Source: Natrinema caseinilyticum
Lineage (GTDB): Archaea > Halobacteriota > Halobacteria > Halobacteriales > Natrialbaceae
Assembly: GCF_024227435.1 (NCBI RefSeq)
Contig: NZ_CP100445.1
Span: 868,001-932,000 of the forward strand
Direction: 5' to 3'
Length of the DNA: 64,000 nucleotides
This document shows, in pieces, positions 1 to 64,000 of the stretch. The stretch's first letter is position 1, and each line of letters starts with the position of its first letter. A program made the translations under genes and the position numbers. Under the pieces are notes generated by a model. The model ran no database searches and was not told the DNA's origin. It saw only the letters and a program-made list of their open reading frames with translations.

Positions 1-393
1 CTCGAACGCCGACCGAAGGCCGAATCGGTCGAGCAGCGTCGAGATCACGGTCGGGTGGTTGTCACTGACGATCCCGAGCGGTGCCTCGAGCGATCGGACC
101 GCGGTGACGTCGTCGTAGGCCGAACGCAACCCGCGCTCGACCTCGTCACGCTGGGCCCTCACCATCTCGCGGGCGGCCCGGGCGCAGAACACGTCCGCTT
201 CGATACCGAGGCTGCGACACCGCCGAGCGATCGACTCGAAGTCGCCGCGCAGAAAAGCCTGGATCGTCTCCGGCGCCGGCCCGGATCGCTCGAGTTTCTC
301 GTACGTTCGACCGAGCGCGTCGGACAGTCGCTGGGACGAGGGGGCCTCGACGACGACCCCGTCGAAGTCGAACAGGACTGCGTCGTAGTTCAT
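1..393 (-). CDS. HAD-superfamily hydrolase, C-terminus cut by window edge
   Basis: The minus-strand frame opens with ATG at 393 and stays open to base 1, so at least 131 residues are present and the rest lies outside. Residues 3-13 read DAVLFDFDGVV, the HAD motif I with the two catalytic aspartates, and LGIVSDN near residue 105 fits motif II (Ser). The region between looks like an alpha-helical cap, as in phosphoglycolate or beta-phosphoglucomutase type phosphatases. Motifs III and IV, and so the substrate class, cannot be seen. It diverges from the aldehyde oxidoreductase gene at 572. The family call is secure from motif I and II; the substrate is unknown. Confidence 0.85.
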   Translation of the reverse strand, partial: MNYDAVLFDFDGVVVEAPSSQRLSDALGRTYEKLERSGPAPETIQAFLRGDFESIARRCRSLGIEADVFCARAAREMVRAQRDEVERGLRSAYDDVTAVRSLEAPLGIVSDNHPTVISTLLDRFGLRSAFE

Positions 394-571
394 CGATACG
401 AATTCTCGAGCGACGAGTAATAACGTTGGCTGGTTCCGGTCGCAGCGGTCCACGGGCCGTCATCGACGGACGCAACGTCTCACCCACCGCAGTGACCTCG
501 TCGCCACGTCGCCTGACCGGGCATCACGGCGGCAATTACAGCTAAGGACCTTCGGTAGCTACTGTATAGCA

Positions 572-2239
572 ATGCTCCACGCCGAAGGACCGCTGCTCAC
601 CGTCGACGTCGGTGAGCGAACCGCGACCGAGACGAACATCGACGACCTGCTCGAGACCCTCGTCGGCGGGCGGGCCGCTGCGACGGCGCTCGCCCACGAT
701 CGGATCCCGTTCGACGCGGATCCGTTCGGTCCCGAAAACCGAGCGTACCTCTCGACCGGACCGCTCCAACAGTCGCGCATGTCGTTTACCGGCCGGATGA
801 ACATGACGGGGCTGTCGCCGTTGACCGACGGGCTCGTTTCGACGAACGCCGGCGGCTACCTCTCACGAAACTTCGTCGGAACAGGGATCAGCGTCCTCGA
901 GGTCGTCGGCGAGAGCGACGACCTCATCGCCGTCCACGTGACCGACGAGGGCGTCGAGTTCGAGGCGGTACCGGAACTCGAGGGGGCGACGGTCCCGGAA
1001 ACGTCGGACTATATGGCCGACCGGCACGACCTCGGTCCCGACAACTGCATCGCTATCGGGCCCGCGGGCGAGAATCGGGTCCGGTTCGCGTCGGTGATGA
1101 CGTTCGACTCGCGGGCGTTCGGTCGGGGCGGACTCGGGGCCGTTCTCGGGTCGAAAAACGTCAAGTGCGTCACCTTCGAGGGGGACGCGGAACCGCCGGT
1201 CGAGATTCCGAACCCGCCGGAGATGGACGTCCACAGCGAGGCGGCACAGTCGGACGACCTGATGCGCCGGCAGGGAACGACGGGCAACACCGAGTTCATC
1301 AACGAAAACTTCGCGCTGCCGACGCGATACTTCCAGGGGTACGAATTCGAACACGCGGCGGGCATCGGCGGAAGCGCCGTCGAGGAGAAGAAGTACAAGA
1401 AAGGTGCGTGTTCGGCCTGCGCGTACGCCTGCAAGCTCCCGACGCGGGACGAAGAAACCGGCGTCGAGACCGAAGGGCCGGAGTTCGAGACCGTCTACGC
1501 CTTCGGCTCGAGCCAGGGCGTCGGCGACATCGTCGACGTGATGCAGGCGAACGAACTCTGTGACACGCTGGGGATGGACACGATCTCCGCCGGCGTTACC
1601 GTTGCGGCCTACCTCGCCAGTGAAGACGAGTTCGGCAACGCGGAACTCGCACGCGAAATGACGGAGAAAATCGCCTACCGCGAGGGGATCGGCGACACGC
1701 TCGCGGAGGGCGTCGACCGCTGTCACGACGACCTCGGGGTCGGCAACTACACCGTCAAGGGAATGGAGTTCGCCGCACACGACGGGCGCGTCCTCCACGG
1801 CCAGGGTCTCTCCTACGCCGTCGCGAACCGGGGCGCAGACCACATGTACGCCGGAATGCTCTCTCTCGAGTACAGCGGTCAACTCGATCCGGAGGGCACA
1901 CTCGGCAAAGCGGAGACCCTCGTGCGGGAGGAAAACGCGTCCGCGTTCCGTGACACCGGAATCGTCTGTGCGTTCGGCAGCGACTACCTGACCGAGGACC
2001 GTCTCGAAACGCTGTTCGACGCCGACCACGACGACCTCCTCGAGATCGGCGCCCGAACGGTTCGCTTCGAGCGCCACTTCAACAATCGACGCGGCTTCGA
2101 CCGAGACGAAGACGGGCTCCCGTACGAAATCCCCGATCTCGACGACGCGATCGCGGAGTACTACGCGGCTCGAGGCTGGACGGACGACGGAACCGTCCCC
2201 GAAACGGCGATCGAACGGGTCGCGCCGTCCGCCGACTGA
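572..2239 (+). CDS. aldehyde ferredoxin oxidoreductase family protein
   Basis: A 555-residue protein of the AOR family, cytoplasmic enzymes that oxidise aldehydes to acids with ferredoxin as acceptor, using a tungsten or molybdenum bis-pterin and one [4Fe-4S] cluster. The N-terminal AOR domain is seen in SFTGRMNMTG and the STNAGGYLSRNF region (about residues 70-105). The cluster ligands appear as CSACAYAC near residue 285, with a fourth Cys in GIVCAFGSDYL near 470. ATG at 572 gives the usual haloarchaeal start (MLHAEGPLLTVDVGER). The next gene, convergent, encodes a MoaD/SAMP-like protein, a common neighbour of AOR genes that fits a role in pterin cofactor sulfuration. The actual aldehyde substrate cannot be told from sequence. 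Confidence 0.9.
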   Translation: MLHAEGPLLTVDVGERTATETNIDDLLETLVGGRAAATALAHDRIPFDADPFGPENRAYLSTGPLQQSRMSFTGRMNMTGLSPLTDGLVSTNAGGYLSRNFVGTGISVLEVVGESDDLIAVHVTDEGVEFEAVPELEGATVPETSDYMADRHDLGPDNCIAIGPAGENRVRFASVMTFDSRAFGRGGLGAVLGSKNVKCVTFEGDAEPPVEIPNPPEMDVHSEAAQSDDLMRRQGTTGNTEFINENFALPTRYFQGYEFEHAAGIGGSAVEEKKYKKGACSACAYACKLPTRDEETGVETEGPEFETVYAFGSSQGVGDIVDVMQANELCDTLGMDTISAGVTVAAYLASEDEFGNAELAREMTEKIAYREGIGDTLAEGVDRCHDDLGVGNYTVKGMEFAAHDGRVLHGQGLSYAVANRGADHMYAGMLSLEYSGQLDPEGTLGKAETLVREENASAFRDTGIVCAFGSDYLTEDRLETLFDADHDDLLEIGARTVRFERHFNNRRGFDRDEDGLPYEIPDLDDAIAEYYAARGWTDDGTVPETAIERVAPSAD

Positions 2240-2262
2240 CGATCACTCGCGGTCGGTCCCGC

Positions 2263-2544
2263 TCACCCGCCGTACACCGATGGCACGAGTCGAATCACGT
2301 CGTCCGCCGCGATGCTCGTGTCGAGGCCATCGAGATGGGTGACGTGTTTCTTGTCTTTCGTCACGACCGTCTCGCCCGCCAGTCCGCTCCCGTCGTCGCC
2401 GAGGAGCCGTCCCTCGAGTTCCGGAAACGCAGTCTCGAGTTCGATCAGCAGTTCACCGACGGTTTCGGCGTCCGTCTCGTGGTAGACGGTCTTCCGGCCG
2501 ATGTCGTCTCGAAACGGCCCGAAGAAGAGACACTCGAGTTGCAC
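2263..2544 (-). CDS. MoaD/ThiS-like ubiquitin-fold protein (SAMP type)
   Basis: A 93-residue beta-grasp protein ending in VYGG, the C-terminal di-glycine that is adenylated and thiocarboxylated in MoaD or conjugated to lysines in haloarchaeal SAMPs. I chose the GTG at 2544 because MQLECLFFGPFRDD then aligns with the start of known SAMP/MoaD proteins (FF..FR motif); a TTG at 2553 is the only longer option. In the family it acts as sulfur carrier for molybdopterin/tungstopterin or as a protein modifier. It lies convergent to the AOR gene, separated by 23 bases, which supports a cofactor role, but SAMPylation is not excluded. It is 93 bases downstream of the flavoprotein gene on the same strand. 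Confidence 0.8.
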   Translation of the reverse strand: MQLECLFFGPFRDDIGRKTVYHETDAETVGELLIELETAFPELEGRLLGDDGSGLAGETVVTKDKKHVTHLDGLDTSIAADDVIRLVPSVYGG

Positions 2545-2637
2545 GTGGAGCAATTTGATCCGGCCGCTCTTGTAGCCGACGGTCGCGCCGATCGTCGACC
2601 GTCGAATTGGTACCGAGACGACGCCTCGACGCGGTTC

Positions 2638-3210
2638 TCACTCGGACTCGAGGCCCGGGACGTCGTCGGGGACGTCGAAGTCGTGGAAGTGTTCGCCCTT
2701 CTCTTTGCTGAGTATGTTGAGCGCCGCCGATGCGCCGTCTCCCGCCGCGATCACGGCCTGCCACTCTTCGGCCCTGACCATCGCGCCGGTCGCGTACAGA
2801 TCGTCGACGCTCGTTTCCATCTGCAGGTCGACGTCGACGGTCCCCTCGTCGTCGAACTCCACCTCGAGATCCTCGGCGACCGAGCGATCCGCGCCGGTCG
2901 CGAGGACGACGTAGTCCGCCACGTACTCGGTATCGTCGGTCTCGATCCGGAACCCGTCGTCGTCCGACTCGATGTCCGTCACTTCCTCGCCGACTCGAAC
3001 GTCCGCGCCGCGGTCGCGGACCTGCCCGCGCGTGAGTTTCATGAACTCCTCGCCGCTGATACTTCGAATACCTGGATAGTTGAACAGGTGGGCCTTGTGC
3101 ATCCACGTCTCGTCCGTGTCGAAAACGATGGTCTCGAGGCCGTTCTTTCCGGTGAAGAGCGCCGCGCTCAATCCCGCGGGGCCGCCGCCGACGATTGCGA
3201 CATCTGGCAT
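2638..3210 (-). CDS. NAD(P)/FAD-dependent oxidoreductase, thioredoxin-reductase-like, short
   Basis: 190 residues with a Rossmann FAD motif at the very N-terminus (VAIVGGGPAGLSAALF) and a second conserved block VVLATGADRS near residue 105, ending with LYATGAMVR and an AVIAAGDGASAAL stretch that matches the FAD-binding C-terminal motif of TrxB-like proteins. It lacks the separate NAD(P) domain and has no redox CxxC pair, so it is not a classical thioredoxin reductase. This short single-domain form is common in haloarchaea. ATG at 3210 places the GGGPAG motif at its usual distance from the start; in-frame ATGs further up would add a non-conserved leader. Electron partners are unknown. Confidence 0.8.
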   Translation of the reverse strand: MPDVAIVGGGPAGLSAALFTGKNGLETIVFDTDETWMHKAHLFNYPGIRSISGEEFMKLTRGQVRDRGADVRVGEEVTDIESDDDGFRIETDDTEYVADYVVLATGADRSVAEDLEVEFDDEGTVDVDLQMETSVDDLYATGAMVRAEEWQAVIAAGDGASAALNILSKEKGEHFHDFDVPDDVPGLESE

Positions 3211-3391
3211 GTCCGAAGCGACCACGACCGACGGAATAAACGATTTCATCATATCATTTACAAGAATTCTGGCTGTTCCCGCCCGCGCTGACGCGATTCC
3301 CATCGGAGGCGTTTTCCGCCCGCGCTGGCCAGGCAATGGCAGCCCGCGCGCCTTTTGACTCGAACGTGGTCGCCAGGATAGGCTGATCTAC

Positions 3392-4957
3392 ATGTCGGAC
3401 CAGCTCTCACGGGAGTCCCCGCGCGAAGAGTCGCTCTGGCTCGCGACGACGCCGACGACCGAGTACGGTCCCCTCGAGGACGGGTTGGGCGTCGACGTGG
3501 CCGTTCTCGGCGGCGGCATCACTGGCCTGACCGCGGCGATCAATCTGACCGAGGCCGGACGGACCGTCGCGGTCCTCGAGGCCGATCGGATCGTCGAGAG
3601 TACCACCGGACACACGACGGCCAAGCTCACCGCACAGCACGGGTTGCTCTACGACGGGCTCGTCTCGCGGTTCGGCGAGGAGCGGGCGCGCCAGTACGCC
3701 CGTGCGAACGAGGCGGCGATCGGCGAGGTTCGACGACGCGTGGTGGACGGTGCCATCGACTGTGACTTCCGTCGCACGCAAGCGTACGTCTATGCCGATT
3801 CGCCGGACGACAGGGCGACAGTTCGAGACGAAGCGGCGGCCGCCCGGCGCATCGGCCTCCCCGCCTCGTACGTCGAGGACACGCCGTTGCCGTTCGACGT
3901 CGACGGGGCGGTTCGCTTCGACGAACAGGCCGAATTTCACCCGCGGAAGTATCTCCTCCGAATCGCCGAAGAGATCCACGACGCCGGAAGTTACGTCTTC
4001 GAGGAAACGCGCGCGCTCGACGTCAACCCCGGTTCGCCGTGTCAGGTCGAGACGGATCGCGGCGACGTGATCGCCGACGACGTCGTGGTCGCGACGCACT
4101 TCCCCGTTCTGGATCGCGCCGGCTACTTCGCGCGGATGCACCCTCACCGCGCGTATCTGCTCGCCGTCCGGGTCGCGGAGACGCCCCTGGAGGGGATGTA
4201 CTACAGCACCGGTTCACCGCCGGCAACGATGCGAACGTATTCTCACACGACGGCCGCCGGTGGTGGTCCTGGGACCGACGAACTCCTACTCGTCGGGGGC
4301 CAGAGCCACAAGCCGGGACTCGACGGTCCGCCGGCCTCCGAGCGGTACCGGCGCTGTGAGGCGTTCGCCCGCGAGCACTTTACCGTCGAATCGGTCGAGT
4401 ACCGCTGGTCGACCATGGACTATTCGCCGGTCGATCGGGTGCCGTTCGTCGGGCGAATCGATCCGCTGGCGGACAACGTCTACGTCGGCACCGGGTTCGG
4501 CGGCTGGGGGATGACGGGGGGCACTGCCGCGGGCATGATCCTCTCCGATCTTATCACGGAGGGGTCGAGCCCCTGGGCCGACGTGTTCGATCCCCAGCGC
4601 CTCACGCCCGGGGCCGCTGCGAAGAACTTCCTCGCGGAGAACGCGAAAGTCGGCGGCAGCTTCGTCGGCGATCGGATCACGTCGCTGCTCGCGACGCTCG
4701 AGTCGGGCGGCAAAGACGACCTCTCACCCGGCGAGGCCCGCGTCGTCCGCCGTGGGAGTCAACCGGTGGGCCTCTACCGCGACGAGAGCGGCGCGACCCA
4801 CGTCGTCTCGGCGACCTGTCCCCACATGGGCTGTCTCGTCCGCTGGAACGACGCCGAACGGACCTGGGACTGCCCCTGTCACGGCTCCCGATTCGGCCAC
4901 GACGGCGACGTCCTCTCGGGACCCGCGCTCGAGGGGTTGCTGTACCGAAAACTCTGA
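3392..4957 (+). CDS. FAD-dependent oxidoreductase with C-terminal Rieske [2Fe-2S] domain
   Basis: 521 residues. The N-terminal part is a DAO-family flavoprotein: VAVLGGGITGLTAAINL at about residues 33-49 is the dinucleotide motif, followed by STTGHTTAKLTAQHG, and VYVGTGFGGWGMTGG near 365-380 is the FAD C-terminal signature. The last about 80 residues carry Rieske ligands CPHMGC and CPCHGSRF, with the usual 16-residue spacing between pairs. In the family such fusions act as soluble amine or glycine-type oxidoreductases with electrons passing to the Rieske centre; the substrate is not known. ATG at 3392 follows a short intergenic region shared with the divergent flavoprotein gene. Confidence 0.88.
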   Translation: MSDQLSRESPREESLWLATTPTTEYGPLEDGLGVDVAVLGGGITGLTAAINLTEAGRTVAVLEADRIVESTTGHTTAKLTAQHGLLYDGLVSRFGEERARQYARANEAAIGEVRRRVVDGAIDCDFRRTQAYVYADSPDDRATVRDEAAAARRIGLPASYVEDTPLPFDVDGAVRFDEQAEFHPRKYLLRIAEEIHDAGSYVFEETRALDVNPGSPCQVETDRGDVIADDVVVATHFPVLDRAGYFARMHPHRAYLLAVRVAETPLEGMYYSTGSPPATMRTYSHTTAAGGGPGTDELLLVGGQSHKPGLDGPPASERYRRCEAFAREHFTVESVEYRWSTMDYSPVDRVPFVGRIDPLADNVYVGTGFGGWGMTGGTAAGMILSDLITEGSSPWADVFDPQRLTPGAAAKNFLAENAKVGGSFVGDRITSLLATLESGGKDDLSPGEARVVRRGSQPVGLYRDESGATHVVSATCPHMGCLVRWNDAERTWDCPCHGSRFGHDGDVLSGPALEGLLYRKL

Positions 4958-4978
4958 GGGACCGCAAACGGCGTCTCG

Positions 4979-5722
4979 TTACGGGACCGAAACCGCGTCG
5001 AGATCGATGCGGTTCGGCTCGGGGACCGACTCGCTCGAGACGGCGTACGTCCCACGTTCGGCCGGGATCTCCTCACCGCCGGCACTCGAGAGCACGATCG
5101 CGGCCCTGGCCAGCAGCGGCGCGATTACGCCCGCCACGACGGTCCGAGGATCGGAGAGCGGCGCGCGAACGACGACGCGCTCGTCCGACTCGAGACCGAT
5201 CTCCTCGACGACCGCGCGCGCGGCCGTCAGAACGTCCCCGTGTGTCAGCGTCCGGTCTCCGTCCGTCAGGATGGCGGTCTCGGGGTCGATCGAGAGCGGG
5301 GGAAACGACGGGTTCTCGCTCCAGAGCCCGGCGTCGAAGTGGTGAACGTCCGGCGCGTCGGGCGGCGAACCGTAGCCGACTCGTTGGGCGCCGCGAGGGA
5401 GGTCGTAGCCGTCCAGTGTATCGACCGGCGCGACGAGGGCCCGAAAGTCGTCCGCTTCAGCGAGGTCGGTCGGCGGTTCGAAGCGTGTCGTCCCCTCGAG
5501 CAGCGTCGTGCCGAAAAAGGCGAGCAAGGCGAGGGGGTCGTCACCGACGATCCCGACCGTGACGCCCTCACGGACACCCGCGTGGCGCAGGAAGTTTCCG
5601 GCCTTCCAGGAGGTCGTACACAGCCAGTGGTAGTCGTACTCCCGGCCCGTCGCGTCGACGAGCCCGATCCGATCCTCGCGGAGCTCCCGGGCGAACAGGT
5701 CATCGACCGTCCCAGCGTTCAT
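4979..5722 (-). CDS. truncated acyl-CoA-synthetase-like (AMP-binding family) protein
   Basis: 247 residues resembling only the N-terminal part of AMP-forming acyl-CoA synthetases: REYDYHWLCTTSWKAGNFL matches the early helix of that fold, VREGVTVGIVGDDPLALLAFFGTTLLEG the following beta-alpha unit, and ILTDGDRTLTHGDVLTAAR plus DERVVVRAPLSDPRTVVAGVIAPLLARAAIVL a second, related unit. The P-loop-like TSGTTGxPK motif, the YGxTE adenylate motif and the C-terminal lysine domain are all absent, so adenylation is unlikely. Reading frame and composition are intact, suggesting a maintained protein rather than fresh decay. ATG at 5722 chosen; longer starts add arginine-rich, non-haloarchaeal sequence. 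Function unknown. Confidence 0.65.
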   Translation of the reverse strand: MNAGTVDDLFARELREDRIGLVDATGREYDYHWLCTTSWKAGNFLRHAGVREGVTVGIVGDDPLALLAFFGTTLLEGTTRFEPPTDLAEADDFRALVAPVDTLDGYDLPRGAQRVGYGSPPDAPDVHHFDAGLWSENPSFPPLSIDPETAILTDGDRTLTHGDVLTAARAVVEEIGLESDERVVVRAPLSDPRTVVAGVIAPLLARAAIVLSSAGGEEIPAERGTYAVSSESVPEPNRIDLDAVSVP

Positions 5723-5911
5723 ATCCGAACCTGGGGTCCGGGGCGGAAAAAGCGCGCCGACTCGCGTCGGTTGCGTCCCCACGTCACCCCCCATACGACG
5801 GGGTTGGCGCCCCGCCGTCGCGACCGCCGGCTCCGAGTGACCGGTGCGGGCCGAGATTGACGTGGCATCCCCGGCCATTCAGGCCGGTCGGGTCTTCCCC
5901 ATCCCCCGATC

Positions 5912-7102
5912 TCAGATCACGCCGTGATCGCGGTAGAATCGCCGCGTTCGGTCGTCGGCCAGCAGCGGTCGGTGGACTTGCAACGCGGTGACGTCCGGGT
6001 GACTGTTCGCCTCGAGAATCTGGAATTCGCCCTCGGCGGTGACGACCAGGTCCCAACCGACGTACGGAATGTGCGAGAACGTCTCCGCGATCTCGAGCAG
6101 TCGGTCACGAATCCGGGCCCAACCCGGAACCGCCGTCCCCTGGATGCGCACGCCGGAAGCGGGATGGGTTCGATGCCAGTCGAGCGACCCGTCGGTCGTG
6201 TGCGTGGCGGCCTCGCTGAGAGTGCCGGTCGTCCGATCGATTCTGGCGCTCAACCCCCCTTTCGAAAAGTTGTCGACCGGAGCCGAATCGGCCGTTCCGA
6301 TCCGCTGGACCGCCATCGGGATGAACGCCGCTCCCTCCCGGTCGTCGAACATGGTCACGATTCGGATCGTGTTCGTCGTCTCGGCGAACAGTTCCGCTGC
6401 GTAGTCCGCCTGGTCGACGTACTCGCAGACGAGGTACTCCTCGAAATCGGAGAGCGTCTTCGCGAGGGCTAACTCGGTCATCCGCGTGCCGTCGAAGACG
6501 TATTCGTCGTCCGCCCGCGCGACGAAGTGGACGTCGTCCCCGCCGTCGCCTCGAAACCGCTTCAGAACGATTCGTTCCCCGTCGGACAGCGTCTCGGTGA
6601 GCCAGTCGATCGGTTCTGTGGTCGGTCGTGAGAGCGCCGACGCAGACGATTGCTCCAGTTCGAGTCCGCCATCGGTCACTCGTGGCCGATCGTCGATCCG
6701 ATCGACCGCGTGAAATCGGCCGTCGGCGAGCAGCCCGTACACGGCCGGCCGATGATCGGGAAACTCGCTCATGAGACGATGAAACGCGAGTTTGTTCTCG
6801 AGTAATGCGTTCCAGTGGCGCCCGTTGATTCGCTTCGTTCGGACGAACCGCTGGTAATCAGTGAGATACTCGCTGGGATCGTTCAGCTCGAGTGAATATA
6901 TGACGCCGGACTGTTGTAGAAATCCGTGTCGATAGAGCCACTGCCGCTCCCCCAGAGACAGGTCGAACGACGACCCGCTCCGTCGTTCCGCCTGAAGTAG
7001 TTTGTTCACCTGACCGATAGTTTGGCAGGCTCGGACGAGGTCCATGTGAATTGGTGGCAGAGGTAGCGTATATTTATCGACGATGTAAGCCGTATTACCC
7101 AT
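5912..7102 (-). CDS. sugar-transfer-associated ATP-grasp domain protein
   Basis: 396 residues. The C-terminal two thirds match the ATP-grasp domain associated with sugar transfer: IVLKRFRGDGGDDVHFVA near residue 180 has the ATP-binding Lys and the glycine loop, EEYLVCEYVDQ near 240 the hinge, DNFSKGGLSARID near 300, and LVVTAEGEFQILEANSHPD near 365 holds the metal-binding Glu and Asn. The N-terminal about 130 residues are helical. ATP-grasp enzymes ligate a carboxylate to an amine, thiol or hydroxyl through an acyl phosphate. The gene stands alone, with an AT-rich promoter stretch at about 7170-7240. Substrate unknown; a role in glycan or polymer decoration is only suggested by the family name. 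Confidence 0.78.
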   Translation of the reverse strand: MGNTAYIVDKYTLPLPPIHMDLVRACQTIGQVNKLLQAERRSGSSFDLSLGERQWLYRHGFLQQSGVIYSLELNDPSEYLTDYQRFVRTKRINGRHWNALLENKLAFHRLMSEFPDHRPAVYGLLADGRFHAVDRIDDRPRVTDGGLELEQSSASALSRPTTEPIDWLTETLSDGERIVLKRFRGDGGDDVHFVARADDEYVFDGTRMTELALAKTLSDFEEYLVCEYVDQADYAAELFAETTNTIRIVTMFDDREGAAFIPMAVQRIGTADSAPVDNFSKGGLSARIDRTTGTLSEAATHTTDGSLDWHRTHPASGVRIQGTAVPGWARIRDRLLEIAETFSHIPYVGWDLVVTAEGEFQILEANSHPDVTALQVHRPLLADDRTRRFYRDHGVI

Positions 7103-7346
7103 TCCGAAACCGGTCCCGAAACGATTCTACTGATTAGAATCCCCACCAGGACCGTCCGGTCGCCTGATACGTACCGGCGCATTTAACATTCCGGTAATTT
7201 ATCCGATGGCATTTTTACGTGGTCGCGTGAAATAAAACTGCCGCACATTAGTGCCGACCATTTCGAATGGTGCGAACCGAGGGTGGAAAGTGTCGACTCT
7301 CGTGACGGTGTGATCGGGTCCGAAAAGGCACCAGTCCAATCGCGAA

Positions 7347-8498
7347 TCAAAACGCGCGTTTGATCTTCTCGAAGAAACCGTCCTTGATCTCTATCTCGTC
7401 ACCGCCGGCTTCGGCGAAGTCCTCGAGCGCCTCGCGTTGCTCCTCATTGAGGCGTTCGGGGGTGACGACTTGTACCTGTACGTAGAGGTCGCCGTATCCG
7501 CGGCCACGGAGACGCGGCATTCCCTTTCCCTCGAGGCGGAACGTTTCGCCGCTTTGCGTTCCGTCCGGGATGTCGAATTCCGCGGCGCCGTCCAGGGTCG
7601 GGACCTCGACGCTGTCGCCGAACGTCGCCTGCGGGAACGAGACCGGGAGTCGATAGTACAGATCGGCACCTTCACGCTCGAAGTCGTCGTGGTCGCGAAC
7701 CGAAACGTCGATCAGTAGATCCCCGTGAGCGCCACCCTCGGGGCTCGGTGCGCCCTCTCCTTCCATGCGAAGCGTCTGGCCTTCCTGAATGCCGGCCGGC
7801 ACCTCGACGCTCAGCGTCGCCTCGGTACGGACATACCCCTCGCCTCGGCACTCGCCGCAGGTTTCGGAGTACAGCGTCCCTTCACCTTCGCAACGGGGGC
7901 AGGTCGTCGTTTGCTGAACCCGACCCAGCGGCGTTTGCTGGACCTGCGTCACCTGCCCGCGTCCCTGACACTCCGGACAGGTCTCGGCGTCGGCCTCGGG
8001 CGGGTGGCCCTCGCCGTGACAGACGTCACACTCTTCCGGACGCTCGACGGTGAACTGTTTCTCAGCCCCCTCGTAGGCTTCCTCGAGGTCGATCTCGAGT
8101 TCGGTTCGCAGGTCGCGACCCTTGCGAGGCCGACGGCGACCGCGTCCGCCGCCCCCGCCGAAAACCTGCTCGAAGAGATCGCCGAGACCGCCACCGCCGC
8201 CCATACCGCCGAACGGGCCGCCACCCATGCCGCCGGCTCCCCCCGCCTCGCCGGCGTCGAAGCCGTGCTTTTCCGCCTGTTCGTAGCGGTCGTGGCCCAT
8301 CTGGTCGTACGCCTGCCGTTTTTCCTCGTCGGTCAGTACCTGCTTTGCCTTCTGGATCTTCTTGAACTTCTCCTCGGCATCGGGATCGTCGCTGACGTCC
8401 GGATGGTACTCGGTGGCCTTCTTCCGATACGCCTGCTTGATCTCCTCGGTGGACGCGTCGGAGTTCACGCCGAGTACGTCGTAGAAGTCCTCGCTCAT
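7347..8498 (-). CDS. dnaJ: molecular chaperone DnaJ (Hsp40)
   Basis: 383 residues with the full type I layout: J domain at 1-70 including HPD (EYHPDVS), Gly/Phe-rich region from about 75 to 120, zinc domain with four CxxCxGxG repeats (CDVCHGEG, CPECQGRG, CPRCEGEG, CGECRGEG) between about 150 and 215, and the C-terminal substrate-binding beta domains. It stimulates DnaK ATPase and delivers unfolded clients in the cytoplasm. ATG at 8498 begins MSEDFYDVLG, the standard start; another ATG-like start 12 bases up adds MRQR. It is separated from dnaK by a plus-strand histidine kinase gene. A 10-base-pair inverted repeat ends 6 bases before the start. Confidence 0.97.
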   Translation of the reverse strand: MSEDFYDVLGVNSDASTEEIKQAYRKKATEYHPDVSDDPDAEEKFKKIQKAKQVLTDEEKRQAYDQMGHDRYEQAEKHGFDAGEAGGAGGMGGGPFGGMGGGGGLGDLFEQVFGGGGGRGRRRPRKGRDLRTELEIDLEEAYEGAEKQFTVERPEECDVCHGEGHPPEADAETCPECQGRGQVTQVQQTPLGRVQQTTTCPRCEGEGTLYSETCGECRGEGYVRTEATLSVEVPAGIQEGQTLRMEGEGAPSPEGGAHGDLLIDVSVRDHDDFEREGADLYYRLPVSFPQATFGDSVEVPTLDGAAEFDIPDGTQSGETFRLEGKGMPRLRGRGYGDLYVQVQVVTPERLNEEQREALEDFAEAGGDEIEIKDGFFEKIKRAF

Positions 8499-8503
8499 TC
8501 GTT

Positions 8504-8527
8504 GTCTCACCGATAGTCGGTTGAGAC
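8504..8527. promoter_or_regulatory. inverted repeat immediately upstream of dnaJ
   Basis: The arms GTCTCACCGA and TCGGTTGAGAC pair over ten base pairs with a single-base bulge and a 3-base loop. The repeat ends 6 bases before the dnaJ ATG on the minus strand. It could be an operator over the transcription start or a 5' hairpin in the mRNA. No similar element is seen before dnaK or grpE. Confidence 0.45.
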
Positions 8528-8729
8528 ACTTGAAACGAACGTTCGAGGTCGATCGCTAAAGAGCGGTATCGAGAGTTCGCCGCGCCGGTAGACTGCGATC
8601 ACGACGCCCAGCTCGGTCGCGGGGGCGAAGACGGCCGAGGCTCCCGAAACCACCGGCCGTAATAACAATCAAAATGTGTTTCAGTTATGCGTACGTCCGG
8701 TGCTGACACCACCATCGCCGACTGTAATA

Positions 8730-10415
8730 ATGATCCAGTTTCCGCCATTCGTTCTTCCGTACTTCGGGTCCGGACTCGTCACGGCCGCGGTGGCGGGATA
8801 TGCGTATCGGGACCTGCAAAGACGCGATGGTGATGAGACGGTCCTGTCACTTACGGTCGTGATGCTATCGGCGACGGTGTGGATTCTGTCGCGGTCGTTT
8901 CAGTATCTCGTCACCGACGAGACGTCGAAAGTCGTCTTCGCGACGGTCGTCTGGTTCGGCTGGGGTGGCGCTGTGATGGGCCTCCTGTTTTTCGCGCTGT
9001 CCTACACCGGTCGAGCCGACGTCCTCACACGTCGTACCGTGGGGACACTACTGCTGCCGATCGTGGGCGGCCTCCTGTTCGCCGTTACCAACGAGTTCCA
9101 CGGTCTGTTGTGGACCGGCGAATTCCGCCATCAGAACGGACTGTACGTCTACGTCACCGACACCGAGCCTGCGCATCTGGTATCGCTGTTGTACCACAAC
9201 ACCGTCGTCCTCTACAGTGTTTTTCTCCTCGTAAAGTACTCGTTCGATTCGGCCAAACTGTACAGGCGACAGACGATAGCCGTCGTCCTCGGCTCGACAA
9301 CACCGCTGATTCTGGGATCGTTGTATCTTTTCGACGCGATTCCGTTCGTTCCGAGGTTCCTCGATCTCACGCCGATCGGGATCGGTATCGCCGGTCTGTG
9401 TTTCAGCTACGCCATCTTCCGCTATCGGATGCTCGATCTCGTGCCCATCGCACGCCGAACCGCGTGGGACGAGGTGGACGATGCCATCGTGACGATCGAC
9501 GACGACAACCGAGTCCTCGACGCGAACGTAGCCGCCAGGCACCTGTTCACCGCCAACGACTACGTCGGCATACAAGCGACCGCGTTTTTCGATTCCGTGC
9601 CGAACGCGACGCTGGAACGCTACGAAAACACCGCCGAGGCCGAGACCCAACTCGCTGTCCAACTCGACGGCGAGAAACGGTATTTCTCCCTGTCGATTTC
9701 CCCCATCGAACGCGGATCCCGGCGGCGGCGGGGCCGAGTGGTCGTCCTCAGGGATATCACCGGAATCAAACGCCGTGAAGAGGAACTCGACCTGCTCCGA
9801 CAGGTTCAGTCCAGGGTGCTCCGGCACAACATCCGAAACGAACTGACAGCCATCCGCGGCCACGCGAAGCACGTCGCCGACGACGTCGAAGACGAACACG
9901 CCGAACGGCTCCGGACTGCCCTCGACGCCAGCGACGATCTGCTGTCGATCACCCGAAAGACTCGACTGGTGGAGGACGTCGTCGACGGTGACGGAACCCC
10001 CGCCGAGTACGATCTCCGGGACGTCGTCGACGACGCCATCGAGACCATCGGGAACCGATATCCGACGGTAACGTTCGACGTCGACGGACCCGGGTCTCGA
10101 CCGATCGAGGCCGACACCCGACTCGAGATAGTCATCGTGAATCTCCTCGAGAACGCCGCAGAGCACAACGATTCGACCGATCCCCGCGTTTCGGTTCGGC
10201 TCACGGACGACGACCCCACGCTCACCATCGCGGACAACGGACCGGGCATTCCGGAGTACGAACTGGCCGTCCTCGAAGACGAACGTGAAACGTCACTCGA
10301 ACACGGCAGCGGGATCGGCCTCTGGCTGGTCACGTGGATCGTCGACCGCTCGAGTGCGACCCTGGAATTTCACACGAGCCCAGACGGCACCGAAGCGGTC
10401 CTTCGGTTCGGCTGA
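8730..10415 (+). CDS. membrane sensor histidine kinase (7TM-PAS-HisKA-HATPase)
   Basis: 561 residues from ATG at 8730 (a GTG at 8676 would add 18). Residues 1 to about 225 form seven hydrophobic segments of the N-terminal 7TM histidine kinase type, starting PFVLPYFGSGLVTAAVAGYA. A PAS domain follows (about 235-345, DDAIVTIDDDNRVLDAN). The phosphoacceptor is His366 in VLRHNIRNELTAIRGHA, a typical haloarchaeal H box. The ATPase domain shows the N box NLLENAAEHN (about 470), DNGPGIP (about 500) and GSGIGLWLV (about 526). All catalytic motifs are intact. It probably senses a membrane or small-molecule signal and phosphorylates an unlinked regulator, as no response regulator is adjacent. It sits between dnaJ and dnaK on the opposite strand. 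Confidence 0.9.
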   Translation: MIQFPPFVLPYFGSGLVTAAVAGYAYRDLQRRDGDETVLSLTVVMLSATVWILSRSFQYLVTDETSKVVFATVVWFGWGGAVMGLLFFALSYTGRADVLTRRTVGTLLLPIVGGLLFAVTNEFHGLLWTGEFRHQNGLYVYVTDTEPAHLVSLLYHNTVVLYSVFLLVKYSFDSAKLYRRQTIAVVLGSTTPLILGSLYLFDAIPFVPRFLDLTPIGIGIAGLCFSYAIFRYRMLDLVPIARRTAWDEVDDAIVTIDDDNRVLDANVAARHLFTANDYVGIQATAFFDSVPNATLERYENTAEAETQLAVQLDGEKRYFSLSISPIERGSRRRRGRVVVLRDITGIKRREEELDLLRQVQSRVLRHNIRNELTAIRGHAKHVADDVEDEHAERLRTALDASDDLLSITRKTRLVEDVVDGDGTPAEYDLRDVVDDAIETIGNRYPTVTFDVDGPGSRPIEADTRLEIVIVNLLENAAEHNDSTDPRVSVRLTDDDPTLTIADNGPGIPEYELAVLEDERETSLEHGSGIGLWLVTWIVDRSSATLEFHTSPDGTEAVLRFG

Positions 10416-10710
10416 ACGGACTCCGGACGACTCGACTGACCCGACGCGTCGGCCTCTCCTTTCTCGTCCGACCACGAGCGGTGCCCTGTGTCCGATCCAC
10501 GTCGATCGACCGCCGGACCGGCCCGGGGAACCTTCGTCGGCCAAATCGACGTCCGAAGCCGGGGGATCCTCCGCCGCGACGCACGGATATCCGACGTCGT
10601 GACTCGGGCGATACAGACAGCGCGAAAATTGCGGTGAATCGCTCGGAGACGGCTTCGAGTGGCCGTTCGCTGATCGAACCGATCGCACTCGAAACGGCGA
10701 TTGAGTCGAC

Positions 10711-12672
10711 TTACTGCTCGTCTTCTTCGTCCTCGTCGAAGTCGACGTCCTCGAAGTCGGCGTCGACGAACTCCTCGCCCTCTCCCCCGGCCGCACCGGC
10801 ACCGGCATCGGGACCTGGGTTCGGACCGCCGCCCATCCCGTCGGGGCCCGCGCCCGCAGCGCCGCCGGCCGCACCGCCCGCACCCGCAGCGCCGCCTGCT
10901 GCACCGCCCGCACCCGCAGCGCCGGCTTGCTGCTGGTAGATCTGCTTTCCGATCTCCTGTAGTTCCTCGCTCAGGTTCTCCGTCGCCGCCTCGATGTCCT
11001 CGGCGTCGGCATCGCCGTCGTCGACCGTCTCCTCCAGGTCTTCGATTGCCGCCTCGATGTCGGCGCGGAGGTCGTCGTCGACCTGCTCGTCGTTTTCCTC
11101 GAGCAGCGTTTCGGCGCGCTGAATCGTGGCCTCGGCCGTGTTTCTGGCCTCGATACGCTGGCGCTTTTGCTGATCTTCCTCGGCGTGTTTCTCGGCCTCG
11201 CGCTGCATCTTCTCGATCTCGGCGTCGGAGAGGCCCGCGCCGCCCTCGATCGTGATCTCCTCGGTAGTCCCGCTGCCTTTGTCCTCCGCGGAAACGTTCA
11301 CGATGCCGTTTTCGTCGATCGAGAAGGTGACCTCGATCTGTGGCGTTCCCGCCGGGGCCGGTGGGATGCCGGTCAGGTGGAACTCGCCGAGCAGTTCGTT
11401 CTCCGCGGCGAGTTCGCGTTCACCCTGGAAGACCCGAACCTGAACGGTCGTCTGGTTGTCCGCCGCGGTAGTGAAGATCTTCGACTCTTCGGTCGGGATC
11501 GTCGTGTTCTTCTCGATGAGTCGCTCGAAGAGACCGCCCTTGACCTCGATCCCGAGCGAGAGCGGCGTCACGTCGAGCAGGACGATGTCGTCGACCTCCC
11601 CGCCCAGGACGCCACCCTGAATCGCCGCACCCAGCGCGACGGCCTCGTCGGGGTTGACGTTCTTCTGGGGTTCCCTGCCGGTCAGTTCCTCGACCTTCTG
11701 GGCGACCTGGGGCATCCGCGTCGAACCGCCGACGAGCAGCACCTCGTCGATATCGTCCTTCTCGTAGCCGGCGTCCTCGAGCGCCTGTTCGGTCGGCTCG
11801 ACGGTCCGGTCGATCAGATCCTGTGTCAGCGACTCGAACTTCGCGCGAGTGAGCGACTCCTCTAAGTGGATCGGACCGTCGTCGGTCGCGGTGATGAACG
11901 GAAGGTTGATCTCGGTTTCCTTGCGCGAAGAGAGTTCGATCTTGGCCTCTTCGGCGGCGTCCTTGAGTCGCTGGAGGGCCTGGCGGTCCTCACGGAGATC
12001 GATTCCGTGTTCGTCCTCGAACCCGTCCGCGAGCCAATCGATGATGGCGCCGTCCCAGTCGTCGCCACCGAGGTCGTTGTCGCCGTTAGTCGCCACGACC
12101 TCGTAGACGCCGCCACCGAGGTCGAGAATGGAAACGTCGAACGTGCCACCACCGAGGTCGTAAACGAGGACGGTCTGATCTTGGTCGTCCTCGAGGCCGT
12201 AGGCCATCGACGCGGCGGTCGGTTCGTTGATGATGCGTTCGACCTCGAAGCCGGCGATCTCGCCGGCGTCTTTGGTCGCCTGGCGCTGTCGGTCGGAGAA
12301 ATACGCAGGGACCGTGATGACGGCTTTCTCGATTTCGTCACCCAGGTAATCCTCGGCGTCGCGTTTGATCTTCTGGAGGATCATCGCCGAGATCTGTTCG
12401 GGCGTGTATTCCTCGTCGTCGATTTCGACGGTGTAGTCCTCCTCGCCGATGTGGCGCTTGATCGAGGAAATCGTCTTTTCCGGGTTCTGAATCGCCTGGT
12501 TCTTCGCCGGTTTGCCGACGAGTCGTTCGTCGTCGTCGGTAAAGGCGACGACCGAGGGCGTCGTTCGTTCGCCTTCGGAGTTGACGATGATTTCCGGATC
12601 GCCGCCTTCCATCACCGCGAACGCACTGTTCGTCGTTCCGAGGTCGATTCCGAGAATCTTGTTGCTCGCCAT
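10711..12672 (-). CDS. dnaK: molecular chaperone DnaK (Hsp70)
   Basis: 653 residues. The ATPase domain begins [20 protein letters not shown] (phosphate 1 motif), with [14 protein letters not shown] near residue 170 and [13 protein letters not shown] near 310. The substrate-binding domain (about 360-600) follows, and the tail is a Gly/Ala-rich stretch with GAAGG-type repeats ending in a very acidic DEDEEDEQ terminus, as is usual in haloarchaea. It folds proteins in the cytoplasm with DnaJ and GrpE. ATG at 12672 is supported by a TATA element about 30 bases upstream. It lies downstream of grpE on the same strand with a 355-base gap to the first grpE stop (243 to the stop in the shifted frame). 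Confidence 0.98.
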
Positions 12673-12697
12673 CGTGGAGGGGTATTGTGCGCACTTT

Positions 12698-12706
12698 GTT
12701 TTAAAG
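12698..12706 (-). promoter_or_regulatory. TATA element for dnaK
   Basis: Minus strand reads CCTTTAAAAC here, centred about 30 bases before the dnaK ATG, so the transcript would have a very short leader or none. An 8-base palindrome GTGCGCAC lies between the TATA element and the start. Confidence 0.55.
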
Positions 12707-13027
12707 GTTACTAGGATCGATCAAGAACCGAATTAAATGCCGCTCGAGGTGCCAAAACCCGTGAATTTCGCACTTTCCGTTCGATAAAAACGAGTGAGGA
12801 ATCCGCCGATCGGCGGTTCACCTGTTGGTGGATCGACGGTCCAAGAATCGCCCGACGAGAACCGAGTACAGGACAGAGAATTCCGTTCGGGGAAGACGTC
12901 CCCGCGAACGCTCCCTCAGTCGTCGGCGTCGTCGGCGGACGCCTCCTCCCCGTCGTCGCTCGCAACTTCGCCGCCGAGTTCGATCGCCCCGTCGGCCGCT
13001 TCGGAGTCGTCTTCGTGACCCTCCTCG

Positions 13028-14104
13028 TCACCCCCTTTTTTTCCCGCCGTCTCCCGTCGGTTCCGTCGGTTCGGACTCGTCGACGGCATCGTCACCCTCG
13101 ACCGACGCGTCGGTTTCGGCGGCTCCGTCGGCGCCGGCGGCTTCGGCTTGTGCGTCCTCCTCGAGGTCGCCGTTCGAAACGGTCACCTGTGCGTTCTGAA
13201 TGACCTTGTCGCCCATCTCGTAGCCGGGGGTGTAGACGTCCGCGACGGTCCCCTCCGGCAGGGCGCTCTCGACTCGCATCATGACTTCGTGGCGCTGCGG
13301 GTCGGTCTCGACCCCCGGATCGGGGTCGATCTCGGAGACGTTCTCGTCCTCGAGAATGCGATCGAACTCGCGGAGCGTCATCTCGACGCCCTGCTGAAGG
13401 CTCTCCGCGTCACCGCTTTCTTCTTCGAGGGCGCGTTTCAAGTTGTCGCGGACGCCGATCAGCCGACCGACGAGGTCCTCGGTGGCACGGTCTTTGATCT
13501 GCTGTTGGCGTTTTTTCGCTCGTTTCTTGTAGTTCTGAAAGTCGGCTTGCTTGCGCTTCAGGCGGCTCTGTAACTCCTCGACCTCCGATTCGTATTCATC
13601 GAGTCGCTCGTCGCGCTCGGCTAAGGCCTGTTCGTACTCCTCCAGTTCGTCCTGTAACTCGCCGATCGTCTCCGCCTGGGACTCGATGCGCTCCTCGAGA
13701 TCCTCGAGTTCCTCGCGCTGGTGTTTGACGGTGCCGTTCAGCGAGCGCGCCTCCTCCACGATCGAGTTGACCTTGTGTGCGAGTTTGTCGTCGTACTCGG
13801 TGACTCGGTCGAGGACCCGCTGGACGTCGTCACTCGTCTCAGGTGCCTGCCCGGTCGAACCGCCGTCGTCGTCGGCTGTCGGACCGGTCTCGGGCGCGGC
13901 TCCGCTGTTGTCGTCGGCAGGTTCTGCACTCGAGTCGGCGCCCGTCGCCGCGGGCTCCGAGTCGGAGTCGCTCGAGTCCGGAGTCGGTTCCGATTCCTCG
14001 TCCATCGACTCCTCGGGAGGTACGTCAGCCGTCTCGCCGTCGTCGGATTCCTCCGCTGACGGGACACCCTGGGCGGACGCGTTCGTTCCCTCGTCTTCGC
14101 TCAT
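13028..14104 (-). CDS. grpE: nucleotide exchange factor GrpE, apparent frameshift near C-terminus
   Basis: 358 residues to the first stop. The N-terminal about 110 residues are acidic and disordered, followed by a long coiled coil (about 125-215) and the GrpE dimer/beta region with GVRDNLKRAL, GVEMTLREFDRIL and GTVADVYTPGYEMGDKVI. GrpE releases ADP from DnaK. ATG at 14104 lies 25 bases below a TATA-like element. The frame ends at 13028 just after a run of seven A and five G on the minus strand; removing one base lets the frame continue for about 37 more strongly acidic codons to a stop at 12916 (GDEEGHEDDSEAADGAIEL and onward). The true gene probably ends at 12916, with a frameshift, a sequencing indel or slippage at the run. 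Confidence 0.9.
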   Translation of the reverse strand: MSEDEGTNASAQGVPSAEESDDGETADVPPEESMDEESEPTPDSSDSDSEPAATGADSSAEPADDNSGAAPETGPTADDDGGSTGQAPETSDDVQRVLDRVTEYDDKLAHKVNSIVEEARSLNGTVKHQREELEDLEERIESQAETIGELQDELEEYEQALAERDERLDEYESEVEELQSRLKRKQADFQNYKKRAKKRQQQIKDRATEDLVGRLIGVRDNLKRALEEESGDAESLQQGVEMTLREFDRILEDENVSEIDPDPGVETDPQRHEVMMRVESALPEGTVADVYTPGYEMGDKVIQNAQVTVSNGDLEEDAQAEAAGADGAAETDASVEGDDAVDESEPTEPTGDGGKKRG

Positions 14105-14123
14105 GTGGGGGTCAACGAACAGC

Positions 14124-14135
14124 GATAATAAAAGG
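14124..14135 (-). promoter_or_regulatory. TATA element for grpE
   Basis: Minus strand reads CCTTTTATTATC, centred about 25 bases before the grpE ATG, the spacing expected of a leaderless haloarchaeal transcript. Confidence 0.55.
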
Positions 14136-14266
14136 GTTGAGGTCCGGGGGTGTCGCGGAGGGATCGATCGGTCGGGACGGACACATCGAACCCTCGGCGG
14201 AACGGAACCCGAACGGAGGCGGTGGAACCGTCGTCGAGGGCCGGAATACGATCGCCGGATCCGACC

Positions 14267-14276
14267 GGTATATGTA
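14267..14276 (+). promoter_or_regulatory. TATA element for the XPB-type helicase gene
   Basis: GGTATATGTA is centred 28 bases before the GTG at 14299. The spacing supports a leaderless mRNA and the choice of that GTG as start. Confidence 0.55.
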
Positions 14277-14298
14277 CGTCCTGAACTGAATGTGACCC

Positions 14299-15756
14299 GT
14301 GACACCGGCGTTACCCGACGGCTCGAGCGCGGTCGAACTCCGGTACCAAGACGGGACGATCCGGATCGACGGCCTCGCGGAATCGTCAGTTTCCCCGTCC
14401 GCGATTCGGACCGCGGTTCCCGACCTCGAGGCCGATTCGCGAACCGGCGGCTGGCGCGCCCCCGCAATGTGTTATGCCGACCTGCGGGCCGCCCTCGACG
14501 ACCTAGACGCTGCGATCGACGACCGAGTCCTCGACCTCGCGTCCGTTCCAGACCTGCAATCCGCCTACGAACTCCGCGACTATCAGGCGACGGCACTCGA
14601 GGCCTGGCTCGAAACCGATCGCTGGCTCGATTGCACCGGTCCGGGGTCGGTCCGCCGAGCGCCCGCCGGCGTCCTCGAACTCCCGACTGGCAGCGGCAAG
14701 ACGGTCATCGCGCTGTCGGCGATCGAACGGCTCGCCGTGCCGACGCTCGTCGTGGTTCCAACGATCGATCTGCTCGAGCAGTGGGAAGGCGAACTCGAAC
14801 GCGAATTCGGCCGGCCGATCGGCCGCTTCGGCGGGGGCGAACAGCGACTCGAGCCGATCACCGTCTCGACGTACGATTCGGCCTATCTGAAAGCGGATTC
14901 GGTCGGCGACCGGTTCGCGTGCGTGGTCTTCGACGAGGTTCACCATCTGGGTGCCGAGGGCTACCGCGACATCGCACGACTGCTCGCCGCCCCTGCGCGC
15001 CTGGGCGTGACCGCGACCTTCGAACGACCCGACGGCGAACACGACGCGGTCGAGGAGATCGTCGGTCCGCTGGTCCACCGCGTCGACGTGGAGACGTTGG
15101 CCGGCGATCACCTGGCCGAGTACGATATCAAACGACTCGAGGTCTCGCTCTCCCCCGCCGAGCGCGAGGAGTACGAGCGAAAACAGGACGTGTTCACGAG
15201 CTACCTGGCGAAGTCGAACATCGACATGCGCAGCGGGTCGGACTACCAGGCCCTCGTCAAGCGATCGGGGAACGATCCAGAGGCGCGCGAGGCGTTGCTC
15301 GCTCGCCAGCGCGCACGCGAAGTAATGCTCGGAAGCGAGGCCAAACTCGAGGCGCTCGCCGAGATCTTGGACGACCACCGCGGCGACCGAGTCATCATCT
15401 TTACGGCCCACAACGACCTTGCGTACGACGTTAGCGAGCGGTTCTTGATTCCGACGATCACCCACCAGACGGACGCCGTCGTCGCGGACGGGCGGACGGA
15501 ACGCGACTACGTTCTGGACGCCTTCCGAGACGGCGAGTACACGAGGCTCGTCACGACGAACGTGCTCAACGAGGGCATCGACGTTCCGGAGGCCAGCGTC
15601 GGCGTCGTCCTTTCGGGGACGGGGAGCGAGCGCGAATTCAGGCAGCGCCTCGGTCGGATCCTTCGCCCGAACGCGGACGGCGGCCGTGCAACGCTCTACG
15701 AGATCGTCTCCTCGGATACCGGTGAAGAGCGGATCGCGAATCGACGTCGTGAGTGA
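14299..15756 (+). CDS. XPB/Rad25-type DNA repair helicase
   Basis: 485 residues, GTG start. An N-terminal damage-recognition-like region (1-95) leads into YELRDYQATALEAWL (Q-like motif), Walker A LPTGSGKT near residue 133, DExH box FDEVHHLGAEGY near 212, and the second RecA domain with VIIFTAHNDLAYDVSERFL, VLNEGIDVPEAS and motif VI EFREFRQRLGRILRP-type QRLGRILRP near 455. This is the archaeal XPB fold, a 3'-5' helicase of nucleotide excision repair-like processing. The nuclease partner Bax1 (DUF790) is encoded 550 bases downstream on the same strand. Substrates are double-stranded DNA junctions or bubbles in the family. Confidence 0.9.
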   Translation: MTPALPDGSSAVELRYQDGTIRIDGLAESSVSPSAIRTAVPDLEADSRTGGWRAPAMCYADLRAALDDLDAAIDDRVLDLASVPDLQSAYELRDYQATALEAWLETDRWLDCTGPGSVRRAPAGVLELPTGSGKTVIALSAIERLAVPTLVVVPTIDLLEQWEGELEREFGRPIGRFGGGEQRLEPITVSTYDSAYLKADSVGDRFACVVFDEVHHLGAEGYRDIARLLAAPARLGVTATFERPDGEHDAVEEIVGPLVHRVDVETLAGDHLAEYDIKRLEVSLSPAEREEYERKQDVFTSYLAKSNIDMRSGSDYQALVKRSGNDPEAREALLARQRAREVMLGSEAKLEALAEILDDHRGDRVIIFTAHNDLAYDVSERFLIPTITHQTDAVVADGRTERDYVLDAFRDGEYTRLVTTNVLNEGIDVPEASVGVVLSGTGSEREFRQRLGRILRPNADGGRATLYEIVSSDTGEERIANRRRE

Positions 15757-15934
15757 CCGCCGGGTGTCCCAGTCGGCCGTCGCTGACCGTCGACGTGGCT
15801 GTCCGGTTCGGCAGGGACGATGTCGAGGACCGTCTCACAGGGAGCAGTCGCCGCCGGTATCGAGACCGGTCTCCCCGGAGAGCGGCCGCTGCCACTCTCG
15901 GGTGCGTTCGTTCGGCTCTCGGCCCTGAGGTCGC

Positions 15935-16144
15935 TCAGTTCGAAACCGGCTTCGTCCCAGTCCCTTCGTGGGAACACGCGAGGTGCCGTGCGACTTCTGC
16001 GTGCGAGTGATTCCCGACGAGATGGTCCTCGAGCGTCCGATCCAGTTCCAGTACGTCCCTGCAGATCGGACATTCGACCGGTGGGGTGAACGCCATTCCT
16101 TCTTCGTCGTCCGCCCGTCCGAGGGAAAGCGATACAGCATGCAT
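15935..16144 (-). CDS. small C2H2-type zinc-finger protein
   Basis: 69 residues (53 if the second ATG, at 16096, is used). The core CPICRDVLELD followed by HLVGNH gives a C-x2-C-x12-H-x4-H finger of the type found in many very small haloarchaeal proteins; a second His/Cys-rich stretch HLACSHEG follows. It could bind DNA, RNA or protein. It lies on the opposite strand between the XPB helicase and the Bax1 nuclease genes, so it is transcribed against both. Start not certain. Confidence 0.6.
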   Translation of the reverse strand: MHAVSLSLGRADDEEGMAFTPPVECPICRDVLELDRTLEDHLVGNHSHAEVARHLACSHEGTGTKPVSN

Positions 16145-16303
16145 GTGCCCGCCGATCGGTCGTCTCGCGGTGACGATAGCCGCCCCCTAGGTCGAACCGG
16201 TCTCGGCCGCTCGAGTGTCCCGCTCGGGAACGCGCACGCGCCGGAGATCCCAGCACGTCACCGTCCGGGTGACTTTTGACGCTCCCACGCCGACTTCAGG
16301 GAG

Positions 16304-17884
16304 ATGCTGACGAAGGACCTGCTGCGCATCTCGCGGGCCGGCGGCGGGTACCACCCCCAGTTCGCCGGCCGCGAAAAGCGACCGCTCGCGGCCCGCGTTA
16401 TCGGGACGTACCAGGGTCACGTCGGTGAGGCGCGCGCGAACCTGGAGGAGGCGCTGACGGCCCTCGAACGCGAGGCCGACGATTTCAAGCTCGTCCGCGG
16501 GCTGGCGGCGCTGCTCGAGCGGGAGGCGACGTTCGAGACGGAGACGGCAATCGAGCCCGAACGGGCGCGCCGAGCCGTGTTCGACGCTGCCGAGGCGGTC
16601 GGCGTCGTCAGCGAAGACGAACGCGCGATGGCGTTCATCCGCGCGAGCGAAGCGCTCGGCGTGTCCGCCGACGACCTCGAGACCGCGCTGTACGCCGACC
16701 TGGAGGAACGCCAGACGTTGACTGCGGTCGACTCGCGGTGGGATCCGTCCGAACTGATCGCCCAGTACAACCTGTCGCTCGCCCAGACGGCGCTGTTCGA
16801 CGCGACCGAACTTCGAGTGCGCTCGAGCGATCCGAAGGCGCTGATTTCGGCGATCAAGCGACTGCGGCTGATGTACGAAATTCACCGGCGTTCGGACCAG
16901 GCCGAAACCGAGGGGACGGGTGGCTCGGAGCGCGAAGTCGTCGTCACGGGACCGACCCACCTCTTCCGCGCGACGCGGCGGTACGGCACCCGTTTCGCGC
17001 GACTGCTGCGAACGGTCGCGGGCGCCCGCGAGTGGCATCTCGAGGCGACGATAGACGATCGCGGCACGGAACGGACGCTCGAGTTGTCCCACGAGGATCC
17101 CGTCGCGGTTCCCGACGCGGAGCCGGTTACTGACGTGACCTTCGACAGCGGCGTCGAAGCCGATTTCGCCGCTCGATTTTCCGGGCTGGACCTCGACTGG
17201 GACCTCGTGCGGGAGCCGGAGCCGCTCGCGACGGGCACGCGCGTGATGATACCAGATTTCGCCTTCGAGTACGATCCAGCGGGTGCGGCCACCGGCGGCG
17301 CTTCGACCCCGTCCGACGGAGCAGCGCGGGAGTTTCGCGTGTATTTCGAAATTATGGGATTCTGGACGCCCGAGTACGTCGCGAAGAAACTCGCCCAGCT
17401 CGCCGACCTCGAGGACGTCGATATGCTGGTCGCCGTCGACGAGTCCCTGGGGGTCGGCGAGGAGATCGCAGCCCGCGACCACAGGGCGATCCCCTATTCG
17501 GGGACGGTACGGGTCAAGGACGTCGCCGACGTCCTCGGGGAGTACGAGCGACAACTGGTGGCCCAGAGCGCGGCCCGACTCCCCGAGGAACTTTGCCCCC
17601 GAGAGGCCGCCATCACGGTGGACGCGCTGGCCGCTCGCCACGGCGTGAGCCCCGACGCCCTCACGGACAAATCGTTCCCCGAACACGAACGGGTCGGTCG
17701 CACGTTGATTCGATCCGCCACCCTCGAGTCGCTCGCCGACGAGGTCGAATCCGGGATGGCGCTTTCGGACGCCCAGGCGATGTTCGACGAACACGACATC
17801 ACCGACTCGAGCGCGATCCTCTCCCGACTGGGCTACCGCGTCGAGTGGGAGGGACTCGCCGGCGGGACGATCGTGGAGCGGTAA
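16304..17884 (+). CDS. DUF790 family nuclease Bax1, XPB partner
   Basis: 526 residues of the DUF790 family: MLTKDLLRISRAGGGYHPQF at the start, then an all-helical region, and a C-terminal PD-(D/E)xK-like nuclease core including MIPDFAFEYDP near residue 318, VYFEIMGFWTPEYVAKKLAQL near 350 and VAVDESL near 385. Bax1 binds archaeal XPB and is a structure-specific nuclease that cuts near bubble edges, so the pair can unwind and incise damaged DNA. The catalytic Asp, Glu and Lys appear present (PDFAF, EIMGFW, AKKLAQ). Same strand as and downstream of the helicase, but separated by about 550 bases that hold an opposing small gene. Confidence 0.88.
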   Translation: MLTKDLLRISRAGGGYHPQFAGREKRPLAARVIGTYQGHVGEARANLEEALTALEREADDFKLVRGLAALLEREATFETETAIEPERARRAVFDAAEAVGVVSEDERAMAFIRASEALGVSADDLETALYADLEERQTLTAVDSRWDPSELIAQYNLSLAQTALFDATELRVRSSDPKALISAIKRLRLMYEIHRRSDQAETEGTGGSEREVVVTGPTHLFRATRRYGTRFARLLRTVAGAREWHLEATIDDRGTERTLELSHEDPVAVPDAEPVTDVTFDSGVEADFAARFSGLDLDWDLVREPEPLATGTRVMIPDFAFEYDPAGAATGGASTPSDGAAREFRVYFEIMGFWTPEYVAKKLAQLADLEDVDMLVAVDESLGVGEEIAARDHRAIPYSGTVRVKDVADVLGEYERQLVAQSAARLPEELCPREAAITVDALAARHGVSPDALTDKSFPEHERVGRTLIRSATLESLADEVESGMALSDAQAMFDEHDITDSSAILSRLGYRVEWEGLAGGTIVER

Positions 17885-17930
17885 CTACCTACCCGAACAC
17901 CTTAGACGTCCCGCCGACGTTGGCCCCGGT

Positions 17931-18899
17931 ATGAACGTCCTTCTCGTGGGCGGCGGTGGAACGATCGGGAGCACCGTCGCGTACACGCTCACGGCGCAGT
18001 ATCCGGCGGCGACGGTTACGCTCGCCGACCCGCGAACCGACGTCGCCGACGCCCACGCGATCGACCTCCGTCACTCGCTCTGTCACGTGGCCCACGCTGC
18101 GGGTCGGCCATCGTTCGGCGACGAGCGCCCGGGAACCGTCACGACGATCGATCCGAGCGCGGATCCCGGACGGGACCCCGTCGACGCGGCCGACGTGATC
18201 GTCGTCACCGCAAGCGCCGCACGCCCCGCGGATAGCTTCGAGCGCGGCGGCCGACTGTCGGTCCTCGAGCGGAACCTCGAGATCGCCGCCGACGTCGGCG
18301 ACTGGATCGGTGACGCGGAGCCGACGCCGACCGTCGTCGTCAGCAACCCGTCAGATCGAGTGACCCATCGCCTGTGGGAGGAAAGCGGCTGGCCGCGGCG
18401 GTGCTTCCTCGGGTACTCGCTGTCGGAATCGGCCCGCATCGCCGACGAACTGGCCCGTCGATTCGACGTTTCTCCCGCGGACGTCTACTGCCCGATCCTC
18501 GGCGAACACGGCGAACACATGGTGCCCCTGTTTTCGCGAGCGACCGTCGACGGCGACCCCGTCCAGATCGCCCCCGCCGAGCGCGAGGCCATCCTCGACT
18601 ACGTCCGAGACGTCCCGTACGACGTCATCGGTATGCGGGGCGGGGACGATTCCTCCCGCTGGGTCACCGGTCGGGGACTCGCTGCGATCGTCTCTCGACT
18701 CGTCGACGGCGGTACCGACGAACCGGTCTGTCTGTCCACGCCGCTCGACGGGGAATACGGCCTCGAGGACGTCAGTGTGAGCGTCCCCGTCCTGCTCGGT
18801 CCGAACGGCGTCGCCGAAATCGTCGACTGGGAGCTCACGTCGACGGAGCGGGAGCGACTCGAACGCGCGGGCGCGGCCGTTCGGCGCTCGATGGGATAA
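17931..18899 (+). CDS. lactate/malate dehydrogenase family protein
   Basis: 322 residues. The NAD-binding motif VGGGGTIGSTVAYTL is at 6-20, NPSDRVTHRLW near 147 is the conserved NP(V/S)D loop, and the catalytic His lies in GEHGEHMVPLFSRA near 195. The Arg of the SARIADELARR helix fits the substrate-orienting region. It most likely interconverts malate and oxaloacetate with NAD(P). The LDH-like malate dehydrogenase group cannot be separated with certainty from 2-hydroxy-acid dehydrogenases of other specificity by reading alone. ATG at 17931 is 46 bases after the Bax1 stop, so cotranscription is possible. Confidence 0.85.
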   Translation: MNVLLVGGGGTIGSTVAYTLTAQYPAATVTLADPRTDVADAHAIDLRHSLCHVAHAAGRPSFGDERPGTVTTIDPSADPGRDPVDAADVIVVTASAARPADSFERGGRLSVLERNLEIAADVGDWIGDAEPTPTVVVSNPSDRVTHRLWEESGWPRRCFLGYSLSESARIADELARRFDVSPADVYCPILGEHGEHMVPLFSRATVDGDPVQIAPAEREAILDYVRDVPYDVIGMRGGDDSSRWVTGRGLAAIVSRLVDGGTDEPVCLSTPLDGEYGLEDVSVSVPVLLGPNGVAEIVDWELTSTERERLERAGAAVRRSMG

Positions 18900-19001
18900 G
18901 CGGTAAGCGATGGGGTAAGGGAGGCCCCCGCCGCCGCGACCCAACGTCTGTAGTGATCAGTGTTATCTAGCTGCGCCTATTGACGTTCAGGTAGCCCCGT
19001 C

Positions 19002-19448
19002 GTGTCAACGCAATCGTCCAATGAGCAAGTCGAGATCCTGCTCGTCGAAGACAACCCCGGAGACGTCCGCCTGATACAGGAGGCGTTCAAAGCGGCCGGA
19101 TTCGAAACGGTGTTTCATACGGTTACCGACGGCGACGACGCGCTCGAGTTCCTCCAGACCGCCGTCGAGTCCGGACCCGGCGTCGATCTCGTGCTCCTGG
19201 ATCTGAACCTTCCGAGAACGAACGGGTTCGACGTTCTCGAGGCGATGCAAGCGGACCCGAAACTGACGCCGCTACCGGTTCTCGTCCTCACGAGTTCGCA
19301 CGCGTCGGAAGATATCGTCCGGAGCTACGAACTGAGCGCGAACGCGTACTTGACCAAGCCGTCCGATCCCGACCAGTTCGCCGAGATCGGCCGCGCGGTC
19401 GAAGCGTTCTGGGTCGACGAAGCGACGCTCCCTCCCCTATCCTCCTGA
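19002..19448 (+). CDS. response regulator, receiver domain only
   Basis: 148 residues with a single receiver domain of the Rcp1-like type. EILLVEDNPGDVRLIQEAF holds the acidic pocket, LVLLDLNLPRTNGFDVL the phosphoacceptor Asp (near residue 68), VLVLTSSHASEDI the switch Thr/Ser, and AYLTKPSDPDQF the conserved Lys. There is no output domain, so it probably acts by protein contact with kinases or other regulators. The start is GTG at 19002, with a TATA-like GTTATCTAG about 35 bases upstream. No kinase is adjacent; the nearest is at 8730. Confidence 0.9.
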   Translation: MSTQSSNEQVEILLVEDNPGDVRLIQEAFKAAGFETVFHTVTDGDDALEFLQTAVESGPGVDLVLLDLNLPRTNGFDVLEAMQADPKLTPLPVLVLTSSHASEDIVRSYELSANAYLTKPSDPDQFAEIGRAVEAFWVDEATLPPLSS

Positions 19449-19530
19449 CCGCGTCCGCGACGCCGGCCGCGGATCGCCCGCGGTCACGGCCCAGCGCCCA
19501 CCGCAACCCGGGTTCGTATACCCCGCGGCC

Positions 19531-21207
19531 TCACCCCGTTCCATAAACGGTCACCGTTCGCGTGTCGCTGTCCCCCGAGGTTCGCACCGTCACCGGGAAC
19601 ACGTCGTCGTTCCTGACGGGATACGTCTCGTAGCCGAGCGAGATCGTCGCGGTCTCACCGGGCGCGAGGCTCACCCTCGAGGAATCGACGACCTCCGGCG
19701 ACCGACCCACGACGAGTTCGACCGACTCCGTGCCCGCGCCGTCCCCCGCGTTCTCGAGTGACGCGCTCACCGAGAGCCGCTCCCCACCGGTTACCGGCGC
19801 GTTCGTTCCCGTAATCGACACGGCGAACGACGCCGTCCCGGTTCCGCCGTCGTCACTGCCATCACCGCCATCACCGCCGTCACCACCGTCGTCCCCGTCG
19901 TCGAGTCCGTGGACGAGAACCGATCGCGAGGCGGTGTCGTCGCCCGTCGCCACGCGAACGGGGAACTCGTCGTCGTTCCTGACGGGATAGGTCTCGTACC
20001 CGAGCGAGACGGTCGTCGTCTCGCCCGCACCGACGAGGACCCGTTTCGTATCGACCGTCGTCGGATCGTCGCCCACGACGAGTTCGACCTCGCGGTCCGC
20101 CGGGTTCTCGGCCGAATTCGAAAGCGTTGCGGTGACCTCGAGTCGGTCGCCGCCCGTCACCGGCGCGTTCGTCTCGAGGCCGGTCACCTCGAGGGACCCG
20201 TGATCGCCGGCGTCGTCCGTTCCGACGACGGTCACGTCCGTCTCCGAGGCGGCGTGGCGCGTCTCGACGCGGACCGGGAACGTCTGTGTGTTTCGAACCG
20301 TGGCCGTCGTGAACGCGAGCTGGACCGATTTCGTCCGGCCGGCGTACACCTCGACGGACGCGCTGTCGACGTGGGTCGGGTCGTGACCGACGATCAGGTC
20401 TGCCTCCGCGTCGACGAACGCGTGGTACATCGAATCGCCGTGGATCGCGACCTCGGCGTCGACGACGAGTTTCTCGCCCGCCCGGACCGGCGCGTTCGTG
20501 CCCGTAATGGCCACGTCGCGCATCGCCTCGATCGACGGGCCTTCGGTGCGCGACACGGCCGCTCGACCGTCGTCGCAGACGATCCACGCCATCATCGGGT
20601 ATCCCCCGATGAACCAGATCGCATCGCCGGCCGAAACCGCGTACGTCGCCGTCGCGTCCGATCCCGACACGTCGGTCGTGTCGACGTACGTCGCGTTTTC
20701 GCCTTCCTGCCAGATTACCCGCTGGAGGGCCTCGCGTTCGTCGGTGACCGTCGCCGTGACTTCGACCCCCTCGCGGGTGGTGATCGTGGCGTCCGGTCCG
20801 GGATCGGTCGTGACGGTTCCGCTCGGCGCCGAAGGTGCGTCCGCGGAGACCTCGACCCGCCAGGCGATGGAAGCCTCGTCAGCGGTCGCAACGACCTCGT
20901 AGGTCCCGCCATCCTCGAAACGACCGTGGGCGGCCGGATTCCCCGTCCGATGGGTGTAACTCCAGAACGGTGCGGCCGGCGCGACGTCGGCCGCGTTGCC
21001 GCCGTCGACTCGCCACTCGACGGCCGTCGGCTCGAGCCCCGGCCCCGCGGCGGCTTCGAACACCACCCTGCTTCCCGGCCGGACGGCCGTCGTATCGCCC
21101 GTCGGACAGACTCGCTCGAGGGAGCGCGACTGCGCCCCTCCGAGGCCCGTCGCCGCGAGGGTCCCGACGCCGGTTCCCACCGCCGTAACGTACTCTCGCC
21201 TTCGCAT
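19531..21207 (-). CDS. exported CARDB-like repeat protein
   Basis: 558 residues. The start MRRREYVTAVGTGVGTLAATG is a twin-arginine-like signal with a small hydrophobic core. The mature part begins with a PKD-like or Ig-like segment (about 35-180) and then three beta-sandwich repeats of CARDB type, each opening with a form of TGTNAPV.(A/G)GE.L; repeats 2 and 3 share LGYETYPVRNDD.FPV almost exactly. A GDGGDGGDGGDGSDDGG linker near residue 455 separates them. Such domains mediate adhesion or scaffold cell-surface proteins. No C-terminal membrane anchor or sorting motif is visible. ATG at 21207 chosen for the signal peptide. Possible TATA elements lie at 21234-21240 and 21261-21270. Confidence 0.75.
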   Translation of the reverse strand: MRRREYVTAVGTGVGTLAATGLGGAQSRSLERVCPTGDTTAVRPGSRVVFEAAAGPGLEPTAVEWRVDGGNAADVAPAAPFWSYTHRTGNPAAHGRFEDGGTYEVVATADEASIAWRVEVSADAPSAPSGTVTTDPGPDATITTREGVEVTATVTDEREALQRVIWQEGENATYVDTTDVSGSDATATYAVSAGDAIWFIGGYPMMAWIVCDDGRAAVSRTEGPSIEAMRDVAITGTNAPVRAGEKLVVDAEVAIHGDSMYHAFVDAEADLIVGHDPTHVDSASVEVYAGRTKSVQLAFTTATVRNTQTFPVRVETRHAASETDVTVVGTDDAGDHGSLEVTGLETNAPVTGGDRLEVTATLSNSAENPADREVELVVGDDPTTVDTKRVLVGAGETTTVSLGYETYPVRNDDEFPVRVATGDDTASRSVLVHGLDDGDDGGDGGDGGDGSDDGGTGTASFAVSITGTNAPVTGGERLSVSASLENAGDGAGTESVELVVGRSPEVVDSSRVSLAPGETATISLGYETYPVRNDDVFPVTVRTSGDSDTRTVTVYGTG

Positions 21208-21433
21208 ACGGGATTTTACGGACTCCGGGAGGGTATAGCTAGTAGAACCTTGGCGATACGAATTATATCGAGGAAACGAGTGTTCAGCGAGGCGATTACG
21301 GGGACCGCCGCTGAGAAAGCCCGATCGATCCTGCGAGAACATTCGGGGACGATCGCTCCGCTCGGAGCACCACACGTACGAAACCGAGGAAAACGCCGCC
21401 GAAGCTATCGTCCGTGACTGCGTTACGACGACT

Positions 21434-21832
21434 ATGGCCCCCACAGCCGTTCGTGATCGAGTCGTCGCCCGGCCGGTTGCGTCGTTCTTCGTCCTCGCCT
21501 ACGCCGTCTCCTGGCTCGGGTTTCTCCCCAGCGCGGTGGGAATCGACCGCGCCTTCGGCGGATCGAACCTGTTGATCGCTCAGTACAACCACACCGGAAG
21601 CGTCCTCCTGATGATGCTCCTCCACGGCGGGTTCAATACCGCGACGGTTCACCTCGTCCCGTTCGCGGACGAACTCGTCTTCGGCCCGACCTACGCGACG
21701 CTCCTGACGGTACAGATCGGTGTGCTCCTCGTCGCCGTCCTTTCTATCGTCGCGCTCACCGGCGGTCGCCTGGGATACGACGCCGACGATGTCCGGCGGG
21801 GCCACGGCGAGGACGGAACCTCGGCGGCCTGA
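21434..21832 (+). pseudogene. CPBP intramembrane protease remnant with internal deletion
   Basis: 132 residues with hydrophobic segments. The beginning (RPVASFFVLAYAVSWLGFLPSAV) resembles the first helix of CPBP/Abi membrane proteases and the later part (NHTGSVLLMMLLHGGFNTA) matches the last conserved helix with the HxxxN motif. The middle of the family, including the EExxxR and FxxxH catalytic motifs, is missing, and the join falls at about 21545-21590. An in-frame deletion explains this best, so it is probably inactive; it could still be expressed as a small membrane protein. Confidence 0.6.
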
Positions 21833-22028
21833 CGCCGCTCCGGCGCGGGAGGAGTGCCGTTCCGTCCCGACCGCGGCGCTCGAGGCACGCGCGATCGAAC
21901 GCACCGATTCGCTGGGTTCTGTCTCCGAACCGCTCGCTTCTCGAGGCCGGCGAAGGGGTCGAAAGCCGGTGCAGCGACCACGGCGTTCTCGAAAGGGTTT
22001 TTCGGCCCGGCCGGTTGTGTAGGGACAA

Positions 22029-23141
22029 ATGGGGCTCGAGGATGAAATCGAGGCAATCGAGGAGGAAATCGCCAACACGCCCTACAACAAGTCCACGGAA
22101 GCCCACATCGGACGGCTGAAGTCGAAACTTGCCGAGAAAAAGGAAAAACTCGAGAAACAGCAGTCCGGTTCGGGCGGCGGAGGCGGCTACTCCGTCGAGA
22201 AACACGGCGACGCGACCGTCGCCCTGGTCGGATTTCCGAGCGTCGGCAAGTCGTCGCTGCTAAACTCGCTGACGAACGCCGAGAGCGAGACCGGGTCCTA
22301 CGAGTTCACGACGCTCGACGTCAACCCGGGCATGTTGCAACACCGGGGGGCGAACATCCAGATGCTCGACGTTCCGGGCCTGATCGAAGGTGCCGCTTCG
22401 GGCCGCGGAGACGGCCAGCAAGTGCTCGCAGTCGTCCGAAACGCCGACCTGATCGTCTTCGTCCTCTCCGTGTTCGAGATCGAACAGTACGACCGCCTCC
22501 AGAAGGAACTGTACGACATCAACATTCGCGTCGACCAGGACCCCCCGCGTGTTACCGTCAGGCCGAAGATCAAAGACGGCATCAAGATTACCTCGAGCAC
22601 CGAGCAGGACCTAGACGAGAAGACGATCCAGGACGTCCTCCGCGACCAGGGCTACGTCAACGCGGATCTCAACCTCCAGGAGAACGTCAGCATCGACCGG
22701 CTGGTCGACGGATTGATGGAAAACAGAGAGTACATCCCGTCGATCACCTGCGTCAACAAGGTCGATCTGATCGAGCCATCCTACAAGGAAACGGTGGACG
22801 AGGAGTTGCACGACCGCGGGCTCGACCCCGACGACGTGACCTTCATCAGCGCCGCAAAGGAGAAAGGGCTCGAGGCGCTCAAAGATCGCATCTGGGAGAA
22901 CCTCGGCCTCATCCGGGTCTACATGGACAAACCCGGTCGGGGCGTCGACTGGGAAGAGCCACTCGTGATCGAGGAGGGGACGACAGTCGGCGAGGCGATC
23001 GAGAAACTCGGCGGCGAGATGGAAGAGCGATTCCGCTTCGCTCGCGTGACGGGCCCCAGCGCAACCCACGACGAACAGCAGGTCGGGAAGGATCACGTGC
23101 TCGCCGACGAGGACGTGTTGAAGCTGATTCTGCGGCGATAG
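22029..23141 (+). CDS. Drg-family GTP-binding protein (Obg/Drg)
   Basis: 370 residues. An N-terminal helical hairpin (EIANTPYNKSTEAHIGRLKSKL, trimmed here, then a charged coiled segment) precedes the GTPase domain: VALVGFPSVGKSSLLNSLT (G1) near residue 66, DVPGLIEGAA (G3) near 113, and NKVDLIE (G4) near 240 with SAAKEKG (G5) after it. The C-terminus (about 290-370) is a TGS domain with YMDKPGRGVDW. Drg proteins bind ribosomes and act in translation; archaea usually carry one copy. ATG at 22029 follows a 196-base gap. Confidence 0.95.
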   Translation: MGLEDEIEAIEEEIANTPYNKSTEAHIGRLKSKLAEKKEKLEKQQSGSGGGGGYSVEKHGDATVALVGFPSVGKSSLLNSLTNAESETGSYEFTTLDVNPGMLQHRGANIQMLDVPGLIEGAASGRGDGQQVLAVVRNADLIVFVLSVFEIEQYDRLQKELYDINIRVDQDPPRVTVRPKIKDGIKITSSTEQDLDEKTIQDVLRDQGYVNADLNLQENVSIDRLVDGLMENREYIPSITCVNKVDLIEPSYKETVDEELHDRGLDPDDVTFISAAKEKGLEALKDRIWENLGLIRVYMDKPGRGVDWEEPLVIEEGTTVGEAIEKLGGEMEERFRFARVTGPSATHDEQQVGKDHVLADEDVLKLILRR

Positions 23142-23356
23142 CGGCCTCGGCACCGTCGGCCCGCCGGTTCGGGTGCCGCCCTGTCGTCGGCGGCTCGAGG
23201 GTCGGCGCCAGCCGACCGGATCTCGAGTCGGCCGCGATACCCTCCTCGACGACCGTCGCCGACGCGACGGCCGGAACCGATGCGGATTCGCCCGACAACT
23301 CTGAGTAGACCGCCGCCTTCGCCACTCTTTTGGACCGCGCAGGACTCAGTTCTCGT

Positions 23357-24151
23357 ATGAACGGAACGCTCGACCACACGATGATCCGCGTCGCCGACCT
23401 CGAGGAATCCCTCGACTGGTACCAGACCCACCTCGAGTACGAAGAGAAAGATCGCTACGAGGGCGACGGCTTCACCATCGTCTATCTCGGGCCGGAGGAG
23501 ATGCACGAGGAGGGGGCGATGCTCGAGATCACACACAACGAGGGCGAGGAGCCAGCCGTTGGCGACGCCTGGGGCCACATCGCCGTCCGCGTTCCCGAGG
23601 GCGAACTCGAAGAGTACTACCAGCAGTTGCTGGACGAAGGCGTCGACGACTACCGCGATCCCGAATCCTGTGGCGGTCGCTACGCGTTCGTCAAAGACCC
23701 CGACGGCCACGAGATCGAGATCGTCCAGCGCGATCCCGACCAGGGCGAGCTGTGGTCGATCGACCACACGATGATCCGCGTCGAGGACGCCGACGAGGCG
23801 CTCGGTTTCTGGACGCGCAAGTTCGAGTACGACGAGGTCGGCCGCTGGGAGTCCGACACCTTCGCGAACTACTTCGTCGAACCGAGAGACGCCCCTCCCG
23901 AGGCGATGTCCGTCGAACTCACCTACAACTACGACGGCCGAAGCTACGAGATGGGCGACGCCTGGGGCCACCTCTGCGTCCGTATCGACGACCTCGACGA
24001 CGACTGGGACCGACTGCTGAAACGCGAGGCCGCCGACTACCGTGACCCCGAAAGCTGCGACGACATGTACGCGTTCACGAAAGGCCAGGACGGTCACGAG
24101 ATCGAACTCATCGAACGCGACCTCGAGGCCGAGTCGCTGTTCCCGTTCTAA
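23357..24151 (+). CDS. tandem VOC-domain (glyoxalase-like) protein
   Basis: 264 residues made of two vicinal-oxygen-chelate modules, each starting LDHTMIRV or IDHTMIRV and each ending with a DPDGHEIE or GQDGHEIE motif, at about 1-130 and 138-264. The paired His and Glu residues of each module are the usual metal ligands (LDHTMIRV, LEITHN, WGHIAVRV, GHEIEIV). It may be a lactoylglutathione-lyase-like enzyme acting on thiol adducts of methylglyoxal, or a dioxygenase-like enzyme. ATG at 23357 gives the conserved start; the upstream GTG or TTG frame adds only nine residues. Confidence 0.8.
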   Translation: MNGTLDHTMIRVADLEESLDWYQTHLEYEEKDRYEGDGFTIVYLGPEEMHEEGAMLEITHNEGEEPAVGDAWGHIAVRVPEGELEEYYQQLLDEGVDDYRDPESCGGRYAFVKDPDGHEIEIVQRDPDQGELWSIDHTMIRVEDADEALGFWTRKFEYDEVGRWESDTFANYFVEPRDAPPEAMSVELTYNYDGRSYEMGDAWGHLCVRIDDLDDDWDRLLKREAADYRDPESCDDMYAFTKGQDGHEIELIERDLEAESLFPF

Positions 24152-24390
24152 AACGAGACGATCGTCGCGGTTTCGTCCGTTCGATCGTGCTGGTCGTGCC
24201 AGGCGTACTGGTCGTGCCGGGCGTTCTGAGTCCCTGAACCGCCGGAATCGTCAGTACCGCCGATTTCCACGGTATTCTTCCCACCAGCGCTCGCTCGTCC
24301 TCTCATCAGCGTTCGCTCGTCGGGCGGATCTTCCCACGGGAGTCGACGATCGACGTCTCGATCGGTCCTGCTCGATCCACCGTCCCCCTG

Positions 24391-24774
24391 CTACGGTTTG
24401 GGAGTCGGGACGACGACCACCGGCCTGTCCGCTTCCTCGAGAAGTTCTCGAGCGGTCGATCCGAGGTCACGCGTCGCATCGGGATCGCCGCCGTGGGCGC
24501 CGATGACGATCTCGTCGGCGTCGACGTCCCGTACAGCATCTAGCAGCACGTCGGCAGGATTGCCGGATCGAACGTCGGTCTCGACGTCACCGACGGTTGC
24601 GAGACGGACGGAGGCCACGTTCAGCGCTTCCTGACAATCTCTACGTGCGGTCCGGTCGTTCTCGTTTGCGACCGCGACCACGGTGACGGTGTCCTCGGCG
24701 GTCGCCCGATCGACGAGGTAGTCACAGATCGCCGCTGTCGTGTGGACGGAGTCCGCGCCGGCGAGGTAGTGCAT
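24391..24774 (-). CDS. universal stress protein (UspA family)
   Basis: 127 residues with the alpha/beta UspA fold. The core VDADEIVIGAHGGDPD and the GSTARELLEEADRPVVVVP tail match the nucleotide-binding loop G-x2-G-x9-G(S/T) that marks ATP-binding members. The N-terminus is short (MHYLAGADSVHTTAAICDYL) and lacks the common DGS start. Cytoplasmic; role in stress or signalling unspecified. ATG at 24774 chosen because longer in-frame sequence is arginine-rich and unlike the family. Confidence 0.78.
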   Translation of the reverse strand: MHYLAGADSVHTTAAICDYLVDRATAEDTVTVVAVANENDRTARRDCQEALNVASVRLATVGDVETDVRSGNPADVLLDAVRDVDADEIVIGAHGGDPDATRDLGSTARELLEEADRPVVVVPTPKP

Positions 24775-25225
24775 AGCGACTCTACGACGGTGCCGTCGAA
24801 GAATCCTCTGGACCGTCGGAAACGACGGCATCGAGGCGCCTCTGTGCGAACGAAAGAAGCGACAATAGATATGCCGGGCAGCGTTTTCTCCCTCGGAAAA
24901 CGCGGTCGTGTACTTACGACGGTCGCGTCGAAAAGAACGTGTGGGGGACGAGACAGACCATCCCTCGTGTGCCGTGATCGGCCCCCCACGCTGCACCACA
25001 TCGTTTCAGGGTCGTACCCCTGCATCTCGCGACGCGTCTCCGCGATCCCCTCCGCGTGGACGCGTCATGCCGGTCTCCCGCAGCACTAAACCGTCGGTTC
25101 CCACATTGGTCTCCCGTACAGGTCTCCCGCATTGGTCCCCCGCATCACTCGACGGCGGTGCAAGCCAGAATGGATGGTCAACCTGACGAAATCGCTTCGG
25201 CCCGACCGCGCTCGTCGGACGATTT
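24775..25225. other. intergenic region with 13-base tandem repeats
   Basis: No gene supported in this 451-base stretch. The open frames on both strands are arginine-rich shadows. Three tandem 13-base units lie at 25108-25146. Confidence 0.5.
25108..25146. repeat. three tandem 13-base repeats
   Basis: Units GGTCTCCCGTACA, GGTCTCCCGCATT and GGTCCCCCGCATC follow one another without gaps, with a degenerate fourth copy just upstream. No gene or palindrome is attached. Confidence 0.6.
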
Positions 25226-25537
25226 TCAATGCTGACCGTACAGAGAGTACGTAATCGCGACGAGACCGAGCAGTCGGCTCACGTTCTCGAGCAGTGCGAT
25301 GACGATTTGCTCCGGGCTGACGAGCGTCGTGACGGTGACGTTGAGCAGGAACGGGAACAGCGTCAACAGGAGAAGCCCGACGGCGAGATAGAGCATCGAC
25401 GGTGCGTCGTTCCGACGATACCCCCGGTACGCCTGGTAGGCGATAATCGTGCCGAAGAGGGCAACGAGGAAAAGACTCGTTACTGTCAGCAGTTCGAATA
25501 TCGTCGCCTCGTCGATTCGGACGACGTTTCGGCTCAT
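25226..25537 (-). CDS. small three-helix membrane protein (DUF7521-like)
   Basis: 103 residues with three hydrophobic segments: about 13-36 (TIFELLTVTSLFLVALFGTI), 45-70 (LYLAVGLLLLTLFPFLLN) and 78-98 (IVIALLENVSRLLGLVAI). This resembles haloarchaeal membrane proteins encoded next to winged-helix regulators. Its ATG overlaps the regulator's stop by four bases (ATGA), so translation is probably coupled. Function unknown; it may pass a membrane signal to the regulator. Confidence 0.7.
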   Translation of the reverse strand: MSRNVVRIDEATIFELLTVTSLFLVALFGTIIAYQAYRGYRRNDAPSMLYLAVGLLLLTLFPFLLNVTVTTLVSPEQIVIALLENVSRLLGLVAITYSLYGQH

Positions 25538-25881
25538 CGCATTCCCTCCCACATGCGAGTGAACTTGTCGGCGACGTCTTGCTCACGGTGCGTCAACTCG
25601 AGTTCGAACGAGCCGTCCTCCAGAGACAACTCCAGTCGGTCGAGGTTCGCACGGTAGATGCCGTAGTGGTTCCCGTCCGGTGCGAGTTCCGTCTCTTCGG
25701 TGACGAGGTTACATTCCTCGAGGCGATCGAGGCGACGATAGATCGTGGGGAGGGAGGCGTCACACCGTTCACTCAGTGTACTGGCAGACATGGGTTCGAC
25801 GCTCGTATGGGTGAGGATATCTCGCGCGTAGTCGCCGTCGAGAACGGCGAGTAGTGTCGACAAGTCGGTATCCTCACTCAC
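25534..25881 (-). CDS. winged helix-turn-helix regulator (ArsR-like)
   Basis: 115 residues, GTG start at 25881. A single winged-helix domain spans about 15-75: ARDILTHTSVEPMSASTLSERC, then recognition helix SLPTIYRRLDRLEECNLV. The rest (ELAPDGNHYGIYRANLDRL and a charged tail) resembles the C-terminal part of haloarchaeal ArsR-type regulators. A TATA element 25 bases upstream fits a leaderless transcript. It is cotranscribed with the membrane protein downstream. Confidence 0.8.
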   Translation of the reverse strand: MSEDTDLSTLLAVLDGDYARDILTHTSVEPMSASTLSERCDASLPTIYRRLDRLEECNLVTEETELAPDGNHYGIYRANLDRLELSLEDGSFELELTHREQDVADKFTRMWEGMR

Positions 25882-25902
25882 TGGTATAGCTGTTCGTTCC
25901 AG

Positions 25903-25910
25903 TATTACTA
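25903..25910 (-). promoter_or_regulatory. TATA element for the regulator and membrane protein pair
   Basis: Minus strand reads TAGTAATA, centred 25 bases before the GTG at 25881. Confidence 0.5.
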
Positions 25911-26592
25911 TGAAAAGCGGTCCGATTTTTCTGAGTGAGAAAACACGACTAGAGCAGATCGGTTCCGTCGAACGGAACCGGTCGGATCCGACTCGCCGTG
26001 CGCTCCGTCGACGGGCTCCCGGGAGAGCGACCGCTCGGTTCTCGAGTCACGAATTCACCTCGAGCGCAGCGGGAGGAGAGGTGGTGGAACGAGGGCGGTA
26101 AAGGCTGAATCGGATCGTTCGTTTCGGGACTCCGGTCGAAATATTACGGCAACGGTCCCAGTTCGTTACAGACGGACAACAGGATCTTATCGTTGCAGTC
26201 CATCAATACGGCGGTCTCGATACAGTCCGTCGAGATGGTCAGTGACCGGAGGAGACATCCGTCTCGCTGCGTGGGCGTCGAGCGGATCGTATCGACCACC
26301 CGAAACGCACGTGACGGAAGCAACCGACACGACGCGGAGGTGTCCGCTCCGGTCGCTTTGCGGCCACGGGCCTCGACGGACCCACACTCGCGGCCCGCTC
26401 GGAACGATCTGTTCGGGCTTTCCCCCTCGAACTCTCGTCCGGGATCGGAGCGCCAAATCGGTCTCCGGGTCGCCGGTTTCTGTCCACCGAGCGGTATGTC
26501 TGTAGTAATACGTCACTGTAGCCGACAAGCACCTATTTTGCATGTGAACTCTCCGCAGGGATTATTTCGACGTTCGTACTCGCTACTTCAGT
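25911..26592. other. intergenic region before the ba3 oxidase operon
   Basis: About 680 bases without a supported gene. Open frames here are low quality. The only clear signal is a TATA element at 26562-26567 for the oxidase operon. Confidence 0.4.
26562..26567 (+). promoter_or_regulatory. TATA element for the cytochrome ba3 operon
   Basis: GATTATTTCG is centred 28 bases before the ATG at 26593, the spacing of a leaderless start. Confidence 0.5.
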
Positions 26593-26799
26593 ATGGATTC
26601 AGCTCGGACACGGGAAATCGGTCACGACGAGTTCGATCCACGGGGGACGCTCGCGCTGGTCGCGCTTTACTTCCTCGTTCTCACGCTGATGTGGTTGTTT
26701 ACGTATTTCGTCGAGTTCCTCGGAAGCGGACCCACGGTCATCGGCCCCGGATCCATGTACTGGGACGCCGGCTTGATCCAGCCGGTGATGATCGTATGA
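26593..26799 (+). CDS. cytochrome ba3 oxidase small subunit (subunit IIa-like)
   Basis: 68 residues with one membrane helix (LALVALYFLVLTLMWLFTYF, about 20-39), as in the small IIa-like subunits of B-type haem-copper oxidases. It is the first gene of the operon and its TGA overlaps the ATG of the subunit II gene (ATGA). It probably supplies the helix that subunit II needs in this enzyme class. Placement rather than sequence identity carries most of the assignment. Confidence 0.7.
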   Translation: MDSARTREIGHDEFDPRGTLALVALYFLVLTLMWLFTYFVEFLGSGPTVIGPGSMYWDAGLIQPVMIV

Positions 26800-27608
26800 G
26801 GATTCACTCGTACGAGAAGCTCTGGCTCGCCGCGTCGATGGTGCTCATCCTCGGGTTCATCGCGACGATCACGTACGGAGCGGTCGGGCTCGGTATCGAG
26901 ATGATCGGCGAGGAAGACGAGACGGTCGCTCCGAACGAGATCGACGACGACGAGCGCTTCGGCGAACCGCGAGTCGAACAGGTCGGCCCCGACGAGTACG
27001 AGGTGTACGTCATCGCCCAGACGTTCAGCTTTCGACCCAATCCGATCGAAATTCCCGCGAACAGCAAGGTCACGTTCCACGTGACGAGTCGTGACGTCAT
27101 CCACGGCTTCGAGGTGCCCGGAACGAACATCAATTCGATGGCCATACCGGGGCAAGTTGCACAGTTGACCGTGGTATTCGACGAACCCGGCGATTACGGG
27201 CTCATCTGCACCGAATACTGCGGTGACTTCCATCACCAAATGGAAGGCGAGATCGTCGTCGTCCCCGAAGACGAGTTCGATATGACCGAACTGTCCGTCG
27301 AGGCACCGGATACCGTCCAGCCGGGCGACGAGGTCGAACTGAACGCGACGGTTCGGAACGGTCAATTCGAGGAACTCGAGACCACCGTCGACGCCGAGAT
27401 CGGAAACCAAACGTTCCAACGAGATATCTCCGTTGACGGGCAGAGCGCAGAGAACGTCTCGTTTAGCGTCGATAGCGACGAACTCGGAGAGGGCGAATAC
27501 GAGTGGTCCGTCACCGTCGACAACTACGAGGAAGACGGTTCGGTGACAGTCGCACCGAACGAGACGGGTGACGAAGAGACGGGTGACGAAGAGACGGGTG
27601 ACGACTGA
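26796..27608 (+). CDS. cbaB: cytochrome ba3 oxidase subunit II (CuA), with C-terminal CARDB-like extension
   Basis: 270 residues. One N-terminal membrane helix (about 9-32) anchors a cupredoxin domain that ends with the CuA site CTEYCGDFHHQM near residue 141 (C-x3-C-x3-H-x2-M), with the fourth ligand His in DVIHGFEV. CuA takes electrons from a soluble donor such as halocyanin on the outside. Beyond residue about 165 is an extra beta-sandwich segment with N-glycosylation sequons (NATV, NVSF), and the tail is three ETGDE-type repeats encoded by three tandem 15-base units. Overlaps its neighbours on both sides. Confidence 0.92.
   Translation: MRIHSYEKLWLAASMVLILGFIATITYGAVGLGIEMIGEEDETVAPNEIDDDERFGEPRVEQVGPDEYEVYVIAQTFSFRPNPIEIPANSKVTFHVTSRDVIHGFEVPGTNINSMAIPGQVAQLTVVFDEPGDYGLICTEYCGDFHHQMEGEIVVVPEDEFDMTELSVEAPDTVQPGDEVELNATVRNGQFEELETTVDAEIGNQTFQRDISVDGQSAENVSFSVDSDELGEGEYEWSVTVDNYEEDGSVTVAPNETGDEETGDEETGDD
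27561..27605. repeat. three tandem 15-base repeats at the end of subunit II
   Basis: Two copies of GAGACGGGTGACGAA followed by GAGACGGGTGACGAC, coding ETGDE, ETGDE, ETGDD just before the stop. In-frame repeat, so copy number could vary by slippage without breaking the frame. Confidence 0.85.
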
Positions 27609-29362
27609 TGACGGCCCCATTCGCCGAGAGGTATCCCGCGGAAGCGCGACTCGTTCGGGCCGCAATGTTGAACTCGTTCGTCGCGTTCGGAATCGGTGCC
27701 ATCTTCGGGCTCATTCAGGCGTTGTATCGGACGGACGTCTTGAGATTTTTCGAGGCCCCGAAGTACTACACGGTGCTGACCGGTCACGGCGTCTTTCTCG
27801 TGCTGACGTTCACGATCACCTTCCTCGTCGGAATCTATCAGTGGGCGGTGACGGACAGTCTCGAGCGGGGTCCCGTCGACATCCGGTTTAGCTGGTTCTG
27901 GTACGGGTTGATGTCCACGGGAACGATCCTCGTCGCGATATCGATCTTCGCCGGCTTTCTCGAGGAACCGCCGCAGGTACTCGGCTCGAGTTTGAGCGCG
28001 GACGTCCTCTATACGTTCTACGCACCGTTGCAGGCGAACCCGTTGTATTACATCGGACTCGCCGTGTTCGTCATCGGCGTGTGGCTCGCGGGCTTCGACT
28101 GGTTTCGCACGTGGCGGTCGTGGAAACGGGACAATCCGGGCGAGCGGATCCCGCTTCGAACGTTCATGGTATTGACGACGATGCTCATGTGGTATCTCAG
28201 TTCGATCGGCGTCGTGGTTTCGATCGTCGTATTTATCCTGCCGTGGTCGCTCGGGTGGGTGGACAGTGTCAACCCGCTGTTGACCCGGACGCTGTTCTGG
28301 TACTTCGGCCACATGGTCGTGTATTTCTGGCTGTTGCCCGCGTACCTCCTGTGGTACATCGTTCTGCCGAAGCTCTCGGGCGGTCGGTTGTTTAGCGACC
28401 CGCTCGCCAGGGTCGTGTTCATCCTGTTCGTCCTCCTCTCGACGCCGGTTGGCGTCCACCACCAGTACATGGATCCGGGTATCGCGGAGGGATTCAAGTT
28501 CATCGCGATGTCGAACACGATGTTTCTGCTGTTACCGAGCCTGTTGACGGCCTTTACCGTCGTCGCCAGTATGGAACACGGGGCTCGCCAGCGCGGCGGG
28601 ACTGGAACGTTCGACTGGCTGCGGGCGCTCCCGTGGCGAAACCCCGCGTTTACTGGCATGGCGCTGGCCGGGCTGATCTTCGCGTTCGGCGGGTTCACCG
28701 GCATCGTCAACGCGGGGATGAACATCAACTATCTCGTGCACAATACGCTGTGGATACCCGGCCACATCCACACCCAGGTGGGAACCGCAACGGCGCTGAC
28801 TCTCATGGCCGGATCCTACTGGCTCGTTCCCCAGTTGACCGGGAACAGACTCGTCGGCAGGCAAGTCGCCCTCTTCCAGGTCGTCCTCTGGTTCGTCGGT
28901 ATCGTGTTCATGACGAACGCGATGTACCGATCCGGACTCGTCGGCGTCCCGCGCCGAACGGCTGAACCGCAGTACAGCTTCGAGTACAACGTCGGCGTCG
29001 GTTCGATGGGCGAACTCAACGCTCAGATCGCCCTCGGTGGCACGTTACTGTTCATCTCAGCGTTTCTCTTTCTCACGCTCATGGTTCTCACGGTGTTCAA
29101 CGACGATAGCGAACCGGTCGTCGACGGGACGATCCCGAAGGCGCTGTCGGGACCGGAAGACTCCCCACGGATACTCGACAACCTGCGATTGTGGTTCGGG
29201 ATCGCTTTCGTTCTGGTCATCCTCGCCTACGCCCTTCCGCTGGCCAATATCGTGGCTCAGGGAGGGCCCTTCGGACAGGACGTTCCTCCGTTCCCCGTCG
29301 CCATCGATGTCGTCATGTATCTCCAGTACGGAGTCGAATCTGTTGGAGCGTTACTCACCTGA
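27608..29362 (+). CDS. cbaA: cytochrome ba3 oxidase subunit I
   Basis: 584 residues, about 13 hydrophobic segments, B-type haem-copper oxidase. The low-spin haem b His is in LTGHGVFLVL (about residue 60), the CuB His with the cross-linked Tyr in WYFGHMVVYFWLLPAY, the two further CuB histidines in VGVHHQYMDPG, and the haem a3 and second haem b ligands in IPGHIHTQVG. It reduces oxygen to water and pumps protons. Its ATG overlaps the subunit II stop by one base (TGATG). The donor domain is carried by subunit II. Confidence 0.95.
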   Translation: MTAPFAERYPAEARLVRAAMLNSFVAFGIGAIFGLIQALYRTDVLRFFEAPKYYTVLTGHGVFLVLTFTITFLVGIYQWAVTDSLERGPVDIRFSWFWYGLMSTGTILVAISIFAGFLEEPPQVLGSSLSADVLYTFYAPLQANPLYYIGLAVFVIGVWLAGFDWFRTWRSWKRDNPGERIPLRTFMVLTTMLMWYLSSIGVVVSIVVFILPWSLGWVDSVNPLLTRTLFWYFGHMVVYFWLLPAYLLWYIVLPKLSGGRLFSDPLARVVFILFVLLSTPVGVHHQYMDPGIAEGFKFIAMSNTMFLLLPSLLTAFTVVASMEHGARQRGGTGTFDWLRALPWRNPAFTGMALAGLIFAFGGFTGIVNAGMNINYLVHNTLWIPGHIHTQVGTATALTLMAGSYWLVPQLTGNRLVGRQVALFQVVLWFVGIVFMTNAMYRSGLVGVPRRTAEPQYSFEYNVGVGSMGELNAQIALGGTLLFISAFLFLTLMVLTVFNDDSEPVVDGTIPKALSGPEDSPRILDNLRLWFGIAFVLVILAYALPLANIVAQGGPFGQDVPPFPVAIDVVMYLQYGVESVGALLT

Positions 29363-29553
29363 TGCGCACCACTCCCGCAAAATTGTTGATCCTCAGTGCA
29401 TTCGTCCTCGTGATCCTCGTCGAGGGGCGAACGGTACTCGCGTTCTTCGGTATCGGACTCACACCGCTCGAGACGGTTCTGATCGGGATCGTTACCATCG
29501 GGGCCCTCATCGTCTGGGCGATGTGGCCGGTACGAGGCGCCCCTCCCGAGTAG
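29362..29553 (+). CDS. small membrane subunit of the ba3 oxidase operon
   Basis: 63 residues with two hydrophobic helices (LLILSAFVLVILV and LETVLIGIVTIGALIVWAMW). Its ATG overlaps the subunit I stop by one base, the same tight coupling as in the rest of the operon. Small hydrophobic partners of this kind follow subunit I in other haloarchaeal ba3 operons, but its exact role is not known. Confidence 0.65.
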   Translation: MRTTPAKLLILSAFVLVILVEGRTVLAFFGIGLTPLETVLIGIVTIGALIVWAMWPVRGAPPE

Positions 29554-29625
29554 GGCCACGAGTCGCCACACCAATCGGATCCCCGTTCGAGATATCACAA
29601 TCTGGCGTGAGCCAGGGGTACCAAG

Positions 29626-29973
29626 ATGGAATTCAGCGGAACGTTCGAACTCGAGGAGACGACACTGGACGACGTGTGGCTGGCTTTGTCTGACCCGGCG
29701 TTGATCGAGCAGGCACTGCCTGGATGTCAGTTTCTCGTGCGGGTCGACAGTCAAGACGGTGTGAGTGGCGCCTTGAATTTGGCCGGTCCTGCGGACTCGA
29801 ACCCGGTACTGACTGCTGAGGATCCGGTTCCGATACGGTGCTACTGTAGCAGAGCCGGACGAACGTGGATAGCGGTTCTTCGCACCGGACTCCGAGCGTT
29901 CTTCGACAGTCTGGTCCCCGGCAGCCTGTATTGCGGTCTCGAGGAGGCGCCACGCCGATCCGATTTTTTATAG
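29626..29973 (+). pseudogene. decayed CoxG-like (SRPBCC) gene
   Basis: The first about 42 residues (MEFSGTFELEETTLDDVWL, PALIEQALPGCQFLVRV) match the start of CO dehydrogenase subunit G family proteins. After that the reading frame keeps only scattered similarity and changes to a composition unlike the family, and the protein ends at 115 residues instead of about 150 or more. This looks like a degenerate gene with substitutions and at least one frameshift. No CO dehydrogenase genes are nearby; the family also occurs beside oxidases. Confidence 0.5.
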
Positions 29974-30017
29974 CGCAATAAGATTTATCGAGTGAGCGGG
30001 GCGGATCGGTCACGCGC

Positions 30018-30758
30018 TCAGGGACGACTTCTCACCCAGTCGAGCCAGCCGAATACGCGCTCGAGCAGTCGCTGTTCGCCCGCCCGCGAGAACCGATGGC
30101 CTTCGCCCGCGAAGCGTTCGAGGAGGACGTCCCCCTCGAGTCGACGGGCGGCGTCGAAGCTATCGGCCGGATCGACGACCGCGTCGTCGCCACCGTGGAA
30201 GATTGCCGTCGGGACCGATAGCCGATCGACGACGTCGGAAAACGGGTGCCGATCGAGATCGTCGAAAAACCGGTGATCGATCCGCTCGCCGGTGTCGAAC
30301 GTCACCTCGCCGTTCCGATCGACGGTGGCGCGATACTCGTCGAACGTTTCGACAGTCGTCACGGGTGCACGTGTGACGACAGCCTCCACTCGCTCGTCCG
30401 TCACAGCAGTGTGGAGGGCGACGGCCCCGCCGAAACTCGAACCGAACAGGGCGTACGAGCCAGGATCGAAGTAGTCGACGACGTGACGGAGGTCTGTGAG
30501 TCGCGCCTCGAGCGTCGATTCGACGAACTCGCCGTCGGATTCGCCACAGCCCCGGCTGTCGAATCGGACCGCATTGTAGCCGGATTCGACCGCACGCCGA
30601 CATCGGTGTTCGTAGCTCCCCGACTTGTCGCTGCGAAGCCCGTGGCAGAAAAACAGCCAGTCGTCGGACTCGCCCTCGTGGGAAACCGCGGCCACTTCCG
30701 GCGCTGGCGCGGTATTCGTCGCTGCGCTCTCGATGGGAATCCAGTGACGGTCGGGCAT
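30018..30758 (-). CDS. alpha/beta hydrolase
   Basis: 246 residues of the alpha/beta-hydrolase fold. The oxyanion region is FFCHGLRSDKSGSYEHR, the nucleophile elbow GSSFGGAVALH (Ser near residue 113), the acid Asp in IFHGGDDAVVDP and the His in FAGEGHRFSRAG, so the triad is complete. It resembles prolyl-oligopeptidase-like or acyl esterases of the YvaM/dienelactone type, but the substrate is unknown. ATG at 30758 chosen; longer frames add arginine-rich sequence. Confidence 0.8.
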   Translation of the reverse strand: MPDRHWIPIESAATNTAPAPEVAAVSHEGESDDWLFFCHGLRSDKSGSYEHRCRRAVESGYNAVRFDSRGCGESDGEFVESTLEARLTDLRHVVDYFDPGSYALFGSSFGGAVALHTAVTDERVEAVVTRAPVTTVETFDEYRATVDRNGEVTFDTGERIDHRFFDDLDRHPFSDVVDRLSVPTAIFHGGDDAVVDPADSFDAARRLEGDVLLERFAGEGHRFSRAGEQRLLERVFGWLDWVRSRP

Positions 30759-31094
30759 TCGTACTCCCTCGGATGAGACCCGCCGTCTTGATTGGCGCGG
30801 TCGGATACGACGAAGTCCGTCGGCGCTCGAATCCCGGCGCGGGTGGGAACCGAGACCGACACCTCGACGAATCGCGACGGAAGAAGGCTCACGAACGGAC
30901 AACCCCCAGGGTCCGAGCGGTTAGGAGTGGGTTCGATACGAGGGGTTCCACGGACACCGGTGCGACGGCGGTCGATCGAACGCAGTTACTCACCGCGGTG
31001 TGGGGGAAACACGGCTTCGATCGGAACGAGACGGACGAGGCCGTTATTGCAAATCCGTCCGGCCGTCACGGGCGCGTTTCGGAATCGGCGAATC
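30759..31094. other. intergenic region
   Basis: About 335 bases with no supported gene. Open frames here overlap the real genes in other frames. Confidence 0.4.
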
Positions 31095-31102
31095 GTTTAT
31101 CG
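31095..31102 (+). promoter_or_regulatory. TATA element for the small zinc ribbon gene
   Basis: GTTTATCG is centred about 28 bases before the ATG at 31126. Confidence 0.5.
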
Positions 31103-31125
31103 CTTCTCATCGGGTTGGTTCGGCT

Positions 31126-31290
31126 ATGACCCGGACGACGTATCAGTGTCCGTGTGGCGCACACATCGAGTTCAAACAGGACTTGGAGAAAGAGCCGGGA
31201 ACGACGACGCCGAGTTGGAAGTGCAGGGACTGCGGGACGCCGGTTCCGGGAATAACGGCCGAAAAGATCCGTCATCAGAACCCGTCGTGA
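31126..31290 (+). CDS. small zinc ribbon protein
   Basis: 54 residues. CPCGAHIEFK and WKCRDCGTPVPG give paired Cys knuckles of a zinc ribbon, as in many tiny haloarchaeal proteins with likely DNA- or RNA-binding roles. The ATG sits at the spacing expected for a leaderless transcript, which supports the start. Neighbours give no further clue. Confidence 0.68.
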   Translation: MTRTTYQCPCGAHIEFKQDLEKEPGTTTPSWKCRDCGTPVPGITAEKIRHQNPS

Positions 31291-31721
31291 GCGCCGGGTT
31301 CGGTCGCGGCTGCTGTTCGCACCGCGGACCGATCCGTGATCGGCGCCCGTCGTGACGTTCGATCGGTGACGGGCGACGCCGTCCACACGCACGTCGTCGG
31401 CACTCCGATTCCCGGCGAACCGTGGCGACAGCGGCCGAACGTGCTCGAACCGCGCGTCCAGTTCGCTCGAACCGTGCGAGCGGTTATAAGATGAACCAAA
31501 TAACGCGATACCAAATCCGGAACCACCCACGCGCGAGAGGGGGGTGACGGCCGAACGGATTCGAGACGCGACGGTGAGAGCCACGACAGCGATTACGCAG
31601 CCGTCGTTCGGATCTGGACGAACCGCTGCGTTCTCGACCGGAAACGGTCGATCACGGTTCGAACGGCCGGGCGGCCCCTCGGTCGAGCCAGGTTTTTTCC
31701 GGCCCCGAAACACCGAAACAC
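31291..31721. other. intergenic region upstream of the recombinase
   Basis: About 430 bases without a convincing gene. Contains two near-identical 14-base copies of GCTCGAACCG followed by (C/T)GCG at about 31443 and 31464, and a TATA-like GGTTATAAG at 31482-31490 that leads to no clear gene. Confidence 0.4.
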
Positions 31722-31728
31722 CGATTTA

Positions 31729-31740
31729 GGTTCGCGAACC
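31729..31740. promoter_or_regulatory. 12-base palindrome at the promoter of the recombinase operon
   Basis: GGTTCGCGAACC is a perfect palindrome and overlaps the end of a TATA-like GATTTAGG (31723-31730). The ATG of the small coupled gene at 31757 falls about 30 bases after the TATA element. A repressor site, perhaps autoregulatory, is plausible. Confidence 0.4.
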
Positions 31741-31756
31741 AGTAGTGACCGAAGTG

Positions 31757-31882
31757 ATGATTCGCGGCCGTTCCCTCGCGATCCGTTCCGGCCGTCCCGG
31801 CCGGCCTGACGGCGCTCGGCACACGATCCAGCGATTGGCCTCGGTCGCGCGGACCGTCTCCGAACGGGTGGTCCGTCCGTGA
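31757..31882 (+). CDS. small basic protein overlapping the recombinase start
   Basis: 41 residues, rich in Arg (MIRGRSLAIRSGRP and a second half QRLASVARTVSERVVRP), unlike the acidic proteins around it. Its TGA overlaps the GTG start of the recombinase (GTGA), and its ATG lies at leaderless spacing from a TATA element. Both features argue for a real gene, but the composition and length mean it could be chance. No family recognised. Confidence 0.35.
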   Translation: MIRGRSLAIRSGRPGRPDGARHTIQRLASVARTVSERVVRP

Positions 31883-33003
31883 CCGATATCGCGATCGCGG
31901 ACGCGGTCGACGCCTATCTCCAGCGGAAAGCCGTCGGAGATCCGGACGGTTCCGGGGCCGGAACCTACGCGTCTAACGCCGAGTCGATACTCCGACGCTG
32001 GACCGAGTGGCTCGAGACGGAACACGACGTTGGCTCGATCGCCAGCCTCGAGGTCGACCACATGCGCGCCTACGCGGTCGAACTCCACGAGCGGACTGAC
32101 CGCGGCGAGTACACGCCCTCCACCGCCGGCACCTACTACGCGGTCGTCCGCGCGTTTCTCTCGTGGTGCGTGCGAGGCGGCATCCGGGAGTCGAACCCAG
32201 CCGCGAGTACCCGGGCCGAGGCGGCGTTGCCGAGCGGAAATCCACGGCCTGCGAACGATACCTGGACGGCGCGCCAGCGCCGCGAACTCGAGCGCCACGT
32301 CCGCGAACGGGCGCTCGAAAATGCCTCCCACTCGACGAGCGAGCGACGCTCCAGGCTGCGAGAGTACGCCATGGTGGCCGTCCTCGCCCACTCGAGCGTC
32401 CGCGGCGCGGAACTCTTCTGCGTCCCGGACGACGACCGACGGACAGGTGCGACCTGGCAGGACATCGATTTCTACACGGGGACGATTCGCGTCCTGGGGA
32501 AATCCCAGCGACTCGAGGACGTGCCCGTGCCCGCTCGAGCGCGGACGCCGTTGCGTCGGTACCGGGTCGTTCTGGATCCGCCGTCGAACGACTGGCCGCT
32601 GTTTCCGACGGCCCACGCGCCGTCGATCGCCGGAACGGTGCGGTCGGCGCTGAGCGAACGGGGGTACGACGCGAAGACGATCGAGACGATGTTCGACGAC
32701 GCGACGGCGATGGAACTCGCCCGCGAGCACTCGATCGCGCCGCCGGCGATCACGACGGAAGGGGCGCGATCGGTCCTGAAGCGACTCTGCGAGGCGGCCG
32801 GACTCGACGTCGACGGAGACCACCTGACGCCCCGCGGTGTGCGCCGAGACCAGGCATCCGTCCACTACCGGCAGGAGGCGACGGCGTCGAAGCCGACGCT
32901 TCGCGCATCCGTTCTCGAGCAGTCGATGGTCGTTCCGGCGGACGAACCGTCGATCGTCGACGCCGAATCAGGTTCGGGGGACGAATCGGCGGAGACGGAG
33001 TGA
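31879..33003 (+). CDS. tyrosine recombinase (phage integrase/XerC-like)
   Basis: 374 residues, GTG start. Residues about 5-110 form the helical core-binding domain (ILRRWTEWLE, TPSTAGTYYAVVRAFLSW). The catalytic domain shows the first Arg in HSSVRGAELF (about 178), a Lys region GKSQRLEDVPVP (about 213) and HLTPRGVRR (about 315, HxxR). The usual LRH...(x)Y box with the catalytic Tyr is not clear; the nearest tyrosine is in VHYRQE, and the tail is a low-complexity acidic stretch. It may be a diverged or inactive member. No att-site pair or mobile cargo is visible around it. Confidence 0.72.
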   Translation: MTDIAIADAVDAYLQRKAVGDPDGSGAGTYASNAESILRRWTEWLETEHDVGSIASLEVDHMRAYAVELHERTDRGEYTPSTAGTYYAVVRAFLSWCVRGGIRESNPAASTRAEAALPSGNPRPANDTWTARQRRELERHVRERALENASHSTSERRSRLREYAMVAVLAHSSVRGAELFCVPDDDRRTGATWQDIDFYTGTIRVLGKSQRLEDVPVPARARTPLRRYRVVLDPPSNDWPLFPTAHAPSIAGTVRSALSERGYDAKTIETMFDDATAMELAREHSIAPPAITTEGARSVLKRLCEAAGLDVDGDHLTPRGVRRDQASVHYRQEATASKPTLRASVLEQSMVVPADEPSIVDAESGSGDESAETE

Positions 33004-33087
33004 GGACGCGACCGGACCGGTGAGGTCGCTCCGGGGCGAGACGCAGACGCGGATCGAAAGCGACACGATCTCGAAAGAGCGGCCGGC

Positions 33088-34914
33088 TCAGGCCACGAGA
33101 AGCCACAGGATACCGGTCAGGACGACCGTCAGCACCAGAACGGTCGTTCCGATTCCCGCCCGAAGGTGGATCGTCGAGGGCTGACCGCCGTCGGTGGGTT
33201 GGCGTTCGTCGACGTCGACCATCCAGTTCGGGAGCCGGTGTGCGGCTGCATCGGCCGCGAGAACGGGGTTGTTGCCGATCCAGTAACAGCGCGTGACCGC
33301 ACCGACGACGGCCGCGTCGACCGCGGCGTAGGCACCGGTAACGGCGAGCATCGTCCACCGACTGACGTAGTAAGTCGCGGGATAGACGATCATCGCCGGG
33401 TCGCCGAGGTCGAGTTTCGAGAGGGGCTTCCGGACGACGACGAACCCGATCACGGAGATCGCGGTCAGTACCCCGGCCGTTTGCAGGTGACTCGGACTGT
33501 AGGGATGGAGGTGACCGGTACTCTCGCCGCCGTGGTAGGTGAATTCGAGGTGGTGGATCGTCGGAACGAGGTCGGCGAGCCCCTGCCACCAGACGCCGAA
33601 CAGGAGACAGGCGCCGCCGAGGCCGAGCATCGCGACGGTCTGGCCGGGTTTCGCGTCCGCGACCTCGCGGTCGCTCTCGCCGTGGAAGAAGACGTAGTAG
33701 CCGAGTTTGATGAACGACAGGAGGGTGCCGATGGCGCCCAGGTAGAGCAGCCAGTACAGCGCCTGGTATTGCGGTTCTCCGTAGTAGTGGGGATCGGCCG
33801 CGTCGAAGACCATCCCCTTGCTGACGTAGCCGTTGAAGCCCGGAATGGCGGTGATCGAGAGCGCGCCGAACGCGAACCCGATCGCTGTCAGCGGCATCTC
33901 GCGCCAGAGACCGCCGAGTTCGTAGAGATCGTTCTCTCCGGTGCGGTAGATGACGACGCCGACGGCCATGAACAGCAGGCTCTTGAAGAGGATGTTGTTG
34001 AACAGGTGCCCCATCGCGCCGGCGACGGCGATCCCCGAGGTCATCCCGATCCCGGCGATGATGTAGCCGAGCTGGGCCTGGATGTGATAGGACAGCAGCG
34101 CCCGCATGTCGTGCTGGAGGAGCGCGAACCCCGCGCCGTAGACCGCCATCAGTCCGCCCATGTAGGCGAGAAAGAGCGTGCCCTCGCCCTCCGGGAACGC
34201 CCGATAGAGGACGAACGCGCTCGTCTTGGTCGTGTACACGGAGAGGAACACCGAGGCCGCGAAGTGCGGGCGCGGGTAGGTGTCGGGCAGCCAGGTGTGA
34301 AAGCCCACGAAGGCGACGTTGACACCCATTCCGAGCACCGCCAGCAGCGCCGGCAGTCCGTCCGCGATGCCGCCGCTTCCGTAGACGAACGTCCCGACTT
34401 CGACGTAGTGGGCGGCGACCGCGAGCATCACGAGCACCCCGCCGGTGCCGTGAAAGAGCGCGTACCGGAAGCCCGCGCGGACCGCATCTCCCCCGTAGTG
34501 CCAGATCAACAGCGTGCTCGTCACGGCCATCAGCTCCCACATGAACAGGAGCACCAGCCAGTCGCCGGCGAACGCCGCCCCGATCGACGAGGAGACGTAC
34601 ACCAGGGCGAAGGCGGTCATCGGTTTACTCGCCTCGCTCGAGTAGGCGTAGATGACGGTACAGATCCCGAGGAACCCGAGTCCGATCCCGATCATCTGGG
34701 AGAACGGATCGACGTAGAACGGAACGACGTCGAACCCGAGGAAACTGCCGGTCAGGTAGCTGCCCTCGGGGACGACGATCGAGATCGCAAGCACCGCCGC
34801 GAGGCTCAGCGCCCCGATCGTAAACCCGGCGATTCTCGGCAGGACGAGTACCAACAGTCCGGCGGCGAAGACCAGCAAGGGCGGGTAGGCCATCGCGAGC
34901 AGGTCGGCTTCCAT
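33088..34914 (-). CDS. Mrp antiporter proton-conducting subunit (MnhD-like 3)
   Basis: 608 residues with about 14 hydrophobic segments of the proton-conducting membrane transporter family. The conserved Glu of TM5 is in FMWELMAVTSTLL and the Lys region in DMRALLSYHIQAQLGYI, with FNGYVSKGM and LLYLGAIGTLLSFIKLGYY after it. It is the last gene of the operon and starts 1 base inside the previous stop (TGATG). Three MnhD-like proteins in one operon stand in for the usual MnhA plus MnhD. It moves protons in exchange for sodium at the cytoplasmic membrane. Confidence 0.88.
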   Translation of the reverse strand: MEADLLAMAYPPLLVFAAGLLVLVLPRIAGFTIGALSLAAVLAISIVVPEGSYLTGSFLGFDVVPFYVDPFSQMIGIGLGFLGICTVIYAYSSEASKPMTAFALVYVSSSIGAAFAGDWLVLLFMWELMAVTSTLLIWHYGGDAVRAGFRYALFHGTGGVLVMLAVAAHYVEVGTFVYGSGGIADGLPALLAVLGMGVNVAFVGFHTWLPDTYPRPHFAASVFLSVYTTKTSAFVLYRAFPEGEGTLFLAYMGGLMAVYGAGFALLQHDMRALLSYHIQAQLGYIIAGIGMTSGIAVAGAMGHLFNNILFKSLLFMAVGVVIYRTGENDLYELGGLWREMPLTAIGFAFGALSITAIPGFNGYVSKGMVFDAADPHYYGEPQYQALYWLLYLGAIGTLLSFIKLGYYVFFHGESDREVADAKPGQTVAMLGLGGACLLFGVWWQGLADLVPTIHHLEFTYHGGESTGHLHPYSPSHLQTAGVLTAISVIGFVVVRKPLSKLDLGDPAMIVYPATYYVSRWTMLAVTGAYAAVDAAVVGAVTRCYWIGNNPVLAADAAAHRLPNWMVDVDERQPTDGGQPSTIHLRAGIGTTVLVLTVVLTGILWLLVA

Positions 34915-36884
34915 CAGGCGGTCACCTCCGAGACGAGTTGGTCGAACGGAACGGACCCGAGTTGCTCGAACGGCATCCCGAAGACCCCCTCGACGATTTC
35001 GGTCGCGAGCTCGAGGAAGACCGCGTAGTCGGGGACGACGCCGAGGACGATCGCACCCGTGGCGATGACGGCGATGGGGGCGAGCATGAGCCACGTGGTT
35101 TCGGCCAGCGGCGACGTCCGCGTCCAGCCGCCGACCGGTGGCCCGCCGGTGAGGGAGTCGTCGTGGTCGCCGTGGTGGTCGATAGCGTCGACTGAATCAC
35201 CGAGGTGGCCGTCGTCGTGGTCGTCGCCGTCGCCGTCGGTCTCGTGGCCGCCCGTCCCGTCACGGTCGTCGTTCTCGTCGTGAGTTTGTGCAGTCGCCTC
35301 GGGGGTCGAATGATCGCTCGGATATCTGTCGACGGCGTACTCGTAGTCCGTCTCCGAGCCGTCGACGCCCGGTTCGCCGCCGTCGGCGGCCACGCTCTCG
35401 TCGGTCGATTCCTCGGGTCCGTACGATTGGCGCAGGCCGCCCCGCGGGAACTCGAGGAGGGGTTTCGCGTCGTGGCGGTCCTCGCTCTCGAAGAAGGCGG
35501 TGTAGACGACCGGCCAGAAGTACGCGATGTTGAGGACGGCCGAGAGGAGCAACGCGCCGGCGAACAGCCAGTACTCGCCGCCCATGTAGCCGGCGCCGAT
35601 CAGCATGTAGAACTTGCTGACGAATCCCGCGATCGGCGGGACGCCGGCCATACCGGCCGCACCGACGGTGAAGGCGGTCATCGTCAGCGGCATTCGCTTG
35701 CCGATGCCGGCCATTTCGCTGATGTAGTCGGTGTGGGTCTCCACGTGGATCGACCCCGCACAGAAGAACAGGGTGAGCTTCGCGAACGCGTGGGCGGGAA
35801 TGTGAAACAGCGCCCCCACGATCGCGTAGGGGTGGAGCATCGAGAGGCCGAGCACGATGTAGGAGAGCTGTGCCGTCGTCGAGTACGCCAGCCGCCGTTT
35901 GAGGTGATCCTTGCGCATCGCGATGATGCTCGCCGCGGTCAGCGTGAACGCGGCGACGATCGCGACGGGGATGTTCAGGCCGACGTCTCCGACGAGCGGG
36001 ACGTCGAGTGGCAAGTCGTGGATCAAGCCCGGACCGTAGACCTCGAGTATCACGCGGGCGATGCCGAACGCGCCGGACTTGACGACCGCCACCGCGTGGA
36101 GGAGCCCGGAGACGGGAGTCGGCGCGACCATCGCGTCGGCGAGCCAGGAGTGAAGCGGCATCAACGCGGCTTTGACGCCGAAGCCGGCGATGAGCAGGAA
36201 GAAGGCGGCCTGTGCGTAGATCGGCTCGGCCTGGGCGGCAGCGGCGAGGGCATCCATGCCGCCCGCCTCGAAGGCGAGCGTCGGCCCCCCGGTCACCGTG
36301 CTCGTGAGCCAGTATATCATCGCGGTCCCGGCAAGCAGGAAGACGCCGCCGCCGAAGAACGTGTACGTGAGGTACTTCCGGCCGGCGATGCGTGCTTCGT
36401 CGTCCTCGTTGTGGGCGACCAGCGGATAGGTCACGAGCGATAGCAGTTCGTAGAAGACGAAGATCGTCACCAGATTCGCCGCGAAGGCGATCCCGACTGC
36501 GGAAGAGAGGCTGGCCGCGAACGAGGCGAAGAACCGGGTCTGGGCGTGTTCGTCGAGCCCGCGCATGTACCCCGTCGCGTAGAACGACGTGAAGATCCAG
36601 AGGAAACTCGCGAGGAGCGCGAAGAAGATCCCCAGCGGATCCGCTCGCAGCGCGAAGTCGATACCCGCAAGGAACTCGATCCCCGTCGACTCCGCCAGAC
36701 TCCACCGGAAGACGGTCCCGGACATGACCGCGGGCAGCATGCTGACGATGATCCCAAATTTCGCGAGGGCGGCCAGCACTGACCAGCCTTCCCGCAGGTT
36801 GGGACGGCGATGCGACGCGACGATCAGGACGATCGCGACCGCGGATACCAACACGGCGGCGAGCGGTCGAATATCTGCTACCAT
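34914..36884 (-). CDS. Mrp antiporter proton-conducting subunit (MnhD/MnhA-like 2) with acidic His-rich loop
   Basis: 656 residues. Membrane core about 1-495 with FVFYELLSLVTYPLV (key Glu), FGVKAALMPLHSWL (key Lys), and DHLKRRLAYSTTAQLSYI. A hydrophilic insert of about 110 residues (about 500-605) is rich in Asp, Glu, Gly and His (DDHDDGHLGDSVDAIDHH and so on) and is followed by one last membrane helix (WLMLAPIAVIATGAIVLGVV). Its TAA/ATG junction with the upstream gene is one base. The loop could bind metal or ions; this is inference only. Confidence 0.88.
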   Translation of the reverse strand: MVADIRPLAAVLVSAVAIVLIVASHRRPNLREGWSVLAALAKFGIIVSMLPAVMSGTVFRWSLAESTGIEFLAGIDFALRADPLGIFFALLASFLWIFTSFYATGYMRGLDEHAQTRFFASFAASLSSAVGIAFAANLVTIFVFYELLSLVTYPLVAHNEDDEARIAGRKYLTYTFFGGGVFLLAGTAMIYWLTSTVTGGPTLAFEAGGMDALAAAAQAEPIYAQAAFFLLIAGFGVKAALMPLHSWLADAMVAPTPVSGLLHAVAVVKSGAFGIARVILEVYGPGLIHDLPLDVPLVGDVGLNIPVAIVAAFTLTAASIIAMRKDHLKRRLAYSTTAQLSYIVLGLSMLHPYAIVGALFHIPAHAFAKLTLFFCAGSIHVETHTDYISEMAGIGKRMPLTMTAFTVGAAGMAGVPPIAGFVSKFYMLIGAGYMGGEYWLFAGALLLSAVLNIAYFWPVVYTAFFESEDRHDAKPLLEFPRGGLRQSYGPEESTDESVAADGGEPGVDGSETDYEYAVDRYPSDHSTPEATAQTHDENDDRDGTGGHETDGDGDDHDDGHLGDSVDAIDHHGDHDDSLTGGPPVGGWTRTSPLAETTWLMLAPIAVIATGAIVLGVVPDYAVFLELATEIVEGVFGMPFEQLGSVPFDQLVSEVTA

Positions 36885-38482
36885 TAGCGAATGACCTCCG
36901 TGAGAAACGGCTCGAGCAAGTCGGCGAACGTTCCACCCGCAAATCCGAGCGCGACGGCACAGAGCGCGGCGACCACGACGACGGCGACCATGCCGACCGA
37001 AACCGCGGCCGGGTCACCCCCGCTCGACGCGGCGGAGATCGTGTCGTCGGATCCGGGGCCGTCGGCCGCGGTCTCGTCTCGACCGTCGCCGTCGGACCCG
37101 CCGTCCGTCGCGACCGGACCCCCGGCCGGAGACGAGACGGCACGCGACGGTGTGAAGTACATCTTCTCGAGCAGGCGGGCGGCGTAGGCGAGCGTGAGCA
37201 TGGTACTGAGGAAAATGACGCCGGCAACGGGCCACAGCTCGGACTGGACGGCGCCGAGTGCGATGTACCACTTGCCGACGAAGCCGACGCCCGGCGGAAC
37301 GCCGACCAGCGAGAGCAAGAGGACGGCCATCGCGCCGGCGACGACCGGGCGGTGTTTCGCGAGTCCGGCGTACTCGTCGACGGTGCGGGCCCCGTAACTC
37401 GTCGCGACGAGTGCGGCCGCCAGAAAGAGCCCGGCTTTCAGCAGGCCGTGACCGACCAGATGGACCGTCGCGCCGATCAGTGCCGTCTCGGCCGCCCCGG
37501 AATTGCCGCCGATGACGACCCCGTAGGCGGCGATGACGAGCCCGAACTGCGAGACCGACGAGTACGCGAGCATCCGTTTGACCTCGGTCTGGATTACGGC
37601 CAGGACCGTGCCTGCGAGGACGCTCACGCAGCCGACGACGAGGACGATCGACGCGGCGTTGGGCATCGCGGTCAGGTAGTCGACGCCGAAGACGGTCACG
37701 ATCAGGCGGCCGAACGCGTACGCGGAGGCCGTCGAGACCAACGCGGCGATGATCGGCGTCACGCCGTCGGGAGCCTGCTGGTACGCGCTCGGCTGCCAGG
37801 TGTGTAACGGCCACTGGGCGACCTTGACCGCGAAGCCGACGACGATGAACCCGAAGGCGGTGCGGATCAGTGTCGGGCGTTCCGCCGCCGGAATCGCCGT
37901 CGCGAGTTCGATCATGTTGAGCGTCCCCGTGGCCATGAGCAGGAACGCGACCCCGATCAGGTACATCGACGCGGCGACGGTCCCCAGAATCAAGTACTTC
38001 AGCGCGGCGACGGCCGATTCGGGCCCGTCGCCGCTCGCGACCAGCGCGTAGGTCGCGATGCTGGTGATCTCGAGGAAGACGAACAGGTTGAACACGTCGC
38101 CGGTCATCGTGATCCCGAGCAGTCCGCCGACCAGCAGCAGGTACGCCGTGTAGAAGGTGTTCCCGCGCGGGCCGCCGCGGCGCGTGTACGCGAGGACGCC
38201 GACGGCGACCCCCGTGACGAGCAGTGCGATCAGCGTCGAGTACTGATCGGCGACGAGTTCGATTCCGTACGTTCGGGGATAGCCGCCGAGCGTATGCGTT
38301 ACCTGCCCGTCGGCGTAGACGACGCTCGCGAGGGCGACCGCAGCGCCGAACAGACCGATCGTCGTCACCGCGGCGACGGGCCACCCGGCCCGATCGAACC
38401 ACAGTCCGAGCGCGATCGGCAGCGTCGCCGCGAGCAACGGCACGACGATCAGCAGCGGCGGGATCAGATCGACGCTACTCAT
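36884..38482 (-). CDS. mnhD: Mrp antiporter proton-conducting subunit (MnhD-like 1)
   Basis: 532 residues from ATG at 38482 (a GTG six bases up is the other option). About 14 membrane segments; FLEITSIATYALV holds the conserved Glu, FAVKVAQWPLHTWQPSAY the Lys and TEVKRMLAYSSVSQFGLV the later Lys. Near the C-terminus is a Gly/Asp-rich loop (GGSDGDGRDE). It corresponds best to classical MnhD, which belongs to the family of Complex I antiporter subunits. Start overlaps the MnhC gene by 8 bases. Confidence 0.9.
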   Translation of the reverse strand: MSSVDLIPPLLIVVPLLAATLPIALGLWFDRAGWPVAAVTTIGLFGAAVALASVVYADGQVTHTLGGYPRTYGIELVADQYSTLIALLVTGVAVGVLAYTRRGGPRGNTFYTAYLLLVGGLLGITMTGDVFNLFVFLEITSIATYALVASGDGPESAVAALKYLILGTVAASMYLIGVAFLLMATGTLNMIELATAIPAAERPTLIRTAFGFIVVGFAVKVAQWPLHTWQPSAYQQAPDGVTPIIAALVSTASAYAFGRLIVTVFGVDYLTAMPNAASIVLVVGCVSVLAGTVLAVIQTEVKRMLAYSSVSQFGLVIAAYGVVIGGNSGAAETALIGATVHLVGHGLLKAGLFLAAALVATSYGARTVDEYAGLAKHRPVVAGAMAVLLLSLVGVPPGVGFVGKWYIALGAVQSELWPVAGVIFLSTMLTLAYAARLLEKMYFTPSRAVSSPAGGPVATDGGSDGDGRDETAADGPGSDDTISAASSGGDPAAVSVGMVAVVVVAALCAVALGFAGGTFADLLEPFLTEVIR

Positions 38483-38852
38483 CGGCACGCACCTCCCTGA
38501 GCGTGTCCTCGCGCAGCGTTCCGTACTCCGCGTAGATGCGGATGATCAGCGCCAGTCCGACCGCCGTCAGCGCGATGCCGACGACGATGGCGGTCAGGAC
38601 GATGACTTGCGGAAGCGGACTCGCGACGAGGAGTTCGCCGGGATTCGCTTCGTGCGGAACGATCGGCGCCGACGCACCCTCGACGTCGATGTACGCCATC
38701 GAGATGAAAAACAGGAAGATCGCCGTCTGGAAGAGATTCACACCGATCAGCTTCTTCACGAGGTTCTCGCTGGCGATCACCATGTAGATCCCGATACCGA
38801 GCAGGACGAACAGCAACACGTACGTGTACCGGCTCGCGAGCATCTCAATCAT
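38475..38852 (-). CDS. mnhC: Mrp antiporter subunit C (NuoK-like)
   Basis: 125 residues with three membrane helices of NuoK type: YTYVLLFVLLGIGIYMVIAS, GVNLFQTAIFLFFISMAYI and VIVLTAIVVGIALTAVGLALI. The cytoplasmic tail is charged. ATG at 38852 overlaps the MnhB stop region by 8 bases. Essential small subunit of Mrp antiporters. Confidence 0.9.
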   Translation of the reverse strand: MIEMLASRYTYVLLFVLLGIGIYMVIASENLVKKLIGVNLFQTAIFLFFISMAYIDVEGASAPIVPHEANPGELLVASPLPQVIVLTAIVVGIALTAVGLALIIRIYAEYGTLREDTLREVRADE

Positions 38853-39384
38853 CGTCGCTCACCTCCGTGTCGGCCGACTCGCGGCGCTCGTCGGCCGTGC
38901 TCTCGGCCATGCTCGTTCCCCCGGTCCCGCTCGGACGGTCGGGCGCGAATCCCGACGCCATCGCGAAGAAGAGGGTGATCATGGTTCCGGCGACGATCAG
39001 CGATATACCGGCGATTTCGACGGCCTCGAGCCCCCACTTCGGTTTGATGTGGAAGACCTCCTTGAGTTGATAGAACTCGAGGAAGTTACCGCCGAGTGCC
39101 ACCATCGCGAAGCCGATCGCGCCGAAGATGACGACGCCGCCGGTGACGAGGCCGACGAGCAGGGAGTTGCGGAGCCACTGTCGGGTCGGTTCGATCCCGA
39201 AGGCGAACGCGAGCATGAGGATCGTGACGCCGACGATGGTTCCACCCTGGAAGCCGCCGCCGGGGGCGTCGCCCCCGTGGAACGTCATAAACAACCCGTA
39301 GGTGAGCGTAAACGGTGCGATAATCTTGACCGCGGTCATGATCACCTGACTTTCGGTGTAGGTGTCGTCGTAAGGAGTGGGCAT
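38845..39384 (-). CDS. mnhB: Mrp antiporter subunit B (MnhB C-terminal type)
   Basis: 179 residues with four membrane helices; IIAPFTLTYGLFMTFHGGDAPGGGFQGG is the MnhB signature (cut to GLFMTFHGGDAPGGGFQGG here) and sits at 22-47. The C-terminal about 35 residues are acidic and soluble. It is immediately followed by mnhC with an 8-base overlap and preceded with no gap by the DUF4040 gene. Confidence 0.9.
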   Translation of the reverse strand: MPTPYDDTYTESQVIMTAVKIIAPFTLTYGLFMTFHGGDAPGGGFQGGTIVGVTILMLAFAFGIEPTRQWLRNSLLVGLVTGGVVIFGAIGFAMVALGGNFLEFYQLKEVFHIKPKWGLEAVEIAGISLIVAGTMITLFFAMASGFAPDRPSGTGGTSMAESTADERRESADTEVSDDD

Positions 39385-39924
39385 TTAGGCGAACACCTCG
39401 CGTTTCAAGACGAGCAACGTCGAGACCCCGGCGGCGAAGACGACGACCGCCTCTCCGAAGGTGTCGAACCCACGATAGGCCGCCAGGACGGACGTCACCG
39501 CGTTCTGGACGCCGGTCTGCTCGTAGGTCTCCCTGATGTAGTGTTGGGTCACGTCCGGGTTCGACCAGACGGGCGTGTCCACGAGTCCGACGGCGTACAT
39601 CTCCGGCAGGACGACGGTACCGAGCAGCACGACGAACGCGCCGACTGCGACGACGGCCGGAACGTGAATGCGCTCCCGTAAGTCGTCCGTCGAGGGCCGC
39701 GACGTCCGTGCGATCGTCAGCAACAGGAGAAGCGTCGTGACGCCGGCGCCGATCGCGGCCTCGGTCATCGCCACGTCGGGTGCCAGCAGGTACGTGTAGA
39801 GAATCGCCATGCCGAGACTGTAGGCACCGAAGACGATGATAACCGACAGCACGTCGCGAAAGAGCGCGGTCGCGACTGCGGTCACGAGGATGAAAACGAC
39901 GAGCGAGTACGCGAGGGCGCTCAC
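39385..39924 (-). CDS. Mrp antiporter MnhA C-terminal/MbhD-like subunit (DUF4040)
   Basis: 179 residues. The N-terminal three helices (LVVFILVTAVATALFRDVL, IVFGAYSLGMAILYTYLL, DVAMTEAAIGAGVTTLLLL) match the DUF4040/MbhD segment that in bacteria forms part of the MnhA C-terminus. The later half has AVVAVGAFVVLLGTVV and TFGEAVVVFAAGVSTLLVL, typical of the MnhB N-terminal part. So the large MnhA is split here. It ends directly against the mnhB start. Confidence 0.82.
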   Translation of the reverse strand: MSALAYSLVVFILVTAVATALFRDVLSVIIVFGAYSLGMAILYTYLLAPDVAMTEAAIGAGVTTLLLLLTIARTSRPSTDDLRERIHVPAVVAVGAFVVLLGTVVLPEMYAVGLVDTPVWSNPDVTQHYIRETYEQTGVQNAVTSVLAAYRGFDTFGEAVVVFAAGVSTLLVLKREVFA

Positions 39925-40310
39925 TGCGGCTCACCTCCCGTTTCGGTCGCGGGCTCTCCCGCCTCGGTCGTCCCGGGATCGTGTCCACGGTCACCGGGAC
40001 CCTCGTCGTCGAGTCGCGCCTCGACGCCCGTTTCGGCGGCCGACCGCGCGATCGCGTGGGCCGCCGTCGGGTTCGTAATGAAGACGAAGAACAACAACAG
40101 GACGCAGTAGACCGCCGCGTGCTGCCACCCCAGTGCCAGCGCGACTGCCGCGAGCGTCAGGCCTGCCCCGAGAGTGTCCGCTTGCGACGCGGTGTGCGTT
40201 CGCGCGTAGACGTCGGGCAACCGGATGACGCCGACAGCTGCGACGAACGTGAAGAACACGCCGAATCCGATGAGGACGACGATCGCCCAGAACCGGATGG
40301 TCTCGATCAC
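39921..40310 (-). CDS. mnhG: Mrp antiporter subunit G
   Basis: 129 residues, GTG start at 40310 overlapping the mnhF stop (GTGA). Three membrane helices: WAIVVLIGFGVFFTFVAAVG, then RLPDVYARTHTASQADTLG (MnhG signature), AVALALGWQHAAV and VLLLFFVFITNPTAAHAIAR. The C-terminal 40 residues are hydrophilic. Ends inside the DUF4040 gene start by 4 bases. Confidence 0.88.
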   Translation of the reverse strand: MIETIRFWAIVVLIGFGVFFTFVAAVGVIRLPDVYARTHTASQADTLGAGLTLAAVALALGWQHAAVYCVLLLFFVFITNPTAAHAIARSAAETGVEARLDDEGPGDRGHDPGTTEAGEPATETGGEPQ

Positions 40311-40585
40311 AGCACACCACCCCGTTCGACGGTGAACTTCGAAATCGCGACCGACATCAGGAAGTTCAACAGCGCGTAGATCAGTGCGACGTCCAGAAAC
40401 CACGGCTCGTCGAGCGCAACGGTCAGCAGCGCGAGAATGACCACCGTGTTCGTCCCGATGACGTTCACCGCCAGCAGTCGATCCTGGGTCGTCGGGCCCA
40501 CGACGGCGCGATAAAACATCACGATCGCGAGACCGACGAACAGCGCCGCGGCGATCAGGAACACGTCCTCGAGCGGGGGCGTCAC
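40307..40585 (-). CDS. mnhF: Mrp antiporter subunit F
   Basis: 92 residues, GTG start overlapping the mnhE stop (GTGA). Three helices: VFLIAAALFVGLAIVMFYRAV, then PTTQDRLLAVNVIGTNTVV (MnhF signature DR.LA...) and FLDVALIYALLNFLMSVAI. Small essential Mrp subunit. Confidence 0.88.
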   Translation of the reverse strand: MTPPLEDVFLIAAALFVGLAIVMFYRAVVGPTTQDRLLAVNVIGTNTVVILALLTVALDEPWFLDVALIYALLNFLMSVAISKFTVERGGVL

Positions 40586-41616
40586 AGTTCCTCACCTCCG
40601 ACGATCTCCGCGTCGTCGCGCTCTTCCGGCGACGGGATATCCGCCGATTCCCGGCCGTAGAAGACGAAGCGGATCCCGCGCTCGAGTCCGCCGTCGAACA
40701 GATCCTCTCGGGCCGCTGGAATCAAGGTGTGGACCAGCAGCTCCTGGTTACTGGCCCGAACCGTCAGGGTGCCCGGCGTGAGCGTGATGCTGTTGGCCAG
40801 GGCGGTCAGCGGCAGCCCGCTCCGGACGCGGGAGTTGACGCGGGTCAGCGTCGGTTCGATCGGCATCGAGGGGCGGAGTATCACGGCCGAGACTGCGATA
40901 TTGGCTTTGACGATCTCCCAGAGGAGATACGGAACGTAACAGACGAATCGAACGGTTCGCAGCGGCGACTGAACCCGGTCCAGCGGTACCGAAAACGTCA
41001 CCTGCGCGAGCGAGACGGCGACGATGGCGGCGACGGCAGCGCCGGTGACGAGATCGAACCAGTAGGTCGGATCGCCGAGAACGAGATAGAACCCGTAGGA
41101 AATCCAGAACGTCGCGAACAGCCGGTCGAAGCTCTCGCCGTCCCCGACGAGCCGGCCGTGTCGGGCCGGCCGTTCGACCGGGGCCTCGTCGTAGGACAGT
41201 CCGACGCGCTCGAGTTCGCGCTCGAGTGGTTGGAGCATCTGGGCCGTGACGCCCGGTTGGTACTCCGGATCGATGACGAGGCGATCGATCCCCTTCTCGT
41301 CGGCGTACACGCCGAATATCTCGGCGTAATCCCGCGGACCGAAGAGGTATTCCGCTTCGCCGAGCGTCGTGGTCTCGACGATCACGTCCGCGTCACCGGC
41401 GTCCTCCTCGACCCAGTTACGCGCCCGCGAGAGCAATTCCGCCGCCTCTTCGCGATAGCGCGCACTCTCGGGGACATCGGCGTCGTACGGAAGCGCGACG
41501 ACCAGGTGACATTCGATCGCGTCCGCCCCGTCGAGCCCCGATCGAACGGCGTATCCGACCGTCTGCCGGACGGTCACCGTGTCCGACAGCGGGACGAGCA
41601 GGCGTTCAACCGCCAC
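40582..41616 (-). CDS. mnhE: Mrp antiporter subunit E fused to an N-terminal UspA-like domain
   Basis: 344 residues, GTG start. Residues about 1-140 are a cytoplasmic UspA-like alpha/beta domain (MAVERLLVPLSDTVTVRQT, DRLVIDPEYQPG). From about 165 the MnhE membrane part follows: FATFWISYGFYLVL, AAIVAVSLAQVTF, and CYVPYLLWEIVKANIAVSAVIL with SMPIEPTLTRV, NSITLTPGTLTV. First gene of the nine-gene operon. The start is preceded by an SD-like GGAGGGAG about 6 bases away, unusual in a region of mostly leaderless starts. The Usp domain could couple transport to nucleotide status (inference). Confidence 0.87.
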   Translation of the reverse strand: MAVERLLVPLSDTVTVRQTVGYAVRSGLDGADAIECHLVVALPYDADVPESARYREEAAELLSRARNWVEEDAGDADVIVETTTLGEAEYLFGPRDYAEIFGVYADEKGIDRLVIDPEYQPGVTAQMLQPLERELERVGLSYDEAPVERPARHGRLVGDGESFDRLFATFWISYGFYLVLGDPTYWFDLVTGAAVAAIVAVSLAQVTFSVPLDRVQSPLRTVRFVCYVPYLLWEIVKANIAVSAVILRPSMPIEPTLTRVNSRVRSGLPLTALANSITLTPGTLTVRASNQELLVHTLIPAAREDLFDGGLERGIRFVFYGRESADIPSPEERDDAEIVGGEEL

Positions 41617-41621
41617 GGGAT

Positions 41622-41629
41622 CTCCCTCC
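41622..41629 (-). promoter_or_regulatory. Shine-Dalgarno-like site before mnhE
   Basis: Minus strand reads GGAGGGAG, ending about 5 bases before the GTG at 41616. It supports the GTG start and implies a leadered transcript for this operon. Confidence 0.6.
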
Positions 41630-41680
41630 AGGTGACCGTCGTTTGATATTCATGACTCTCGTCGATAGTCGAGTGAAACG

Positions 41681-41766
41681 GTAGCCGTAGGAAAACGATT
41701 TCGTTATCCACCAGCAGTCACGCGTAGCCGTAGGAAAACGATTTCGTTATCCACCAGCAGTCACGC
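41681..41766. repeat. perfect 43-base tandem duplication in the mrp promoter region
   Basis: Copy one is 41681-41723 and copy two 41724-41766, identical over 43 bases, beginning GTAGCCGTAGGAAAACG and ending CCAGCAGTCACGC. Each copy holds the inverted repeat AACGATTTCGTT (41694-41705 and 41737-41748), five-base arms around TT. The spacing of about four helical turns puts both sites on the same DNA face. It lies between the mrp operon and the divergent ferredoxin-like gene, so it could control either. Confidence 0.9.
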
Positions 41767-41959
41767 ATTCCGACGCGCGTTCGAAATGCGCGCGACGGTT
41801 CTCGAACGATAGTAACGAGAATCTTATATGAGTGGGGGCCAGCGCCGAGATTCGACCGATGGTTTTACAAGATAACTTTCGATAGATAAAGTGTGATTGC
41901 ATGACGTCGTCCGAGACCGGACGCGACCGAGTTTCGACCGCGAGCGACCCCGCTTGCCC

Positions 41960-42292
41960 ATGAACGAACGGACCGAACAACACCGCGAGCGCCTCGCGGC
42001 GCACGTCTTCGTCTGTGTGAACGACCGCGATTCTGCACACGCCAACTGCGCGGCGGCCGGTGGCGAGGAGACGTTCACCGCCGTTACGGAGTGGTTGCGC
42101 GAACGGGACGCGTACTGGACGGCGGTGTCCGTCACCAGGACCTCGTGTCTGGGCCTGTGCAGCGACGATGGGACCGCGATTTCGATCCAACCGCGAAACA
42201 CGTGGTACGCCGACGTGACGCCAGCGGACGTTCCCGACCTACTCGAGTCCGAATTCGGTGCCGACGCGGAGCGGGTCGGCGGCGGCACGTGA
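41960..42292 (+). CDS. thioredoxin-like [2Fe-2S] ferredoxin family protein
   Basis: 110 residues. VFVCVNDRDSAHANCAAAGG and TRTSCLGLCSDDG carry four Cys in the arrangement of thioredoxin-fold [2Fe-2S] ferredoxins. Such proteins often serve cobalamin or other redox pathways; the partner is unknown. ATG at 41960 chosen. A 20-codon frame from 41901 ends at this ATG (ATGA overlap) and might be a leader peptide. The gene diverges from the mrp operon. Confidence 0.75.
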   Translation: MNERTEQHRERLAAHVFVCVNDRDSAHANCAAAGGEETFTAVTEWLRERDAYWTAVSVTRTSCLGLCSDDGTAISIQPRNTWYADVTPADVPDLLESEFGADAERVGGGT

Positions 42293-42467
42293 CCGAGCGG
42301 TGACAAAACGGCCCTGCCAGTCGACGCTCGGTACCGGTTTCCGGAGGCCCCAGTCGGTTCACCGGTCCGCTCCGGACGGGCTCTCCCCGGCGGGAGTCTT
42401 CGGGGACGCTGACCCGGGTCATCGCCGACACGTACGATTATAGGGGTCGACCGCAGAGGGGACACTA

Positions 42468-43826
42468 ATGACGGAGACACCCTCGAGCGGGGTGGCAGCG
42501 GAACTCGCCGAGTTCGTCGCCGCGCTCACGACCGAATCGATTCCCGAAGAGGCGCTCCGAGCGGCCGAACGGGCGATCCTCGATACCGTCGGCGTAACGC
42601 TCGCTGGAGCCGCTGCCGACGCGGGGGCGGTCTCTGTGGCGGCCGCTGTCGCGGAGTCCGGCGAGACGACGGTCCTCGGACGCGACGACCGATTGCCGCT
42701 TTCCGATGCGGTCTTCGCGAACGCATCCGCGGGCCACGCGCTGGATTTCGATGACGTCGCCCTGGCCGCGATGGACGGGCACCCGAGCGTCCCGATGGTC
42801 GCCCCACTGCTGGCCATCGGCGAGCGGGAGGGGGCGACGGGGCGGGACCTGTTGACCGCCTACGTCGCCGGATTCGAAACGCAAGGGTACCTCTCGCGAC
42901 CGATCAGTCCCGGCCACTACGAAGGCGGATGGCACGCCACGTCGACCATCGGCCTCTTCGGGGCCACGGCCGCCGTCGCCCGACTGCTCGAACTCTCCCC
43001 AGAACGCACCGAACACGCGCTCAACATCGCCGCCTCGATGCCGGCCGGCCTCAAACGGAACTTCGGCACGACGACCAAACCGATCCACGCCGGCCAGGCC
43101 GCGCGATCCGCCACGACCGCGGCACTGCTCGCCGCCAACGGGGCGACGGCCGATCCGACGGCGATCGACGGCGACCGCGGGTTCTTCGACCTCTACAGGG
43201 GCGAGACACGGCCCGACCTCGAGCGACTGCCCGACCTCGGGTCCCGCTGGGCGCTGCTCGAGGACGGCATCGACGTGAAGAAATATCCCTGCTGTTACTA
43301 CACGCACAGCGCGATCTACGCCGCGACCGGGATCGCGGAGACGAACGACATCCGGGCCGACGACATCTACGAGGTCGTCGTGACCGCCTCGCAGGGAGCC
43401 GCCGATGCGCTCGCCCACGACGACCCCCGGACGGGCCTCGAGGGGAAGTTCTCGATGCCGTATCTGATCGCCAGTGCGATCGTCCGCCGCGGGGTCGGCC
43501 TGGCCGCGTTCGAAGACGATCGGATCGACGAACCGGCAGTGCAGGCCGTCCGCGAACGCGTCACGCTGACGGTCGACTCGGACCTGCCGTACGATTCGAA
43601 CGCCGCACACGTCGCCGTCACGGACCGTTCGGGAGACGTCTACGAGCGCATGCAGGAACGACCGCCGGGGACGCACGACGATCCGCTCTCGAACGACGAA
43701 CTACAGGAAAAATTCAGAATGTGCGCCGACTACGCGCCGGGTTCGGTCGCGGTCGAGGACGCGGTGTCGGCCCTGGACGATCTCCGGACCGTCGACGACG
43801 TGAGGAACGTCCTGGAGTCGCTCTGA
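42468..43826 (+). CDS. MmgE/PrpD family protein
   Basis: 452 residues matching the whole MmgE/PrpD family: DTVGVTLAGAAADA near residue 40, ANASAGHALDFDDVALAAMDGHPS near 85, GGWHATSTIGLFGATAAVA near 150, and KKYPCCYYTHSAIYAA near 268. Relatives are 2-methylcitrate dehydratase and cis-aconitate decarboxylase. No methylcitrate-cycle genes are nearby, so the substrate is open. A TATA-like GATTATAGG lies about 28 bases upstream of the ATG at 42468. Confidence 0.85.
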   Translation: MTETPSSGVAAELAEFVAALTTESIPEEALRAAERAILDTVGVTLAGAAADAGAVSVAAAVAESGETTVLGRDDRLPLSDAVFANASAGHALDFDDVALAAMDGHPSVPMVAPLLAIGEREGATGRDLLTAYVAGFETQGYLSRPISPGHYEGGWHATSTIGLFGATAAVARLLELSPERTEHALNIAASMPAGLKRNFGTTTKPIHAGQAARSATTAALLAANGATADPTAIDGDRGFFDLYRGETRPDLERLPDLGSRWALLEDGIDVKKYPCCYYTHSAIYAATGIAETNDIRADDIYEVVVTASQGAADALAHDDPRTGLEGKFSMPYLIASAIVRRGVGLAAFEDDRIDEPAVQAVRERVTLTVDSDLPYDSNAAHVAVTDRSGDVYERMQERPPGTHDDPLSNDELQEKFRMCADYAPGSVAVEDAVSALDDLRTVDDVRNVLESL

Positions 43827-43941
43827 TTCCGGGATTCACCACCGTTTCCCGAGTTGCGCGCCCGTCTCTCGAGGCGGGATCGGCGGCGATGGCTCCCGTG
43901 ACTTCGGGACGTTTACCTGTCAGCCCTTCCGATTGCAGGCA

Positions 43942-45015
43942 ATGACGCTGTACTCGCGTGTGCGCCCCCTCGCGTTCAAACTGCCGGCCGAGACGGCCCA
44001 CGATCTCGGCAAGCGAACGCTCCGGGTGGCACAGTCGAACTGGCCGACGCGGACGGCGCTGTCCGCCGCATACCAGTTCGAACACCCGGCGCTCGAGTCC
44101 GACCTGTTCGGGACGCGATTTCCGAACCCCGTCGGTGTCGCCGCCGGCTTCGACAAGAACGCGGAAGTGACGCACGCGCTCGCCGCGCTCGGCTTCGGCT
44201 TCGTCGAAATCGGGACCGTCACGCCCTACGCGCAGTCCGGAAACGACCGGCCGCGACTGTTCCGCCTGCTCGAGGATGGGGCGATGATCAACCGAATGGG
44301 CTTCAACGGCCAGGGAATGGAACGGGTCAAAGCACGGCTCGAGACGGACGGACCCCCCGAGGTCCCGCTGGGCGTGAACATCGGCAAGATGAACTCCTCG
44401 AACGAGCGCGAGGCGATCGAGGACTACCGTCGGGTCTTCGATCGACTCTCCCCGTTCGCCGACTACGTCGTGGTGAACGTCTCCTGTCCGAACACGCCCG
44501 ACGAGTTCGACGAGGGATCGCCCGACCACCTCCGCTCGATCTTCGAAACGCTCGAGGCGGAAAACGATCGCGGGGTGCCGATCCTCGTGAAAATCGGGCC
44601 CGATTCACCCGAGCAGTCGATGTTCGACCTCGTCGACATCGCCCGAGCGTACGACCTCGACGGCATCGTCGCGACCAACACCTCGACGAGCCGAACCGGC
44701 CTCGAGTCGCCGCGTCGAGCGGAGTGGGGCGGGCTCAGCGGCAAACCGATCCAGGATCGCTCGACGGAAGTCATCCGCACGTTAGCCGAGTACACCGACG
44801 GCGAGCTACCGATCGTCGGCGTCGGCGGCGTCGACTCCGCGAAGAGCGCCTACGAGAAGATCCGAGCCGGTGCCTCGCTCGTCGAGCTGTATACCGGGTT
44901 CGTCTACGAGGGTCCCTCGACCGCGAAACGGATCAACCGGGGTCTCGTGGCGTTACTCGAGCGCGACGGTTTCTCGTCGATCGAAGACGCGGTGGGCGCG
45001 GACCTGGACGGGTGA
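43942..45015 (+). CDS. pyrD: dihydroorotate dehydrogenase, class 2 type
   Basis: 357 residues. LESDLFGTRFPNPVGVAAGFDKNAE is cut here to FPNPVGVAAGFDKN, the FMN-binding start; GFGFVEIGTVTPYAQSGN, then YVVVNVSCPNTPD with the class 2 catalytic Ser, ILVKIGPD and ATNTSTSR (the Lys/Thr-rich FMN site), and PIVGVGGVDSAKSAYEKI. Class 2 enzymes pass electrons to quinone; archaeal members of this type do so at the membrane. It makes orotate in pyrimidine synthesis. ATG at 43942 preferred over TTG at 43933. Dihydroorotase is encoded at 46344-47711. Confidence 0.92.
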   Translation: MTLYSRVRPLAFKLPAETAHDLGKRTLRVAQSNWPTRTALSAAYQFEHPALESDLFGTRFPNPVGVAAGFDKNAEVTHALAALGFGFVEIGTVTPYAQSGNDRPRLFRLLEDGAMINRMGFNGQGMERVKARLETDGPPEVPLGVNIGKMNSSNEREAIEDYRRVFDRLSPFADYVVVNVSCPNTPDEFDEGSPDHLRSIFETLEAENDRGVPILVKIGPDSPEQSMFDLVDIARAYDLDGIVATNTSTSRTGLESPRRAEWGGLSGKPIQDRSTEVIRTLAEYTDGELPIVGVGGVDSAKSAYEKIRAGASLVELYTGFVYEGPSTAKRINRGLVALLERDGFSSIEDAVGADLDG

Positions 45016-45135
45016 TCGAGACGACCGTCGGACCGACGCTCGCTCGCTGCCGGTCGTCTCCAGACGTGATGAACGCAGGTCCGTCTCGCGGCGATGTATG
45101 GACTGGTGTGCGTTTCGGTGGCGAGGATCGAATCG

Positions 45136-46062
45136 TCACGACCGTCGGACGATCGTCGGCCCCGCGACCGTCGGAACTGCGTCCTCGCCCCAAACGCGAC
45201 GTTCCTGTTGGTCCTCGATCGGATCTTTGAACGCCGAAATTCCGGACACGACCGCGTTTTCTGGCAGTCCGTCCGGATCGATCATGTCCGCGCCGCCGGC
45301 GGTGGGCGAGTACGCCCAGAGCCTGACCGCCTTCCGCAGGGTGTTCAGGTTGATGCTGACGAGGCGGTCCGCGATCCTGACACCGCTGTCGTAAATCGTG
45401 TCGGTCGTGCCGATCAGGTTCTCCGCCTCGAGGAGCCCCTCGTTGGGGGTCGCGAACTCGGCCGTCGTCCGTTCGACGCCGTCGGCGATGTTCGAATCGC
45501 TGAAGTCGACCTCGAGATCGAGGTAGGTTGGACGGAACAGGTTGCTCGCGATTCCGGTCTCGGTGTGATACTCGGCGCTGAGAGTGCCGATAGTGTCGTC
45601 GCTCCTGACCGTCGTCTCGGTGCTCTCGATGATCCAGGACCACCCGCCGTTTCCGTACGACGTCGCCGGGGTGTCGATGGAAAGACGGACGTAAACCTCG
45701 CCGACGTCGCTCGGGTCCGCGTCCGTCGCCCAGCTAATGACGAACGGGAAGTCGACCGTGTAGGAGTCGCAGTTCCCGCCGAACCAGCCACAGCCCCGGA
45801 GGGATTCGTTCTGGTGCATGAAGATGCCGTCGGCGTCGAACTGGCCGTTGACGACGCCGGCCTGCTCCGGATCGAGCGGCGATTCGTCCCGCTCGAACAG
45901 CGTCGGAATGCTCACCGAACAGAGGAACCCGTCACCGGTTCCCGCGGCTCCGAGTCCGGGAAGTGCCGTCGCCGCGAGGCCGGTCCCGCCGATGGTTTTC
46001 AGAACGGTTCGTCGCGAGCGATCCGTGCGGTCGTTCGGGTCTTCCGAATTACCGAACATCAT
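45136..46062 (-). CDS. Tat-exported protein of unknown function
   Basis: 308 residues with a clear twin-arginine signal, RSRRTVLKTIGGTGLAATALP at about 15-35 (trimmed in part). The mature protein is acidic, with four Cys near the start (FLCSVS, RGCGWFGGNC), and beta-rich stretches; no domain family recognised. Related haloarchaeal proteins occur as paralogues without known function. Two ATGs (46062, 46059) are adjacent; the first is used. A TATA-like CTTAAATTG lies 25 bases upstream. Confidence 0.72.
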   Translation of the reverse strand: MMFGNSEDPNDRTDRSRRTVLKTIGGTGLAATALPGLGAAGTGDGFLCSVSIPTLFERDESPLDPEQAGVVNGQFDADGIFMHQNESLRGCGWFGGNCDSYTVDFPFVISWATDADPSDVGEVYVRLSIDTPATSYGNGGWSWIIESTETTVRSDDTIGTLSAEYHTETGIASNLFRPTYLDLEVDFSDSNIADGVERTTAEFATPNEGLLEAENLIGTTDTIYDSGVRIADRLVSINLNTLRKAVRLWAYSPTAGGADMIDPDGLPENAVVSGISAFKDPIEDQQERRVWGEDAVPTVAGPTIVRRS

Positions 46063-46082
46063 AAGGATCGACTACAGCGTTC

Positions 46083-46091
46083 AATTTAAGC
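46083..46091 (-). promoter_or_regulatory. TATA element for the Tat-exported protein gene
   Basis: Minus strand reads CTTAAATTG, centred 25 bases before the ATG at 46062, the leaderless spacing. Confidence 0.5.
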
Positions 46092-46343
46092 TTTTCTGGT
46101 AAAACACTATATCAGTCCGAATGGTACGAAACCCCGGCACGACCTCGGGTAGCTGGCGATTGTCGCACCCCGCCAAACGATACCCCAGTGTCGGGTTCCC
46201 ATCCGTACTACGCGATCGGTGGTGCACAGGAACGGATGGCTGACGTATTCACGCACTCGAGCGGCGGCAGAAATCACTGACAGCTGTGCCCTTCGATTCC
46301 GAGCGTGCGATCGACGATGAACGACGGCGGCTCGCCCCTGTCG

Positions 46344-47711
46344 TCAGTCGACGTCGACGCGCGTTCCGTATCCGGCCTCGCCGACCACGTCGCCGTCCGA
46401 CGCGACGACCTCGCCGCGGACCACCGTCGCGACGGCTTTCCCGGTGAACGACTCTCCCTCGAACGGCGTAACCGAATTCTTCGAGTGAAGGGTGTCGCGG
46501 TCCTCGAGGGTCCACTCTCGCGTCGGATCGACGATCGTGAAATCGGCGTCGGTGCCGACCTGCAGCGACCCCTTCTGCGGGTACATCCCCCAGACCTGGG
46601 CCGGCCGGGTCGAGTGGCGGCGGACCCACTCCTCGAGCGTGAGTCGGCCCCGATCGACGAACGTGAGCATCGCCGGCACCTCCGTCTCGAGGCCGACGAA
46701 TCCCGAGATCGCGTTCCACGTGTTTCCGAACGGATCGTCGACCAGTTTCTCCTCGGGGGTGTGGGGCGCGTGGTCGGTGGCGATGCAGTCGATCGCGCCG
46801 CCGTCGACGCCGACGGACCAGAGTTCGTCCCGCTCGGCAGCGTCTCGGATGGGTGGCTGAACCCGTGCGACGTTGCCCTTCTCGCGCACGACGTCCTCGG
46901 TGAACCAGAGGTAGTGCGGGGTCGTCTCCGCAGTCACGTCGACGCCGCGGTCCTTTCCGCGGGCGACGGCCTCGGCAGCCGACCCCGACGAGACGTGGAA
47001 CATGTGAATCTTCGTTCCGGTCTCTTCGGCGAAAGTGATCATTCGCTCCACGGCCTCTCGCTCGGCGATCACGGGCCGCGAGTGTGAGTGGTCGATGGGA
47101 TCGGTCCGACCCTCCTCTTTGAACCTCGCCGTGTAGTAGTCGATGATCTCGCCGTTTTCTTCGTGGAACCCGAGCCGTTTCCCGGTCTCGCGGATTCGTT
47201 TCATCGCCTCGAGGATTTCGCCGTCGTTCGGCGGCGGAACGTCGCCGACGGTCGAGCCCAGGAAGATCTTGTACCCGATCGCGCCGGCCTCGTCGATCGC
47301 CGGGATCAGGTCCAGGTTTTCGGATGTCACGACCGCGTAGCTCTGGAAATCGACGTGCGCCGACGCCTCGCCGCGCTCGAACTTCAACTCGAGGTGCTCC
47401 GGTCGGTCGATGACCGGGTCGGTGTTCGGCATTCCGACGACGGTCGTCACGCCGCCTGCGGCGGCCGCTCTCGTCGCGGACTCCCAGTCCTCCTTGTACT
47501 CGAGTCCGGGCTCGCGGTTGTGGATGTGGCAGTCGACGATTCCAGGCACGAGGACGGTGCCCTCGCCGTCGAAGACGCGGTCCGCGTCGGGGAGCCGGTC
47601 GCTCCGGCCGACTGCGACGATGGTTCCGTCTTCGACGGCGACGCCCGCGTCGGGAGTCCGGCCCGCGGGCGTGACGACGGTACAGTTGCGCACGACGAGG
47701 TCGACGGTCAT
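46344..47711 (-). CDS. pyrC: dihydroorotase (amidohydrolase family)
   Basis: 455 residues. The metal site HIHNREPGLEYKEDW near 63 (HxH, then Arg and Glu typical of dihydroorotase), the carboxylated Lys in GYKIFLGST near 148, His in GFHEENGE and MFHVSSG, and the final Asp in CIATDHAPHTPEEK near 310. It closes carbamoyl aspartate to dihydroorotate. The family also holds allantoinases and hydantoinases, but the REPG and ATDHAPH motifs favour dihydroorotase. ATG at 47711 is 4 bases before the strong upstream gap. Confidence 0.78.
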   Translation of the reverse strand: MTVDLVVRNCTVVTPAGRTPDAGVAVEDGTIVAVGRSDRLPDADRVFDGEGTVLVPGIVDCHIHNREPGLEYKEDWESATRAAAAGGVTTVVGMPNTDPVIDRPEHLELKFERGEASAHVDFQSYAVVTSENLDLIPAIDEAGAIGYKIFLGSTVGDVPPPNDGEILEAMKRIRETGKRLGFHEENGEIIDYYTARFKEEGRTDPIDHSHSRPVIAEREAVERMITFAEETGTKIHMFHVSSGSAAEAVARGKDRGVDVTAETTPHYLWFTEDVVREKGNVARVQPPIRDAAERDELWSVGVDGGAIDCIATDHAPHTPEEKLVDDPFGNTWNAISGFVGLETEVPAMLTFVDRGRLTLEEWVRRHSTRPAQVWGMYPQKGSLQVGTDADFTIVDPTREWTLEDRDTLHSKNSVTPFEGESFTGKAVATVVRGEVVASDGDVVGEAGYGTRVDVD

Positions 47712-47946
47712 TGCCGTGGAGTTGCCGAGGGCCGCGCATATAGCTTCCCCAAGCGGGCCAGCCCCTCGAGACTCTACTCACCGCTCGCCTCTCGTCCAAC
47801 ACGTGATATGCCCGCCGCGCGGAGTGACGAGCGGCCAGCACCGTCGGTCCCGACGGCTCGGACTCCGATCGACTGTCGAGGCGTAAATTTGCGCCTCGAG
47901 CGCGCAGCTCCCTATCGTGCCTGAACCGCCGCAGTCCCAATCCGGG

Positions 47947-48171
47947 TTACTCCTCTTCTTGTTGCCTTCGCCTGCGCTGTGCGATGATCTGATCGGGCGT
48001 CACCGAACAGCCACAGGGGCCAACCGTGCCGGTGTCGGGGCCCCTTGTGGTGATCGTCGCGACCAGTCGGCCACAGCACGGACACTCGGGGAGCGACGAG
48101 GACCGCTCCTCGGTCGAATGCCCCTCGTCATCCGAGTCCTGCTCGTCATCTGCTCGCCCATCGTCACTCAT
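47947..48171 (-). CDS. small acidic zinc-finger protein
   Basis: 74 residues. A very acidic N-terminal half (DDGRADDEQDSDDEGHS) is followed by a zinc knuckle CPCCGRLVATITTRG and GPCGCS, then an Arg/Gln-rich tail. Small haloarchaeal zinc proteins of this type are mostly unassigned. ATG at 48171 used; an ATG at 48183 adds four residues. Confidence 0.6.
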   Translation of the reverse strand: MSDDGRADDEQDSDDEGHSTEERSSSLPECPCCGRLVATITTRGPDTGTVGPCGCSVTPDQIIAQRRRRQQEEE

Positions 48172-48249
48172 GACGGCCTCCATCCGCGGTCAGATTCGAA
48201 TTCGGAAACAGCAGCGTGGCTGCTCGTACCGGGCGATATCGTGGTCGTG

Positions 48250-48267
48250 CGGGATGTTTATATCCCG
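48250..48267 (+). promoter_or_regulatory. promoter with inverted repeat before the candidate RNA
   Basis: TATA element TTTATAT (48257-48263) lies inside the inverted repeat CGGGAT-N6-ATCCCG (48250-48255 and 48262-48267). Transcription would start near 48286, where the structured segment begins. The repeat could be an operator. Confidence 0.45.
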
Positions 48268-48285
48268 TTGGAATGAACGTAGGCA

Positions 48286-48385
48286 TGGCTCCAGAACCCT
48301 CGCGGGTTTGGAAGCCAGTCTCGGGTGTCCTAGCACCCGGGACGTTTGCGAATCGTCCCATTTCTCGAGACCGGCTTCCGTCTGA
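48286..48385 (+). ncRNA. candidate structured non-coding RNA, function unknown
   Basis: The plus strand folds, by hand, into four helices. Hairpin 1 is 48291-48311 (CCAGAACCC against GGGTTTGG, one bulge, loop TCGC). A long helix pairs 48310-48323 with 48366-48379 (14 positions, one A-C mismatch). Inside it hairpin 2 (48323-48338, GGGTG/CACCC, loop TCCTAG) and hairpin 3 (48339-48359, GGGACG/CGTCCC, loop TTTGCGAAT) form a three-way junction. A TATA element sits 26 bases upstream. No reading frame of note covers it. It does not match a tRNA, SRP RNA, RNase P, or a box C/D or H/ACA RNA that I can recognise; a 5' regulatory leader of the following gene is also possible. Confidence 0.45.
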
Positions 48386-48432
48386 ACCGTTGACGTATTG
48401 CGGCTTATATCTATTGTTAATTCGGAGAAATT

Positions 48433-48669
48433 ATGGTCGGCTCCGACGAACAGAAGCCGTCAGCGGTCGCGAGCGACGGGCAAACCGGCCCCGACGGGCC
48501 ACGAAGCGAGCGGTCGGCGCAACGGCGAATCGATGGATTCTGGCGGGGGTGTCGGCACCCTCGAGAAGCCGCTCTCGACCGTAAGCCCCGCCTTCCGGGG
48601 TCTCAGACACCGAATACGCGGGGGTACGAGTCGGATACTAAACAGCGAGGTGCTGGTAGCACGCGGTAA
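48433..48669 (+). CDS. possible small protein coupled to the epimerase gene
   Basis: 78 residues from an ATG 26 bases after a TATA-like CTTATATC (48404-48411). Its TAA overlaps the epimerase ATG by one base (TAATG). These two facts argue for translation, but the protein is basic and Arg-rich and its second half has poor codon use for this genome. It may be chance or a decayed gene. No family recognised. Confidence 0.3.
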   Translation: MVGSDEQKPSAVASDGQTGPDGPRSERSAQRRIDGFWRGCRHPREAALDRKPRLPGSQTPNTRGYESDTKQRGAGSTR

Positions 48670-49658
48670 TGGACACGCCAGTGATCAGCGACAGAACGAT
48701 ACTCGTGACCGGCGGTGCCGGTTTCATCGGGAGCCACCTCGTCGACGCCCTGGCCCCGCACAACGAGGTCAGGGTCCTCGATACGTTCGCGACCGGCGAC
48801 CGGGCCTACCTCCCCGACGACGTGACGGTGATCGAAGGCGACATCGGCGATCCGATCGCCCTCCAGCGGGCCGCCCGCGGCGTCGACCTGATCTTCCACC
48901 ACGCCGCGCTGGTCAGCGTCTCCCAGAGCGTCGACGCGCCGCGACGGAGCAATCGCACGAACCTCGAGGCGAGCCTCCTCGTCCTCGAGCAAGCCCGTCA
49001 GGAGGACGCGCGGGTCGTCGTCGCCTCGAGCGCGGCCGTCTACGGCCACCCGGAGGAGTTACCGGTCTCGGAGTCGGCATCGACGAATCCGACGTCGCCG
49101 TACGGGATCCAGAAACTCGCACTCGACCAGTACACACGCCGCTACGAGGAACTCTACGGGCTCCCGACCGTGGCGCTGCGGTACTTCAACGTCTACGGTC
49201 CGCGCCAGCAGGGGCCGTATAGCGGCGTCATCTCGACGTTCCTCGAACAGGCGCGGGCCGGCGAACCGATCACCATCGAGGGGGACGGCCAGCAGAGCCG
49301 TGACTTCGTTCACGTCAGCGACGTCGTCCGGGCAAACCTTCGAGCGGCGACGGTCGACGCGGTAGGCGAAGCGTACAACGTCGGGACAGGACAGCGAACG
49401 ACGGTCCAGGAGCTCGCCGAGACGATTCGAGACGCGACCGGGTCGTCGTCGCCGATCGTACACCGTGATCCCCGAGCCGGCGACATCAGACATAGCGGGG
49501 CGGATACCGCGAAAGCGACTCGGACGCTCGGATTCGAGGCTCGGATCGGTCTCGAGTCGGGAATCCGAGCGCTGGTCGGGGCCGACTCGGCGGCTTCGAC
49601 CGGGGACGACGTGGGTCCGCCACCGGAAACGAACTCCGAAAGCGGAACCTACAGCTGA
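48669..49658 (+). CDS. NAD-dependent nucleotide-sugar epimerase/dehydratase
   Basis: 329 residues of the extended short-chain dehydrogenase type. ILVTGGAGFIGSHLVDAL at 11-28 is the NAD site; HHAALVSVSQSV, SSAAVYG (catalytic Ser region), and YGIQKLALDQY with the YxxxK pair near 145 follow; then RYFNVYGPRQ and GDGQQSRDFVHVSDV of UDP-sugar 4-epimerase-like enzymes. It likely makes a UDP- or dTDP-sugar for surface glycans. The candidate RNA lies upstream. The C-terminus is an acidic tail. Confidence 0.85.
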   Translation: MDTPVISDRTILVTGGAGFIGSHLVDALAPHNEVRVLDTFATGDRAYLPDDVTVIEGDIGDPIALQRAARGVDLIFHHAALVSVSQSVDAPRRSNRTNLEASLLVLEQARQEDARVVVASSAAVYGHPEELPVSESASTNPTSPYGIQKLALDQYTRRYEELYGLPTVALRYFNVYGPRQQGPYSGVISTFLEQARAGEPITIEGDGQQSRDFVHVSDVVRANLRAATVDAVGEAYNVGTGQRTTVQELAETIRDATGSSSPIVHRDPRAGDIRHSGADTAKATRTLGFEARIGLESGIRALVGADSAASTGDDVGPPPETNSESGTYS

Positions 49659-50041
49659 TTCCCGTCGAAAAACCGGGTCGATTCGAGCGATCGACGCCGA
49701 TCGTGTCCGACTGCTCGAGAGTCAGCGAAGCGATACCTTACTGACTGAATCCGGGGCGAATCCGCGCTAACCGTTTCAAACGTCCGGTCGAGTTTATTCG
49801 GTCTGTCGAGCAAAGGCTGCCTATACCATGACTGGGACGTGTTTTCGTCGACAGAGCCGGGCGGCCCACCGTACTGCTCTCCCGGCCGCGGGCGATGGGG
49901 TGGGGAACAAGAGCGGAACAGGAGCGTGAATCGAGATGCGAAACAGTCGCCACGCGCCGGCCGAAATCCCATCGAGGCTCATCAGCGGCGATGAATTTAC
50001 GTTCGGTCGTAGATACACTCGAACTAATAACAGCACAAGGG
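49659..50041. other. intergenic region
   Basis: About 380 bases without a supported gene. Frames here start with TTG or are rich in Arg. Ends in the TATA element at 50042. Confidence 0.4.
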
Positions 50042-50049
50042 TTATAAAA
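50042..50049 (+). promoter_or_regulatory. TATA element for the membrane HTH gene
   Basis: GTTATAAAAA is a strong TATA match about 70 bases before the ATG at 50116, implying a leader of roughly 40-45 bases. Confidence 0.5.
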
Positions 50050-50115
50050 AGGGATTTGTGGAACGGTCACGACGGTATCGGATATGAATCATAGCAACAC
50101 AGCTTTTCGTCAGCC

Positions 50116-50616
50116 ATGAGTATCTGCCGACGAGTTTCCACAGATATCGAGACGCTCGAGCCGTCGACCGGTGGGGCAGTCGCGTCAGCCACTGCCACGA
50201 GTTCGGGGTGGGGAATCGTCCCGAAACCCGTGCTGCCGCTTCAACTCGACGGAAGCGCGCACATCGCTGCGCTCGTCGGTATACTCGCGCTCGCGCTGCT
50301 CGGTGGGATACTCGTCGCTCGAAACCGATACGACCAACCGACCGCACTCACGACCGAGGCCGAACCCGACCGCGAAGAATTTATCACCGATCGAGAACGC
50401 GTTCGGCAGCTCTTGCAGGAGAACGATGGTCGGATGAAGCAATCGGCGATCGTCGACTCCGTCGACTGGTCGAAGGCGAAGGTCAGCCGCTTGCTCGCCG
50501 ATCTCGAGGAGGACGGCCAGGTCACGAAACTCCGTCTCGGACGGGAAAACCTGGTCTGTCTGCCGGGACACGAACCCACGGCGTCGAAGTCGCCGAAACA
50601 GCCGACCGACGACTAG
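50116..50616 (+). CDS. membrane-anchored winged-helix protein (MarR-like)
   Basis: 166 residues. One hydrophobic helix (IAALVGILALALLGGILVA, about 50-68) separates a short outer N-terminal part from a cytoplasmic winged helix (about 95-150: RVRQLLQENDGRMKQSAIV, VDWSKAKVSRLLADLEEDG, RLGRENLVCLPG). This layout is common in haloarchaeal proteins that may sense membrane or surface stress. It precedes the repeat surface glycoprotein, which it could regulate. Confidence 0.78.
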   Translation: MSICRRVSTDIETLEPSTGGAVASATATSSGWGIVPKPVLPLQLDGSAHIAALVGILALALLGGILVARNRYDQPTALTTEAEPDREEFITDRERVRQLLQENDGRMKQSAIVDSVDWSKAKVSRLLADLEEDGQVTKLRLGRENLVCLPGHEPTASKSPKQPTDD

Positions 50617-50792
50617 CGGCCGCTGTGACCGTGACGACGAGGGCACCGTTCCTATCAACAACCGTTGTTTTATTCGGACACATGCCTCACTGAATCCGCC
50701 ACTCCTGGCCCGTAGTATCCAATTTCTCCCCGTAATGGTTCTGCTGGTTTATCCGCAGAAGCCACGACGAAACGGATGCCTTCACGGCAACC

Positions 50793-52469
50793 ATGAATGC
50801 ACGCAATCAGCTACTCGTCGTAGTTACTGCGCTGATGCTCGTGTTCTCGAGCGGGGCGATGGTCGCGGCAGCGTCAAACGCTGGGGCCATGGACGAGGAC
50901 ACAGCGGTCAGCGACGACGAGTCCGAACTGACGAACAATGAAACGACAAACGAGACAGTAGAGGACGGCGCTGACGTCGCAGAGGACGACACCAACGAAA
51001 CCAACGAGACTCAATGCCCGTGTCAGCCCGCATACGTGACGTTCGAGGATCAGACGACCGACGGTGACACGGTCGTCGTCCAGAACGTCACGCTGGCGAG
51101 TCCAGGGTTCGTGACGATCCACAACAGTAGCCTCCTCGTGGGTAACGTCATCGGAAGCGTCATCGGGACCTCCGAATACCTCGAGGCGGGGACGCACGAG
51201 AACGTGACGATCACGCTCGACGACCCGCTCGAGGAAGACGAGACCCTGATCGCGATGCCACATCGCGATACGAACGGGAATCAGACGTACGACTTCGTCG
51301 AAACGGAGGGCCTAGAAGATGGTCCGTTCCTCACGGCCGACGGTGAGCCGGTGACCGACGATGCGGTGGTCACGGTGGAAACGGCCGCGGATGAGGAGCC
51401 CGTCGACGAAGAACCCGTCGACGACGAAGAACCAGTCGAGGACAACGTCACCGACGAAGAGCCGATCGACGAAGAGGACAACGTCACTGACGAAGAGCCG
51501 GTCGATGACGAAGAGGACGAGGAGCCCGTCGACGTGCCGGTCGACGAAGAGGACAACGTCACTGACGAGATGCCGATGGACGAACTCCCGGTCGATGGCA
51601 CCGAGCCGATCTTCATCATCGTCGAGAATCCCACCATCGAAGAGTTGAACGTCGAGAACGTTACCGTAAACGTCCTCGTCGTCGGTGAGGATATCGACGC
51701 TGATGAAATAGCCGACCAGATCGGCGATATCACCGAGGACAACGTCACCGTCGAAGAGCCGGTCGACGAAGAGGACAACGTCACTGACGAAGAGCCGATC
51801 GACGAAGAGGACAACGTGACTGACGAAGAGCCGGTCGACGAAGAGGACAACGTCACTGACGAAGAGCCGGTCGACGAAGAGGACAACGTCACTGACGAAG
51901 AGCCGATCGAGGAGAACGTCACCGAAGAACCGCCGGCGATGGGTGACAACATCACCGAGGATAACGTCACGGAAGACAACGTGACTGAGGAAGAGCCGGT
52001 CGACGAAGAGGACAACGTCACGGAAGACAACGTGACTGAAGAAGAGCCGGAAGAACCGGCCGAGCCGTTCAACGTCACGGATCTCGAGGCACCCGATAGC
52101 GCGACGGTCGGTGAGAACATCACCGTGAACGCGACGGTCGAGAACCCCGCTGACGAGGAAGGCACCGAGGCGATCCAGTTCCGCCTCCAAGGTGATCTCG
52201 TCGCCGAGCAGAACCTGACGCTCGAGGGCGGCGAGAGCGATACCGTCGAGTTCGAAGTCGACACCACCGATATCCCGCCCGGCGAGTACATCCACATGGT
52301 GCTTGCCGACGAAACCGGTGAGGTCGCCACCATCGAACTCCTCGAAGATACTGAGGAGATAGACGAAACCGAAAACGGAGACCTCGAGAACGAAACGGAC
52401 ACCGATACCGACGACGTTGAGAACGAAACGGCCAACGAATCCGCAGCTGCGCTCGGATTCGCGGCCTAA
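50793..52469 (+). CDS. exported acidic surface protein with DUF7282 domain, 12-residue repeats and CARDB-like domain
   Basis: 558 residues. Signal peptide LLVVVTALMLVFSSGAMVAA (about 6-26), then a DUF7282 domain (about 75-190). From about 200 to 425 the protein is a run of EEPVDEEDNVTD-like units, each with an N-glycosylation sequon NVT, interrupted by a short beta segment (PIFIIVENPTIEELNVENVT). A CARDB-like beta domain (about 430-520, TVGENITVNATVEN) ends the ordered part. More than 20 NxT/S sequons in all. No PGF-type C-terminal sorting signal is seen. Likely released or loosely held at the S-layer. Confidence 0.8.
   Translation: MNARNQLLVVVTALMLVFSSGAMVAAASNAGAMDEDTAVSDDESELTNNETTNETVEDGADVAEDDTNETNETQCPCQPAYVTFEDQTTDGDTVVVQNVTLASPGFVTIHNSSLLVGNVIGSVIGTSEYLEAGTHENVTITLDDPLEEDETLIAMPHRDTNGNQTYDFVETEGLEDGPFLTADGEPVTDDAVVTVETAADEEPVDEEPVDDEEPVEDNVTDEEPIDEEDNVTDEEPVDDEEDEEPVDVPVDEEDNVTDEMPMDELPVDGTEPIFIIVENPTIEELNVENVTVNVLVVGEDIDADEIADQIGDITEDNVTVEEPVDEEDNVTDEEPIDEEDNVTDEEPVDEEDNVTDEEPVDEEDNVTDEEPIEENVTEEPPAMGDNITEDNVTEDNVTEEEPVDEEDNVTEDNVTEEEPEEPAEPFNVTDLEAPDSATVGENITVNATVENPADEEGTEAIQFRLQGDLVAEQNLTLEGGESDTVEFEVDTTDIPPGEYIHMVLADETGEVATIELLEDTEEIDETENGDLENETDTDTDDVENETANESAAALGFAA
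51753..51896. repeat. four tandem 36-base coding repeats in the surface protein
   Basis: Four units of 36 bases (starting at 51753, 51789, 51825 and 51861), beginning GAAGAGCCG and ending AACGT(C/G)ACTGAC, each coding EEP(V/I)DEEDNVTD. Further imperfect copies lie at about 51459-51560 and 51960-52050. In frame, so recombination could change copy number. Confidence 0.88.
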
Positions 52470-52697
52470 ACGAGGATCGGCCTTCTGGACAGGGCGTCTT
52501 TTGCGTCGTCGTCACGGAACGACCGACGGCATGCTTTCTCTCGGACACCAGAATACGGAGGTCCGACTGCGCACGTCTACTCCCGTTTTCGATGCAGCAG
52601 GGCTGTCCGATCGTTCGAGCGGCCGCGGACCCGTTCGTGCGCCTTGGACGAACGGCGTCCGGCGAGGAAACCGGCGTTTGCTCGACGGGAAGGGCAG

Positions 52698-53201
52698 TCA
52701 CCCGAGGAGTCGATAGAGACTGCTTGCAGCAACGGCGAGGTACACGAGGACGCTCCAGAGCACCACGTTGATGTTCGAGATCACCGGGACGCCGAGCCCG
52801 ACCAGTGCGATGACAGCCAGCCCGAGCACACAGAGCCCGAGATGTAACTGCAGGATTCTGGAGTGGGTGTCGCTGTGGCCGTCGACGTACGTGAGAACGT
52901 CGTCGAAGTGTCGGCCGGGCTGGATCGTCTTCGCGTCCGAGTCGTATTCGATCACCGCATCCTCCTGCAGTTGGGGGAGGTGCGTCTGTTGGAGGGAAAC
53001 GTAGACACTCTTGTAAAGGTTGTTCGGGACGGGCGTCGTATCCGATTCGGTCGCGGCGATCTCGCTCGCGACGTCGGAGACGTCGATTTGGCCGCCCTCG
53101 TCCGCGAGTTGCTGGACGATGGCTCGACGTCGATCGTTCCCGAGGATGTGAAACACCTCACTCTCCTCGAGGGGCTCAGTTCTGTTCGTTTGAACTGACA
53201 T
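52698..53201 (-). CDS. DUF7344 family membrane-linked regulator
   Basis: 167 residues. An N-terminal winged-helix region (about 12-95: SEVFHILGNDRRRAIVQQLAD, SLQQTHLPQLQEDAVIEYD) is followed by two C-terminal membrane helices (LCVLGLAVIALVGLGVPVI and VVLWSVLVYLAVAASSL). This matches the haloarchaeal DUF7344 layout, presumed transcription regulators tied to the membrane. A second family member lies at 56762-57286. Confidence 0.82.
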   Translation of the reverse strand: MSVQTNRTEPLEESEVFHILGNDRRRAIVQQLADEGGQIDVSDVASEIAATESDTTPVPNNLYKSVYVSLQQTHLPQLQEDAVIEYDSDAKTIQPGRHFDDVLTYVDGHSDTHSRILQLHLGLCVLGLAVIALVGLGVPVISNINVVLWSVLVYLAVAASSLYRLLG

Positions 53202-53598
53202 CGATTAGAGAGAAGGGGCACCGATTCTCGAGGGACAGTCCACCACCAATGACCATGTATCGTCCCTTCACTCACCACTAACTTTAACTTTTGCAGGTTA
53301 CGCCAGCGTTCGCGATAGACGCCGCTCCGAGAACGGTCGCACGAAACCGTAGGTAGCCGTTACAGTGAGACCTCGTTACTGTGAGAAAATCGGCCACGTC
53401 CGTCGGAGCGGTCTCCGTGGAGCCGATCGACTCACCAGCGGCGGGTGGCGTCGGTGACGGCCCGGATGCGGCCGAAAGGAACGGCCGTCGAGTCGGCTCG
53501 CTCACCTCGAGTCGGATCGAGGGCGGGATGTATCGAAATCGGATGCGTCGCGAGAAGTGAATTCGTCGGACGAGCGGAACACGTCGAGGGGGACGACT
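53202..53598. other. intergenic region
   Basis: About 400 bases, no gene supported. Contains a pair of short direct copies (A/T)GTGAG at about 53364 and 53380 that lead to no recognisable element. Confidence 0.4.
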
Positions 53599-53790
53599 CT
53601 AGTCGCCGGGTAAATGGCCACCGGATTGCATCTCCCGGTAAGTCGTACAGGACGGGCACCCGTGGACGACGTCGCCGTTGTCTCCGAAGACGCGAGCGAA
53701 CTGCTGTGTGACGTGGGTGCCGCAGTTTTGACACCGTGCACCTGCTGTCGACGATTCCATGGGCTTCCAGTCGTGTTGTGGGGAGTTCAT
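53599..53790 (-). CDS. small zinc-finger protein (DUF7563-like)
   Basis: 63 residues from ATG at 53790 (53 from the next ATG at 53760). RCQNCGTHVTQQFARVFG and GCPSCTTYREM carry two CxxC pairs with the spacing of the haloarchaeal DUF7563 family. Function unknown, probably nucleic-acid or protein binding. Confidence 0.7.
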   Translation of the reverse strand: MNSPQHDWKPMESSTAGARCQNCGTHVTQQFARVFGDNGDVVHGCPSCTTYREMQSGGHLPGD

Positions 53791-54366
53791 GGTTTTGGGG
53801 GTGTACACGGAGGAGGCTCGGGTCGATCAGCCGCCGGGCGGAGTCGACCCAGCCCGTCTGTGGCGGCCGCAGTGCGGCGACGGACAGCCGCCGTACTGCC
53901 CCGAGACTCGTCCGAGCATCACCGTACCGAGGGGAGCAAACGCGAATAAAGGACGTAGACCGTTCACCCGTGTGACCAGGCTGGGAACCGGGAAACTAAC
54001 GCTTTCTGGCGGCGACACGGCAGGAACGTCCCACTCGATAGTGAATAGGGTGATGCGGCGGCAGTCGCTGTCAATCCGAATTCAGCCGTGTTATGCAGTA
54101 TTCGGCGTTCAAACAGGTAATTTCTAATTTATTAGACTGCAGAAAGCACGGATTTCCGAGCCGAAATACGATCTTACGTTTTGCAACGAAGTTCCGGAGA
54201 TGGATAAGGTACATCGTTATAAAATACCACTATGGCTTACCGATCGATGTGCCCGAATGTATGGTGGTATCCTCGACAGTGGTGGACCCACTGCCGTCTG
54301 TTTCGAACCGACCCCTCTCTCGGAGAGCGAACGGAACATGCCCGTCATCGACGGCCGACTAAGACT
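53791..54366. other. intergenic region, AT-rich in its second half
   Basis: 576 bases. From about 54110 to 54230 AT content rises well above the surroundings, with a TATA match GTTATAAAATA at 54212-54222, perhaps the promoter of the 54367 gene with a leader of about 120 bases. The frame upstream of 54367 is Trp-rich and not credible as protein. Confidence 0.4.
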
Positions 54367-54699
54367 ATGTCAACTCAAGTGAGCAATACGCAATCGGAGT
54401 CGACTGCCAACCCATCCGCACAGCTCGACGTCCTCGGCGACGACTGCGCGAGGACGATTCTCACCGCGACGAGCGAGGCTCCGAAAACTGCAAAGGAGCT
54501 GACGAACCGAACGGACAGTTCGTCGGCGACGGTGTACCGACGAATCAACAACCTGCTCGAGAGCGATCTGCTCGCGGAGTGTGTGCGGTTCGACGACGAC
54601 GGCTCGCACACGACCGCGTACGAAGCGACGGTCGACGTCCTCCGCGTTCGGATCGATGCTGATGGTATCGACGTGGTGATTTCAGATGCGGGCGACTGA
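54367..54699 (+). CDS. winged helix-turn-helix regulator (ArsR-like)
   Basis: 110 residues. Winged helix at about 25-85: VLGDDCARTILTATSEAPKT, ELTNRTDSSSATVYRRINNL (recognition helix), LLAECVRFDDDGSHTTAYEA. Similar in layout to the regulator at 25534-25881. Transcription regulator of unknown targets. ATG at 54367 chosen for domain spacing. Confidence 0.78.
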   Translation: MSTQVSNTQSESTANPSAQLDVLGDDCARTILTATSEAPKTAKELTNRTDSSSATVYRRINNLLESDLLAECVRFDDDGSHTTAYEATVDVLRVRIDADGIDVVISDAGD

Positions 54700-54938
54700 T
54701 GGCTGATGGGTATTTGGTCTGTCGTGAAACAGTCTCTCGAACCGCGGCTTCGAGGGCTGGATGTGAGGGGTGGTCACGTATTCCTTCGAACGCGTCGATG
54801 AAGTCACCCTCGCGGTCGCGTGACCCTCACTGAAACAATCAGTTTTGTTCGAGTAAAATGGTTTCAAATACCGATCAAGAAGCTGTATGATACGGATAAC
54901 AAATATCTATTCAGTAGAACGGTCAGTGTGATTGAGCA

Positions 54939-55214
54939 ATGCACGATCTGACCGGCTTCCAGCGTGACCTCTTGTACGTCATCGCAGGTGCTGACCGCCC
55001 GTCGGGACAGACCGTCAAAGACGAGGTCGAGATGTACTACAGTTCCGAGATCAATCACGGGCGGTTGTATCCAAATCTGGATACGCTCGTCAACAAGGAA
55101 CTGGTCGAAAAAGGGCAACTCGACAGACGAACGAACTACTACGCGATCACCGATGCCGGTCGTCAGCAGATCGAAGACCGTCGCGCGTGGGAAGAACAGT
55201 ACGTCGACTTTTGA
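54939..55214 (+). CDS. PadR family transcriptional regulator
   Basis: 91 residues. LTGFQRDLLYVIAGADRPSG, then SSEINHGRLYPNLDTLVNKEL and RRTNYYAITDAGRQQIEDR match the PadR winged helix. This short form is widespread in haloarchaea and lacks the C-terminal dimer helix of longer PadR proteins. ATG at 54939. Confidence 0.88.
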   Translation: MHDLTGFQRDLLYVIAGADRPSGQTVKDEVEMYYSSEINHGRLYPNLDTLVNKELVEKGQLDRRTNYYAITDAGRQQIEDRRAWEEQYVDF

Positions 55215-55420
55215 CGTCCTCGAGTCGCACCGACGCGATCAGCGTTCTACCGAGTACCTGCCTCGCCGTTTCGGTGTCGTCACGGTGATTCGTCGGTACA
55301 CGTCGTCGCGGTAATTCGGCCATAACAAAACACGCAAGCGTGTATCGACCCAATGAGAATGGTATCCGTATTGTTCGCACGGAGTTCTATCGCTGACCGG
55401 CGAACGCCGGTGTATATTCG

Positions 55421-56410
55421 ATGAGCCATCGAACGAATACGTCGACGCGGTTCGGGTTCGTTCGGCGCTATCCGTTCGATCTCGCGGCCGCCTCCGCCGC
55501 TGCATTGCTCGCGTACGTAACCGTGACCGCGTTCGGGAGCGACAGTCCCCTCCGACTGTTCGTGACCTTCCCGCTCGCACTGTTTTTACCCGGCTACGCG
55601 ACCGTCTCGGTCCTGTTCCCGGCCGGCAAGCGAAACGCGCGGCGAACGGCGTCCTCGGCAGCTGTCGCTCGGCCACGTGGGATCGACCTCGTCGAACGCG
55701 CTGGGCTGTCGTTCGTTCTGTCACTCGCGATCGTCCCGCTGCTCGTCCTGGTGTTACCGCTCACCGAATGGGGACTGTCCAGCACGTCGGTCGCTGCGGG
55801 GCTGTGTATCGGGACGATCGTTACCGCCCAGATCGGCGTCGTCCGACGGCTTCGGACGCCGGACAGCGAGCGCTTTTCCGGGTCGCTCAGCGCGGTCCGA
55901 GAGCGCCTCCGTCGCGACGAAAGCGGGGCCGCGACGGCGTCGTCGATACTGCTCGTGTTGGCGATCGGAATGGCGATTAGCTCGCTGTTCGTCGGGTTTT
56001 TGATGCCCGTTTCGGCGGGCGGATTCACCGAACTCGGACTGTACAGCGAAGACGAGGACGGCGAAATGGTTGCCGGCCGGCTCCCCAGCGAAGTCGAGGC
56101 GGGGGAATCGATCCCGTATATCCTCTCGATCGAGAACCAGGAGGGCGAAGACACGGACTACACGGTCGTCGTCCAGCAACAGGTCGTCGAGGACGGTGAG
56201 GTCGTCGAACGAACCGAGTTGAGCCGCATCGACGCGAGCGTTGCCGACGGTGCGACGGGGACCGGCGAGCGGTCGGTGACGCCGACCGTCGCGCCCAACC
56301 AGACGGTTCGAATCAGTATGCTCCTCTATCACGGGGACCCGCCCGACGAACCGACGAACGAAAACGCCGCCAAGGAGACCCACTTCTGGGTGCGGGTTAC
56401 CGGCGGATAA
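55421..56410 (+). CDS. DUF1616 family membrane protein
   Basis: 329 residues with four membrane helices: about 20-40, 47-67 (LFVTFPLALFLPGYATVSVLF), 90-112 and 120-140, then one at 180-200 (LVLAIGMAISSLFVGFL). The LFLPGY motif marks the DUF1616 family. The C-terminal about 130 residues form an outer beta domain (SIPYILSIENQEGEDTDYTV). Members occur in envelope and glycan clusters; molecular role unknown. Confidence 0.82.
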   Translation: MSHRTNTSTRFGFVRRYPFDLAAASAAALLAYVTVTAFGSDSPLRLFVTFPLALFLPGYATVSVLFPAGKRNARRTASSAAVARPRGIDLVERAGLSFVLSLAIVPLLVLVLPLTEWGLSSTSVAAGLCIGTIVTAQIGVVRRLRTPDSERFSGSLSAVRERLRRDESGAATASSILLVLAIGMAISSLFVGFLMPVSAGGFTELGLYSEDEDGEMVAGRLPSEVEAGESIPYILSIENQEGEDTDYTVVVQQQVVEDGEVVERTELSRIDASVADGATGTGERSVTPTVAPNQTVRISMLLYHGDPPDEPTNENAAKETHFWVRVTGG

Positions 56411-56761
56411 CGCCGAGCGGCCCGGGAACCCTCTCGAGCACCGTTCTTTTGCCCCCTCGACTCGCCCGCAACCGGGTGCGATGCCGGCGGGTGTTCGATA
56501 CGCAGTGTGACGTTCGTCCGGCCGTCTCTTTCGATCCGCCTCACTCTTTCGTCGTCTTTCCCCCTCGAGGTGACTCGAGTCCGCTGTTCGGCCGAGGGAC
56601 CTCGTTTTCGGGAGCGTGCCGAAGTTCGGGTTGTAAACAGGTTCGACACGGCTCGAGACCGAAAATGCAGACCGATGAGACCGCCGAACGACGAGGGAAG
56701 ACGTGACTGTCGGTGGAACGGCGGCGGTCGAAGGCGGGTTCCGGGTTCGTCTCTCGACTCG
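56411..56761. other. intergenic region between convergent genes
   Basis: 351 bases, no gene or clear terminator seen. Confidence 0.4.
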
Positions 56762-57286
56762 TTACGCCGAACGGAAAAGCCGCCCGGGGCGACGCGAAAC
56801 GCGTTGGACCAGCGCGAGGACGAGAACGACGAGACAGAGCGCCACCGCGACGGCCGGGGCGTGACCCGCCGTCAGCGGTCCGACGGCGAGGAACGACGAC
56901 CCGAACGCGGCAACGCCGACCACGGTTACCGACGCGTAGAACGTGTGCCACGGCTGTCGGTCCTCGAGTCGCCGATCGAGATACGGATCGAAGTGCTCCT
57001 CGTTCGGGAGCAACTCGATCTTGTGCGCGTCCGGATCCCAGTCGACGATGCCGTGGTCCTCGAGCATCGGGAGGTGAGTCTGGTACAACGAGATATAGAC
57101 CCGCCGTCGCTGTGTACGGGTCACCTCGTCGGTGTTCGTGTCGTTTTCCCAGGCGGCGACCTGCTCGACGAGCGGAGCGAGGTCACAGGTACACCCCTGT
57201 CGTTTCAGATACTGGACCGTCCGTCGTCGGCGTGCGTTACTGAACACGTCGAACAGTTCCGCCTGTGTAAACTCGCTGTCAGCCAT
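56762..57286 (-). CDS. DUF7344 family membrane-linked regulator, second copy
   Basis: 174 residues. Winged-helix part (about 8-100): ELFDVFSNARRRRTVQYLKR, SLYQTHLPMLEDHGIVDWD; then two membrane helices (FYASVTVVGVAAFGSSFLA, APAVAVALCLVVLVLALV). The SL.QTHLP.L motif is shared with the 52698-53201 protein. It lies divergent from the sugar operon at 57751, which it might regulate. Confidence 0.82.
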   Translation of the reverse strand: MADSEFTQAELFDVFSNARRRRTVQYLKRQGCTCDLAPLVEQVAAWENDTNTDEVTRTQRRRVYISLYQTHLPMLEDHGIVDWDPDAHKIELLPNEEHFDPYLDRRLEDRQPWHTFYASVTVVGVAAFGSSFLAVGPLTAGHAPAVAVALCLVVLVLALVQRVSRRPGRLFRSA

Positions 57287-57750
57287 GTCTGCCCTCGTCA
57301 TATCGTATCAGGTCCGGATCCCGTCTGACGGGTGTAGTCGGATACCTCACAGCACCGAATGCCAGACAGTGACACTTTACTATCACTCGTCTACCCTCTC
57401 GAAAGGAGATTATACCAGTCAGGGCTCGTGACTGACGGGACGGACGATATATCGGAGATTGAACTCGCCGACGGCGCTCGATCACACCACCGAGTCCCCG
57501 GTTCGCGGCGGCGACGCCGAGAGCGTCTCCGTACCGCTGTAGTTCGTGGCTACGGAACGCTCAGGTCGGGGATAACAAAGCCTCGTTACCGGCTGTATCA
57601 GCACGATTGCCCACGCGGGTATCGATTCACTATGAAACCACTACGCGACCGACTACGACGTCGATTAGCGGTTCGAACGAGGGCGACGAACCACCGTCGT
57701 CGCGTTCGCTCGAGCAGGAACTGCGGCGACCGAGACGGAGGTGGACCGCG
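57287..57750. other. intergenic region between DUF7344 gene and sugar operon
   Basis: 464 bases between divergent genes. Holds a hairpin CAGTCA-N7-TGACTG at about 57417-57435. No gene supported; frames here are Arg-rich. Confidence 0.4.
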
Positions 57751-58341
57751 ATGAGCGAAGCGGTGCGGGAGGTCGTCTGCGGCGACGATTGTTCGATCGA
57801 CGCCGACGCGACCGTCGGCTACGGCGAGTTCGACGAACCCACCAGACTCGGCGACGATGCGACGATCAGGGCCGGCTCGATCGTCTACGGCGACGTGACG
57901 ATCGGCGACGGGTTCGCGACCGGCCACGACGTCCTGGTCCGCGAAGGGACGACGATCGGCGACGACGTCCTCGTCGGCACCAAGACCGTCGTCGACGGAC
58001 GGACGACGATCGGCTCGCACGTCAGCCTCCAGACGAACGTCTACGTTCCGACCGAGACCACGATCGGCAGCAACGTCTTCGTCGGACCGGGCGCCGTGTT
58101 GACCAACGACGAGTACCCCATCCGGACGGACGCGGGACTCGAGGGACCGACGATCGAAGACGGCGCGTCGATCGGCGCGAACGCGACCCTGTTGCCGGGC
58201 GTTACGGTCGGCGAGAACGCGTTCGTCGCGGCCGGCGCCGTCGTCACCGACGACGTTCCCGCGGACAGTCTGGCCGTCGGAACGCCCGCACGAGTGCAGC
58301 CGCTTCCGGATCCACTGGAGGGGGACAATCAGATCGCATGA
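57751..58341 (+). CDS. left-handed beta-helix N-acetyltransferase (WbpD/WlbB-like)
   Basis: 196 residues built almost wholly from hexapeptide repeats ([LIV]G-type: ATVGYGEF, VTIGDGFATGHDVLV, TTIGDDVLVGTKTVV). VLTNDEYPIRTDAG near residue 114 and GVTVGENAFVAAGAVVTDDV at the end match WbpD/WlbB-type 3-N-acetyltransferases that act on UDP-2-acetamido-3-amino uronic acids. First gene of an overlapping operon (ATGA into the aminotransferase). Function inferred from both fold and operon partners. Confidence 0.78.
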   Translation: MSEAVREVVCGDDCSIDADATVGYGEFDEPTRLGDDATIRAGSIVYGDVTIGDGFATGHDVLVREGTTIGDDVLVGTKTVVDGRTTIGSHVSLQTNVYVPTETTIGSNVFVGPGAVLTNDEYPIRTDAGLEGPTIEDGASIGANATLLPGVTVGENAFVAAGAVVTDDVPADSLAVGTPARVQPLPDPLEGDNQIA

Positions 58342-59555
58342 CGGACACCGAACCGAACTCCGAGGCCGAGCACATCGAAGCCAGTACCGACGGCGGGACG
58401 GGCGCCGAGACCGCGGAGACCCGCATCGACTCCGAAAAGCAAGCGCCGACGCCGGTCTCGATCGCCGACCCGGACATCGGTGCCGACGCCGTCGAGCGGG
58501 TGACGTCGGTCCTCGAGAACGGACGGCTCGCCGACGGACCGGAAGTCAGGGCCTTCGAGGACGAATTCGCGGCCTACTGCGGGACAGACGCGGGGGTCGC
58601 GACCGCGAACGGAACGACCGCGTTGCACGCCGCCCTGGAGGCCATCGGACTCGAGGACGGCGACGCGGTGATCACGTCGCCGTTCTCGTTCGTCGCGAGC
58701 GCGAACGCGATTCGGGTCGCCGGCGGGACTCCCGTCTTCGCGGACATCGATCCCGAGACGTACACGTTGGACGTCGCCGACGTCGAGCGGGTCCTCGCGG
58801 AGCGAGACGACATCGTCGGCATCCTCCCCGTTCACCTCTACGGCCTTCCCGCCGATATGCAGGCGCTGTGTGAAATCGCCGAGGAACGCGACCTGTTCGT
58901 CGTCGAGGACGCGTGTCAGGCCCACGGGGCGACCGCCGGCGGCCAGCGTGTCGGGTCCTTCGGCGATGCGGCGTGTTTCTCGTTTTACCCGACCAAGAAC
59001 ATGACGACCGGCGAAGGTGGAATCGTCGTCACCGACCGTCCGGACGTCGCCGAGCGGGCCGCGAGCTACGTCAACCACGGCCGATCCGAGAGCGGGACCG
59101 GCGGCTACGATCACGTCGACCTCGGGCACAATTTCCGCATGACGAGCATCGAGGCGGCGATCGGCCGGGCGCAACTCGAGCGCTTGCCCGATTTCAATCG
59201 CGCGCGCCGGGAGAACGCCGCCGTCTACGACGACCGACTCGCCGACCTTCCGGTCGAGACGCCGACGGAACCGTCCGGCTATCGCCACGTCTACCACCAG
59301 TACACGATCCGGACCGAGGACCGGGACGGGCTCGAGGCGACGCTCGCGGAGCACGACGTCGGTACCGGCATCTATTACGGGACGCCGATTCACCGCCAGC
59401 CGGCGTACGAGGGCGTCAGTACGGCCGCCGCACAGCTGCCGCAAGCGGAGCGGGCGGCCGACGAGGTGCTCTCGTTGCCCGTTCATCCGGGGCTCTCAGA
59501 ACGCGACCGACGGACCGTCGTCGAGGCACTGCGGGACCACTTCGCCAGCCAATGA
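58338..59555 (+). CDS. DegT/DnrJ/EryC1 family sugar aminotransferase (WbpE-like)
   Basis: 405 residues with an acidic N-terminal extension of about 38. PLP-binding landmarks: GTTALHAALEAIGL, PFSFVASANAI, VEDACQAHGA, and the PLP Lys in FYPTKNMTTGEGG near residue 220. GHNFRMTSIEAAIGRAQL and GTGIYYGTPIHRQP are the substrate and C-terminal signatures. It probably aminates C3 of a 3-keto UDP-sugar acid produced by the next gene's oxidase. Overlaps both neighbours by 4 bases. Confidence 0.85.
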   Translation: MTDTEPNSEAEHIEASTDGGTGAETAETRIDSEKQAPTPVSIADPDIGADAVERVTSVLENGRLADGPEVRAFEDEFAAYCGTDAGVATANGTTALHAALEAIGLEDGDAVITSPFSFVASANAIRVAGGTPVFADIDPETYTLDVADVERVLAERDDIVGILPVHLYGLPADMQALCEIAEERDLFVVEDACQAHGATAGGQRVGSFGDAACFSFYPTKNMTTGEGGIVVTDRPDVAERAASYVNHGRSESGTGGYDHVDLGHNFRMTSIEAAIGRAQLERLPDFNRARRENAAVYDDRLADLPVETPTEPSGYRHVYHQYTIRTEDRDGLEATLAEHDVGTGIYYGTPIHRQPAYEGVSTAAAQLPQAERAADEVLSLPVHPGLSERDRRTVVEALRDHFASQ

Positions 59556-60577
59556 GTACGGACCACCGAACGGACGCGAGAACCGAAGAACCGATTCGAG
59601 CCGGCGTCATCGGCGTCGGGTCCATGGGCCGAAACCACGCGCGCGTCTACGGCGAACTGCCGAACGTCGACCTCGCCGGAATCACCGATCGCGACGAGGA
59701 GATCGCGCGTCGCGTCGCGACCGAGAACGGGACCGATTCGGTCGACTTCGAGACGCTGTGCGAGCGCTGTGACGTCGTGACCGTGGCCGTTCCGACCCAC
59801 GTCCACTACGAGACCGTATCGGCCTGTCTCGAGGCCGGCGTCCACGTCCTGGTCGAGAAGCCGATCGCGGAGACCGTCGAGGAGGGTCGACGACTGGCCG
59901 AGCAGGCCGACGATGCGGGACTGATTCTGCAGGTCGGCCACATCGAGCGGTTCAATCCCGCGGTCCGGGCCGTCGAGGACGTAATCGACGACCTGGACGT
60001 GATCGGGGTGGAGGCCGAACGGCTCGGGCCGCCGATCGATCGAACCGCCCCTGGAAACGTCATCTTCGACCTGATGGTCCACGACGTAGACGTCGTCGGT
60101 TCGATACTCGACGATCGGCCGCACTCGGTGGCGGCCATGGGCACCGCAGACGGTCAGTACGCCACCGCCACGATCGAATACGACGATGTCGTCGCGACGG
60201 TGACCGCGAGTCGTGTCACCCAGAAGAAGGTGCGAAAACTCACCGTCACGACCCGCCAGTGCCTCGTGGAGGTGGACTACCTCGAGCAGTCGGTCCTGAT
60301 CCACCGGGACTCCTACCCCGAATACCTCACCGACGACGGCCAGCCCCGCTACCGCCACGAAAGCGTCGTCGAGCGGCCCCGCGTCGAAAGCGCCGAACCG
60401 CTGCGAAACGAACTCGAGTCGTTCGTCGAGTCGGTCAGAACCGATACCGAGCCGGAAGTCACCGCGGAAGACGGGATCGCAGCCCTCGAGACGGTCCGGT
60501 TGATCGACCGACTGGCCACGGGACCGGCGGACGATACCGACGACGAGCCGTCCCGAGAGTCGGAGGTGGAAGTCTGA
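59552..60577 (+). CDS. Gfo/Idh/MocA family oxidoreductase (WbpB-like)
   Basis: 341 residues. RAGVIGVGSMGRNHARVY at 16-33 is the Rossmann motif; VHVLVEKPIAETVEEG near 97 carries the conserved EKP; GHIERFNPAV near 127 and FDLMVHDVDVVGSIL near 170 (HD...) complete the active site. The family member WbpB oxidises C3 of UDP-GlcNAcA, recycling NAD with 2-oxoglutarate. Its place between the aminotransferase and dehydrogenase genes supports that role. Confidence 0.83.
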   Translation: MSTDHRTDARTEEPIRAGVIGVGSMGRNHARVYGELPNVDLAGITDRDEEIARRVATENGTDSVDFETLCERCDVVTVAVPTHVHYETVSACLEAGVHVLVEKPIAETVEEGRRLAEQADDAGLILQVGHIERFNPAVRAVEDVIDDLDVIGVEAERLGPPIDRTAPGNVIFDLMVHDVDVVGSILDDRPHSVAAMGTADGQYATATIEYDDVVATVTASRVTQKKVRKLTVTTRQCLVEVDYLEQSVLIHRDSYPEYLTDDGQPRYRHESVVERPRVESAEPLRNELESFVESVRTDTEPEVTAEDGIAALETVRLIDRLATGPADDTDDEPSRESEVEV

Positions 60578-62151
60578 TGACGGAGACTTCGACCGATCGA
60601 TCCGACCGCAACGGCGCCGACGAGGCTGAACGAGGCGCCGACGACGACTCGAGAAGTGGCGCCACCGACGACTCGGGAAGGAGTGCGACGGCCGAATCGA
60701 AACACGGTGACGCCGGCGGGCTGTACGGCTCGAGGCGATCTCCCGACCGACAGCGCGAGCGCCTGACCGCCGGCGAGATCCCGGTCGCTGTCTACGGCCT
60801 CGGTAAAATGGGACTGCCGCTGGCTGCGGTCTACGCGGAAACGACCGGGAACGTGATCGGCGTCGACGTCGACCCCGACGTCGTCGAGACGGTTTCCGGC
60901 GGCGAGAGTCACGTCGTCGGCGAACCCGGGCTCGCCGACCTCGTCGCCGAGCAAGTCGACGACGGGCGACTCACCGCGACGACCGACGGACCGGCGGCAG
61001 CCAAGGACGCGCGGATTCACGTCGTCATCGTTCCGACTCTGTTGGACGACGAGAACGACCCCGATCTGACGACGGTCGAGTCGGTCGCCGACGACATCGC
61101 GGCCGGACTCGCCCCCGGCGACCTCGTGATCGCCGAATCGACCCTTCCGCCCGGGACCTGTCGCGACGTCCTCGAGCCACACCTCGCGAGCGAGAGCGGC
61201 CTCGACGCCGACGAGTTCGGCGTCGCGTTCTGTCCGGAACGGACAGCCTCGGGAACCGCGCTGCGGGACATCCGCGGCCAGTATCCGAAGGTCGTCGGCG
61301 GCGTCGACGACGAGAGCACCCGGGCCGCCGCGATCGTGTACGACGAACTCTCGAGCAACGAGGTCCATCCCGTCTCGGACGCGACGACGGCGGAGGCGGT
61401 CAAGGTGTTCGAGGGGATCTACCGCGACGTGAACATCGGCCTCGCGAACGAACTGGGTCGTCTCGCAGACGAACTCGGGATTTCGGTCCGCGAGGCGATC
61501 GATACGTCGAACGACCTGCCGATGTGCCAGCTCCACGATCCCGGCCCCGGGGTCGGCGGCCACTGCATCCCGTACTACCCCCACTTTCTCCTCGGCCGAA
61601 CCGAGGAACCGATGGACGTGACCCGGACCGCCCGCCGGGTCAACCAGGAAATGCCGTCCGTCGTCGTCGATCGACTCGAGCGGGAACTCGAGCGGTCGGG
61701 AACCCCCCTCTCGTCCGCGTCGGTCGTCGTCCTTGGACTCACGTACCGTCCGGGCGTCGAGGAAACCCGCGCATCGCCCGCGATCGGCGTTATCGACGGC
61801 CTCCGCGAGCGCGGCGCGGACGTTTCGGGAGTCGATCCGCTGGTCGATCCGGCCGACTACGGCGCGCGCCCGGTCGGAATCGACGACCTGTCCGAGGAAT
61901 CGTTCGACGCCGCCGTGGTCGTCACTCCCCACGAGGAATTCGAGCGGATCGACTGGCACGCCCTCGAGCGACTGATCGTCGTCGACGGCCGGGACGCGGT
62001 CGACCTCGACGGGATCCCCCATCGAGCGTACGCGTTCGCGGGCTCGAGCGATGGCCGGCCGCCGCGGGGGGACGGTGACCGTCCCCGGCGCTCCGAGCGA
62101 GCGGAGTCGGACGAGATGAACGCGACGACGGACGGAGGCGCGGATGTATAA
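60577..62151 (+). CDS. UDP-N-acetyl sugar 6-dehydrogenase (WbpA/WecC-like)
   Basis: 524 residues with an acidic extension of about 65 before the Rossmann motif VAVYGLGKMGLPLAAVY. Later STLPPGTCRDVL, EAVKVFEGIYRDVNIGLANE and the catalytic Cys in GPGVGGHCIPYYPHFL near residue 328 define the UDP-glucose/UDP-ManNAc dehydrogenase family. The C-terminal domain holds GLTYRPGVEETRASPA. It oxidises C6 to make the uronic acid. Starts one base inside the previous stop (TGATG). Confidence 0.88.
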   Translation: MTETSTDRSDRNGADEAERGADDDSRSGATDDSGRSATAESKHGDAGGLYGSRRSPDRQRERLTAGEIPVAVYGLGKMGLPLAAVYAETTGNVIGVDVDPDVVETVSGGESHVVGEPGLADLVAEQVDDGRLTATTDGPAAAKDARIHVVIVPTLLDDENDPDLTTVESVADDIAAGLAPGDLVIAESTLPPGTCRDVLEPHLASESGLDADEFGVAFCPERTASGTALRDIRGQYPKVVGGVDDESTRAAAIVYDELSSNEVHPVSDATTAEAVKVFEGIYRDVNIGLANELGRLADELGISVREAIDTSNDLPMCQLHDPGPGVGGHCIPYYPHFLLGRTEEPMDVTRTARRVNQEMPSVVVDRLERELERSGTPLSSASVVVLGLTYRPGVEETRASPAIGVIDGLRERGADVSGVDPLVDPADYGARPVGIDDLSEESFDAAVVVTPHEEFERIDWHALERLIVVDGRDAVDLDGIPHRAYAFAGSSDGRPPRGDGDRPRRSERAESDEMNATTDGGADV

Positions 62152-63226
62152 GAACGAGCGGATCGGCGTCGTGGTGACCGCGTACGACGAGGCGGCGTTC
62201 GTCGGACGCGTCATCGAAACGGTGCCGGAGTACGTCGACCGAATCTACGCCGTCGACGACAGATCGCCGGACGAGAGCTGGGAGGTGATTCGGCGGGTCG
62301 CCGAGCGGATGAACCGCCAGCACGACGGCGAGGCCCCCGGCCCGGAACTCACGGTCGCCGACGGGGGTGACGACCGACGCGTCGTCCCCATCCGTCACGA
62401 GCAGAACCGGGGCTACGGCGCGGCGGTCAAAACCGGCTACCGTCGGGCCGCGGCGGACGGAATAGACGTCGTCGCCGTGATGAACGGCGACGGACAGATG
62501 GACCCCGACATCCTCGACCGGATCATCGACCCGGTGGTCACCGGCGATGCGGACTACGCCAAGGGGAACCGGTTGCTCAACCCGGAGGACAGAGACGACA
62601 TGTCGACGTTTCGGTTCACCGGAAACGCGATACTCACCGCGCTCTCGAAGTTCGCCACGGGCTACTGGTCAATCGGCGATCCGCAAAACGGCTACACGGC
62701 AATTTCGCGGGACGCGATCGAAGCGCTCGAGCTCGAGGAGATAACCGACCAGTACGGATTCCTCAATCACATCCTGACGCACCTCAACGTGGCCGGCCGT
62801 CGGGTCGCCGACGTCCCCATGTCCGCCGTGTACGGCGACGAGGAGAGCAGCATCCGGTACACGTCGTTCATCAACTTCGTGTCCCGCCTGTTGCTTCGGA
62901 GTTTCTGCTGGCGATTGAAAACCAGGTACCTCGTCCGGTCGTTCAATCCGGCCGTCGTCTACTACGGCGCGGGGGCCGTCGGACTGCTCGGCGGACTCGT
63001 CGGACTGCTCGGGTCGGCCGTTCGGGCGATAGGGGGGAAAGACGGTTTCACCGGCGGCGTCTCCTCGTTCGTCGCCGCGTTGATCGGACTCGTCTCGCTG
63101 TGTACGGCTATCCGGCTCGACGCCGCGGCGAACGACGAACTGACGGTGTCGTGTGCCGACTGGAACGACCACCGTCCACCGGCGGGGGGCGACGGCGATC
63201 CGGCGGCGGATCAGTCGATCGAGTAG
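62144..63226 (+). CDS. family 2 glycosyltransferase with C-terminal membrane helices
   Basis: 360 residues. GT-A fold: VVVTAYDEAAFVGRVIETVP, the DDRSPDES site, and NGDGQMDPDI (metal-binding). The middle (TGYWSIGDPQNGYTAISRDA) resembles dolichol-phosphate sugar transferases. Two C-terminal hydrophobic segments (AVGLLGGLVGLLG and FVAALIGLVSL). It probably moves a sugar onto a lipid carrier. It overlaps the dehydrogenase gene by 8 bases, so it belongs to the same operon. Confidence 0.87.
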   Translation: MYKNERIGVVVTAYDEAAFVGRVIETVPEYVDRIYAVDDRSPDESWEVIRRVAERMNRQHDGEAPGPELTVADGGDDRRVVPIRHEQNRGYGAAVKTGYRRAAADGIDVVAVMNGDGQMDPDILDRIIDPVVTGDADYAKGNRLLNPEDRDDMSTFRFTGNAILTALSKFATGYWSIGDPQNGYTAISRDAIEALELEEITDQYGFLNHILTHLNVAGRRVADVPMSAVYGDEESSIRYTSFINFVSRLLLRSFCWRLKTRYLVRSFNPAVVYYGAGAVGLLGGLVGLLGSAVRAIGGKDGFTGGVSSFVAALIGLVSLCTAIRLDAAANDELTVSCADWNDHRPPAGGDGDPAADQSIE

Positions 63227-63408
63227 GTCACGATATCCTCTCCCTCGCAGGCGGGACAGGTGGTCGTTCCGGTCGACACCGTCGTTCCGCAGTCGCGACA
63301 CTCGTTTACGACGTCGACCGAGTCGTCGCGCCCCGACGCCGACTCGGGAGCGTCTGTCACGCGTTTCGATACAGCGAACAGTTCGTCGAGGAGGGTAGAC
63401 AGACTCAT
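63211..63408 (-). CDS. small zinc ribbon protein
   Basis: 65 residues ending with CRDCGTTVSTGTTTCPACEG, two CxxC knuckles of a zinc ribbon; the N-terminal 40 residues are helical and acidic. Convergent with the glycosyltransferase, overlapping it by 16 bases. Role unknown. Confidence 0.68.
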   Translation of the reverse strand: MSLSTLLDELFAVSKRVTDAPESASGRDDSVDVVNECRDCGTTVSTGTTTCPACEGEDIVTYSID

Positions 63409-63517
63409 AGAACGGGGTTCAATCCAGCTTTTCAGGAGAAGAGCATAAGCATTTCGTGATCGGCGACGGGGGTTCCGGTATCGATCGCCGATCTCCGACG
63501 AGAGCCGAGAACGAGGG

Positions 63518-64000
63518 TTACAGCGACTGTGACCGCGGCTCGAGGATTCGCTTCGTAGAGCGGTCCAGTCTCTCGACCGCGCCGCGAGACGCGGCGACGT
63601 CGACGAGTAGATCGGTCAGGTTCACGAGGTCGCCGACGTACTCGCGCCGACGACGTCGCCACCGATCGGTCGCGCCCTCGTCGGCGAGGAGCTCGAGGGT
63701 TCGTTCGCGAACCGCCTCGTAGGAGTCGAACTGTTCCGCGAGCCCGGCGCGCTCGAGCGCCCGAAACTCGCCGTACTCGTGGGTGTCGGTGCCACGATAT
63801 CTGAGCGCGGGCGTCCCCAACAGCGCCGCCTCGGTGGCCATCGTTCCGGTGTCCGCGACCAGCAGGGACGCCTCGGCCATGGCGTCGTGGATCAGCGCGG
63901 GGTGGAGATCGTAGGGCCGGGCCGGCAGGCTCGACAGATCCATTTCGCCGCCTTCGTCCGAGACGAAGACGGTCGCGTCCTCGCTCACCCGTCGGATCAG
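63518..64000 (-). CDS. DUF354-like glycosyltransferase/epimerase-fold protein, N-terminus beyond window
   Basis: The frame is open to base 64000, leaving at least 160 C-terminal residues. ALIHDAMAEASLLVADTGTM with TEAALLGTPALRY matches the C-terminal nucleotide-sugar-binding half of DUF354 proteins, which resemble UDP-GlcNAc 2-epimerases and GT-B transferases. Facing the sugar operon, it could supply the 2-epimerase or a transfer step, but only the full gene can show this. Confidence 0.75.
   Translation of the reverse strand: MIRRVSEDATVFVSDEGGEMDLSSLPARPYDLHPALIHDAMAEASLLVADTGTMATEAALLGTPALRYRGTDTHEYGEFRALERAGLAEQFDSYEAVRERTLELLADEGATDRWRRRRREYVGDLVNLTDLLVDVAASRGAVERLDRSTKRILEPRSQSL

Follow-up and report, generated by a model that had tools for sequence, protein, structure and literature searches.

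A probable family of cis-acting leader RNAs ahead of small zinc-protein operons in Halobacteria

In Natrinema a dihydroorotase-like gene and an epimerase gene lie back to back, separated by 186-190 bp in three genomes free of the cassette described here and by 957 bp in the window, by which we mean the whole 64,000-nt stretch of Natrinema caseinilyticum DNA that was analysed (contig NZ_CP100445.1, positions 868,001 to 932,000). Between these two genes the window holds a TATA region, a structured RNA element and two small open reading frames, ORF1 and ORF2, which we assign to the minus strand (Table 1). Over Natrinema, the gap found at 46344-49658 of the window is a hot spot of small variable inserts, ranging from 186 to over 1000 bp and differing in their contents.

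Table 1. Features of the element and of the operon downstream of it (positions in the window).
Feature	Position	Strand	Basis
TATA region of operon promoter, caatagatataag as read on minus	48404..48416	-	family consensus CAGTAGATATAAGT
P1 5' strand (A), GGAAGCCGGTCTC	48367..48379	-	fold and covariation
P2 hairpin, GGGACG...CGTCCC, conserved AAA in loop	48339..48359	-	fold and covariation
P3 hairpin, GGGTG-CTAGGA-CACCC, the family's most conserved helix	48323..48338	-	covariation
P1 3' strand; its GGCTTCC (B, 48310-48316) is able to pair with A or C	48310..48322	-	covariation
P4 hairpin, AACCC-GCGA-GGGTT, between P1 and start codon	48295..48308	-	strong compensatory changes
Segment C (GGAGCC), abutting the ORF1 start codon, complementary to B	48287..48292	-	B:C co-variation and fold of this copy's B-P4-C hairpin
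ORF1, basic leader peptide, 40 aa, MPTFIPTGYKHPARPRYRPVRAATLLFPNSNLTADGGRHE	48164..48286	-	frame kept; pN/pS
P6 palindrome/hairpin within ORF1 codons, CGGGATATAAACATCCCG	48250..48267	-	compensatory non-synonymous changes; slow codons 1-13
ORF2, acidic zinc-finger micro-protein, MSDDGRADDEQ...CPCCGRLVATITTRGPDTGTVGPCGC...	47947..48171	-	pN/pS 0.38

A first-pass annotation of this region, made from the letters alone, had described a structured RNA with its own promoter, and the fold it drew is there: the 14-position helix of 48310-48323 with 48366-48379, with its one mismatch, was found letter for letter, as were the two hairpins within this helix and the third one outside it. On neither strand did any of 200 dinucleotide shuffles fold as well (z -3.65 for the plus strand and -5.23 for the minus). 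The RNA, its pairing and the existence of a promoter stand, whereas the strand, the promoter site and the gene had been given wrongly. In RNA, G-U pairs are tolerated, and the opposite strand then reads A-C. The sole plus-strand "mismatch" of the long helix is such an A-C, i.e. a G-U on the minus strand, and in relatives the outer helix, read on the minus strand, varies between C-G and U-G, A-U and G-U, and G-C and G-U, all of which give mismatches on the plus strand; two outer-helix positions alone account for 24 U-G and 25 G-U cells in 91 copies. When a covariance model of the family was built from 30 copies, the window copy scored 138.7 bits on the minus strand and 17.1 on the plus. Because of this asymmetry between G-U and A-C, together with the model scores and the position of the promoter, the comparison places the RNA on the minus strand, at about 48383-48293.

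Pairing is conserved among relatives, and compensatory double changes are far more frequent than in shuffled alignments. Among the 91 Natrialbaceae copies, 91.3% of pair cells are standard; double changes number 183, where shuffles give 43, and the covariation score of 0.196 compares with 0.064 at most for slid controls. The fitting of this alignment to the model inflates pairing and favours the unslid arrangement over the slid ones, an effect of which the wobble asymmetry is independent. Across the class, 48 copies gave 92.7% standard pairs, 143 double changes against 47.5, and a score of 0.439 against no more than 0.115 in slid controls. P3 is invariant but for one cell within the Natrialbaceae copies and covaries outside that family, where GGGTG, GCGTG, GAGTG and AGGTG occur with matching partners around a GTG/CAC core that is kept. 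A conserved aptamer-like fold with covariation, as one would look for in a riboswitch, is thus present. Two orientations of the P3 loop are found, one CTGGAA-like and the other TTCCAG-like, as though inversion of the top of the hairpin had happened many times (compare copies L300 and L322, or L004 and L010), and sister copies of one genome can differ in this respect.

No known RNA family had been recognised in the first pass, and the covariance search agrees: with Rfam 15 at the gathering cut-off there were no matches in the window or in the loci of 20 relatives, the best sub-threshold match on the element reaching 16.1 bits against a cut-off of 50. A tRNA-like gene or a known RNA family was accordingly rejected. 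We found no description of this leader family in Rfam 15 or in limited searches of the open-access literature, a body of text that misses many subscription papers.

The minus-strand TATA occupies -30 to -27 relative to the first base of P1, each of its bases being conserved in about 90% of 90 copies, in flanks that are otherwise poorly conserved. Since this distance is fixed, the 5' end of the RNA would be expected within a few bases of P1, at about 48380-48383. As for the TATA element that had been placed on the plus strand inside an 18-base inverted repeat, the repeat exists (cgggatgtttatatcccg, 48250-48267), while its role as a promoter was not confirmed. The plus-strand "TATA" is the antisense of early ORF1 codons (GGA TAT AAA CAT CCC); it reads TTTATAT, TTTATGT, CTTTTTG or TTTAAGC in different members of the family and is lost in many relatives, and for this lack of conservation P6 was rejected as a plus-strand promoter. 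Substitutions in P6 are both compensatory and amino-acid-changing, as in GGA..CCC to AGA..CTC. An alternative pairing of P6 with P1b or P2 was seen by eye in single lineages and, being inconsistent over the family, was dropped.

Judged by its strand and by what follows it, the RNA is the 5' leader of a two-gene minus-strand operon composed of ORF1 and the zinc-finger gene ORF2. It has the position of a riboswitch, on the coding strand, 5' of the zinc-finger gene and with a TATA at fixed distance. The earlier statement that the segment codes for nothing clear was incomplete, as a leader ORF begins just 3' of the fold, a median of 23 nt after the end of P1 and with P4 in between. Across copies ORF1 has about 39 codons and is basic. 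A zinc-finger ORF, recognised by its pattern (C..C with C.C or C..C), follows in 155 of 179 copies, the other 24 having no recognisable one, and in 134 of these 155 the first stop in the ORF1 frame lies beside the zinc-finger start, the other two frames giving 4 and 0. That stop falls 4 nt past the zinc-finger start in 77 copies, 8 nt in 41 and 11 nt in 10; the window copy has an overlap of 8 nt (ATGAGTGA) with the stop ending at 48164, and its ORF2 has an additional in-frame ATG at 48183. Ahead of the zinc-finger start, 122 of the 134 have a Shine-Dalgarno-like 4-mer (a raw count).

The two frames differ in how they evolve. In 27 pairs of copies, which are not independent of each other, ORF2 has a pN/pS of 0.38, i.e. 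purifying selection, whereas ORF1 past codon 13 has 0.84, which is not clearly purifying. Codons 1-13 of ORF1 are slow at silent and non-silent sites alike in the same non-independent pairs (pS 0.064), and slow synonymous sites imply that the constraint on the ORF1 start region acts at the level of RNA or DNA and not of protein. ORF1 thus has the look of a leader peptide for which being translated, and where translation stops, count for more than the sequence itself; the case for an ordinary conserved protein is weakened, as amino-acid changes in it are almost as rapid as silent ones even though the frame is kept. No run of codons specific for one amino acid was noticed in ORF1 by eye. The ORF2 families reached no Pfam or NCBIfam cut-off.

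By DNA search the element is present in 27 of 29 Natrinema genomes, often in many copies per genome. There are seven in the genome of the window and 26, 28, 23 and 34 in four other genomes, the last of which, also of the Natrialbaceae, resembles Halovivax, judged by its copies; copies also occur on large plasmids. A core model of P1, P2 and P3 matched 128 of 391 genomes of class Halobacteria, in 54 of 86 sampled genera (E <= 1e-4), and gave no match outside the class within the sample taken of the phylum. About half of the matching genomes lie outside the Natrialbaceae, and these mostly have one to four weaker matches each. In the loci tested there, the junction is followed directly by the start codon of another small protein, mostly a Cys-rich one: SWIM-like zinc fingers, other CxxC proteins and one family without cysteines, the last of which means that the RNA is not strictly tied to zinc proteins.

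A cassette near the site seen in the window was found by pattern in six of the 29 Natrinema genomes, and the pattern failed to pick up a diverged copy in a seventh (G004). This comparison of sites indicates gain and loss of the cassette in the interval that separates the dihydroorotase-like gene from the epimerase, and because the cassette is absent beside the epimerase in most Natrinema genomes, the epimerase is an incidental neighbour.

Segment C repeats the 5' strand of P1 and covaries with its 3' strand. In copies outside the Natrialbaceae, the bases before the start codon (GAAGACC, GAACCC, GAAGCC) fit each copy's own P1 3' strand (GGTCTTC, GGGTTC, GGCTTC), and in several of them a B base that is mismatched in P1 pairs with C. 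Over 22 distinct outer copies, a set defined by the model and the nearest ATG rather than by mapped start codons, the B:C duplex has a mean of -8.5 kcal/mol as against -5.6 with permuted partners, and none of 20,000 permutations was as good; since A and C are alike and both pair with B, this test cannot tell which helix forms. Of 98 distinct Natrialbaceae copies, 74 have a B:C run of at least five bases, where shuffling C leaves about 17, and the remaining 24 have runs of only three or four bases. In the window copy, a clean hairpin of 11 pairs (-18.1 kcal/mol) is formed by B, P4 and C immediately ahead of the start codon. The junction from A to B, at -40.8 kcal/mol, is far more stable, and a switch would therefore need an input. 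The covariation suggests two mutually exclusive helices, A:B and B:C.

The reading that we favour, with a probability of roughly 0.68, is that of a 5' leader RNA of a minus-strand two-gene operon that acts in cis on translation by means of alternative helices. Transcription would start a few bases before P1, and the first ~75 nt would fold into the three-way junction of P1, P2 and P3, and ORF1, the leader ORF of some 40 codons, would begin about 23 nt beyond it. As the ORF1 stop overlaps the zinc-finger start, with a Shine-Dalgarno-like signal, ribosomes translating ORF1 would be delivered to that start by termination-reinitiation coupling. When the 3' strand of P1 is held in the junction, the start region would be free, and when it pairs instead with the start region, in the B-P4-C hairpin, the start would be masked. 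The balance would shift if something bound the junction, or if the 5' end of the RNA were masked or lost; on the most economical reading, P1 as the default leaves the start region free, and loss or capture of its 5' strand leads to the masking hairpin. Strand, promoter position, fold, ORF coupling, selection on ORF2 and the complementarity of both helices come from sequence comparison, while the two states in cells, the control of translation and which state is "on" are what we infer from these. Such leaders would probably constitute a new, switch-like family of cis-acting translational RNAs, one that is undescribed, haloarchaeal and in control of the translation of small zinc-protein operons.

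One may also consider a stable trans-acting RNA, in which the leader is cut or terminated before ORF1 and then either works as an sRNA or joins the zinc-finger protein as its RNA partner (an RNP, or an RNA-protein toxin-antitoxin pair), the operon being its gene. The high number of copies per genome, divergent in sequence, would suit such a role, as would the compact fold at the extreme 5' end, an invariance of the P3 sequence beyond what pairing alone needs, and the small zinc-binding protein that is usually adjacent. A separate RNA, however, would need neither the conservation that continues beyond the junction to take in the start codon and the first part of ORF1 nor the co-variation of segment C with P1, and we regard this explanation as unlikely.

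Somewhat less likely again is antisense control of the kind known from T1 and T(ant) of PhiH1, in which the TATA palindrome within ORF1 would be a convergent promoter whose antisense RNA pairs with the leader and either triggers its cleavage or opens P1. There is a mapped precedent, as the start of PhiH1 T1 is 151 nt ahead of its first ORF and that of T(ant) is on the opposite strand right beside this ORF (PMC4284463), and a plus-strand TTTATAT is found in the window copy and in about a third of copies. Nevertheless, many copies have lost the plus-strand TATA while mostly keeping the palindrome, and the PhiH1 leaders have no significant match to the covariance models.

The cis-acting leader that we prefer also has features in common with PhiH1. 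The early lytic transcripts T1-T4 and T(ant) of PhiH1 (Stolt and Zillig) are likewise halophilic, with early small genes and structured leaders of about 150-170 nt, and T1 has a convergent antisense start mapped beside its first ORF. The T4 leader has a three-way junction with a GTG-CTGGTAT-CAC hairpin, and its mapped start equals the first base of P1, but its covariance match is not significant (12.1 bits and E 0.39 with model R2, E 1.7 with R3), which does not make it a member. Folded by itself (L332:9557-9735, z -6.3), the T4 leader forms a three-way junction from the mapped first base and then a second long hairpin. Two pleolipoviruses encode relatives of one of the outer downstream proteins (42% and 52% identity), and both have, by eye, a junction-like leader and a palindrome in the early codons; a free-energy fold backs the junction in Humcor2 and not in HRPV9, where a PhiH1-like repressor gene and an integrase lie alongside. 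Their leaders were not significant with the models either (E 0.04 and 0.24 with R2, 1.6 and 1.4 with R3). Searches by pattern in viral contigs gave 0 and 1 matches and those by DNA similarity in phages none; viral relatives were found only through the protein. As no viral leader reaches significance with these models, the connection to viruses is a lead and does not amount to family membership.

A feature of the DNA itself, such as a cruciform, a transposon end or protein-binding palindromes belonging to a mobile cassette, would account for presence and absence between the same two genes within one genus and for dispersed copies, plasmids included. One would then not expect G-U to be accepted on one strand only, or the promoter distance to be fixed, and when occupied and empty sites, whose flanks have diverged enough to conceal such features, were compared by eye, no shared ends, terminal repeats or target duplications were recognised; this explanation is very improbable. 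We give least credence to the first-pass proposal that the plus strand encodes an sRNA or a cis-acting leader for the epimerase. The plus strand does fold well (z -3.65) and has a TATA-like TTTATAT about 25 nt before 48285, but the wobble pairs, the model scores, the loss of that TATA and the empty sites led us to reject this reading; the epimerase is read from the opposite strand, and in most of the genus it adjoins the dihydroorotase-like gene with no element between them.

Returning to the cis-acting leader, it can be set beside three further kinds of known system. Start-masking riboswitches, such as the three-way-junction purine type, likewise have a 5'-terminal junction RNA before a start codon with a small coding unit downstream, and in them the 3' strand of P1 can pair with the start region instead, as is proposed for the present leader. 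The haloarchaeal leader differs in that it has no Rfam match, in that its most conserved bases lie in helices, above all P3, and in that it occurs in up to 34 copies per genome with a coupled leader ORF downstream. According to a 2021 paper, the fluoride riboswitch of Thermococcus was at that date the only natural archaeal riboswitch to have been experimentally determined (PMC8241225). Haloarchaeal zinc-finger micro-proteins (HVO_0758, Brz and others), as their abstracts describe them, are very small and have two CPxCG-type motifs. ORF2 resembles them in being small and under purifying selection and in having two Cys pairs (155 of 179 copies), and differs in that its families fall below Pfam and NCBIfam cut-offs; no leader RNA of this kind appeared in those abstracts. 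Bacterial leader peptides with an overlapping stop and start (ATGA or ATGnnTAG) share the short, weakly constrained first ORF whose stop overlaps the next start, whereas here the system is archaeal, an RNA junction lies upstream of the leader ORF, and ORF1 is basic and has conserved early codons.

More tentatively, one might see in these leaders a native haloarchaeal class of RNA switch, whose 5'-terminal junction would sense a metal (e.g. zinc), a protein or the encoded zinc protein itself, whose mutually exclusive helices would free or hide the start, and which would be common to cellular genes, plasmids and viruses of Halobacteria, with more than 30 operons in some genomes; we hold this wider proposal to be possible, with the odds somewhat against it. 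Haloarchaea have many unexplained zinc micro-proteins, and a leader RNA backed by covariation and found in 54 of 86 sampled halobacterial genera offers a handle both on these and on archaeal riboswitches. The family predicts which genes would belong to the regulon, where transcripts would start and which base changes would turn translation up or down, and it suggests a link between cellular cassettes and early halovirus genes.

Individual copies depart from the common arrangement in several ways. Five copies from Halostagnicola (L161, L162, L172, L183 and L184) have a longer ORF2, and in L172, the only one of them tested, a match to HalOD1 (Pfam PF18545, 25.0 bits, just under the cut-off) lies ahead of the zinc-finger motif. 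In L137, L163, L187, L189, L207 and L210, which are mostly from Halopiger and have an ORF1 of the form MIAYPLPRHKRLAR..., the RNA and ORF1 are present with no recognisable zinc-finger ORF. An early TAA at a conserved CAA codon cuts ORF1 short in L104, probably a decaying copy, and in L121, another copy in the genome of the window (C1:2263900), ORF1 is in frame with the zinc-finger domain, giving one fused ORF of 173 aa.
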